This document shows, piece by piece, positions 1 to 35,573 of a stretch of DNA of 35,573 bases. Within the stretch, counting starts at the first letter, position 1; each line of letters begins with the position of its first letter. The DNA is from Candidatus Bathyarchaeota archaeon. GTDB taxonomy: Archaea > Thermoproteota > Bathyarchaeia > Bathyarchaeales > Bathycorpusculaceae. Where the stretch lies: the NCBI GenBank assembly GCA_018396955.1, contig JAGTQI010000006.1:1-35573 (forward strand), given 5' to 3'. The position numbers and the translations under genes are program-made. Under the pieces are notes generated by a model, which was not told the origin of the DNA, searched no databases, and was given only the letters and a program-made list of their open reading frames with translations.

Positions 1-384
1 TTTTCTTAAGCCCGGTGGAACTTCGTTAAAATCTTCAATTGGCACGATTAAGCCTTTAACGCCAGCTTTCCTAATGTGGGTTGGCAGTTCCAGAAGCAGG
101 TCCTTATGCAAGCCAGAAGCCACACACAAATCAGATTTCGGGACACTTTTAGGCATGTATTCTTCGGGCTTGTCTATGAAGGCTGGCAAATCCGAAGGCT
201 TCGGAAGCTCTATGGCGGCACGAATGTTCCGTACATAACTGTAAACGCCGTACTTGCATGAGTCGCAGTACAAGCCGCAAGACTTGCAGAAACTTGGGTC
301 ATTAATGAGGTTCCTTATGACACGTTCTGCAAACTCGCCGCTATAAACAAAAATTAAAGTTAAAAACTCTTTTTTGTCTGTCAG
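1..384 (-). CDS. DUF166 family protein, partial (3' end outside window)
   Basis: The minus-strand reading frame from 384 to the window edge encodes at least 128 residues. Near the start it reads FVYSGEFAERVIRNLIND, followed by a cysteine cluster (CKSCGLYCDSC). That pattern, a Rossmann-like opening then a CxxC-x-CxxC cluster, is what I know from archaeal DUF166 proteins, whose biochemical role is unsettled. The frame has a TAA at about 391-393 and no ATG, GTG or TTG before the conserved motif. The best start is a CTG at 384-382, with a GGTG Shine-Dalgarno (CACC at 391-394 on plus) six bases upstream. The gene lies 21 bases after the disulfide oxidoreductase stop, so the two are probably cotranscribed. 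The family call rests on recalled motifs; the start is inferred. Confidence 0.72.
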   Translation of the reverse strand, partial: MTDKKEFLTLIFVYSGEFAERVIRNLINDPSFCKSCGLYCDSCKYGVYSYVRNIRAAIELPKPSDLPAFIDKPEEYMPKSVPKSDLCVASGLHKDLLLELPTHIRKAGVKGLIVPIEDFNEVPPGLRK

Positions 385-405
385 ATTTTACACCACTTGA
401 AATGT

Positions 406-1062
406 TTATGGAACATGTTCTGGGCGGCGGGCGGCAAGCAAAATATGCTCTAGGAAAATTTCCTCTGAAACAGCCCCTATAAACTCCACCTTATCATTAA
501 TGACGGTTTTTGGAACGCCCATAACAGCATACTTATGCCCAATATGTGGAAACTCGCCCACATCGACAACGTCAGCCCTAACAAAGTCGCTTTCAACAGC
601 GAACTTGTAGGCTAGACTCGCAACAGAGGGGCAGTAAGGGCAAGTCAAAGTCACAAAAACCTGAATATGCACTGGTGTCACAACGCCTTTAAGCCTCTCC
701 CTAACACTTTCAGAAATATCTGACCTTCCACGGGAAACAGCGATTATGCCCTCCACAAGAGTTCCAAACTCATAGCCATAGGGCAAGCCGTAAAACCTGA
801 CACCAAAATCCTTCTCGCCAACAATCGCCACTGCTGGAACCTTGTCAATGCCAAAAGCCCTAGCCTTATCCGCATCAGCCACAAAATCATAAACCTCAAC
901 TCCTATTTTATCGCTTAAAGAGGCTAACTCCTCAATAAGCTCCCGCGTCTCCGCACAATAAGGGCACTCATACTCTTGTGTAAAGACAATAAGCCTAACC
1001 AGATTTGGCAGTTTACCAGCTAACTCATCCCGCAAGTGTTTCTTGTGCTCTTCAGAAATCAT
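406..1062 (-). CDS. pdo: Protein disulfide oxidoreductase with two thioredoxin-fold units (glutaredoxin-like)
   Basis: A 218-residue protein with two thioredoxin-like halves, each carrying a CPYC redox motif (C33/C36 in ECPYCAET and C141/C144 in TCPYCPSV). Each half also has a probable cis-proline segment (KVPAVAI near 76; GVPKTVI near 187). This is the layout of archaeal PDO proteins such as those of Pyrococcus and Sulfolobus, cytoplasmic thiol-disulfide oxidoreductases that form or isomerise protein disulfides, or accept electrons from a thioredoxin reductase. Length matches the family (about 215-230). The ATG at 1062 follows a purine-rich GGGATGAG stretch. The gene sits 21 bases after a small membrane-protein gene and just before the DUF166 gene, so the three look like one operon. 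No signal peptide is visible, consistent with a cytosolic role. Confidence 0.93.
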   Translation of the reverse strand: MISEEHKKHLRDELAGKLPNLVRLIVFTQEYECPYCAETRELIEELASLSDKIGVEVYDFVADADKARAFGIDKVPAVAIVGEKDFGVRFYGLPYGYEFGTLVEGIIAVSRGRSDISESVRERLKGVVTPVHIQVFVTLTCPYCPSVASLAYKFAVESDFVRADVVDVGEFPHIGHKYAVMGVPKTVINDKVEFIGAVSEEIFLEHILLAARRPEHVP

Positions 1063-1083
1063 ACGTGCTCATCCCTTCAACAA

Positions 1084-1332
1084 CTACCGCCTTATCTCTA
1101 ACTTGATTTCCTTCCAATCCTCCTTGACGCCACGCAAAGCACTAACAGACCCAACAACTGTGCTGCCTAAAATCTTAACAACAAACTTATTAAGGCTTAT
1201 CTCCTTACCATCAACAAAAAGCTTAACATTCAACACAACCACCAAAAAAAGAAGCGCCCACCAAAAAGTTAAGCTTTTTGCAAACAAAATGACTTTCGCA
1301 TTCATATTCTTAAATTGCGAGTTCCCAGCCAT
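1084..1332 (-). CDS. Small single-pass membrane protein of unknown function
   Basis: An 82-residue ORF with one clear hydrophobic segment (about residues 13-38, containing SLTFWWALLFLVVVLNVKLF). A predicted amphipathic or beta-rich tail follows and ends in a charged KEDWKEIKLEIRR. I do not recognise a named family. It begins at ATG 1332 with no strong Shine-Dalgarno but an A/T-rich tract upstream, so a leaderless transcript is possible; an internal ATG (residue 10, MNAKVILF) is an alternative start. It ends 21 bases before the disulfide oxidoreductase start and runs on the same strand, suggesting cotranscription. An ORF on the opposite strand (1043-1336) is low-complexity and looks like its shadow. 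The TM segment and operon position support a real gene; function is unknown. Confidence 0.6.
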   Translation of the reverse strand: MAGNSQFKNMNAKVILFAKSLTFWWALLFLVVVLNVKLFVDGKEISLNKFVVKILGSTVVGSVSALRGVKEDWKEIKLEIRR

Positions 1333-1422
1333 GTGAAGTAACTTTAATTACATTACCCTTTCGTTATGTTAAAGCATTTATGGTGGTTTAGTGCATCATT
1401 TTATGCGAAGGAATGGGATGTC

Positions 1423-1995
1423 ATGCCGGAAACCATAAGGAGCTTTATAGCCTTTGATATTGAAAGCGCTGATGTTCTGGAAAGGATAACGCAGATGCAG
1501 AAAAGATTGGCTGAGACTGGTGCTGACTTGAAGCTTGTAGAGCCTGGAAACATCCACATAACTGTGCGTTTTTTGGGGAACATAACCCCCAACATGATTG
1601 ACAAAATTTTTGAGGGTATGCAGAAAGTGCGGTTTGTGCCTTTCGAGGTTGAGATTCATGGGGTTGGCGCTTTTCCAGACTTGCGTTATCCTAGAGTTGT
1701 TTGGGCTGGCATTAGGAATGGCGCCAACGAGTTGCGGGGCATCTTCGGCCAACTTGAGCCTTATCTTCGTGGTTTGGGTTTTGCTCCAGACACTAAAGGT
1801 TTCAGTCCCCACTTAACCATTGCCCGCGTTAAGAGTGGACGGAATAAGGCTACCCTTGTAAAGTTTTTGATGGAAAATGCGAACTACGAGTTTGGTGTCG
1901 TTAGAGCTGATTGTTTGAGGCTTAAAAGTAGTAACTTGACGCCTAAAGGTCCCATATATTCCACGCTTAGAGAATACTGCCCACAAAAACAGTAG
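1423..1995 (+). CDS. thpR: RNA 2',3'-cyclic phosphodiesterase (2H phosphoesterase, LigT/ThpR family)
   Basis: From ATG 1423 the protein is 190 residues, the usual size for this family. It starts MPETIRSFIAFDI and carries both signature HxTx motifs of 2H phosphoesterases: H45-I-T47 (NIHITVRFLGN) and H130-L-T132 (FSPHLTIARV). Members hydrolyse 2',3'-cyclic phosphates on RNA ends and can ligate tRNA halves in vitro. The reading frame extends upstream to 1366, but those 19 residues do not resemble the family N-terminus, so 1423 is preferred. It is followed 18 bases later by the CCA-adding enzyme on the same strand, a sensible tRNA end-processing pair. No anomalies in the active-site motifs. Confidence 0.93.
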   Translation: MPETIRSFIAFDIESADVLERITQMQKRLAETGADLKLVEPGNIHITVRFLGNITPNMIDKIFEGMQKVRFVPFEVEIHGVGAFPDLRYPRVVWAGIRNGANELRGIFGQLEPYLRGLGFAPDTKGFSPHLTIARVKSGRNKATLVKFLMENANYEFGVVRADCLRLKSSNLTPKGPIYSTLREYCPQKQ

Positions 1996-2013
1996 CTGGA
2001 TAAGTGGCTATTA

Positions 2014-3438
2014 ATGTCTGAAGATCTGGAAAAAATCTGCAAAACCGTTCTTGAAAGAGTTACGCCCACAAGGGAAAAACGCGAAAAAATAGAGGCTTTG
2101 GCAAAAGAACTAGAAGCCAAAGTGGCTTCAGCCACAACAGATTTTGGTGTTAAGGCAATTGTACGCCTGGAAGGTTCTGTTGCGAAGGATACTTGGCTAA
2201 GCGAAGAGCCCGAAATAGACGTTTTCATGCGTTTGCCAACAAGCATACCTCGCAAGTCTCTAGGCGAGGTAGCCCTAAAAATAGCTAGGCGGGCAACTGA
2301 AGGCGCACGACAAGTGGAGCGCTTCGCTGAACACCCCTACTTGGAGGCTTTTGTTGACGATGTTCGAGTTAACATAGTGCCATGCTACGACACCAAGCAC
2401 GGTGAGTGGCTGAGCGCAACGGACAGAACGCCCTATCACACAGACTATGCAAAAAAACGTTTAACCAGCCAAATGCGAGGCGAAGTTCGCTTACTAAAAA
2501 GGTTTATGAAGGGTGTGGGCGTCTATGGCGCTGAAATAAAGGTTGGCGGTTTCAGCGGATATCTATGCGAACTTCTAATCATAAATTATGGAAGTTTCGT
2601 CGATACATTGAAGGCTTTTGCACAGCATAGAGGGCGCATAATCATAGACATAGAAAACCATTATGAGGAGAGGAAGGAGGAGCTGCCACTATTGTTCAGT
2701 GAACCCCTCGTGATAGTTGACCCGGTTGATAAGGGAAGAAATGTAGCCTCAGCTGTGCAATCCCAAAAACTTTACACTTTTGTGGCTGCGGCGAGAGCCT
2801 TCCTAGAAAAGCCAAGCCTAAAATTCTTCTACCCGCCAGAAACGAAACCGCTAACAACAGGGGAGCTTAAAGCAAAAATTAGCACGCGGGGCTCCGCTAT
2901 GCTTTTTGTGGTTTTTGGGAAAGTTGAGGCTGTTCCAGACGTCCTTTGGGGTCAGCTTTACAAGTCTATGCGTTCACTGACAAAGCTTCTTGAACTTAAC
3001 GATTTCAACTTACTGCGCGGCACAGCGTGGAGCAACGAGAAAGACCTAAACGCCTTCATATTCGAACTTGAAAGCCGCTACCTACCACCATTAAAGAAGC
3101 ATTTTGGACCACCAATAGAGAAAGAAAACGAATGCAAAAACTTCCTTGCAAAATATGCAGGCAGCACCGGAACAGTTGCCGGACCTTATATTGAAGATGG
3201 GAGATGGATAGTCCAAGTTAGGCGAAAATACACGGATGCAGCAGCCCTCTTATACGAAAGGCTGAAGGACGGGGGAAGAAGCGCGGGAGTAGCCAAAGAA
3301 ATAGCACAAGTACTCCGGCATGGGTTTAAAATTTTGGTTAACGAGGAAATAGCCGAAATCTATGGAAAAGACAGCGAATTTGCAAAATTCTTAACAGAAT
3401 TTTTGTCCGGAAAGCCAAAGTGGCTAGAGGAAACCTAA
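2014..3438 (+). CDS. cca: CCA tRNA nucleotidyltransferase (archaeal class I)
   Basis: A 474-residue protein matching archaeal class I CCA-adding enzymes, which build or repair the 3' CCA of tRNA from CTP and ATP without a template. The nucleotidyltransferase core shows the GSVAKDTWLSEEPEIDVF segment (about 54-71), with E67 and D69 as the first two metal-binding carboxylates. The conserved VPCYDT and SATDRTPYHTDY stretches follow. At the position where the third carboxylate is usual (just before VPCY) this protein has N120 (VRVNIVPCY), with D115/D116 nearby. The central and tail domains continue to GKPKWLEET. It lies 18 bases downstream of thpR. The last 15 bases (3424-3438) overlap the 3' end of the convergent uppP gene. 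Identity is secure; the Asn deserves an alignment check. Confidence 0.95.
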   Translation: MSEDLEKICKTVLERVTPTREKREKIEALAKELEAKVASATTDFGVKAIVRLEGSVAKDTWLSEEPEIDVFMRLPTSIPRKSLGEVALKIARRATEGARQVERFAEHPYLEAFVDDVRVNIVPCYDTKHGEWLSATDRTPYHTDYAKKRLTSQMRGEVRLLKRFMKGVGVYGAEIKVGGFSGYLCELLIINYGSFVDTLKAFAQHRGRIIIDIENHYEERKEELPLLFSEPLVIVDPVDKGRNVASAVQSQKLYTFVAAARAFLEKPSLKFFYPPETKPLTTGELKAKISTRGSAMLFVVFGKVEAVPDVLWGQLYKSMRSLTKLLELNDFNLLRGTAWSNEKDLNAFIFELESRYLPPLKKHFGPPIEKENECKNFLAKYAGSTGTVAGPYIEDGRWIVQVRRKYTDAAALLYERLKDGGRSAGVAKEIAQVLRHGFKILVNEEIAEIYGKDSEFAKFLTEFLSGKPKWLEET

Positions 3439-4227
3439 GCATAGGGCGACTATTAAAGAGGTGCCAAGTGCCCAACAATAAAAAGCGAAAAAGTGAAACT
3501 TTTCCCTTGCAATTGTTTTCCAAAGTAGTTTTAAGGCAAGGTAGCCAAAAATCACAGCTACAACCGTGCCAACAGCAGTCTCGACAAAACCAAAACTCGA
3601 AGTAGCTAAAATTTTAAACTGTTCGTAAAGGGTTAGCGCCAAAGCGCCTATTATGGCTGGAATCGACAGAAGGAAGGAGAATTTGAAGGCTTTTTCACGC
3701 CTTATCCCAAGTAGAAGCGCCACGGTAATTGTTAAGCCACTTCTGGAAAGCCCCGGAACAACAGCCATGCCTTGGGCAACACCAATCAAAAAAGCTTGAG
3801 AAAAACCAACACCATCCGCCTTCTCCTTCCCAACCCTTGCGGAGCATAGTGCCACGCCGCAAATGATAAAAGCCGCGGCTATAACTGAAACTTTGCTGAA
3901 AAAGTCTTCTAAAAACACGTGGAAAACAAACCCAATAGCCATGGTTGGCACCGCCCCAACAATTATGAGTGGAACAAATCTTCCATAATCCGACTTGAAG
4001 TCTAAGCGTTTAAGCGCCGCAAAAATTTTTTGAACGTCGCTTCTGAAGAAGATTACTACAACGGCTAATGTTCCCACGTGGAGAACAACTTCAAAGAGCG
4101 CAGGGAGTGTTAGGTTTAAAGCCCTTTCAGCAATTTTCAAATGCCCAGTACTTGATATGGGAAGCCATTCCGTTAAACCTTGAATTATGCCGAGAATCAA
4201 GGCTTTTATTAGCTGGTCAAAACTCAT
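3424..4227 (-). CDS. uppP: Undecaprenyl-diphosphatase (UppP/BacA family)
   Basis: A multi-pass membrane protein of 267 residues with both family signatures: EWLPISSTGHL near the N-terminus (about 20-30) and PGLSRSGLTIT in the second half. UppP enzymes dephosphorylate polyprenyl diphosphate to recycle the lipid carrier used for surface polysaccharides; archaeal members would act on the isoprenoid carriers used in N-glycosylation and glycolipid synthesis. Several hydrophobic stretches fit the usual seven or eight helices. The frame opens at a TTG (4248), but ATG 4227 follows an AAGGG at a normal distance and gives the family-like start MSFDQLIKALILGIIQGLTE. The 3' end overlaps cca by 15 bases in convergent orientation. 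Confidence 0.94.
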   Translation of the reverse strand: MSFDQLIKALILGIIQGLTEWLPISSTGHLKIAERALNLTLPALFEVVLHVGTLAVVVIFFRSDVQKIFAALKRLDFKSDYGRFVPLIIVGAVPTMAIGFVFHVFLEDFFSKVSVIAAAFIICGVALCSARVGKEKADGVGFSQAFLIGVAQGMAVVPGLSRSGLTITVALLLGIRREKAFKFSFLLSIPAIIGALALTLYEQFKILATSSFGFVETAVGTVVAVIFGYLALKLLWKTIAREKFHFFAFYCWALGTSLIVALCLGFL

Positions 4228-4330
4228 GCAACATCCCTTCTCAATCAAGGTAAAGTCTGACTTTGCAACTGTTAAATATTAAAACTTTGGTTTTTAAGAA
4301 ACTTCTATCTCAACATCATCAATATAACGG

Positions 4331-4879
4331 TTAGGTAGGTTTCCCGCGCACAGAAATCCCAACGGCAACCCATATTTCTCCGCTTGAACTTGAGTCCAGA
4401 ACCGTGAGGTATTCATAACGTTTCCATCCGACCACCTCATTGGCTGCCCCGATAACTTGAAAGTCCACCTCTGTTTCGGGGTTTTCAACGCCGATATACG
4501 CACATACAACTGCCAATGTATTGAAGCTCTCTTGCTCGCTATAAAGCCAAAAGGAAACATTAACACGTGAGCGCTCACCCGCTTCAATTTTTGTTTCGAT
4601 CCAGATGGTTCCATCATCTTGCCGTCCATCTATAAAAAACTCCAAGGAGTACCGCCCGGTATGTGTGATACTTGACGTGCGGCTTATGTGCCACTCCACT
4701 GGTTTTCCAGGATTGTTGGGGTCTTCTGGAACATCCGCGTCTACAATCCACCTTCCAAAACCGTTTTCGAAGCTCTTAAAATATGTGATAAAATGAAAGC
4801 ACAAAATCCATATGATAATTACACTGAGCACTATGGCGATTACAGTTAAAAATGTAATAATTACATAAACTCTCTTCAA
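4331..4879 (-). CDS. Membrane-anchored extracellular jelly-roll-like protein, C-terminus frameshifted
   Basis: The protein has one N-terminal membrane anchor (about residues 4-30, rich in I/V/L) and then an extracellular domain of about 150 residues. That domain (FENGFGRWIVDAD, HTGRYSLEFFIDG, RVNVSFWLYSE, WKRYEYLTVL) has the look of a carbohydrate-binding-module-type beta-sandwich. The chosen start is TTG 4879, six bases after AAAAGGTG; the frame also allows GTG 4888. The frame stops at 4331 after RGKPT, but the next frame continues as NRYIDDVEIEVS to a stop at 4294-4296. That is exactly the ending expected for such domains (xIDDVEIxV). Removing one base near 4333-4336 would restore it. No enzyme motif is visible; surface recognition is inferred from fold-like features only. 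Confidence 0.66.
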   Translation of the reverse strand: MKRVYVIITFLTVIAIVLSVIIIWILCFHFITYFKSFENGFGRWIVDADVPEDPNNPGKPVEWHISRTSSITHTGRYSLEFFIDGRQDDGTIWIETKIEAGERSRVNVSFWLYSEQESFNTLAVVCAYIGVENPETEVDFQVIGAANEVVGWKRYEYLTVLDSSSSGEIWVAVGISVRGKPT

Positions 4880-5009
4880 AACCCACACCTTTTCTAACTA
4901 TAGAAAGACGTCTCCCTTATAATGCTATATTTTGGAACAAACTCTTCAGTCCATGATTAAGCTTAAAGACTTTTCAGCGCTTATTATCCCCTTAAAGGTG
5001 AAAAATGTT

Positions 5010-5558
5010 ATGGCCGAATATTCACCCGGAAGTCATGAAGACCGCGAAATTTTGGCTAAAATTTCCACGGAAAAGCTTCTAGACTACTTCTTCTCGCAGA
5101 TTAGGAATTTATGGCGGGTTGACGGCTTATACTTCCTCGGAATAGAGAAAAAGTTTGGAACTAAAGCGGCAACGGAAATCGATGCTGGCGTATGGGAGGC
5201 TATGGCGACTATTGAAGCAAAAAGCCTTCAAAGAATGTTCGGCGTGGGCGAAAACCCAGACATACCAACTATCATGGGGCTTTTGCGTTTGACAAGTTGG
5301 GCTTTAGACCAACCCTTCAAAACAGTGGAAGTTTCAGCAGAAAAAGCCGTTTTAAGCATAAACCGCTGCCGAACGCAGGAGGCTAGGCTGAGCAAGGGTT
5401 TAGGTGAGTTCCCATGCAAAAGCGTCCGGTTCGGCTACTTGAAGAATTTTGCAAAGACCCTAAACCCAAAAGTTGAGGTTAACTGTCTCATCTGCCCACC
5501 GGACAAACATCCGCAAAACCTTTGGTGTAGTTGGGAGTTCAAGATGCCGCGAAAATAA
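5010..5558 (+). CDS. DUF6125 family protein
   Basis: A 182-residue protein with the pattern I associate with DUF6125: an N-terminal helical part (LLDYFFSQIRNLWRVDGLYFLGIEKKFG and DAGVWEAMATIEAKSLQRMFG), then a cysteine-bearing tail with RCRTQEARLSKGLGEFPCK and NCLICPPDKHPQNLWCSWEF. The conserved cysteines in PCK, CxxCPPD and WCxWEF may bind a metal or cofactor; no catalytic role is established to my knowledge. The frame is open from TTG 4932, but ATG 5010 has a strong AAAGGTGA (4994-5001) eight bases upstream, so it is preferred. It is transcribed away from the jelly-roll gene, and a TATA-like CTTATAATG near 4916-4924 could serve it. It appears to stand alone. Confidence 0.75.
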   Translation: MAEYSPGSHEDREILAKISTEKLLDYFFSQIRNLWRVDGLYFLGIEKKFGTKAATEIDAGVWEAMATIEAKSLQRMFGVGENPDIPTIMGLLRLTSWALDQPFKTVEVSAEKAVLSINRCRTQEARLSKGLGEFPCKSVRFGYLKNFAKTLNPKVEVNCLICPPDKHPQNLWCSWEFKMPRK

Positions 5559-5609
5559 TGAATAAAAAAAGAAATTGGAAATTAGAATGTGGTAAAATTG
5601 TAAGCCTAT

Positions 5610-5753
5610 CTACCAGTACCTTCGCCTTTGGTTTCTTCTCTTCATCCAGCATTCACGGCAGTAAACTGGTCTGCTTGGGTCTGGAACGAAGGGAACTTCG
5701 CATTCTTGACCGCAATCAGAGCAGACTGCCTCGTACATCTCTTTCCCAGACAT
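5610..5753 (-). CDS. 47-residue CxxC zinc-ribbon protein
   Basis: A very short gene, ATG 5753 to TAG 5610, encoding 47 residues. It has two cysteine knuckles, C11-x2-C14 (with C18 close by) and C32-x2-C35, flanking an EVPFVPDPSRPVYC linker, then a basic tail (MKRRNQRRRYW). This CxxC...EVPF.P...RPVYCREC arrangement is widespread in archaea and some bacteria as a small zinc-binding protein of unknown role, presumably nucleic-acid or protein binding given its basic tail. The intact start, stop and motif spacing argue strongly for a real gene. An 8-bp perfect inverted repeat lies 32 bases upstream of the ATG. It occupies most of the gap between the DUF6125 gene and Dpo4. Confidence 0.85.
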   Translation of the reverse strand: MSGKEMYEAVCSDCGQECEVPFVPDPSRPVYCRECWMKRRNQRRRYW

Positions 5754-5784
5754 TTCGCCTACTCAACTCCTTCTAATTTATTTT

Positions 5785-5818
5785 GTGCAAAAGCCGCCAA
5801 TGAAAAGCAGTTTTGCAC
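5785..5818. repeat. Inverted repeat (8-bp perfect arms, 18-bp spacer)
   Basis: GTGCAAAA at 5785-5792 is the exact reverse complement of TTTTGCAC at 5811-5818. It lies between the 3' end of dpo4 (5899) and the zinc-ribbon start (5753), both on minus. It could be an operator for the zinc-ribbon gene or an RNA stem-loop in a shared transcript. Function is unknown. Confidence 0.5.
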
Positions 5819-5898
5819 GACCACAGTATAGGCTGCTCAGTCCCATATAAGAATTTGCCACAGAAAAACATGAAGGAATCCATGTGAAAGCCTAAACG

Positions 5899-6981
5899 TT
5901 AGCTGGTGATAACGAGGGGCTTCTGCTTTTCTGCTGATACAAAGTTTGAGACTCTCACGCCCACAAGTCTAATCTTCCTTTCTGGTTTTAGGTAGTCTTG
6001 TATGAGTTCTTTTGCTGTTTTCTTTAGGTCTTGGAGGCGGTTTGTTATGAAGGGCAATGTCTTGCTGTGGGTGTGGGTTTCGAAGTTTTCGTAGCGAACC
6101 CGCAACGTAACAGTCTTAAAGTATAACTGTTGCCCCGTGAGGTCTTTGTGAACCTCTTCTGCGAGCCTTTCTAAAGTGTTTAGCACGAGGTTGAAGTCTG
6201 AAGTGTCCTCTTCAAAGGTTATGTCGCGGCTTATGGACTTTATTTGCCGCTGTTCTTCAACTTCGCTTTTGTCTATGCCGTGAGCCATTAAATAAAGCTG
6301 AGTTCCCATTACGCCGAAGGTTTCTGTCAGCACCGTTGGGTCGCGGCGGGCTAAATCCCCAATAGTTTTTATTCCCATTGCCCGAAGCTTCTGCTCTGTT
6401 TTCCGTCCAACCCACAAGAGCTTGCGAACCGGCAGCGGAGCAAGAAATTTTTCAGCCTCTTCCTCTCTGACAACTGTTAGGCCGTCTGGCTTCTGGTAGT
6501 CACTGGCTATTTTTGCTATGAGCTTGTTGGGTCCAATTCCAATTGAACATGTGAGCCCCTCCTTTTCTATGATTTCCCTTTTTATTTGGCGGGCCAAGGC
6601 TTCTGCTTCCGCATAGTCCTTAACTTTTGAAGTCACATCCAAAAAGGCTTCGTCAATCCCCCAGCTTTCAAACTTGTCCGCATATTTCCGCAGAATCGCC
6701 ATAATCCTTTCTGAAACCCTTGTATAAAGCTCATAGTTCACAGGTAGGTAGATGGCGTGTTGACAAAGTTTCCAAGCCTTCGAGATGGGCATTCCAGACC
6801 TTACGCCATATTTGCGGGCTTCATAGTTGCATGTGCTTACTACACCCCTTCCCTTTCCCTCTTTTGGATCCGCGCCCACAATAACTGGTTTTCCTCGGTA
6901 TTCTGGGTGCTCCCGCTCCTCTATGGCAGTGAAGAAGTGGTCCATGTCCACGTGGAGAATTATACGCTTTTTCTCTGCCAT
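5899..6981 (-). CDS. dpo4: DNA polymerase IV (Y-family, Dpo4/DinB type)
   Basis: A 360-residue Y-family polymerase for translesion synthesis. The palm motif HVDMDHFFTAIE supplies D12 and D14 for metal binding, with F17 at the steric-gate position that excludes ribonucleotides. The second catalytic motif is SWGIDEAFLDVT (D110/E111). The finger/thumb hallmark SIGIGPNKLIAKIASDYQKPDG follows, with helix-hairpin-helix residues near KLLWVGRKTEQKLRAMGIKTIGDLA. The C-terminal little-finger domain ends in RLVGVRVSNF. The tail EKQKPLVITS shows no convincing PCNA-interacting box. Start ATG 6981 gives the typical N-terminus. It is flanked by unrelated small genes. Confidence 0.96.
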   Translation of the reverse strand: MAEKKRIILHVDMDHFFTAIEEREHPEYRGKPVIVGADPKEGKGRGVVSTCNYEARKYGVRSGMPISKAWKLCQHAIYLPVNYELYTRVSERIMAILRKYADKFESWGIDEAFLDVTSKVKDYAEAEALARQIKREIIEKEGLTCSIGIGPNKLIAKIASDYQKPDGLTVVREEEAEKFLAPLPVRKLLWVGRKTEQKLRAMGIKTIGDLARRDPTVLTETFGVMGTQLYLMAHGIDKSEVEEQRQIKSISRDITFEEDTSDFNLVLNTLERLAEEVHKDLTGQQLYFKTVTLRVRYENFETHTHSKTLPFITNRLQDLKKTAKELIQDYLKPERKIRLVGVRVSNFVSAEKQKPLVITS

Positions 6982-7136
6982 AAACCCGACTTTTCCAAAG
7001 TCTTTTTCAAGTGTTAAACGGTTTTCATAAAATTTAATCTATCGCATCTTGCACGTGTTTAGTTTTGCTAATGATTAAAACTTCATAACTTTTAATGCTT
7101 CGGATTCTGACTATAAAGGGCTGAGGATGCACGTAA

Positions 7137-7364
7137 ATGAAGGTGATTATGGAAAAGGATGCCCAACAAATCGCCATAGAATTCCTGAAAAAAAGGAAGA
7201 ACACTGAAAGAGTAGACATATCCTCCATTGAACAGCGAAACGGGTGCTGGGTTATTAAGGGAACATGCCCCATAGACTTGGAGGGACACCCATGGGCTGA
7301 AAAATTCGAAGTTATTGTGGACGCGAAGGGTAAGATAAAATCCACAGACTTTTCACTGTTATAA
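7137..7364 (+). CDS. Small conserved-looking protein, function unknown
   Basis: A 75-residue protein: an N-terminal helix (MEKDAQQIAIEFLKKRKNTERVDI) followed by a beta-rich half (CWVIKGTCPIDLEGHPWAEKFEVIVDAKGKIKSTDF). The helix-then-sheet order with an Ixxx-strand ending KGKI resembles small PepSY-like or cystatin-like folds, but I cannot name a family. ATG 7137 has GAGG (in CTGAGGATGC) about ten bases upstream; a second in-frame ATG at 7149 is preceded by AAGGTGATT but is too close to it. TATA-like sequence (AACTTTTAATG near 7086) lies about 50 bases upstream. The next gene, uspA, is 76 bases downstream on the same strand and has its own Shine-Dalgarno. Confidence 0.68.
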   Translation: MKVIMEKDAQQIAIEFLKKRKNTERVDISSIEQRNGCWVIKGTCPIDLEGHPWAEKFEVIVDAKGKIKSTDFSLL

Positions 7365-7440
7365 ATGTGCAAGCCAACCATTTTTAGAATTAAAAAGCAT
7401 TTTAAATGAGGAAAACTGTTAAGAAAATTGGAGATAATCC

Positions 7441-7905
7441 TTGTTTAGTAAAATTCTCGTTCCATTGGACGGCTCTGAACACTCCTTAAGGGCACTGGAC
7501 ATAGCCATAAAAATAGCCAAAAAATTTGATGGAAAAATCACTCTAATCCATGTTTACTCTGTAAGCGTCAGACCCATGGTTGTCCCAGAACCGTCAACAC
7601 TTACGCCTGGAATACCAGTAATAGCGCCCACAGAATATTTAAAAGTGACTGAAGCTGTTAAAGAGGCGGGAACCAGAATATTAGCTCAAGGCAAGGAAAA
7701 AGCCAAAGCTGAGGGCGTTGAAGCTGAAACCATGCTTAGAGAGGGACATGTCGTCCAAGAAATTGTTAAGGCAGCGGAGGAGGGCGCGTTTGACCTAATC
7801 GTCATGGGCGCCAGGGGGATAAGCAAGATAAAGGGGCTTATTCTTGGAAGCGTAAGCGACGGGGTTATAAGAAACGCTCCATGTCCTGTCCTAGTCACAA
7901 AATAG
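7441..7905 (+). CDS. Universal stress protein, UspA family (ATP-binding type)
   Basis: A single-domain 154-residue UspA protein. It opens with the typical FSKILVPLDGSEHSLRALDIAIKIAKK. It ends with the nucleotide-binding signature GARGISKIKGLILGSVSDGVIRNAPCPVLVTK, which follows the G-x2-G-x9-G-S pattern of ATP-binding members. Such proteins are cytosolic dimers linked to stress survival; their clients vary. The start is TTG 7441, supported by GGAG (in TTGGAGATAATCC) seven to eight bases upstream and by agreement with the family N-terminus. The 40-50-residue insert after IHVYSVSVRP is normal for archaeal members. No neighbour defines its specific role. Confidence 0.94.
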   Translation: MFSKILVPLDGSEHSLRALDIAIKIAKKFDGKITLIHVYSVSVRPMVVPEPSTLTPGIPVIAPTEYLKVTEAVKEAGTRILAQGKEKAKAEGVEAETMLREGHVVQEIVKAAEEGAFDLIVMGARGISKIKGLILGSVSDGVIRNAPCPVLVTK

Positions 7906-8107
7906 TTTCCTCCGCTTTGTATCGCCGCCTTCGTCTGAGCCTCCAAACATGCCATGTTTCGGGCTTCTGCCAAAAAGTTTATTTTTCCCTTCCAATCGGA
8001 TTTTCTCACCTTTCCAAATTTAGGAGGACAAGTCGACTCTAAAATGTCCGTGTTCATGTCTAAAATTAGTGGTGTTGGCGTGGTGGCTTCAGCGGGAGGA
8101 AGCCTGT

Positions 8108-8665
8108 ATGCTGAAGCTGAAGTCGTCACGTTCGCTGATGCTTGCGATGGCTTTAAGTACTCTATACTCTTTAGGAGTCGGCTTGCTGGGTCCCGTATAC
8201 CCAATATTTGTTGTTAACCGCTTTTCAGCCACAATAATAGATGTAGGCTTTTTATATGCGCTTTTCTGTGGAGTTGCAGCCTTATTCAAGGTTGTGGCTG
8301 GAAGACTTGCAGACGCTTATGGCAAAGAGCGCATACTCTTAATCGGAGTCATAATGGGTGCCGTATGCTCATTAAGCTACATCTATGCGCCAAATATAAT
8401 AAGCCTATACATAATAGAATTCTTGTTCGGCGCATCCTACGCACTGCAACGTCCATCCCTACTAGCCCTAATAGTAGACTTGGACGAAAAGAAGAGAAGC
8501 GGAACAATGCTGGGAATCTTCGAATCCATATACGACATCACAGAAGCAGTCGCAGCCCTACTAGCCACATTTATTGCCACCAAAATTGGTTTTGAAACCC
8601 TTTTCTACATTTGTTCAGGGTGTCAAGCCACAACAGGCATCTTCATCTTAAGGTATAAACGTTAA
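8108..8665 (+). CDS. Half-size MFS transporter (six helices)
   Basis: From ATG 8108 (after GGGAGG, eight bases) the protein is 185 residues and shows about six hydrophobic helices. The major facilitator motif A lies between helices 2 and 3 (GRLADAYGKER). A TM4-like stretch (IIEFLFGASYALQRPSLLALIVDL) and a TM5-like stretch (GTMLGIFESIYDITEAVAALLA) follow. Full MFS transporters have twelve helices and about 400 residues, so this is only the N-terminal half. It ends in FILRYKR with an ordinary stop, and a tRNA gene begins 50 bases on. It may be a true six-helix protein that dimerises, or the residue of a truncation. Substrate cannot be guessed. The frame open upstream to 8069 lacks support. Confidence 0.78.
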   Translation: MLKLKSSRSLMLAMALSTLYSLGVGLLGPVYPIFVVNRFSATIIDVGFLYALFCGVAALFKVVAGRLADAYGKERILLIGVIMGAVCSLSYIYAPNIISLYIIEFLFGASYALQRPSLLALIVDLDEKKRSGTMLGIFESIYDITEAVAALLATFIATKIGFETLFYICSGCQATTGIFILRYKR

Positions 8666-8683
8666 AGTTATTATTGTGTTTGG

Positions 8684-8692
8684 GTTTAATGC
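8684..8692 (+). promoter_or_regulatory. TATA-like element for tRNA-Gln
   Basis: The A/T core GTTTAAT lies about 25-28 bases before the tRNA 5' end at 8715, the usual spacing of an archaeal TATA box to the transcription start. The match is only to a loose consensus. Confidence 0.4.
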
Positions 8693-8714
8693 TGAATAGC
8701 GTAGGCATCATAGA

Positions 8715-8790
8715 AGCCCGGTGGTGTAGCGGTCAAGCATGGGGGCCTCTGGAGCCCCTGACGGGAGTTCGAATCTCCCCCGGGCTACCA
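8715..8790 (+). tRNA. tRNA-Gln (anticodon CTG)
   Basis: A full cloverleaf can be drawn. The acceptor AGCCCGG pairs with CCGGGCT (seven pairs), the D arm is GTG/CAT, and the anticodon stem is GGGGC/GCCCC around the loop CTCTGGA. The T stem is GGGAG/CTCCC with loop TTCGAAT. The discriminator A is followed by an encoded CCA (8788-8790). The anticodon CTG is at 8749-8751 and reads CAG. The A1-U72 pair is typical of tRNA-Gln. No intron is present. Confidence 0.96.
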
Positions 8791-8863
8791 ACCATTAAAA
8801 TATTAACAAAAATTACACTTTTAATTTTATGAGCATTTTCAGTTTTTGCAATCAATCTTTAAG

Positions 8864-8976
8864 TGCGGGGGGTGGGATTTGAACCCACGAACCCCTACGG
8901 GACAGCCGCTCCGCGAAACTTTTGGAAATAGTTTCCCCTCAGGGCTGCGCCTTTGGCCAGGCTTGGCAACCCCCGC
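8864..8976 (-). tRNA. tRNA-Leu (anticodon GAG) with a 28-nt intron
   Basis: On the minus strand, acceptor GCGGGGG (8976-8970) pairs with CCCCCGC (8871-8865). The D arm is GCC/GGC and the anticodon stem is CAGCC/GGCTG. A long variable arm contains the CCC/GGG stem, and the T stem is GTGGG/CCCAC with loop TTCAAAT. The discriminator A is at 8864 and no CCA is encoded. The long variable arm fits a class II leucine tRNA. The sequence between the two halves of the anticodon stem is 35 nt rather than 7, leaving a 28-nt intron after position 37. The anticodon GAG is at 8940-8938 and reads CTC. Confidence 0.94.
8909..8936 (-). other. tRNA-Leu intron (between positions 37 and 38)
   Basis: Removing these 28 nt leaves a normal seven-base loop CTGAGGC between the five-pair anticodon stem. 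The 37/38 site is the canonical archaeal intron position, cut by the tRNA splicing endonuclease at a bulge-helix-bulge. The exact boundaries are inferred from loop length and could shift by a base or two. Confidence 0.85.
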
Positions 8977-9060
8977 TTGTCATTCCGGTTTATTTCTTAA
9001 TTTTGTGGATGAAATTAAAGTTTCCTTTTAGTGGTTTTTAGGTTAACATAAGAAGGGGGT

Positions 9061-9573
9061 TTAGATTATTCTGAAATCTTCCTTTATGGTTGTTAGCACC
9101 ACGTGGGTGTTTGTTCTTTCCACGTAGGGCATTGCCAGTAGGCGTTTTGCAAATTTGCTTAGTTCTTCCCTGTTTTTGAATTTGGCTATTACAACGGCGT
9201 CTATTAGCCCTGTCACGTCGTAGACGCAGCAGACGTTTGGGAGCTTTGCGATTTCACTTTCAACCTCTAAGAGTCTTCCTTTCGAGACCGTTATTTCGAC
9301 TACAACGGTTAGGGCGTAGCCAAGTTTTTCGTGGTCTATTAGGGTTGTATACCCCTTTATTATGCCAGTTTCTTCCAGTTTTTTGACTCTTGATAGGGCT
9401 GTGCTTGTGGATATATTGCACTGCTTTGCTAACTGCCTTGAGGAAAGCCTCGCGTCTAAGGTTAGGGCCTTTAAGATTTTCATGTCTACATCGTTTAATT
9501 CTTCCTCGTTTCTAGAGCGTCTTTTCCTTTTCTTTTCTTTAGATGGTGACTTTTGAACATTTGTATCTTCCAT
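9061..9573 (-). CDS. Lrp/AsnC family transcriptional regulator
   Basis: A 170-residue regulator. After a lysine/arginine-rich N-terminal extension of about 25 residues (SKEKKRKRRSRN) it has a winged helix-turn-helix (LNDVDMKILKALTLDARLSSRQLAKQCNISTSTALSRVKKLEETGIIKGY, about 27-75). The C-terminal RAM (ligand-binding, oligomerisation) domain follows (VVVEITVSKG to VVLTTIKEDF). Such proteins sense amino acids such as glutamine or leucine. The ATG at 9573 is preceded by AAAGGAG nine bases upstream. It is transcribed divergently from glutamine synthetase across 141 bases, so control of glnA and of itself is a natural inference. The basic extension is longer than usual and may add DNA contacts. 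Confidence 0.93.
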   Translation of the reverse strand: MEDTNVQKSPSKEKKRKRRSRNEEELNDVDMKILKALTLDARLSSRQLAKQCNISTSTALSRVKKLEETGIIKGYTTLIDHEKLGYALTVVVEITVSKGRLLEVESEIAKLPNVCCVYDVTGLIDAVVIAKFKNREELSKFAKRLLAMPYVERTNTHVVLTTIKEDFRII

Positions 9574-9714
9574 TGCGTAGGGCTCCTTTATTTAGACTAC
9601 ATGTGTACAATTAATTTAACTTATATTTAACATTTGTCATAATTTTCTTTGAAAAGTCTTTTATATGTATTGTTAATTTCTATTTCATTGTAAAATTCAT
9701 CTGGGGATTGCGTA
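9574..9714. promoter_or_regulatory. Divergent promoter region between lrp-like gene and glnA
   Basis: For glnA, TATA-like TCTTTTATATG (9657-9667) sits about 26 bases before a predicted start near 9688, leaving a short leader with GGGGA before ATG 9715. For the regulator, AATATAAGTTAA on minus (about 9616-9630) is a TATA candidate, with AAAGGAG before the ATG. Between them lie an imperfect inverted repeat TACATGTGTA (9598-9607) and a direct TTAAC repeat (TTAACTTATATTTAAC), possible Lrp-family sites. The operator reading is inference. Confidence 0.5.
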
Positions 9715-11112
9715 ATGCGAGGTTCACTACGTCGAATGTTCCAGAATCAAAATGTTGAGCTGTGTTTTAAGCTTCTGAAGAACGCTGAGCATGTTCTTTT
9801 ACATTTCACTGATTTGCTTGGCTTTCTTAAGGGCAGGACAATCCCGGCGGAGGAGGCGGAAAACGCCATAGTTGAGGGTGTAGGCTTTGACGGCTCATCA
9901 TTAATCGGCGGGGTTGGCATAGAAGAAAGCGACATGCTCATGAAGCCGGACATAACCACCTTCACAGTTTGCCCATACTACTTCTATAACAAAAGTGTTG
10001 TTAGCTTCATCTGCAATTTATATACGCCGGAAGGCAAGCGCTTTGAAGGTGACCCAAGATACGTCTGTCAAAAAACTCTTGAAAAATTAGCGGCTGAAGG
10101 ATACAAGCCAACAGCAGCTGCAGAGCTAGAATTCTACCTTGTGCAAAAAACGGCTGACGGTGACTTCCAGCCTGTTGAAAATCACCTCATGGATAAGCAA
10201 CGCTATTTTGACATAGCTCCTGGTAGAGACGTCACTGAAACCTTCCGAATGGAGTTAACCAATGCACTTTTCACGATGGGTATAGCAGTTGAAAGGCAGC
10301 ACCACGAGGTCGGCTCAGCCCAAAATGAAATAACATTCAAGTATGCAGACCCTGTAATAACTTCAGATAATATTATGCGCTATAAGTTTGCGGCTAAAGC
10401 TGTTGCCGATAGAAAGTATGGTTGGATAGCCACCTTTATGCCTAAACCATGGTTTGGAAAGCCCGGTAACGGCATGCATATCCACCTTGGCCTCTTCGCC
10501 TCAAAAACGGGCAGGAACGTCTTTTATGATAAAGATTATGCCCACTTATCCCAAAAATGCCGCTACTTTATAGGCGGGATACTTGAGCATGCAAGGGCTT
10601 TATGCGCAGTTGTGGCGCCAACAGTTAACAGTTACAAGAGGCTTGTGCCCGGCTATGAGGCTCCAGTTTACATTACTTGGAGTCGAAAAAACCGTTCAGC
10701 CCTAATAAGAGTGCCAGAATACTTCCCTGGAAAGGAGAGTGAAGCCAGAATAGAGTTCCGCTGTCCAGACCCCCTTTGCAATCCTTACTTGGCTTATGCC
10801 GCAGTTTTTGAGGCTGGTTTAGATGGCATTAAAAAGAGGATTGAGCCCGGCGATCCCGTTGATATGAATGTTTATCATATGAGCGAGGCGAAGCGGAGGG
10901 AGCTTGGAATTAAAGTTTTGCCAAGTTCGCTTAAAGAAGCCTTGGAGGAGTTGAAGAGCGACGACGTTTGCATAAGGGCTCTAGGTAAAGAAAATGCCGA
11001 AAAATATTTTGAGCTTAAAATGCAAGAGTGGCATGAATATGAGTCTCATATGCCCAAGGATGATGAAGGCACAGTTACGCTTTGGGAGCTGCAAAAGTAC
11101 ATCTATGCATAA
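9715..11112 (+). CDS. glnA: Glutamine synthetase, type I
   Basis: A 465-residue ATP-dependent ligase making glutamine from glutamate and ammonia. It has the GSI landmarks: FDGSSLIG with acidic EESDM (about 58-74), ELEFYL (137-142), VGSAQNEI (199-206), GNGMHIH (251-257), the arginine motif NRSALIRVP, and EARIEFRCPDPLCNPYLA. Family enzymes form dodecamers. I see no canonical adenylylation-site segment in the C-terminal part, as expected for an archaeal enzyme. ATG 9715 is chosen because GGGGA precedes it at a normal distance; ATG 9736 lacks one. The divergent Lrp-type gene is the likely regulator. GMP synthase, a glutamine user, begins 31 bases downstream. Confidence 0.97.
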   Translation: MRGSLRRMFQNQNVELCFKLLKNAEHVLLHFTDLLGFLKGRTIPAEEAENAIVEGVGFDGSSLIGGVGIEESDMLMKPDITTFTVCPYYFYNKSVVSFICNLYTPEGKRFEGDPRYVCQKTLEKLAAEGYKPTAAAELEFYLVQKTADGDFQPVENHLMDKQRYFDIAPGRDVTETFRMELTNALFTMGIAVERQHHEVGSAQNEITFKYADPVITSDNIMRYKFAAKAVADRKYGWIATFMPKPWFGKPGNGMHIHLGLFASKTGRNVFYDKDYAHLSQKCRYFIGGILEHARALCAVVAPTVNSYKRLVPGYEAPVYITWSRKNRSALIRVPEYFPGKESEARIEFRCPDPLCNPYLAYAAVFEAGLDGIKKRIEPGDPVDMNVYHMSEAKRRELGIKVLPSSLKEALEELKSDDVCIRALGKENAEKYFELKMQEWHEYESHMPKDDEGTVTLWELQKYIYA

Positions 11113-11143
11113 CGGGCTTTAAATTGTCCATTCAGGTATATGC

Positions 11144-12004
11144 ATGAAATACGATACAATTCTGGTGCTGGATTTCGGCGGACAGTATTGCCACCTCATT
11201 GGGAGACGTATTAGAGAGAATGGCGTATACTCAGAAATAGTCCCTCACAACATAAGAGTTGATGAGATAAGGCTTCTAGGAGAGAAGCTTAATGTTAAAG
11301 GATTAATTCTGTCTGGTGGTCCCGCAAGCGTTTTTGATGTGGATGCACCAAAACCTGACAGGCGCATTTTTGATTTAGGGCTGCCTGTTCTAGGCTTGTG
11401 TTATGGACATCAGCTTATAGCTCAAATTTTCGGTGGAAAAGTTGAACCAGCTAAGCGGAAAGAGTTCGGCTCAGCACATGCAGTCATAGACAAACCAGTT
11501 GGTGTTTTAAATGGCATGAGCAGAAAAGAGCGGGTTTGGATGAGTCACAGTGACACCGTCATTTCGGTTCCTTCGGAATTTGATGTTTTAGCCCACACAC
11601 AAAATTGTCCAGTCGCCGCCTTCAAACATAAGAACAAACCGATTTACGGTTTACAGTGGCATCCAGAAGTTGTCCATACGGTAAATGGCGCCAAGATGAT
11701 ACGCAACTTTATCTTTGAAGTATGCGGTTGTGTTGCCAACTGGAAGATGGAAAATGTCATAGACAAAATGATTGAAGAGGTTAAGCGGCAGGTCGACGGC
11801 GGCAAAGCCATCATAGCTCTAAGCGGAGGCATAGACTCAAGCGTAGCCACAGCCATAGCAGCTAAGGCAATAGGCGAAAAACTGACAGCAGTTTTTGTTA
11901 ACCACGGACTCATGCGAGAAAACGAGCCAGAATTTGTAAAAGACACATTCCAGAAACTCAAAATAAACCTAATTATCATGGATGCACAGGAAAGATTTTT
12001 TTGA
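11144..12004 (+). CDS. guaA: GMP synthase, N-terminal part (frame broken at T7 run)
   Basis: This 286-residue frame holds the whole class I glutamine amidotransferase domain: C86 in GLCYGHQ, H173 and E175 in QWHPEV. It also holds the start of the ATP-pyrophosphatase domain with the SGGIDSS P-loop (227-233) and [11 protein letters not shown]. It then stops at 12004 after DAQERFF, in the middle of the second domain. The normal continuation ([10 protein letters not shown]) is in the next frame. A run of seven T at 11996-12002 explains this: with six T the frame reads through to 12689 as a 514-residue GMP synthase, which converts XMP to GMP using glutamine and ATP. Start ATG 11144. Probably one gene with an indel. 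Confidence 0.93.
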
Positions 12005-12689
12005 AAGACTTAAAGGCGTAACTGACCCTGAAATGAAGAGGAAGGTTATAGGCGAAGAGTTCATCAGAGTTTTTGAAGAAGTTGCAGAAAGAGTTGGCGC
12101 AGAATACCTCATCCAAGGAACTATTTATCCGGATAGAATTGAGTCTGGATTTAGGAGGTATTCAGACAAAATCAAGACGCATCATAATGTCGCCGGGCTT
12201 CCGGCAAAAATTAGGTTTAAGAAAATCGTTGAGCCTCTAAGGGACTTGTACAAAGATGAGGTTCGTAAAGTTGCCCAAATGATCGGGCTGCCAAAAGAAA
12301 TAGTTTTTAGGCAGCCCTTTCCAGGTCCTGGACTGGCGGTGCGAGTTATTGGTGAAGTAACCAAGGAAAAGATTGAGATTGTTAGGAAGGCTGATAGAAT
12401 TGTGAAAGAGGAATTCGAGAAAAACGGCTTAAAAGAGAGATTGTGGCAGTTTTTTGCAGTTTTAACAGATACGAAATCTACTGGTGTTAAGGGTGATGCT
12501 AGGGCGTATGGCTATGTTGTTGCCATGAGGGCGGTGGAAAGTCGCGAGGCGATGACGGCGAGTTTTGCAAGAATTCCTTACAATGTTTTAGAGAAAATTT
12601 CCACCAGAATAACCAGCGAAATACCAGAGGTTGTTAGGGTGGTATACGACATCACCCATAAGCCACCAGCAACCATAGAATGGGAATGA
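11982..12689 (+). CDS. guaA: GMP synthase, C-terminal part (continuation after frameshift)
   Basis: This frame contains the rest of the ATP-pyrophosphatase domain and the dimerisation domain of GMP synthase: [35 protein letters not shown], the XMP-site [29 protein letters not shown], and the C-terminus [14 protein letters not shown]. It overlaps the upstream frame by 23 bases. Its nominal ATG (11982) is an internal Met in a different frame, not a believable start, because the residues before FFERL do not match the family. True homology begins at the T7 run. A stand-alone archaeal ATP-pyrophosphatase subunit would include the SGGIDSS loop, which lies in the first frame, so this is the tail of a single broken gene rather than a natural GuaAa/GuaAb split. 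Confidence 0.92.
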
Positions 12690-12693
12690 TTAT

Positions 12694-13452
12694 TTAAACC
12701 ATCGGCTTGGCCATCAAATCCTCAACTTTAGCCTTCTTCAGCAAATTGATGTGTTTAACTAGCTCATTAACCACCACTTCAAAAACTCGTTTACCCTTGT
12801 CTGCCGAAGCTGTTGTTGCCTTCCCAAAAACTCCAGAACTTGTGTAATCTGCCGTGTCTAAAGGAAGGATTATGCCTTCAACCTTTGCGATATGCTCCCG
12901 CACCTCTTCATCTACAGCCCGGTTCATATTCACAAGATGCGGGTGCAAAGCCAAATTTACAGAAGTCTCCTCGGCGCCGGCATGCCCTCTCTCTTCCGGC
13001 TTGAATATGTCTGGCAGAAGTTTTCCAGCGGCAGGCCACCATTGGAAAACCGAGACGAAAATTCCTTTTTCCCGCATCTCTCTAGCCAGCTCGGTTAGAG
13101 CGTTCAAGTTTCCGCCATGCCCATTAACAATGACTATTTTCTCTGCGCCATAATAGTTTAGGGATAAGCAAACATCTTTTACATAGGCTTTTAGGGTTTC
13201 AGGCGTAACATGTATGGTGCCCCAAAACTGTCTGTGGTGATGACTGACGCCGAAAGGAATAACTTGCAAGCAGAGAACCTTTGCACGTTTTGCAGCTTCT
13301 TCAGCTATCGCCTTAGCTATAAAATGGTCCGTTCCAAGTGGGTTTTGCGGCCCATGCTGCTCATTTGAACCGACTGGGATAATAGCGATGTCATTCTTAC
13401 TAAAATATTCTTTTGCCTCCACCCAGCTTATTTCGTGAAGCAAGACTTTCAC
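12694..13452 (-). CDS. Creatininase-family amidohydrolase (ArfB/MftE/creatininase group)
   Basis: From GTG 13452 the protein has 252 residues, the family size. The metal-binding residues are all present: E31 and H33 in GSNEQHGPQ, D42 in LGTDHF, the SHHHRQFWGT segment (70-79), the NGHGGN turn (110-115), and H157-x4-E162 in HAGAEETS. The family includes creatininase, the archaeal riboflavin/F420 deformylase ArfB and mycofactocin MftE; sequence alone does not decide between them, though ArfB is the commonest archaeal role. The GTG has GGAGGA six bases upstream. The frame extends to 13623, but that part would overlap the divergent nucleotidyltransferase gene and shows no homology. It converges on guaA, leaving 4 bases between the stops. 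Confidence 0.88.
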   Translation of the reverse strand: MKVLLHEISWVEAKEYFSKNDIAIIPVGSNEQHGPQNPLGTDHFIAKAIAEEAAKRAKVLCLQVIPFGVSHHHRQFWGTIHVTPETLKAYVKDVCLSLNYYGAEKIVIVNGHGGNLNALTELAREMREKGIFVSVFQWWPAAGKLLPDIFKPEERGHAGAEETSVNLALHPHLVNMNRAVDEEVREHIAKVEGIILPLDTADYTSSGVFGKATTASADKGKRVFEVVVNELVKHINLLKKAKVEDLMAKPMV

Positions 13453-13531
13453 GAGTTGTCCTCCATCTTCACGAAACTGTTTTATTTGAAGGAATTTGAA
13501 TATAAGCTTGCGCATAAAACGGTGAAACTCA

Positions 13532-14617
13532 TTGAAGGCTCTGATCTTAGCTGGGGGGTTTGCAACTCGGCTTAGACCCCTAAGCTGCGCAAGGCCCAAA
13601 ATTCTATTTCCAGTTCTTAACAAGCCGCTTTTAGAGTGGACGCTTGAAAGCCTCTCAAAAAGTGGAATAGAAGAGGCGATATTGGCGGTTAATCATCAAA
13701 CGGCCTTCCACATAAAAAACTCCAAATTTTCCAAGGGTAAAATGAAAATTGCTTATTCATACGATCCTCCCAAAAAGCCCCTTGGAACAGGCGGCGCAAT
13801 AAAGAATGCTGAAGAGCTTCTAGGAAACGACAATTTTTTGGTGGTGAATGGCGACATCTTCACCAGCATAAACTACGCCGAAGTAATTAAGAGACATGAG
13901 GGAAATGATGCCACCGCAACAATAGTCCTATGCACAGTTAAAGATCCGAGCCGATACGGAGTTGCAGAACTCGGCTATAATAGTAGAATAAAGAGGTTTG
14001 TTGAGAAACCCCAGCCGGGAGAGTCTCCATCGAATCTCATAAACGCTGGAATATATGTTCTCAGCCATGAAATCTTCAGATACATTCAATATGGAAGAAG
14101 AGTTTCCCTTGAACGTGAAGTGTTCCCAAAATTGGCGGAAGAGGGCAAACTTTTTGGCTACATTTTTGATGGCTTGTGGACGGATATTGGTAAAGCTGAA
14201 GACTATTTGGAGATAAACAAAATTCTATTGGACAGTCTTCGTGGAAAACTGAAAAACGTGATAAGAGGTGGTGGACAGATAAACGAGCCAGTATTCTGCG
14301 ACGAGAGTATCACGATTAAAGAAGGCTCAACCATAGGACCATATGCTGTTCTGGGAAAAAATGTCAATGTTGGAAGAAACGTTTACATAAAAAATTCCAT
14401 AATCTTTCCAGGCGTTTTAATTTCAGATGATTCTTTTATAAATGGGGCTATAATTGGTGAAAACGTCGTTGTCGGTAGAGGGGTTAAAATTAACGGGAAC
14501 TGCGTTATAGGTGACTGTGCGGTTATAGGCAATAATGTTTCATTGGCTGAAGGGGTTTCAATCTGCCCAGCGAAAGAAATCTACCAAGACGTTTTAGAGG
14601 CAAAGTGCATTATTTAA
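13532..14617 (+). CDS. Sugar-1-phosphate nucleotidyltransferase with left-handed beta-helix tail
   Basis: A 361-residue enzyme that couples a sugar-1-phosphate to an NTP. The N-terminal domain has LILAGGFATRLRPLSCARPK (about 4-23), the PLGTGGAI and VVNGDIF metal/sugar motifs, and the FVEKPQPG lysine. The C-terminal part is hexapeptide-repeat sequence (EGSTIGPYAVLGKNVNVG, KNSIIFPGVLIS, GAIIGENVVVGRGV). Close types are GDP-mannose and GlcNAc-1-phosphate uridylyl/glucose-1-phosphate transferases of archaea; the tail might also acetylate, as in the GlmU-like ST0452, but it is shorter. The start is TTG 13532, with GGTGA (13521-13525) six bases before. It is followed after 15 bases by a GlmM-like mutase, so UDP-GlcNAc is a reasonable product. 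Confidence 0.9.
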   Translation: MKALILAGGFATRLRPLSCARPKILFPVLNKPLLEWTLESLSKSGIEEAILAVNHQTAFHIKNSKFSKGKMKIAYSYDPPKKPLGTGGAIKNAEELLGNDNFLVVNGDIFTSINYAEVIKRHEGNDATATIVLCTVKDPSRYGVAELGYNSRIKRFVEKPQPGESPSNLINAGIYVLSHEIFRYIQYGRRVSLEREVFPKLAEEGKLFGYIFDGLWTDIGKAEDYLEINKILLDSLRGKLKNVIRGGGQINEPVFCDESITIKEGSTIGPYAVLGKNVNVGRNVYIKNSIIFPGVLISDDSFINGAIIGENVVVGRGVKINGNCVIGDCAVIGNNVSLAEGVSICPAKEIYQDVLEAKCII

Positions 14618-14632
14618 AACGAGGTGAGGCTT

Positions 14633-16009
14633 ATGTTAAGCCAGAGGAGACTGTTTGGAACCAACGGAATCCGCGGGCTCGTCAACAAAGAGTTAACGCC
14701 GGAGCTTGCGATTGCCATTGGGAGTGCAATAGGCACATATCTTCATTGTGGCGATTTGCTTGTTGGATATGATGCCAGAACAAGCAGTCCCATGCTTGCA
14801 AAAGCCGTAGTATCGGGTTTAAATGCTACTGGTTGCAGTGTGCTCTTCGCTGGAATGGCGCCCACGCCAGCATTGCAATATGCCGTTAAAAAGCACAGGC
14901 TTGACGGTGGAGTAATTATAACGGCTTCCCACAACCCGCCAGAATACAACGGGATAAAAGTTTTGTGGAATGATGGAATAGAAATCGCGCGAGAACAAGA
15001 AATCGAAGTTGAAAACATATTCTTTGACAAAAAATTTCGCTACGTGGAGTGGGACAAAATAGGAAGTGTTAAAGATCTTACAGGGATTATCGAAGAATAT
15101 GTGGAGGCTATAAAAGGGCATGTGGACGTAGCCAAAATAGCCAGCAAGCATTATCATGTTGTAATTGATGCTGCAAACAGCGTTGCTGCCCTCGCTGTTC
15201 CCAAACTTCTTAGAGAACTTGGCTGTCGCGTCACAACTATAAACGCAAACATTGATGGAACATTCCCAGCTAGACCACCTGAACCCCGACCAGAAAACCT
15301 TGGAGATTTAGCCTCAACAGTCAAAGCCATGGGTGCAGATTTGGGTGTTGCTTTTGACGGGGATGCTGACCGCTCAATATTTGTTGACGAAAAAGGCGAA
15401 ATTCACTGGGGTGACAAAACCTTCGCCCTCGTCGAAAAACACTTTTTACTGCAAAATCCGGGCGAAAAAATTGTTTCGCCCATAAGTTCATCAACTTTGG
15501 TAAAGGATATAGCTGACGCCTATTGCGGCGAAATAGTCTGGACAAAGGTTGGAAGCGTCATAGTCTCCCACACAATGAAGAAGCTAGGCGCAAAACTTGG
15601 CGGAGAGGAAAACGGCGGAATCTTCTACGGGCCCCATCAGCCAGTCAGGGATGGCGCAATGGCCACAGCCCTAATTTTGGGTATAATGGCTGAAACAGGC
15701 AAGAAACTTTCAAGCCTTCTCGCCGGACTGCCTAAATATTTTATTGAGAAGGGAACTGTTGAATGTCCTGAACAACTTAAAGAAAAAGTTTTGGAAAGGC
15801 TCATTGAGCAGACAAGGGGGTTAAACATAAACACCATCGATGGAGTCAAGATTTGGTTTGAGGATAAAAGCTCCATACTTGTTAGACCAAGCGGAACAGA
15901 ACCACTATACAGGCTTTACGCAGAAGCCAAAACGAGGAGAAAAGCCCTAAGGCTTGTCCAAGACTTCATTTTAAAACTTAAAAGGATAATCAACAGCTTA
16001 AAAGTCTAA
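14633..16009 (+). CDS. glmM: Phosphoglucosamine mutase / phosphomannomutase (GlmM-like)
   Basis: A 458-residue alpha-D-phosphohexomutase with all four landmarks. The phosphoserine loop is TASHNPPEYNG (S99), the metal loop is DGDADRSIF, the sugar loop is GEENGG, and the phosphate-binding loop is RPSGTEPLYRLYAEA. The N-terminus LFGTNGIRGLVNKELTPE is typical of archaeal GlmM proteins, which interconvert glucosamine-6- and -1-phosphate; phosphomannomutase activity is possible. The chosen ATG 14633 follows GAGGTGA (14621-14627) five bases before it; the frame also has a GTG inside that motif. It follows the nucleotidyltransferase after 15 bases, fitting a UDP-GlcNAc route. Confidence 0.92.
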   Translation: MLSQRRLFGTNGIRGLVNKELTPELAIAIGSAIGTYLHCGDLLVGYDARTSSPMLAKAVVSGLNATGCSVLFAGMAPTPALQYAVKKHRLDGGVIITASHNPPEYNGIKVLWNDGIEIAREQEIEVENIFFDKKFRYVEWDKIGSVKDLTGIIEEYVEAIKGHVDVAKIASKHYHVVIDAANSVAALAVPKLLRELGCRVTTINANIDGTFPARPPEPRPENLGDLASTVKAMGADLGVAFDGDADRSIFVDEKGEIHWGDKTFALVEKHFLLQNPGEKIVSPISSSTLVKDIADAYCGEIVWTKVGSVIVSHTMKKLGAKLGGEENGGIFYGPHQPVRDGAMATALILGIMAETGKKLSSLLAGLPKYFIEKGTVECPEQLKEKVLERLIEQTRGLNINTIDGVKIWFEDKSSILVRPSGTEPLYRLYAEAKTRRKALRLVQDFILKLKRIINSLKV

Positions 16010-16046
16010 ACCGGCATAAGTATTTCTGCAGCTCGGAGAAAACCAA

Positions 16047-17399
16047 ATGTTGTTGACAAGATCCACAGAAACCAAAGCCTTAGAGCGTGGCGAATGGGCA
16101 GTTAGCATAGTTGGTTGTGGACGTTTAGGACTTCTCCACGCTTGTCTATTTGCCGAGGCTGGCTTTAAGGTTATATGCATTGACAGCGACCAAGCTATTA
16201 TAGAGCGTATACTAAAAGGCAAAGTTCCATTTCTAAAGCATGAAGCGGAGCCGATTCTCCGGAAATGTTTAGCGAGTGGAAGGCTAAAAGCCACCAGTGA
16301 CTTGAAAGCAGCGATGGCCCATAGCAACGTCATATTGGTTGCTACATCCGCAATTGTAGATGATAAGGGTGGGGTGGACTACTCTCCCCTAGAAAAAGCT
16401 CTAAAGTCTATAGGCTCAATTCTTCGCAGAGAAGCATTGATCATCCTAACAAGCGTTGTTGGGATAGGCGTAATAGAGGGGTTCCTCAAAGAGATTCTTG
16501 AAAACTCCTCTGGATTTAGGGCTGGATCAGACTTTTACTTAGCCTATAGTCCAATCCTTTTTCCAGAAATACAGACGCTTAATGGGTTGTCAAATTGCAG
16601 GCGGATTGTTGCTGCGTCAGATAGGGCTAGTTTGGAGATAGCATTAAACGTCATAAAATCGGTGACAAATGCTGAGGTTATTCCGGTTCAAAGCTTGAAG
16701 ATGGCCGAAGCCATCGCACTTTTTGAAGCTGCTTTTCAAAATGTTAATTCTGCACTGGCTAACGAGTTTGCCTTTCTCTGTGAGAAGCTTGGCATAGACT
16801 ACTTTGTGGCTCGCAACTTTTTAGGCTCTAACACTAACATGCATATGCAATCAACATCAACAAGTGAGGCGCTTAAAATATTGTTGGAAGAAGCTGAAAA
16901 TCTCAATGTAAAGCTCCGTATTTCAGAAGCAGCCTTAGGATTAGATGAAGAAGTCTTAAGGCATAAGGTTGAGCTGGTTCGAGATGCGCTTAAAAGCTGC
17001 GGAAAGCCATTGCGAAGAGCAAAAATTGCTCTGCTCGGGTTTTCTCAAACACCAAACACCGCAGACATCCCAAAGTATTCCGCAAAGAAAATTGTTAGTA
17101 TGCTTGAGAAAAAAGGGGTGAAATTAACACTTTACGACCCCTACACATCTTGGAAAGCCATAACAGACCTAGAACATGCGCAACCTAAAAAAAGTTTAGT
17201 AGAGGCTATTGAAGGTGCAGACTGCATAGTAATACTAGCAGCACATGAACAGCTTAAACGACTAAATTTGAGAAAGCTTAAGCTTTTAGCGAAAATGCCA
17301 GCGGCAATCGTAGACCTTGAAGGCATTTTGGACCCTGTGAAGGTTGAAGCTGAAGGCTTCATATATCGTGGTTTTGGAAGAGGAGTTTGGAAGAAATGA
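16047..17399 (+). CDS. UDP-glucose/GDP-mannose dehydrogenase family protein lacking catalytic residues
   Basis: A 450-residue protein with the three-domain order of nucleotide-sugar 6-dehydrogenases. The NAD-binding N-terminus is intact (VSIVGCGRLGLLHACLFAEAGFKVICIDSD, about 19-48). The central helical core is recognisable (LKMAEAIALFEAAFQNVNSALANEFAFLCEKLGID), as is the C-terminal UDP-binding domain (KIALLGFSQTPNTADIPKYSAKKIVSMLEKKGVKLTLYDPY). The catalytic set is missing: the usual E-x-x-K-x-x-x-N Lys and Asn appear as A224 and A228. The GGHCIP loop reads NMHMQS, putting M267 at the Cys position. ATG 16047 has GGAG eight bases upstream. The stop overlaps the next ATG (ATGA). It looks like a pseudoenzyme with retained cofactor site, possibly a regulator or partner of the downstream oxidoreductase. 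Confidence 0.85.
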   Translation: MLLTRSTETKALERGEWAVSIVGCGRLGLLHACLFAEAGFKVICIDSDQAIIERILKGKVPFLKHEAEPILRKCLASGRLKATSDLKAAMAHSNVILVATSAIVDDKGGVDYSPLEKALKSIGSILRREALIILTSVVGIGVIEGFLKEILENSSGFRAGSDFYLAYSPILFPEIQTLNGLSNCRRIVAASDRASLEIALNVIKSVTNAEVIPVQSLKMAEAIALFEAAFQNVNSALANEFAFLCEKLGIDYFVARNFLGSNTNMHMQSTSTSEALKILLEEAENLNVKLRISEAALGLDEEVLRHKVELVRDALKSCGKPLRRAKIALLGFSQTPNTADIPKYSAKKIVSMLEKKGVKLTLYDPYTSWKAITDLEHAQPKKSLVEAIEGADCIVILAAHEQLKRLNLRKLKLLAKMPAAIVDLEGILDPVKVEAEGFIYRGFGRGVWKK

Positions 17400-18343
17400 A
17401 AAAACTAGGAGTCGCTATTATAGGAGCAGGGTTCTGGGGGAAAAATCATGCAAGGGTTTTCACCGAACTGGAAGAAACGGAACTTTTAGCCGTTTGCGAC
17501 ATTGATGCTGAAAGAGCGAAGGTTGTCGCTAAACAATTTGGCGTTAAAGCCTACTCTAACACAGCGAGAATGTTGAAGAGGAAGGATATTGAGGCTGTTA
17601 GCGTCTGTACGTGGTCAACAAGCCTCGCAAAAGAGGCTCTAAAGGCGCTAAAGGCTGGAAAACATGTTCTGGTTGAGAAGCCTATGGCCGCCAACTCAAA
17701 ACAGGCGGAAGCTTTGCTGAAAACAGCGGAAAAGGAAGGCTTACAACTTTCAGTTGGGTTTTTGATGCGTTTTATTCCAGGACTTCAGTACATTAAAAAG
17801 GCTATTGAAAGTCGGGAAATGGGAGAGATTGTCTGTGCCACAGCTAAAAGGGTTTCAGAATGGCCTGAACGAATAGGTGATGTTGGAGTAGTAAAAGACT
17901 TGGCTATTCATGACATTGATGTGATGCGCTACTTGTTTAATAGCGACCCGGTGGCGGTTTACGCTAAAACTGGGAATATGAGGCATAGGAAATTTGAGGA
18001 TTATGCCCACATAATATTGACTTTCAAGCACGAGAAAAACGCGTTTATAGAGGCAAACTGGCTAACTCCCTACAAAACAAGAGTACTGGTGGTGACTGGA
18101 AGCAAGGCCATAGCAAAACTCGACTATATTACACAAGAGCTGACCATGGAAACAGCGGAAAAAACAGTCCAGCCAAGAATCCCATGGCAAGAACCCCTTA
18201 AGCTTGAGCTTCAACACTTTGCAAGATGTGTCTTAGGAAAGGAAAAACCATCTATAACTGGATGGGATGGCTTAAGGGCTCTGAAAATTGCTGAGGCCGC
18301 GCTTAAATCATCTAAAACAGGCAGACTTGTTAAACTTAAGTAG
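17396..18343 (+). CDS. Gfo/Idh/MocA family oxidoreductase
   Basis: A 315-residue NAD(P)-dependent sugar dehydrogenase homologue. It shows the Rossmann GAGFWGKNHARVF (10-22), the EKPMA motif (E94-K95-P96), VGFLMRF in the catalytic domain, and the active-site stretch VKDLAIHDIDVMRYL (K167, D168, H172, D173). All expected residues are there. Relatives of the WbpB/WlbA type oxidise C3 of UDP-GlcNAc-derived uronic acids; that substrate is plausible here because the preceding genes would make UDP-GlcNAc, but it is not proven. ATG 17396 overlaps the stop of the dehydrogenase-like gene (ATGA), so translation is probably coupled. An alternative TTG lies nine bases earlier. The gene ends 2 bases before the convergent Trm112-like gene. 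Confidence 0.92.
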   Translation: MKKLGVAIIGAGFWGKNHARVFTELEETELLAVCDIDAERAKVVAKQFGVKAYSNTARMLKRKDIEAVSVCTWSTSLAKEALKALKAGKHVLVEKPMAANSKQAEALLKTAEKEGLQLSVGFLMRFIPGLQYIKKAIESREMGEIVCATAKRVSEWPERIGDVGVVKDLAIHDIDVMRYLFNSDPVAVYAKTGNMRHRKFEDYAHIILTFKHEKNAFIEANWLTPYKTRVLVVTGSKAIAKLDYITQELTMETAEKTVQPRIPWQEPLKLELQHFARCVLGKEKPSITGWDGLRALKIAEAALKSSKTGRLVKLK

Positions 18344-18345
18344 CT

Positions 18346-18606
18346 CTATTTTCCCTTCAGGTTGAATGGTCTTCCTTCGGAGAGAATTTTCTCCGGGATT
18401 TTCTCCCTCCATTTTTTAAGGAAGGGCAAGTCCTCATTTTCTTTGCGTAACTCGTCTGGGAGCATCTCAGGAATCTCATCACGGATCGGATACCATCTTA
18501 GGCATTCGGGGCAAACAATTAAACCTTCAATAATTTCTTCTTTTTCCTCAAAAACATAAAGCTCTAGCGGATAGTGTTTATCGATGGGACAAGCGAGAAT
18601 TTCCAT
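18346..18606 (-). CDS. Trm112-like (UPF0434) zinc-binding methyltransferase partner
   Basis: An 86-residue protein with the Trm112 layout: MEILACPIDKHYPLEL at the start, a helical VFEEKEEIIEG insert, a CPEC knuckle (C32/C35), RWYPIRDEIPEMLPDELR, and a charged tail. Trm112 proteins are small activators that stabilise several SAM-dependent methyltransferases acting on tRNA and translation factors. Only C6 remains of the first knuckle (CPID instead of CPxC), a variation that may abolish zinc binding or be normal for this clade. ATG 18606 follows AAAAGGA by five bases; the frame also has a TTG one codon earlier. The next gene upstream on the same strand is the methyltransferase Trm5, separated by 82 bases. 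Confidence 0.85.
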   Translation of the reverse strand: MEILACPIDKHYPLELYVFEEKEEIIEGLIVCPECLRWYPIRDEIPEMLPDELRKENEDLPFLKKWREKIPEKILSEGRPFNLKGK

Positions 18607-18688
18607 CAATTTCCTTTTTATTTTCCATTCCTCCTTTAATCAAATTTTCATGTTGTACATATAAAAGCATTTAATTCCGAATTTAGAA

Positions 18689-19558
18689 TTATTGGGCATG
18701 AACGTTGCGGCTTAATGTTTTTATATCTAAAACAATTTGGTACCAGTTCGGTCCAGTTGTGCGAACAATTCTGCCGAAGGGTATTTCAAATTTTGCACCA
18801 AACTCTTCAAGTTTTTTTGAAACTTTTGATTCAACCTTTTCAACAGCGTCTTCCCTTCTACTGGCGTGTTCAAAGTCATAATAGTGTATCCATCCTCCCC
18901 CATTTTTTAAGGCTAAGAGGGCATAAGGCAAAAACTCAAGGGCTTTTTCTGGCAGCGGCATCAACACTCTATCAGCTACGTTCTGAAGCATTTTTTGGAT
19001 GATCTCTTTGGCGTCTCCCTCTACTGGAATAACTTTTCCAAAGGCTCTATTCAGCCTAACATTTTCTTTCATGAATTGAATGGCTATGGGGTTAATGTCT
19101 ATTGAGTAAATTTTTGCGGCGTTTGAGTGTTTGGCAATTACCAACGAGAAGCATCCCACCCCGGCAAACATATTCACGACGGTTTCTCCATCTTCAACAA
19201 GTTTGGCAACCCGCATTCTCTCATAAAAAAGTCTGGGAGAAAAATAGCATTTATCCACATCCACTGAAAATAGGCACCCTGACTCCTTATGAATAGTTGC
19301 TGTTCTTTTTTCCCCGGCTATATGCTCCAATTTCCGAAGCCTATAATCCCCACGAACTGGACTTGTCTGCGCCAAAACAGTTTTAACATTTTTATGAACT
19401 TTCATGATGGTCTCGGCGATTATTTGGCTATATTTTCTGGATTTTTCAGTTAGGCGTATGATGGCTATGTCCCCAACAATATCGTAGGAATTGTAGATGT
19501 TGGGCAATTCCTCTGGCGGAATAATCCCAGACAAGAGCGTCTTTAAACACTTTTTCAT
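18689..19558 (-). CDS. trm5: tRNA (guanine37-N1)-methyltransferase, Trm5 family
   Basis: A 289-residue class I SAM-dependent methyltransferase. The N-terminal part matches Trm5 (YDIVGDIAIIRL, KTVLAQTSPVRGDYRLRKLEHIAGE), then SPRLFYERMRVAKLV. The SAM fold follows with NMFAGVGCFSLVIAK, SIDINPIAIQFMKENVRLN, GDAKE and ADRVLMPLPEKALEFLPYAL, ending with the HYYDF motif that separates Trm5 from TYW2. Trm5 makes m1G37 in tRNA, which prevents frameshifting and is the substrate for wyosine synthesis by Taw1, whose gene is at 23774 in this window. The catalytic Asn-Leu-Pro appears as PLP (MPLPE), seen in some relatives. Start ATG 19558. It is divergent from rpo12. Confidence 0.92.
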   Translation of the reverse strand: MKKCLKTLLSGIIPPEELPNIYNSYDIVGDIAIIRLTEKSRKYSQIIAETIMKVHKNVKTVLAQTSPVRGDYRLRKLEHIAGEKRTATIHKESGCLFSVDVDKCYFSPRLFYERMRVAKLVEDGETVVNMFAGVGCFSLVIAKHSNAAKIYSIDINPIAIQFMKENVRLNRAFGKVIPVEGDAKEIIQKMLQNVADRVLMPLPEKALEFLPYALLALKNGGGWIHYYDFEHASRREDAVEKVESKVSKKLEEFGAKFEIPFGRIVRTTGPNWYQIVLDIKTLSRNVHAQ

Positions 19559-19636
19559 TGCTGACCCTCGATACGATAATAGTTATTGGAAATGCTTAAA
19601 AGTAAAAAACCCTTTGTAATGGGAAGGGTGCGCGTC

Positions 19637-19804
19637 ATGGAGAAAATAACAACAGGAATTGCTTATGAGTGCTTGCGCTGTGGAGCGAAAGTTTTCACAG
19701 AGGAGCTTGAACTTCGCGGCGGAGAAATAAAATGTACAGTGTGTGGGTACCGAGTTTTGAAAAAGATTAGGCCGCCCGTCGTTAAGCGTGTACAAGCGAA
19801 ATAG
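19637..19804 (+). CDS. rpo12: RNA polymerase subunit Rpo12 (RpoP)
   Basis: A 55-residue zinc-ribbon subunit of archaeal RNA polymerase. It has C12-x2-C15 (YECLRCGAKV) and C33-x2-C36 (IKCTVCGYRVLKKIRPPVVKRV), the standard Rpo12 pattern. The chosen start is ATG 19637, because a TATA-like GCTTAAAAGT (19594-19603) predicts a transcript starting near 19622. That excludes the upstream ATG at 19586 and makes ATG 19619 marginal. AGGGTG lies just upstream. Length fits the family (44-60). It is divergent from trm5. Confidence 0.9.
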   Translation: MEKITTGIAYECLRCGAKVFTEELELRGGEIKCTVCGYRVLKKIRPPVVKRVQAK

Positions 19805-19868
19805 TATCTAATAGACTCATTCTTGAAGCACGGTGGCTTGAAAGCTAAAGTTTTATCAATGGCTTAAT

Positions 19869-20156
19869 TTAGAAAAGTTCTCTTTCCCCTATTTTTCGTA
19901 AAGCTTTTCCCCGAAGCTTTATTGCTGGTCCAATAACCTCTTCTGGCTGTTTTTCAGTTGTTTTTCTTTTGACGGTTTCTCCGCATATCCCTCGTGGGAG
20001 GAGTCTCCTTTTTGTGCAGAGGGCATACGAGCAATTTGCCACATTACAAATGTCTTCAGTCCAGCGGCACCAAACTCCGTTTCGGCGGTAAACCGCAGCA
20101 TTTTTGCCACACTTGAAGAGTTCACATGTGGGAGAACACACCTTTACCTGCGCCAA
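19869..20156 (-). CDS. Eight-cysteine small protein, possible metal or Fe-S binding
   Basis: A 95-residue ORF with eight cysteines packed into the first 58 residues (C7, C11, C16, C30, C37, C42, C47, C58). They include a C-x3-C-x4-C opening and a WCRW core, followed by a lysine/arginine-rich tail. I do not recognise a named family. The spacing could support one or two zinc sites or an Fe-S cluster; no redox or nucleic-acid role is shown. The frame starts at TTG 20156; GTG at residue 6 is an alternative. Upstream there is a GGAAAGG about 11 bases away. It converges with rpo12 (64-base gap). The dense, regular cysteine pattern is unlikely by chance, so I take it as a real gene. Confidence 0.72.
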   Translation of the reverse strand: MAQVKVCSPTCELFKCGKNAAVYRRNGVWCRWTEDICNVANCSYALCTKRRLLPRGICGETVKRKTTEKQPEEVIGPAIKLRGKALRKIGERELF

Positions 20157-20270
20157 TGTGGATACGACCTTTCCAATTTTTCTAAAATTTCAGTTTCACA
20201 GCTCTTTTCTTATGATATGTTTGCAACATTTTGATATAAAGTTTTTCCCATAGAACTCAATATTCAAACT

Positions 20271-22376
20271 CTAACTCGAAGTTTCGCTTGGTTTAAAGTG
20301 TTTTCTTCTAACGATTTCTATTATTGCAATTAGCACCACTATTGCTAGGATTAAGATAATTATTGCAAACTGGGCTGTATCCATCAGTAGACTTGCAAAA
20401 ATAACATACGCTCCTATTTTAACCAAAATAGGATTGGAATAATCCCTTTTCTCACCGATATAAATTGTAGTGGTGGCTTCTGGAAGATCAGAGTTTTTCA
20501 AGTATACTTTTATCGTCAATGTTCCGCCAATTTCTCTAAAGCTGGCAATACCCTCTGCTCCTGTAACGTTTGAACATATTTTGACACCATTTCTTTCTAA
20601 AGTTATATTCGCGTTTGGAATCGGCTGACCAAAGTAGTCAACCACTTTTACACATATTGGTAGGTTGTAGAGGGCGCAACGAATGGATCGCGTTACGGTT
20701 TCGTTAAATAATTCGACAGCTTCCGCCCCAAGCAGTATTTCTTTGGAGTAAACTTTAAGGTAGTATTCCCCAAAAATGCAGTTGAAAATTGCGTTACCAG
20801 CATTGTCTGTAAAATTAGTGTAACGTAGTCCCCCCATAAACTCTTGCAACTCTACCAATGCATTTTCTATTGGCTTTCCTTCCAAGTCAATTACCGTGAC
20901 ATGCAAAATTCTTCCTGGGCAACTTATTGTTATGTTGTTCCATGCGCATGGTTTTAAATTAGCGAACATGGTTTGGTTGAAAATATGCCCGTAACGTGAA
21001 GCGCTTATTCTGTAAGAAGCGTTTAGGAGGAAAGAGTGTTGTTTTGCATTTCCAGTGATGTCTGTTTGGAAGGAAACTGTTTCGTTAACATCTTTTCCTT
21101 CGTCAAGGTCTGTTGTGAAATTATAATACAGTCTTATAGACACGAATGGAATTTTTATTGAGCTGTCTAGTGCGCTGACCACTGTTATGTTTAGGCTTGT
21201 AAGCTGACAAGTGAAGTTTAATGTTTTGCTTTCATTTTCTATTTTGAATGTTAAGGCTTCGATAACTTTAACCTTTTTAAAGTAAGCTGTAACGTTGTAT
21301 TCGCCCCTTTCAAGCTGTTTAGTTATAATGCCGTTTCTGTCGCTTGTAACATTGTAAGTTTTATTTGCCCAGTTATCATGAATTCGTATGAAAACGTCAG
21401 GCACTGGTTCGCCGGCGAGGTTGCGTGGCACAATTTCCGTCTTGAAACCTGGAACAGCAAATATTTGAGTGTCGTTGACCCGTTTGACCTTTTCATTTGC
21501 CGTAATAGTAATGCTGTAGTTTCCGATGGTCATATTTTTTTGCACAAGCCAACTTGCTTTGACAACGCCATCTGTGACATTCCATTTGTCCTCATAAATT
21601 TTCTCTCCATCCTTCGATTTTATCGTAATTGTAACATTCTTGCATGATGAGTAGCCGACTGCCCAAACTTTCATCGTGTCGTTCCTGTGATATTCCGCGA
21701 GGTCTGTTAACCCTATGAAGAACGTGTCGGAAGCCAATGTTCCGTTAAAGCTGACCGTGTATGTTCCAGTATAGTTTGTGTGGGCATTTTCAAATGGATA
21801 TATGATTGAGGCGTTTCCAATGCCAGTATCTGTTGTATTCGAAAGCGGGATGCTCTGCGAATACGTCTCGTTGGCGGGCGTTTTCACCGTTACATTTGCA
21901 ACATAGACTGTGTTTGTCTTTCCTCCGGTTATGCTTATCGATATTTTCACTTCTGCTCCTTGTTGTAGCTGTTTTGGATATTCTGGCTTGCTTACTTTAA
22001 GGGTGTATGCGGGGTCGATAATGAACCATGAAGTGGCATTGATGTTTGCGGTAACATCTTGTAAAGTCAACGTATAATTTCCACCGGGAAGTGGTGGAAC
22101 GGAGAAAGAGGCGTTCACATTATTTCCAGAGGCTGTCTCGTTCACTACAAGCTTGCTGCCAAACCAGATTTGGTACAATCCATCCGTTGTGTTTATGGTT
22201 CCAATAACGCGAACTATGTCTTCAACCTTCCCTCGATAGGTTGTGGGTATAACAGAAGTGATTTTTACTTCAGCCGCATTTACACGTGGAGAAATAATCC
22301 GCGTGAAAATTGTTAAGGCTACCAAGGCTATCAGCGCAATTATAACCGTCTTCTTTTTCAAGTCGTTACTCTCCAT
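20271..22376 (-). CDS. Large glycosylatable surface protein with N- and C-terminal membrane helices
   Basis: A 701-residue protein with a cytoplasmic lysine-rich start (MESNDLKKK), a hydrophobic signal/anchor (TVIIALIALVALTIFTRII) and a long extracellular region. Near the end come a C-terminal helix (FAIIILILAIVVLIAIIEIV) and a short basic tail (RRKHFKPSETSS). The extracellular part is a chain of beta-sandwich-like units. Several resemble carboxypeptidase-regulatory/Ig-like repeats: EPVPDVFIRIHDNWANKTYNV, GKPIENALVELQEF, GQPIPNANITLERNG, each followed by DNxGxAxF or similar. It contains dozens of N-x-S/T sequons, suggesting heavy N-glycosylation. A TATA-like CTTTTATAG (22410-22418) predicts a transcript starting near 22388, so ATG 22376 after GGAG is preferred over ATG 22406. 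Role: cell-surface or adhesion protein, function unknown. Confidence 0.8.
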   Translation of the reverse strand: MESNDLKKKTVIIALIALVALTIFTRIISPRVNAAEVKITSVIPTTYRGKVEDIVRVIGTINTTDGLYQIWFGSKLVVNETASGNNVNASFSVPPLPGGNYTLTLQDVTANINATSWFIIDPAYTLKVSKPEYPKQLQQGAEVKISISITGGKTNTVYVANVTVKTPANETYSQSIPLSNTTDTGIGNASIIYPFENAHTNYTGTYTVSFNGTLASDTFFIGLTDLAEYHRNDTMKVWAVGYSSCKNVTITIKSKDGEKIYEDKWNVTDGVVKASWLVQKNMTIGNYSITITANEKVKRVNDTQIFAVPGFKTEIVPRNLAGEPVPDVFIRIHDNWANKTYNVTSDRNGIITKQLERGEYNVTAYFKKVKVIEALTFKIENESKTLNFTCQLTSLNITVVSALDSSIKIPFVSIRLYYNFTTDLDEGKDVNETVSFQTDITGNAKQHSFLLNASYRISASRYGHIFNQTMFANLKPCAWNNITISCPGRILHVTVIDLEGKPIENALVELQEFMGGLRYTNFTDNAGNAIFNCIFGEYYLKVYSKEILLGAEAVELFNETVTRSIRCALYNLPICVKVVDYFGQPIPNANITLERNGVKICSNVTGAEGIASFREIGGTLTIKVYLKNSDLPEATTTIYIGEKRDYSNPILVKIGAYVIFASLLMDTAQFAIIILILAIVVLIAIIEIVRRKHFKPSETSS

Positions 22377-22409
22377 CGCTCCAAAGTTATTATGGGTGTG
22401 AAACATTTA

Positions 22410-22418
22410 CTATAAAAG
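22410..22418 (-). promoter_or_regulatory. TATA-like element for the surface-protein gene
   Basis: CTTTTATAG on the minus strand is centred about 38 bases before ATG 22376. It would place the transcript start near 22388, leaving a short leader that includes GGAG. It supports the downstream start choice. Confidence 0.4.
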
Positions 22419-22554
22419 GAGCATTTTAAACTTTACCTTTCGTTTCAACAGTTTGTCCTTCAGCTTAAAGCACTGGATTTAAACCGTTTTATGGGTAATC
22501 CATTTAAACAACGGCGTTCAAAAAGGTATGCATATGCATGATGAGGGTCTTCCT

Positions 22555-23736
22555 ATGATTAGTGAGATTTTGGCTTTAGTTAAGAAGCATGAGAATTGGC
22601 GTGGAAAAGAGTGCCTAAACCTTATTCCATCAGAAAATGTTATGAGCCCGGCGGCGCGTAGTCTGTTAAGCTCTGAGCTTGGTCACCGCTACACTGCTCG
22701 AGAACGCTTTTATATGGGTACAAAATTCATTGATGAGATTGAGCAGTTCGGCGAGGAACTGGCAAAAGACCTTTTTGGAGCTGAAACTGCTGATTTGCGT
22801 CCGCTTTCTGGGCATGTCGCAGACATGATTTTTGCGGCTTGTTTCTCTAAACCCGGCGATAAGCTTATGTGCGTCTCACCAGAAGACGGTGGCTACCCAG
22901 GATTATGGCATGAAGGATTAGCTGGGCTTTTGGGTTTAAAGGTTGCTCCTTTCCCCTTTGTTAAGGATGCGATGAAAATTGATGTTAGAAAAGCCGAAGA
23001 AACTATCATACGGGAAAAGCCTAAACTTATAATTTTTGGAGCAAGCCTCATAACTTTTCCTCACCCCGTTAAAGAGTTGGCCAACATTGCCCATGAAATT
23101 GGCGCATGTGTGGGTTTTGACGGTTCCCATGTTCTGGGGCTAATTGCTGGAAGACAATTTCAAGATCCATTGAGAGAAGGCGCACATGCTTTGTTCGGTT
23201 CTACGCATAAGTCCTTCTTTGGACCGCAAGGCGGCATAATTCTTGCCGATAAAAGGCGTGGCGAGGCGATGAAAGCTAAGATTTATCCAAGGTTTGTGGA
23301 TAATGCCCATTGGAACCGCATTGCAGCATTAACTTTGGCACTTGCCGAAATGAAAGAGTTTGGCGAAGAGTACGCAGAACAAGTCGTCCGCAATGCAAGG
23401 GCTTTAGCTAAAAACCTACACGGTTATGGCTTTCCAGTTAAATGCGAGCGTTTAGGCTTTACTCAGTCCCACCAAGTTATCTTAGACTTTGGAAATTATG
23501 AGAGGGGCAGAGAAATAGCCGAAAAACTTCAGCGCGCAAACATTATTGTTGATTGCGTCATAAGGCTTGGAACATGCGAGGTTACAAGGCGTGGGATGAA
23601 GGAGGAGGAGATGGCGAAAATAGCAGAGCTCATTAAAAGGACAGTTATGGACGGAGAAAGTCCAGAGATGATTAAGCGTGAGGTTGCTAAGTTATGTTCA
23701 GAATTTCAGAGCATTGAATACTGCTTCAAGCAGTAA
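22555..23736 (+). CDS. glyA: Serine hydroxymethyltransferase
   Basis: A PLP-dependent enzyme that interconverts serine and glycine with a folate or methanopterin C1 carrier. The archaeal type is recognisable: LNLIPSENVMSPAARSLLSSELGHRYTARERFYMG near the N-terminus, DLRPLSGHVADM, GFDGSHVLGLIAG, and the lysine loop GSTHKSFFGPQGG (K219 counted from this start). Length 393. Three in-frame ATGs (22528, 22534, 22555) precede the homologous region; 22555 is preferred because GAGGG stands seven bases upstream and MISEILALVKKHENWRG resembles family starts. A TATA-like CATTTAAAC (22501-22509) predicts a transcript beginning near 22531. It lies 37 bases before taw1, which has its own TATA. Confidence 0.95.
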   Translation: MISEILALVKKHENWRGKECLNLIPSENVMSPAARSLLSSELGHRYTARERFYMGTKFIDEIEQFGEELAKDLFGAETADLRPLSGHVADMIFAACFSKPGDKLMCVSPEDGGYPGLWHEGLAGLLGLKVAPFPFVKDAMKIDVRKAEETIIREKPKLIIFGASLITFPHPVKELANIAHEIGACVGFDGSHVLGLIAGRQFQDPLREGAHALFGSTHKSFFGPQGGIILADKRRGEAMKAKIYPRFVDNAHWNRIAALTLALAEMKEFGEEYAEQVVRNARALAKNLHGYGFPVKCERLGFTQSHQVILDFGNYERGREIAEKLQRANIIVDCVIRLGTCEVTRRGMKEEEMAKIAELIKRTVMDGESPEMIKREVAKLCSEFQSIEYCFKQ

Positions 23737-23744
23737 AAGGGCAC

Positions 23745-23754
23745 TTTTATAAAA
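23745..23754 (+). promoter_or_regulatory. TATA box for leaderless taw1 transcript
   Basis: TTTTATAAAA is centred about 25 bases before ATG 23774, and no Shine-Dalgarno precedes that ATG. The spacing implies transcription starting at or next to the A of the start codon, i.e. a leaderless mRNA. Confidence 0.55.
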
Positions 23755-23773
23755 CTGCATAAATTTAACTTAT

Positions 23774-24763
23774 ATGGAAAAGCCCATCCATGCGGCGTCA
23801 ACTATGAGTCTAGTTCCAGAAACATTGGTTGAGGCGTTGAAGAAGCATAAATACCACATTGTTGGTAGGCATTCGGCTGTCAAAAGGTGTAGGTGGCTCT
23901 ACGAAAGCCTTGTCCATAACAGGCCGTGTTACAAGCAGAAGTTTTACGGGATAAAATCCCATCAGTGCATTCAAATGACACCATCGCTTTTCTATTGCAC
24001 GCAGAGATGTCTTTTCTGCTGGAGAGCCCAGAGCGGAGACCTCCAAATCACATGGGAGGAAACAAAACTGCCAATATGGGACTCTCCAGAGGAGATTGTC
24101 GAGGGAAGCATAAAAGCACAGCTTGAAATTTTAAGTGGGTATAAGGGCAATCCCAAGGCAAATCCTCAAAAGTTTAAGGAAGCCCTAAGGCAGAGGCATG
24201 CGGCGATAAGCCTAACCGGCGAGCCAACCCTTTACGAGCCTTTAGGCGAGCTTATAGAAGCCTTTCACAAGAGAGGTTTCACCACTTTTCTTGTGTCTAA
24301 CGGCACTGTTCCATCCGCCCTGGCTAAACTAAGCCGTGAGCCAACACAGCTCTACATTTCTGTCTGCGCTCCAAACAAGGAAATTTACCGAAAAATCTGC
24401 CGCCCCATATTAGTGGATGCTTGGGAGAGGCTTAACGAAACGCTGAAACTTCTTCAAAGTTTTAACTGCCCAACCGTGATCCGCATAACCGCCGTGCGCG
24501 GACTTAATATGGGGAATGTTGAGGAATATGCCAAACTAATAGAGGAAGCAAACCCTACATATATTGAGCCTAAAGCTTACATGCATGTTGGTTTTTCAAG
24601 ACTGCGGTTGGGTTACGAAAGCATGCCAAGCCACAAGGAAATACGAGAATTTGCCTTACAGCTTGCAAATGTCACAGGCTATAAGGTTATTGACGAGTCC
24701 GAGGAAAGCCGTGTAGTATTGTTGAGCAGACTTGAAAAGCCAATAAAGTTTTCATCGGATTAA
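23774..24763 (+). CDS. taw1: Wyosine-synthesis radical SAM enzyme Taw1 (TYW1)
   Basis: A 329-residue radical SAM protein that condenses pyruvate carbons onto m1G37 of tRNA-Phe to form the tricyclic imidazopurine base. The SAM-cluster motif is C75-x3-C79-x2-C82 (YCTQRCLFCWR). Three more cysteines, C39, C52 and C65, ahead of it are spaced as in Taw1 for the second [4Fe-4S] cluster. Also present are SLTGEPTLYEPL, FLVSNGTVP, ISVCAPNKEIYRKICRP and EPKAYMHVGFSRLRL. The archaeal enzyme lacks the flavodoxin domain of yeast Tyw1, as here. The start at ATG 23774 is supported by a leaderless promoter. Its substrate-forming enzyme Trm5 is encoded 4.2 kb upstream on the other strand. Confidence 0.95.
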   Translation: MEKPIHAASTMSLVPETLVEALKKHKYHIVGRHSAVKRCRWLYESLVHNRPCYKQKFYGIKSHQCIQMTPSLFYCTQRCLFCWRAQSGDLQITWEETKLPIWDSPEEIVEGSIKAQLEILSGYKGNPKANPQKFKEALRQRHAAISLTGEPTLYEPLGELIEAFHKRGFTTFLVSNGTVPSALAKLSREPTQLYISVCAPNKEIYRKICRPILVDAWERLNETLKLLQSFNCPTVIRITAVRGLNMGNVEEYAKLIEEANPTYIEPKAYMHVGFSRLRLGYESMPSHKEIREFALQLANVTGYKVIDESEESRVVLLSRLEKPIKFSSD

Positions 24764-24852
24764 GGCTTATTATACTTGGCTTGTCGGAGTAAAAGTTAAA
24801 TAACGCTTTTCAATCATTGGTGCTCAAAATCGCTTTCATCGAGGTGCAACCC

Positions 24853-25056
24853 ATGGTTAGCGAAGGAAAAGGCAGATTATTCAGACGGAAGGATGGCAAA
24901 TTCTTAATATACCTGCCGAAGGACTTGGCTGAAGACAGCATGTTCCCCTTTAAAGGCTCAGACTCCATATTTGTAAAGGTAAGCTTCAAAATTGGAGACG
25001 ACAAATTACTAATTGAGCGCTGGCAAGAACAAGAAAAACAGCAACAAAGCAGCTAA
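24853..25056 (+). CDS. Small protein, possibly AbrB/SpoVT-like
   Basis: A 67-residue protein from ATG 24853, which follows GAGGTG by six bases; the frame is open back to TTG 24817. The central part (GRLFRRKDGKFLIYLPKDLAEDSMFPFKGSDSIFVKVSFKIGDDKLLIERW) has the strand-helix-strand pattern of swapped-hairpin AbrB-type DNA-binding domains (xYLPKDLAEDxxFPF). The resemblance is weak and the residues are not diagnostic. The tail is glutamine-rich (EQEKQQQSS). It is followed after 109 bases by the translin gene on the same strand. I can say only that it is likely real; a regulator or antitoxin-like role is speculative, and no toxin partner is next to it. Confidence 0.6.
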   Translation: MVSEGKGRLFRRKDGKFLIYLPKDLAEDSMFPFKGSDSIFVKVSFKIGDDKLLIERWQEQEKQQQSS

Positions 25057-25165
25057 AAACCAAAGACAATCATTGTTTGTCGCCATCTTCCAATTATTTT
25101 GGCAACAATAAAATAGAGGTCTTCCTATATTTTACAAGAGCGCCAATATAGAAGTGTTAGGGCAT

Positions 25166-25825
25166 ATGGCCTCTTTGAAAACTGTTTTAAAGCATATTAA
25201 GAAGGAGCTTAAGGGCAAGGAGAAGCTTCGAGATAAAGCCCAAGCTGACATGAGAAAGTTAACCAGCATATCTAAGCAAGCAATACTTTTTATCCACCAG
25301 AAAAGGCTTAAAGAGGCAAGGCGGCTTCTCGAAAAAGCTAAAGAAATAATTTCCAGGCTTAATGCAACTGCAAGTGAGCATCCAGACATAATTCACAGTG
25401 GCTTATATAATATTGCTCTTCAAGAGTATGCCGAAGCAAACATATTTCTCACACTGATTGAGGAGGCGCGCTTTGCCACACCTAGGGAAATAAACGTGCC
25501 TTCCATAGATTATGTTCTTGGCCTTGCAGACGTTATCGGCGAGTACAGACGTTTGGCTATGGATGCTCTGCGGGAGGGCAATGCGAAGAAGAGCGAGGAA
25601 TGTCTGAGGGTGATGGATGAGATCTATACGGAGCTTATGGCTATGGATGAAGCCTACATGCTGGTTCCAGGGCTTCGGAGAAAATGCGATGTCGCAAGGA
25701 AAATTATTGAAACCACAAGGGGCGACGTAACCCATGAAGTGCGAAGGCAATCTCTTGAAAAGTACATGAGGCGTTTTGAAAAGCTAGAGAGTCGCCTTGA
25801 GGCTCTTAAAAAGGAAGATAAATGA
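25166..25825 (+). CDS. Translin-family protein (archaeal C3PO-like)
   Basis: A 219-residue all-helical protein resembling archaeal translin/TRAX homologues. Its hallmarks are a basic N-terminal helix region (KKELKGKEKLRDKAQADMRKLTSISKQAILFIHQKRLKEARRLL), EYAEANIFLTLIEEARF, and the translin signature DYVLGLADVIGEYRRLAMDALREG. The A. fulgidus homologue assembles into a barrel with RNase activity, with acidic residues in the central helices as metal ligands; here E/D residues in EYAEA, EEARF and GLADVIGEY are candidates. ATG 25166 (weak AGGG) is preferred over GTG 25154. Its stop overlaps the start of endonuclease V (ATGA), so the two are translated together. Confidence 0.85.
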   Translation: MASLKTVLKHIKKELKGKEKLRDKAQADMRKLTSISKQAILFIHQKRLKEARRLLEKAKEIISRLNATASEHPDIIHSGLYNIALQEYAEANIFLTLIEEARFATPREINVPSIDYVLGLADVIGEYRRLAMDALREGNAKKSEECLRVMDEIYTELMAMDEAYMLVPGLRRKCDVARKIIETTRGDVTHEVRRQSLEKYMRRFEKLESRLEALKKEDK

Positions 25826-26487
25826 GCCTAGCCGATCTAAAATCCCGCTTTTCGGTTGAGAAGGCACATAAGGCACAGCTTCAACTTTCAAAGCGCATAA
25901 TTTTTGAGGATGGGCTGTCAAAGAAAATCGGCTACGTGGCAGGTGTTGATGTTGCCTACGCTAAAAACTTAGCCATAAGTGCTGTTGTTGTTCTGGAATA
26001 TGATGTTTTGGAACTTGTTGAGGCTCAAACAGCCATTTGCAAAGTTGCCTTTCCATACATTCCAACACTTCTTTCATTTAGAGAGTTGCCGCCCACGCTT
26101 ATGTGCATTAGAAAGTTGAAAGTTCAGCCGGATGTTTTCTTGGTTGATGGGCAGGGTTATGCTCATCCGTACCGGTGTGGCTTTGCAAGCCACTTGGGAG
26201 TCGTCCTAGGCAAACCAACCATAGGTGTTGCAAAGAGCAGACTTGTTGGTGAAGCAGAGCCCTTCGGCAATAGGGATTTCGCCTATCTTTGGCATGATGG
26301 TGAGATTGTTGGGGCTGCGTTAAAAACTTCTGTTGGGAAGGCTCTCTATGTTAGTGTTGGGCATATGGTTTCGCTTGAAACAGCCATAAAAATTGTTAGG
26401 CACTGCGCACGTTACAGTGGTGTTCCAGAACCTTTGAGAATGGCGCATGAAATGGCGACGGCTGAGCGGAACAAAATTCGCTTTTAG
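25822..26487 (+). CDS. nfi: Endonuclease V
   Basis: A 221-residue endonuclease that cleaves the second phosphodiester 3' of inosine in DNA; many family members also cut inosine in RNA. The active site is complete: D43 in AGVDVAY, the PYIP strand-separating wedge (78-81), E88 in SFRELP, D109 and H115 in LVDGQGYAHP, and the C-terminal GKPTIGVAKSRLVG. Length matches the family. Its ATG 25822 lies inside the translin stop (ATGA), indicating coupled translation. An HD-domain hydrolase follows after 75 bases. Confidence 0.96.
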   Translation: MSLADLKSRFSVEKAHKAQLQLSKRIIFEDGLSKKIGYVAGVDVAYAKNLAISAVVVLEYDVLELVEAQTAICKVAFPYIPTLLSFRELPPTLMCIRKLKVQPDVFLVDGQGYAHPYRCGFASHLGVVLGKPTIGVAKSRLVGEAEPFGNRDFAYLWHDGEIVGAALKTSVGKALYVSVGHMVSLETAIKIVRHCARYSGVPEPLRMAHEMATAERNKIRF

Positions 26488-26562
26488 GGTCTCTTTGTTG
26501 TAAAATGTAATATTGTTGAAAGTGTAAAGTGGGTAAATGTGGTCGAAGGCGGGATGTGAAGT

Positions 26563-27270
26563 TTGCTTCATCCGAAAATAAGGGCTTTGACGGAAAAAAT
26601 TCGCGATAAGGAACTTCGTAAAAAGGTTGTTGAACTTCTTGAGAATCCGGTTTTTGAGGTAGGTGGTAAGGCATATTCTGGCTTGCCTTTAAACATTGCA
26701 CCAGCTGGTTTGTCTCATCATCACTGTTATCCGGGCGGCTATATAGAGCACATTATATCTGCAACGAATTTGGCTTTGGCCCTGTGCAATTCAGTTGAAA
26801 AGGTTTATCATGGGAAGGTGAACCGCGACCTTATTGTGGCTGGCATGTTGCTTCACGACATTTTTAAGCCAGTAACCTACACCGTGAACGAAAATGGAAG
26901 TTATGGCACAACTGGTTTGGCCGACTACATGGACCACTTATCCATTATCATATCAGAACTTGTTAGAAGAAGCTTCCCGCTGGAGCTGATCCATGTGGTT
27001 TCCGCTCACCACGGGGAATACGGTCCAATCAGACCGCACACCATTGAGGCTTTAATCTGCCATCTAGCAGATTTAATGGATTCGCGGCTAAACGGCGAAG
27101 TCCTAAACGCTGCCGCTTATCTGATTAGGAAAGCTGTTGGTGAAGAGTTGCCGGGCTTAACTTCGAAAGAAGCCTTCGAAATAATCCATTCGAAAGCTGC
27201 TGAAGGATGGGATGGGGTGGCAAAAACTGTTGAAAAAATAAAGAAAAAGAGGGCTGCACGCAAAACTTAA
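26563..27270 (+). CDS. HD-domain phosphohydrolase
   Basis: A 235-residue HD protein. The metal-binding set is visible: HHH at 52-54 (GLSHHHCYPGGYIEH), H98-D99 in GMLLHDIFKP, a further histidine pair in VVSAHHGEYGP, and the closing aspartate in HLADLMDSRL. The first half resembles HDIG/YhaM-like HD domains (metal-dependent phosphomonoesterases or nucleases); the C-terminal tail is basic (KKKRAARKT). Substrate is unknown: nucleotide or RNA. The start is TTG 26563 (GGATGTGAAG upstream). It follows nfi by 75 bases and precedes an OB-fold tRNA-binding gene by 33 bases, on the same strand. Confidence 0.85.
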   Translation: MLHPKIRALTEKIRDKELRKKVVELLENPVFEVGGKAYSGLPLNIAPAGLSHHHCYPGGYIEHIISATNLALALCNSVEKVYHGKVNRDLIVAGMLLHDIFKPVTYTVNENGSYGTTGLADYMDHLSIIISELVRRSFPLELIHVVSAHHGEYGPIRPHTIEALICHLADLMDSRLNGEVLNAAAYLIRKAVGEELPGLTSKEAFEIIHSKAAEGWDGVAKTVEKIKKKRAARKT

Positions 27271-27303
27271 AAATAATGTGCATACGAATTTGAGGTGATG
27301 CAT

Positions 27304-27633
27304 ATGGCGGAAATAACCTTTGAGGAGTTTAAAAGGCTTGATATGCGTGTTGGAAAAGTTTTGGAGGCAAACCAAATTCCGGGTTCGCGAAATCTTATAA
27401 GGATGATTGTAGATTTCGGAACAGAAAAACGTCAAGCTGTTGCCGGACTTTTGCAATGGTATAAGCCGGAAGACCTTGTGGGCAAGAAGTACGCCTTCAT
27501 CCTAAACCTTCAACGGAGAAAGTTCTTGGGTGTGGAGTCTCAATGCATGATTTTGGCGGCTGAAGATGACAAGGGCAACGTTGTAGCATTGCAGCCAGAA
27601 AAAGACATAGCTGAAGGAAGCAAAATCTACTAA
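27304..27633 (+). CDS. tRNA-binding OB-fold protein (MetRS beta / Trbp111-like)
   Basis: A 109-residue protein made of one EMAP-II-like OB-fold, the tRNA-binding domain that archaea encode separately from methionyl-tRNA synthetase. Features are FEEFKRLDMRVGKVLEANQIPGSRNLIRMIVDFG, RQAVAGLLQWYKPEDLVGKKYAFILNLQRRKFLGVESQCMILAA, and the C-terminal PEKDIAEGSKIY. It binds tRNA nonspecifically and usually acts as a dimer or as a partner of a synthetase or chaperone. ATG 27304 is chosen because GAGGTGA ends five bases upstream. It is the last gene of a four-gene same-strand run (translin, nfi, HD, OB-fold) and faces the convergent RfcL gene. Confidence 0.92.
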   Translation: MAEITFEEFKRLDMRVGKVLEANQIPGSRNLIRMIVDFGTEKRQAVAGLLQWYKPEDLVGKKYAFILNLQRRKFLGVESQCMILAAEDDKGNVVALQPEKDIAEGSKIY

Positions 27634-27651
27634 TGGTCATGCTTCGAATAA

Positions 27652-28911
27652 TTATTCCAGAAGTTTGATGATGGTATTCGCCTTCTTATCATTTTCAGCC
27701 AGGTACGCTATCATTTCGGGCGTTAAGTCAAGCCATTTTGCAATTCCAGCAGCCATTTCCACATTATTTTTGAAGATTATCCGCAGATATGGGAGAACCT
27801 CCTTTGAGGCTCTCTGGGCGGATATGTGGCATTTACGCTTGATTTTGCGTCCTATCTCCAGTTGCATTGCCCGCTCTTCTTTAGACTTTGATAATGCTTG
27901 TATTCGTTCCGGAAAGCGGAAAGGCGTCCAACCGGAAGTTTTTGTGTTAACCCTTGCCATGGCTACGCCAGCAGTCATAAAGTCGATTACGTAGCGCACG
28001 AAGCTCCAGTCTTGTGTTGTTCGTATTCTTCCACGGTAAACGTCGGCCATTGAAAGGGCATCCATCGCCCTAGCCAAATCATGAGGGTTTGTTAGGTGGG
28101 CTGGAACATTTTCGTATATCCATTCGAAGAGCATGTCGATGTCTACATCTGCCATGTTAACAGCGCGTTTCGCCCCCTCACAAGTCTTCCCATACAAAAT
28201 CATTCGCAAAACCGTGAATATTGTTTCTTGCCGGTCTCGGAAGCCAAGCCACGCCACATCTTCATATGATAGGCGTTTCTTGCCTTGCGCTAATGCTTGG
28301 AGGTCTGTCACTGCCGAGCGGATGTCGCCTTCTGAGCGTTGGGCTATAAACTTTAAGGCGTTTTCTTCGGCGTCTATTCCCTCTTTTAGGCATATAGCCT
28401 TCAAATGTTTTAGAACTTCGGTTGCTGGGGGCTTTTTAAACTCTATTAGGAGGCAGTAGTTGCGGAGGTTAGCGAACCTTGGGTCAAAGGCATTGTTGGC
28501 AATAAGCACTATTGGGCATTGAGCTGTTTTTATTATATCTGTTATGGCTTTAACTCCGCCCTTGTCAGCTGTTCCAGTTAAACCGTCTAACTCGTCGAAT
28601 AGAATAATTCTCTTCGTGCCAAATAACGAACTGTACTGGGACGCGAGCCCAGCAAAACGTTTTACGGCTTCTTCTGTTCTGTAGTCGCTGGCGTTTTTCT
28701 CCACCAACTCCATTCTAAAATCGTTAGCCAAAGCCTCTACGGTGACTGTTTTTCCAACACCTGGTGGACCATAAAGGAAGGCTGCCCTCTTTTTTGGGAT
28801 TCCTCCGTCCCAAGATTTTACCCATTCAACAAACTTTCGTATGGCTTCCTTGTTTCCAACAACCTCTTTCAAACTTTTTGGCTTATACTTGACAGCCCAA
28901 GGCTGGTACAA
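27652..28911 (-). CDS. rfcL: Replication factor C large subunit
   Basis: The 419-residue large subunit of the clamp loader that opens PCNA. The AAA+ core has Walker A GPPGVGKT (48-55) and Walker B LFDELD (D106/E107), with the N-terminal YKPKSLKEVVGNKEAIRKFVEWV typical of RfcL. The C-terminal domain (PFRFPERIQALSKSKEERAMQLEIGRKIKRKCHISAQRASKEVLPYLRIIF) is the usual clamp-loader collar. It ends with NDKKANTIIKLLE, without a recognisable C-terminal PCNA-binding box, although some archaeal RfcL proteins lack one. It lies 3 bases after rfcS, so the pair is an operon. Confidence 0.96.
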   Translation of the reverse strand: MYQPWAVKYKPKSLKEVVGNKEAIRKFVEWVKSWDGGIPKKRAAFLYGPPGVGKTVTVEALANDFRMELVEKNASDYRTEEAVKRFAGLASQYSSLFGTKRIILFDELDGLTGTADKGGVKAITDIIKTAQCPIVLIANNAFDPRFANLRNYCLLIEFKKPPATEVLKHLKAICLKEGIDAEENALKFIAQRSEGDIRSAVTDLQALAQGKKRLSYEDVAWLGFRDRQETIFTVLRMILYGKTCEGAKRAVNMADVDIDMLFEWIYENVPAHLTNPHDLARAMDALSMADVYRGRIRTTQDWSFVRYVIDFMTAGVAMARVNTKTSGWTPFRFPERIQALSKSKEERAMQLEIGRKIKRKCHISAQRASKEVLPYLRIIFKNNVEMAAGIAKWLDLTPEMIAYLAENDKKANTIIKLLE

Positions 28912-28914
28912 CTT

Positions 28915-29892
28915 TTACACCTTTTTCAAGCCCTTAATTTCGTAAGCTGCCTCGACAAGTCTGGCTAATAATGCGCTTAATTGAACTTCTTCATCTGCGC
29001 CCTCAACAAGCCTATAATCGATTTCCCCAACAATGTCTGCCAATTTTATCTTCCATGGTTCAGGGATATCCGCTCTGAAAATTTCTGTGTGAATTTGGCG
29101 GATTATATCGCTTCCCGCCACCCCATATTTCTGAATCATTTCGCGAAGCTGTTTCCTCGCCTCTAAAAAGTTACCCTTCATAGCCGTTTCAATCATCTTC
29201 TGTACATCTGCAGGGTTTGCCCTTCCAGCAATTGAGTAAACAATTTTTGCATCTACTGGTTTGCCTAGGGAAGCGGCGGCTTGCAAAGTATTTATAGCCC
29301 TTCGCAAGTCTCCGCCGCAAACCTCGTAGATAGCGTCTAAACCATCGTTTAGAAGTTTTACGCCTTCATTGTCGGCTATGTGCCGTAAATACTTGTCGTG
29401 CTCTTCCCGTGGTAAATATGTGAAACGGAAGGGTGCACACCGCGACTGTATGGGCTCTATTATTTTACCGCTGTAGTTGGCACATAATATGAAGCGGCAT
29501 GTTTCTGTATAACGCTCCATAGTTCGCCTCAAGGCTTGCTGAGCGTCTGCGGTCATGTTGTCCGCTTCATCCAAAATCATTATTTTGAAAGGGACTTCGC
29601 CGATAGAGCGGATTCTTGCAAATGTTTTGACGGTTTCCCGCACAACGTCTATGCCCCTTTCGTCGCTGGCGTTTAACTCCATAATATGCTCCCTGTAAGC
29701 GTCACCATAAAGGTCCCTTGCTAAACAAAGAGCAGCTGTAGTCTTTCCAGTTCCAGGGGGTCCGGCGAAAATGCAGTGGGGAACATTTTTGGCTTTTACA
29801 AAACTTTTAAGCCGCTCCACTATCTCTTTCTGGTTCACCATCTCATCTAATGTTTTTGGCCTGTACTTTTCAGCCCACATCTCAAAACTCAA
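28915..29892 (-). CDS. rfcS: Replication factor C small subunit
   Basis: The 325-residue clamp-loader small subunit, four copies of which pair with one RfcL. Walker A is AGPPGTGKTT (43-52), Walker B is MILDEADNMT (D106/E107), and the sensor/SRC arginine motif is EPIQSRCAPFRF (148-150). The N-terminus is MWAEKYRPKTLDEMVNQKEIVERLK. The C-terminal helical collar ends in AAYEIKGLKKV. No intein is present, although RFC genes of some archaea carry one at Walker A. Start ATG 29892. It is cotranscribed with rfcL, which begins 3 bases downstream. Confidence 0.97.
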   Translation of the reverse strand: MSFEMWAEKYRPKTLDEMVNQKEIVERLKSFVKAKNVPHCIFAGPPGTGKTTAALCLARDLYGDAYREHIMELNASDERGIDVVRETVKTFARIRSIGEVPFKIMILDEADNMTADAQQALRRTMERYTETCRFILCANYSGKIIEPIQSRCAPFRFTYLPREEHDKYLRHIADNEGVKLLNDGLDAIYEVCGGDLRRAINTLQAAASLGKPVDAKIVYSIAGRANPADVQKMIETAMKGNFLEARKQLREMIQKYGVAGSDIIRQIHTEIFRADIPEPWKIKLADIVGEIDYRLVEGADEEVQLSALLARLVEAAYEIKGLKKV

Positions 29893-30011
29893 TTAAAGGA
29901 GCCTCCTCTGCTTTCATATGAGATAGAAGCTAATAAATACTTTCAACACTCGCTTAAAACATTAGAAGGGAGGAATTGACAGCGCAGTGACCATTTTGAA
30001 AGAGTGTGAGG

Positions 30012-31304
30012 TTAGATACGCCCTAAAGCTTTCATTGCTTCGTAAATCCGTTTTACAGCCAAGATGTAGGTAGCGGTCCTTAAATTTAGCTGATGAGCCT
30101 TGGTGTGAACCCTAAAAGAGGTGTCTAGACAGTACTGTTTAGCGGTTTGGTAAACTTCTTTAAAAGCCGTTGTCATGACACGTTTTAATTTATCATCAAC
30201 TTCTTCTTCCGTCCAATAATAGCCCATGCGATTTTGAACCCATTCGAAATAGCTGACAGTAACTCCGCCAGCGCTCGCCAAAACGTCGGGCAACACTATT
30301 ACTCCTTTCTCCTGCAATATTTTGTCAGCCTCCGGTGTCGTTGGTCCATTTGCCAATTCAACCATGAGTTTCGCTTTAATCTTGTCCGCGTTTTCCTTTG
30401 TTATCTGGTTTTCTAGCGCAGCCGGTACTAGTATATCACAGTCAATTGTGAGCGGATCTGTAGTGCTGATTTCTTTGCTGCCGGGAAAACCTTTAACGCT
30501 TCGAGTCTTTTCCTTGTGCTCTGCAAGTTTTAAAGGATGCATCCCATCAGGGTTATAGGCGCCGCCAACAGAGTCGCTGACGGCAACTATTTTACATCCA
30601 ATTTCGTGAAGGTATTGAGCTATAGGTTGGGCGACGTTTCCATAACCTTGTATAGAAACACGAGCGCCCTTTAATGGTATGTCAAAAGTTTTTGCTGCTT
30701 CTATCGTTACGAAGAAGCCTCCACGTCCAGTTGCGGGTTCCCTCCCCACAGAGCCTCCTATGGACAGCGGTTTGGATGTTATGATTCCGGGTTCATATTT
30801 GCCCGTAATCTTGTAGTATTCGTCGGCGAACCATCCCATAATCTGGGCGTTTGTTCCCACGTCTGGCGCAGGTATGTCAATATCTGGACCGACAAATTTG
30901 GCTATTGCCGCAGCATATCCTCTTGTCAGTCTCTCCAACTCGTTTTGAGACATTTCTTTAGGATTGCATGTTATTCCGCCTTTCCCTCCACCGTAGGGTA
31001 TCCCTACAACGGCATTTTTTATACTCATCCAAAATGCGAGCGATTTGACCTCATCTAAACAAACACTTGGATGATATCTTATTCCGCCTTTCGCTGGGCC
31101 TCTCGCAGTATTATGCTGGACTCTATACCCTGTGAAGGTTTTAACTTTCCCATTATCCATTTTTACAGGGATTGAAACAATTAAAACACGTTCAGGATTT
31201 GCTATTGCCTCAACGACATTACTTTCCAAGTTGAGTATGGCGCTGGCTTCCCTCAGCGGCTTCAAGGATTCCTCATACAAACTGCTTTCTTTTAGGACGG
31301 ACAT
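30012..31304 (-). CDS. gdhA: Glutamate dehydrogenase
   Basis: A 430-residue enzyme for reversible oxidative deamination of glutamate to 2-oxoglutarate. Diagnostic segments are GPAKGGIRYHPS (K72), K96 in SIKNAVVGIPY, catalytic K108 in PYGGGKGGI, APDVGTNAQIMGWFADEYYKITG, and the NAD(P)-binding GRGGFFVTIEA and IQGYGNVAQPIAQYLHE. Length fits hexameric archaeal GDH. ATG 31304 follows AAAGGT (in GTAAAGGTAAAAATC) at a proper distance. With glnA in the same window this gives both routes of ammonia assimilation. The upstream region holds several repeat motifs that might be operators. Confidence 0.97.
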   Translation of the reverse strand: MSVLKESSLYEESLKPLREASAILNLESNVVEAIANPERVLIVSIPVKMDNGKVKTFTGYRVQHNTARGPAKGGIRYHPSVCLDEVKSLAFWMSIKNAVVGIPYGGGKGGITCNPKEMSQNELERLTRGYAAAIAKFVGPDIDIPAPDVGTNAQIMGWFADEYYKITGKYEPGIITSKPLSIGGSVGREPATGRGGFFVTIEAAKTFDIPLKGARVSIQGYGNVAQPIAQYLHEIGCKIVAVSDSVGGAYNPDGMHPLKLAEHKEKTRSVKGFPGSKEISTTDPLTIDCDILVPAALENQITKENADKIKAKLMVELANGPTTPEADKILQEKGVIVLPDVLASAGGVTVSYFEWVQNRMGYYWTEEEVDDKLKRVMTTAFKEVYQTAKQYCLDTSFRVHTKAHQLNLRTATYILAVKRIYEAMKALGRI

Positions 31305-31530
31305 GATTTTTACCTTTACATTTGTAAAGAATACATACTCCGTTGAATTTCGTTATTAAACGTTGCGGTCAAACTTTCAGAGTATGAAAATTTCATTTGC
31401 TATTTCCAACATGAAACGTTGCTGTAGATTCACAAATAAATTTGATTGAGTTTTCCTAACAACATTTTAGACCACACCTTTTATATCCTAACCGCAAAAG
31501 TAGAATAGCTGGAAAAGGGAGAAGCACACG
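31305..31530. promoter_or_regulatory. Divergent promoter region of gdhA and GINS gene
   Basis: For the plus-strand GINS gene, TTTTATAT (31479-31486) is centred about 27 bases before a predicted start near 31509. GGGAG lies before its TTG. For gdhA, GTTTAATAAC on minus (about 31351-31360) is a TATA candidate. The region also contains AAACGTTGC twice (31358-31366 and 31415-31423) and the odd-length palindrome ATGAAAATTTCAT (31384-31396). These may be operators; no factor is known. Confidence 0.5.
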
Positions 31531-32112
31531 TTGCAAGACAGCATTGTCCACAAGATTAAGGTGTTAGACTTCATTTTTGAGAATTCCCCAGTCAAAGTTA
31601 TAGCTAACCGAAACTGCCCAGAAATTAAGCTGGCAGGATTAACAGTCGGTCCCTTCGAGGAAGGAAGCGAGTATGAGATTTTATATTGGGTTGCAAAGGA
31701 GCTCGAAAAGTTCGGAGTTGTCCGCCTTAGAAATGAAGATATGCTTGATTCAGCTAAACTTTACAAAATTCACTGGAAAGAGCGAGTCCAAACAGCTGGG
31801 CAAATTTCAGAACTTCCAAGGGATTTTTATCCCAAACTTGGTAGATTCTTGAAGGGGCTAAAAGAACAGACTAGTAGGCATCCGGAGAAAATGCGGGAGT
31901 ATGAGAAGGCGAAGCAGTTGGCACTGGACATTTTGAATTTGCGTTTAAAGAAAATTGTTTCTCTTGCCTCTGCGCCAGCTCAAACCGAGCATGTTTTAAG
32001 GAATCTCACAGCGGAAGAGAGGCTTCTTTACGAGCAAATTTATAAGCTTATCAATAAATGGAAGACTCAGCTGCTTGGACGTGAAGACCGGGGAGGCGGG
32101 AAAGAAGAATGA
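31531..32112 (+). CDS. GINS complex subunit, Gins23 type
   Basis: A 193-residue GINS subunit of the archaeal replicative CMG-like helicase. The order is B-domain first (VKVIANRNCPEIKLAGLTVGPFEEGSEYEILYWVAKELEKFGVVRL) and A-domain second (KIHWKERVQTAGQISELPRDFYPKLGRFLKGLKEQ), which fits the Gins23 rather than the Gins51 class. A GINS gene beside MCM is known in Crenarchaeota. The start is TTG 31531, after GGGAG. The stop overlaps the start of mcm (ATGA 32109-32112), implying coupled translation. The acidic/basic tail (REDRGGGKEE) is short. Identity is inferred from the sequence pattern and the mcm neighbour. Confidence 0.86.
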   Translation: MQDSIVHKIKVLDFIFENSPVKVIANRNCPEIKLAGLTVGPFEEGSEYEILYWVAKELEKFGVVRLRNEDMLDSAKLYKIHWKERVQTAGQISELPRDFYPKLGRFLKGLKEQTSRHPEKMREYEKAKQLALDILNLRLKKIVSLASAPAQTEHVLRNLTAEERLLYEQIYKLINKWKTQLLGREDRGGGKEE

Positions 32113-34142
32113 TTGAAGAACTGGAAGTAATAGACCCGCAGGAACGCTTTCTAGAACTTTTCAAAACAGAGAAATACCGTCAAAGAATCTCCCAGTTGGC
32201 GGTTTCTGGAAAATCATCGCTTATAGTTGAATTTGAAGATATCCTCACATTCGACCATAAACTTGCTGACCAGCTTCTTGAAAAACCAGAGGAATACTTG
32301 AAGCACGCGGATAACGCTGCCCAAAACCAGCTAGCCATAGAGGCTCCAGAATACGCGGAGAAACAAAAGGTAACCGTCCGAATCGTTAGACTTTTGGAGC
32401 CGACGCCGCTGCGAAAGCTTGGTGCAGCCCACATCGGAAAGCTGGTGATGATTGAAGGCATAGTGGTGCGTTCAACACCAGTCCGCCCAATGGTACTGCG
32501 AGCAGCTTTCAAATGCAGGGGATGTGGAAACATAACATACGTGGACCAAACAGGCCCGTTTCTCAAGGCACCATTTGCATGTGCTGACCCCTCATGTAGG
32601 CGGAAGGGACCCTTCGACTTTGTGCAAGAAGAATCAAATTTCATAGATTCACAAGACCTCCGCATACAGGAGCGCCCAGAAGACCTCCCGCCAGGGCAGC
32701 TTCCCCGCACATTACACGTTAAGCTTGTTGGAAGCGAAATTGTTGACGTTGCGAGACCCGGCGACCACGTCTCCATTGTTGGCATTGTTCGTGCCGCAGC
32801 CCCAACAATGCCTAGGGTTGGAAAACTCCGCACCTTCGTTTTACACTTAGACACAAACTCCATCGAGGTTTTGGGGAAAGAACCCGAAGCAGCCCTTCCC
32901 TCGCCTGAAGAGGAGAAAACGATCCTTGAACTCGCAAAGGACCCGTGGATACATAGGAAAATAATAAATTCTATTGCGCCCTCGATTTACGGCTACGAGC
33001 ATGTTAAAGAGGCGATAATGTACCTTCTCTTCGGCGGTGTTCCAAAGACGCTTCCAGACATATCAATAAGGGGCGAGCTAAACATTCTTTTGGTGGGCGA
33101 CCCTGGAACAGCCAAATCCCAACTATTACAGTATGTGGCACGGGTCGCACCTAGAGGTCTTTATACATCAGGAAGGGGTACGACTGCGGCGGGCTTAACT
33201 GCAGCGGTCATACGTGAAAGGGGCGGCGGAATGAGCCTTGAAGCCGGAGCCCTTGTGCTTGCGGACAAAGGGATTGCATGCATAGACGAGATAGATAAAA
33301 TGCGCCCAGAAGACCGAGTTGCAATCCATGAAGCCATGGAACAGCATACAGTTTCTGTGGCGAAAGGCGGCATAGTGGCAACCCTTAACGCGCGAACAGC
33401 CATACTTGCGGCCGCAAACCCTGCATTAGGCAGGTATGAATCCCGCCGAACATTAGCGGATAACATTTCGCTTCCGGTTACCATCCTCTCAAGGTTTGAC
33501 CTAATATTCGTGTTAAGGGACGTCCCAAACAAGGAGATCGACGGCAAAATGTCAGAGCACATTCTCGAGATTCACCGTAAAGGCTTAAGCCCGGTGGAGC
33601 CGCCAATACCCTTGGAACTCTTGCGGAAATACATCAGCTATGCGAAGGCGATAAAGCCGGTCTTAACCAGCGAGGCAATGCAACGCCTAAAAGACTTCTA
33701 TTTAGCTATGCGTTCAGCAAGCGAGTCAGAAGGCTCTCCAATCGCGATAACTGCCCGACAACTGGAATCTCTAATACGCTTAGCTGAAGCCAGAGCCAGA
33801 GCAGCCCTAAGAACAGAAGTCTTGGCAGAAGACGCTGAAGCAGCCATAAACATAATGAAGCGCTCCTTAGAAGAAGTTGGAATAGATCTATCCTCCTACA
33901 AATTTGACATAGACCTAATAATGACTGGAAAGCCGAAAAGCCTCAGAGACAAGCTACAAGTGCTGCTTTCAGCGTTGACGGAAATGGAGAAAGAAATAGG
34001 AATGGTTGACAAAGCTGCGTTGATTAATAGGCTTGAGGCAGAATACAAAATTCGAAGAATCGAGGCTGAACGCCTAATCAACCAACTCCTACGCGAAGGA
34101 ACAATTTACGAGCCTAGGGAAGGTTACCTGAAAAAGACGTGA
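32109..34142 (+). CDS. mcm: Replicative minichromosome maintenance helicase MCM
   Basis: The 677-residue MCM hexameric DNA helicase. The N-terminal domain contains a zinc finger (C136-x2-C139, C158-x4-C163). The AAA+ domain has Walker A GDPGTAKS (330-337), Walker B CIDEIDKM (D393/E394), LNARTAILAAANP (sensor 1), and the SRFDL arginine finger (R462). The C-terminal winged-helix region (EEVGIDLSSYKFDIDLIMTG to REGTIYEPREGYLKKT) is intact. ATG 32109 overlaps the GINS stop, so the two are coupled. No intein was seen at Walker A. Confidence 0.98.
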   Translation: MIEELEVIDPQERFLELFKTEKYRQRISQLAVSGKSSLIVEFEDILTFDHKLADQLLEKPEEYLKHADNAAQNQLAIEAPEYAEKQKVTVRIVRLLEPTPLRKLGAAHIGKLVMIEGIVVRSTPVRPMVLRAAFKCRGCGNITYVDQTGPFLKAPFACADPSCRRKGPFDFVQEESNFIDSQDLRIQERPEDLPPGQLPRTLHVKLVGSEIVDVARPGDHVSIVGIVRAAAPTMPRVGKLRTFVLHLDTNSIEVLGKEPEAALPSPEEEKTILELAKDPWIHRKIINSIAPSIYGYEHVKEAIMYLLFGGVPKTLPDISIRGELNILLVGDPGTAKSQLLQYVARVAPRGLYTSGRGTTAAGLTAAVIRERGGGMSLEAGALVLADKGIACIDEIDKMRPEDRVAIHEAMEQHTVSVAKGGIVATLNARTAILAAANPALGRYESRRTLADNISLPVTILSRFDLIFVLRDVPNKEIDGKMSEHILEIHRKGLSPVEPPIPLELLRKYISYAKAIKPVLTSEAMQRLKDFYLAMRSASESEGSPIAITARQLESLIRLAEARARAALRTEVLAEDAEAAINIMKRSLEEVGIDLSSYKFDIDLIMTGKPKSLRDKLQVLLSALTEMEKEIGMVDKAALINRLEAEYKIRRIEAERLINQLLREGTIYEPREGYLKKT

Positions 34143-34180
34143 ACACGCCTTATTAAATGAAGAGGGGTGATTTCGTAACG

Positions 34181-34625
34181 CTATATTGCTGCCTCAACGT
34201 TGGCTTCAACGTAGTACTTTGCATTCGCCGTGAAAACCGTTATGCCAACTGTTTGACCAACATCTTTTGAAGATATGCTGTCAGGATTCTCTATGTATAT
34301 GACCATGGTCCCTCCTGACTTCAACGTCAAATCATTTTAGGCTGGCTGGAAAGTTTCACTATTACCGAGATATCTGAATATCTCTCTCCACATAGCGTCG
34401 GTCATTTCGCTCGGCTTAACTTTCGTCACATTCAAGTCTGCTGAAACTGTAACGCTGTCTGTTTCTCCAATAATAAACCTTTGACCATCGGCATTCTTGT
34501 CCTCTAACCGATATCTTATCGATTACCGCGTCTCTTCCAACAGTGTTTATTATAACCAAGGCTGCTTCAGCCCAAGCTCCAGTTGTGGATGTTGCAAGTT
34601 GAGAGGGAGCTCTTCTAAAAACTAA
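34181..34625 (-). pseudogene. Decayed archaeal pilin/archaellin-like remnant
   Basis: On the minus strand this 445-base stretch reads RRAPSQLATSTTGAWAEAALVIINTVGRDAVIDKISVRGQECRWSKVYYW in one frame. It then continues in another as ETDSVTVSADLNVTKVKPSEM to a TAA (34337-34339). After that stop it goes on with LTLKSGGTMVIYIENPDSISSKDVGQTVGITVFTANAKYYVEANVEAAI and a final TAG at 34181-34183. This is the C-terminal beta-rich part of archaeal type IV pilin or archaellin-like secreted proteins. The N-terminal class III signal and helix are missing, the frame shifts near 34460-34470, and one internal stop is present. So it is a truncated, decayed gene. It fills the otherwise unexplained gap between mcm and the PAC2 gene. 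Confidence 0.72.
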
Positions 34626-34630
34626 AAAGG

Positions 34631-35401
34631 CTAAGAAATGTAAGTGATCTTCTTGTCTTCTTCCCTCCGCATTTCTTCAGCTTGCAACATCCTTTTCTCC
34701 TCGATCTTCCGCAGTCTTGCCACCATACTCTCAGCCTTGGCAATTTCAGCATCCAAACCGGCTAAATCAACATTAATCCTCAAAATTTTCATTAAAACTT
34801 CTAGGACGCTCTTGGCTGCCTTTGGATCAGGTAGATACCCCCGTGTTTCGCCAAGAAGGCATAAGGCTTCAATCTTCCTGAAAGGGGCCAAACCGAGAAT
34901 TAGCCCAGCAGTGCCAACTATTGGGCTCCCCATAGGGCTTATCACGGCGTTGGCCTGCAAAGCCCTATCAAGGAGAGCTTGACTTGTGGCGGCTGCCACA
35001 ACCTTTGGTTTGTCTGTTTCAACCCTGTAGCCGCCTATTGTTATGATAAACTTTACGCCATATTTTTGGGCGAAGTCAAGTATTCTATTTGAAATTTCGT
35101 ACTGTCCCTCAATGGTCTGGGCTTGGCTGTCTCCAGTGAAAAGGATTAAGTCGTTTTCTCCATTATCATTTTTCCAGAAATAAAAAGTTCCCCGGAGAAG
35201 TCTGACGCTTCCCTTTTTGCTTACAAGCACAAAGTATGGGAAATGTGGCGAATAAAGATATGCAAGTTTTTGCGCCTTCAACTGTTTAATCAGGTAGCGG
35301 GTGGCAATTTTCCCAACAAGCCCTAGCCCAGGAAGCCCCTCAATCAATATGGGGTTTTTTAGCTCTACTTTTGTCAACTCCTTAATCGCTGTCTCCTTCA
35401 T
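34631..35401 (-). CDS. PAC2 family protein (proteasome assembly chaperone-like)
   Basis: A 256-residue member of the PAC2 family. Its core begins LIEGLPGLGLVGKIATRYLIKQLKAQKLAYLYSPHFPYFVLV (about 19-60) and continues through LILFTGDSQAQTIEGQYEISNRILDFAQKYGV, IITIGGYRV, SPMGSPIVGTAGLILGLA and LLGETRGYLPDPKAAKSVLEVL. A C-terminal coiled-coil-like segment (LDAEIAKAESMVARLRKIEEKRMLQAEEMRREEDKK) follows. Archaeal members are proposed to help proteasome assembly, although evidence is thin. ATG 35401 overlaps the Nop10 stop (ATGA), so the two are cotranscribed, an arrangement widespread in archaea. Its 3' end abuts the pilin remnant. Confidence 0.92.
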   Translation of the reverse strand: MKETAIKELTKVELKNPILIEGLPGLGLVGKIATRYLIKQLKAQKLAYLYSPHFPYFVLVSKKGSVRLLRGTFYFWKNDNGENDLILFTGDSQAQTIEGQYEISNRILDFAQKYGVKFIITIGGYRVETDKPKVVAAATSQALLDRALQANAVISPMGSPIVGTAGLILGLAPFRKIEALCLLGETRGYLPDPKAAKSVLEVLMKILRINVDLAGLDAEIAKAESMVARLRKIEEKRMLQAEEMRREEDKKITYIS

Positions 35402-35568
35402 TTAGTATCCGCCTCCCTTTTCAAAGTCATCCTATATTTGAGGTATTTATCCTCCGGCGAAAATTTTGGCGGATGTGGCACCCGCACTGGTCCACCACAG
35501 TATGGGCATTTGTCCATTTTTAAAGTATACCTTTTGCATTTTTCACATTTCCTCAGCAGCCAAGCCAC
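35398..35568 (-). CDS. nop10: H/ACA RNP protein Nop10
   Basis: A 56-residue protein beginning with GTG 35568 (read MAWLLRKCEKCKRYTLK). It has a zinc ribbon (C8-x2-C11 and C21-x2-C24 in KCPYCGG) followed by the Nop10 linear motif PVRVPHPPKFSPEDKYLKYRMTLKRE. Nop10 bridges Cbf5 and L7Ae in H/ACA ribonucleoproteins that guide pseudouridylation. Its stop overlaps the PAC2 ATG. Its start is only 5 bases from the window edge, so the upstream region (often aIF2-alpha) is not visible. Confidence 0.94.
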   Translation of the reverse strand: MAWLLRKCEKCKRYTLKMDKCPYCGGPVRVPHPPKFSPEDKYLKYRMTLKREADTK

Positions 35569-35573
35569 CTACT

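Follow-up and report, generated by a model that had tools for sequence, protein, structure and literature searches.

A putative pseudoenzyme of the nucleotide-sugar dehydrogenase superfamily retained in a family of archaea

Described dehydrogenases and the homolog in the window

Residues 265-280 of human UGDH, including the catalytic Cys, wrap UDP-glucose (PMC3184952). The C276A variant of this enzyme still oxidizes the aldehyde intermediate and mutants of Lys220 keep residual activity (PMC3184952), so the loss of a single residue is not decisive by itself. The archaeal UDP-N-acetyl-D-mannosamine (UDP-ManNAc) dehydrogenase (4r16; NF040825) has a three-domain fold and a C-terminal FxRGxGRG tail. 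In the UDP-GlcNAc(3NAc)A pathway, WbpA and WbpB form a pair in which a gene of the 6-dehydrogenase type lies next to a dehydrogenase gene of the Gfo/Idh type, in a UDP-GlcNAc context (PMC10622841). GMPPA, a non-catalytic regulator of GMPPB, is a case of a dead homolog that has been retained in sugar-nucleotide metabolism, probably for regulation (PMC11228364).

The window, by which we mean the whole stretch of 35,573 nucleotides analyzed here, is archaeal to judge from the genes it carries, and may come from a member of the Bathyarchaeia. It contains on its forward strand a frame of 450 amino acids that starts with an ATG at position 16047 and whose stop ends at 17399; these coordinates were found to be correct. 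The protein scored 243.1 bits against the nucleotide-sugar dehydrogenase model TIGR03026 (cut-off 189.8) and was above the cut-off for all three Pfam domains, PF03721, PF00984 and PF03720, although the central domain was barely so (27.6 bits; cut-off 25.4). Its AlphaFold2 model represents a confident fold (pLDDT 88.4, pTM 0.85), and the top Foldseek matches to the predicted structure are nucleotide-sugar dehydrogenases (TM about 0.84-0.87). In both sequence and three-domain fold, the protein thus belongs by descent to the nucleotide-sugar dehydrogenase superfamily. The NAD- and UDP-binding domains that an earlier note on this DNA had seen are indeed recognizable. Selection conserves the protein although its catalytic motif is lost, and we think it fairly likely that it is a conserved pseudoenzyme, most probably a subunit that regulates or scaffolds a UDP-GlcNAc-modifying cluster without catalysis of its own.

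The window protein shares the three-domain fold of the archaeal UDP-ManNAc dehydrogenase (TM 0.84-0.90, 26% identity) and has the C-terminal tail in common with it, but lacks the Cys, Lys and Asn residues and the Cys/UDP loop, and scores 180 bits against NF040825, for which the cut-off is 750. The likeness to the WbpA-WbpB pair extends to the gene pair and its context, but the 6-dehydrogenase homolog is predicted from its sequence to be inactive and there is no aminotransferase next door; one strong DegT-family gene is located elsewhere in the same genome. The resemblance to GMPPA is an analogy only, in that the two proteins belong to unrelated families, and while GMPPA regulates its own active paralog, the genome studied here contains no further PF03721 gene above the cut-off. 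We found no description of an inactive member of this dehydrogenase family in the open-access literature searched, which is not proof of absence. Annotation pipelines would label the gene as a nucleotide-sugar dehydrogenase, and thereby credit these archaea with a synthesis of UDP-uronic acids that the protein is predicted to be unable to provide.

Catalytic residues, nucleotide-sugar loop and C-terminal tail

From the fetched loci we took 132 dehydrogenase frames, which were aligned together with three solved enzymes; 51 of the sampled frames represent the window's family. The catalytic positions were read from alignments with the three solved enzymes and a large set of Cys-bearing homologs. 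The segment aemvKlmeN in 4r16 pairs with aeaiAlfeA in the window protein, which places Ala at the positions of the catalytic Lys (codon 224, 16716-16718, forward strand) and the catalytic Asn (codon 228, 16728-16730, forward strand), just as the earlier note had assigned the E-x-x-K-x-x-x-N motif to A224 and A228. Lys and Asn are found at these positions in 0 of the 51 family members, which instead have V, A, T, I, L and others at position 224 and A, I, T, V, S and others at position 228. The active-site Thr of the STxxPG motif corresponds to V137 in the window protein and is present in 15 of the 51 members. The Cys, Lys and Asn residues are all absent from each of the 51 sampled members, which excludes chance or sequencing error as an explanation.

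The alignments revealed no GGxC motif or GGxCxP loop anywhere in the window protein, and no substitute Cys was found elsewhere in it, C245 being common also among the Cys-bearing homologs. The earlier note had read the Cys loop as NMHMQS with a Met at the Cys position; the absence of the catalytic Cys was borne out by the alignments, but the pairing of Met with Cys was not, as there is no alignable GGHCIP loop. Entropy and pLDDT values indicate that residues 253-280 (16803-16886, forward strand) are a shortened, unconserved remnant of the catalytic-Cys/nucleotide-sugar loop. The segment corresponding to residues 251-279 of the window protein is 29-34 residues long in the family, 34 in the early-branching Cys-less relatives described below, and mostly 36 in the Cys-bearing homologs. 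The mean entropy of the loop remnant is 2.43 bits in the family, where it is the most variable segment, against 0.72 bits in the early-branching relatives and 1.71 bits in the Cys-bearing homologs, and pLDDT falls below 50 at residues 262-266, a disordered stretch within the lost loop. No other segment measured in the family is as conserved as the C-terminal tail around GFIYRGFGRG (residues 436-447; 17352-17387, forward strand), whose mean entropy is 0.63 bits versus 1.99 bits in the Cys-bearing homologs. Judged by these profiles, conservation has moved from the loop to the C-terminal tail in the window's family.

The GxGxxG motif is intact in the window protein (GCGRLG), but only in 26 of the 51 family members and broken in the other 25, and NAD binding may not be uniformly retained in the family. 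G28 is conserved in 50 and D46 in 48 of the 51 members, while the Lys that is common at alignment column 335 of the canonical homologs is lost. S155, G156, K320, R324, D423 and G437 are invariant, and no new polar catalytic set is evident among the conserved columns of the family. Several catalytic residues are lost together with the Cys/UDP loop, not one residue alone as in the human UGDH mutants, and we strongly infer that the window protein is incapable of the two-step 6-oxidation of a UDP-sugar.

Order of loss and possible remaining activities

Phylogenies were inferred with FastTree from 130 proteins and with IQ-TREE from 86 proteins, the loop, Lys, Asn and Thr columns being omitted from the latter. 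In both trees, the Cys changes two times in all, at the root of a large clade and separately in the lineage of L169 and L170. The Cys-less clade contains 56 rows and has a support of 97/88 in the IQ-TREE phylogeny, with a nested clade of 53 rows supported at 100/96, and it spans more than one archaeal class, since L152, L154 and L156 come from outside the class of the window. Across the trees, at least 5-6 changes are counted for the Lys and 9-10 for the Asn (5 and 9, respectively, with IQ-TREE). On these topologies, the Cys-less clade traces back to one loss of the Cys at its root, and the Lys and Asn residues were lost stepwise thereafter.

The early branches of the Cys-less clade (such as L031, L032, L036 and L043) likewise lack the Cys, but differ from the window protein in that they have kept the Lys, Asn and Thr residues along with a loop that reads PGIVGGH-IPKDP. 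In the Cys-bearing relatives from the same class the loop reads PGIGVGGHCIPxNP, so that the Cys and one Gly are deleted in the early branches. Because it is so highly conserved, the loop is probably still in use in these proteins, which may still be active in some way; together with L185, they are candidates for a two-electron, Cys-independent reaction. If the role of the window protein is regulatory, this would be a pseudoenzyme in a dehydrogenase family that has living intermediates of each loss step, which makes the order of events, with the nucleophile lost first and the Lys, Asn and loop afterwards, directly testable.

Two observations concern proteins outside the main clade. L169 and L170 represent a second, independent lineage without the Cys, Lys and Asn residues and are located beside a nucleotidylyltransferase; for L169, where the sequence extends far enough to see it, no Gfo gene follows. 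L150, a Cys-bearing relative (genome G102, contig C13, 11902-13869), carries an intein-like insert of about 190 amino acids (PF14890), which is placed exactly before the catalytic Cys, at GGH|CLPGDE...VHN|CIPQNP, so that the enzyme would be active only once spliced.

The early branches also bear on the question of whether the window protein is still an enzyme with another chemistry, such as a single two-electron oxidation or reduction, or an isomerization, with NAD in a rebuilt active site. The loop and residues kept in these relatives look like a Cys-free active site, the human UGDH mutants retain partial reactions (PMC3184952), and G28 and D46 are conserved in the window's family. We nevertheless consider this unlikely for the window protein. 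Its family has lost the Lys and Asn in all 51 members and the Thr in most, shows no conservation of the loop and has a disrupted GxGxxG motif in 25 of the 51, and the conserved columns offer no evident alternative set of polar catalytic residues.

Next in order, and also improbable, is that the protein is a ligand sensor that binds NAD(H) or a UDP-sugar and exerts allosteric control over the pathway, in the way that GMPPA regulates GMPPB. The fold and both nucleotide-binding domains are recognizable, D46, G28 and the C-terminal tail are conserved, and there is the precedent of a non-catalytic regulator in sugar-nucleotide synthesis (PMC11228364). However, the loop that wraps the UDP-sugar and the Lys at column 335 are gone, and the GxGxxG motif is intact in only 26 of the 51 members.

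Retention, operon context and putative role

A search of 101 genomes, comprising the genome of the window and its relatives, gave matches in 96, and further searches were made at the class and phylum level; the surveyed genomes are spread over numerous contigs, and most have the appearance of metagenome bins. All 58 family genomes of at least 90% completeness contained a PF03721 match above the cut-off. A reading of the rows showed that each of them includes a match like that of the window protein (about 40-110 bits), located at the conserved locus wherever the locus search had also found that locus. About 22 of the 58 genomes have a second, stronger full-length PF03721 match (at least 140 bits). 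One genome (G017, contig C107, 25081-26406) encodes a second homolog with 43% identity to the window protein in addition to the conserved copy. No frameshift or internal stop was found among the family members fetched. Regulation of an active paralog was rejected as a general explanation, given that the genome of the window has no other PF03721 gene above the cut-off and only about 22 of the 58 have a second strong match.

Over 16 pairs, for some of which dS is near saturation, dN/dS was 0.09-0.24 for the pseudo-dehydrogenase, 0.03-0.11 for the adjacent Gfo protein and 0.05-0.18 for GlmM, and the median identity to the version in the window was 46%, 75% and 73%, respectively. These values show that the pseudo-dehydrogenase is under purifying selection, yet is the fastest-evolving of the three. 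The family-wide losses, low dN/dS and presence in 58 of 58 genomes led us to reject sequencing error and recent decay. The intact frames, dN/dS values, presence in all 58 genomes and kept operon position also give strong support to the suggestion in the earlier note that selection acts on a non-catalytic or altered role.

It is very unlikely that the gene is a decaying relic that stays open only through its translational coupling to Gfo. The ATGA overlap and the evolution that is faster than in Gfo and, in most pairs, than in GlmM would fit such a history, but dN/dS is well below 1, six residues are invariant, the C-terminal tail is more conserved than in the Cys-bearing homologs, the fetched members are free of frameshifts and stops, and some relatives retain the protein without Gfo. 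That the protein is an ordinary active dehydrogenase that has been misaligned, as its passing of the TIGR03026 cut-off might suggest, is extremely improbable and was rejected by alignment, as the comparisons with the three solved enzymes and with the Cys-bearing set agree and there is no GGxC motif.

The recurrent gene order in the family is nucleotidylyltransferase, GlmM, pseudo-dehydrogenase, Gfo and, on the other strand, Trm5, often with glutamine synthetase and GMP synthase upstream. In the window, the first of these genes (13532-14617, forward strand) encodes a sugar-1-phosphate nucleotidylyltransferase with a left-handed beta-helix domain (archaeal GlmU-like; PF00483, 177.7 bits; the best NCBIfam models all below their cut-offs), and the second (14624-16009, forward strand) the phosphoglucosamine mutase GlmM (TIGR03990, 555.7 bits, cut-off 439); both positions are shared with the relatives. 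The Gfo/Idh/MocA oxidoreductase (17396-18343, forward strand) is nearest to the NCBIfam model for archaeal UDP-GlcNAc 3-dehydrogenase, NF040723, against which it scores 320.1 bits, below the equivalog cut-off of 450. Its frame is intact, and E97-K98-P99, D171 and H175 (alignment numbering) are invariant in the Gfo partners. The ATGA stop/start overlap with the pseudo-dehydrogenase (17396-17399, forward strand) was seen as the earlier note had described it, with both frames undamaged, and the overlap or a near-contact is kept in relatives.

In each of the 51 family members Gfo adjoins the pseudo-dehydrogenase, and the two genes usually overlap by a short stretch. Gfo is also adjacent to the Cys-bearing homologs L132, L136, L141, L148 and L155, some of which have DUF354, GlmM or a GT4 glycosyl-phosphotransferase nearby, and to the early-branching L031, L036 and L043, but not L032. 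The Cys-less dehydrogenases L033, L039, L040 and L044 are located beside a nucleotidylyltransferase with no adjacent Gfo found, and in L039 a gene for a GT4 glycosyl-phosphotransferase (PF00953) comes next. Position 76 is a Trp in 68 of the 73 Gfo proteins paired with Cys-less dehydrogenases and a Pro in 7 of 7 paired with Cys-bearing ones; as this is the single separating position and there are just 7 Cys-bearing cases, no conclusion about a change in the Gfo substrate site was drawn. An association between Lys loss and Gfo adjacency looked striking, with Gfo beside 61 of 63 proteins that have lost the Lys/Arg and 13 of 26 that keep it, but was rejected as an independent test, since it reduces to 4-5 independent pairs with no signal.

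The idea that the protein binds the nucleotide-sugar for its Gfo partner, as the earlier note had proposed, is doubtful because the loop equivalent to UGDH 265-280 (PMC3184952) is lost. It also fits poorly with the retention of the protein without an orthologous Gfo in six genomes (G065, G072, G078, G080, G081 and G093) and with evolutionary distances that follow GlmM. Across 44 family genomes, the partial distance correlation of the pseudo-dehydrogenase with Gfo given GlmM is 0.05 (5-95% range -0.09 to 0.18), while that with GlmM given Gfo is 0.57, although this crude method is no proof of contact with GlmM. The distance correlation is thus not specific to Gfo and points to GlmM, which speaks against the Gfo link.

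With moderate confidence, we assign a regulatory or scaffold role to the pseudo-dehydrogenase. Its ancestor would have been a UDP-sugar 6-dehydrogenase of the WbpA or UDP-ManNAc-dehydrogenase type, paired with a Gfo/Idh 3-dehydrogenase within a UDP-GlcNAc operon; such a WbpA-WbpB-like pair is consistent with the Cys-bearing homologs beside Gfo (pathway: PMC10622841). The sequences show that the catalytic Cys was the first to be lost and that the window's family then also shed the Lys, the Asn, the Thr in most members and the nucleotide-sugar loop, while the fold, the central helix and the C-terminal tail stayed under selection. The protein would be made in step with Gfo via the overlapping start and stop, and may hold or tune Gfo and/or the GlmM/nucleotidylyltransferase step through protein contact. 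Against such a pseudoenzyme subunit, besides the distance correlation and the six genomes without an orthologous Gfo, the faster evolution than in Gfo would also fit a partly relaxed constraint, and the largely conserved G28 and D46 leave room for another dinucleotide-dependent activity. More tentatively, a Cys-deleted intermediate, alive in the early branches and possibly a two-electron enzyme, could have given rise to an obligate non-catalytic subunit that governs UDP-GlcNAc modification and is near-universal in the family. This tentative reading would make it a clade-wide archaeal pseudo-dehydrogenase of stepwise origin, other dehydrogenases of the superfamily being sporadic in the family.

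Further upstream in the window, a frameshift at about 11982-12004 divides the GMP synthase gene guaA (11144-12689) into two frames, whereas the relatives have a single frame, and the split represents either an assembly error or a recent mutation.
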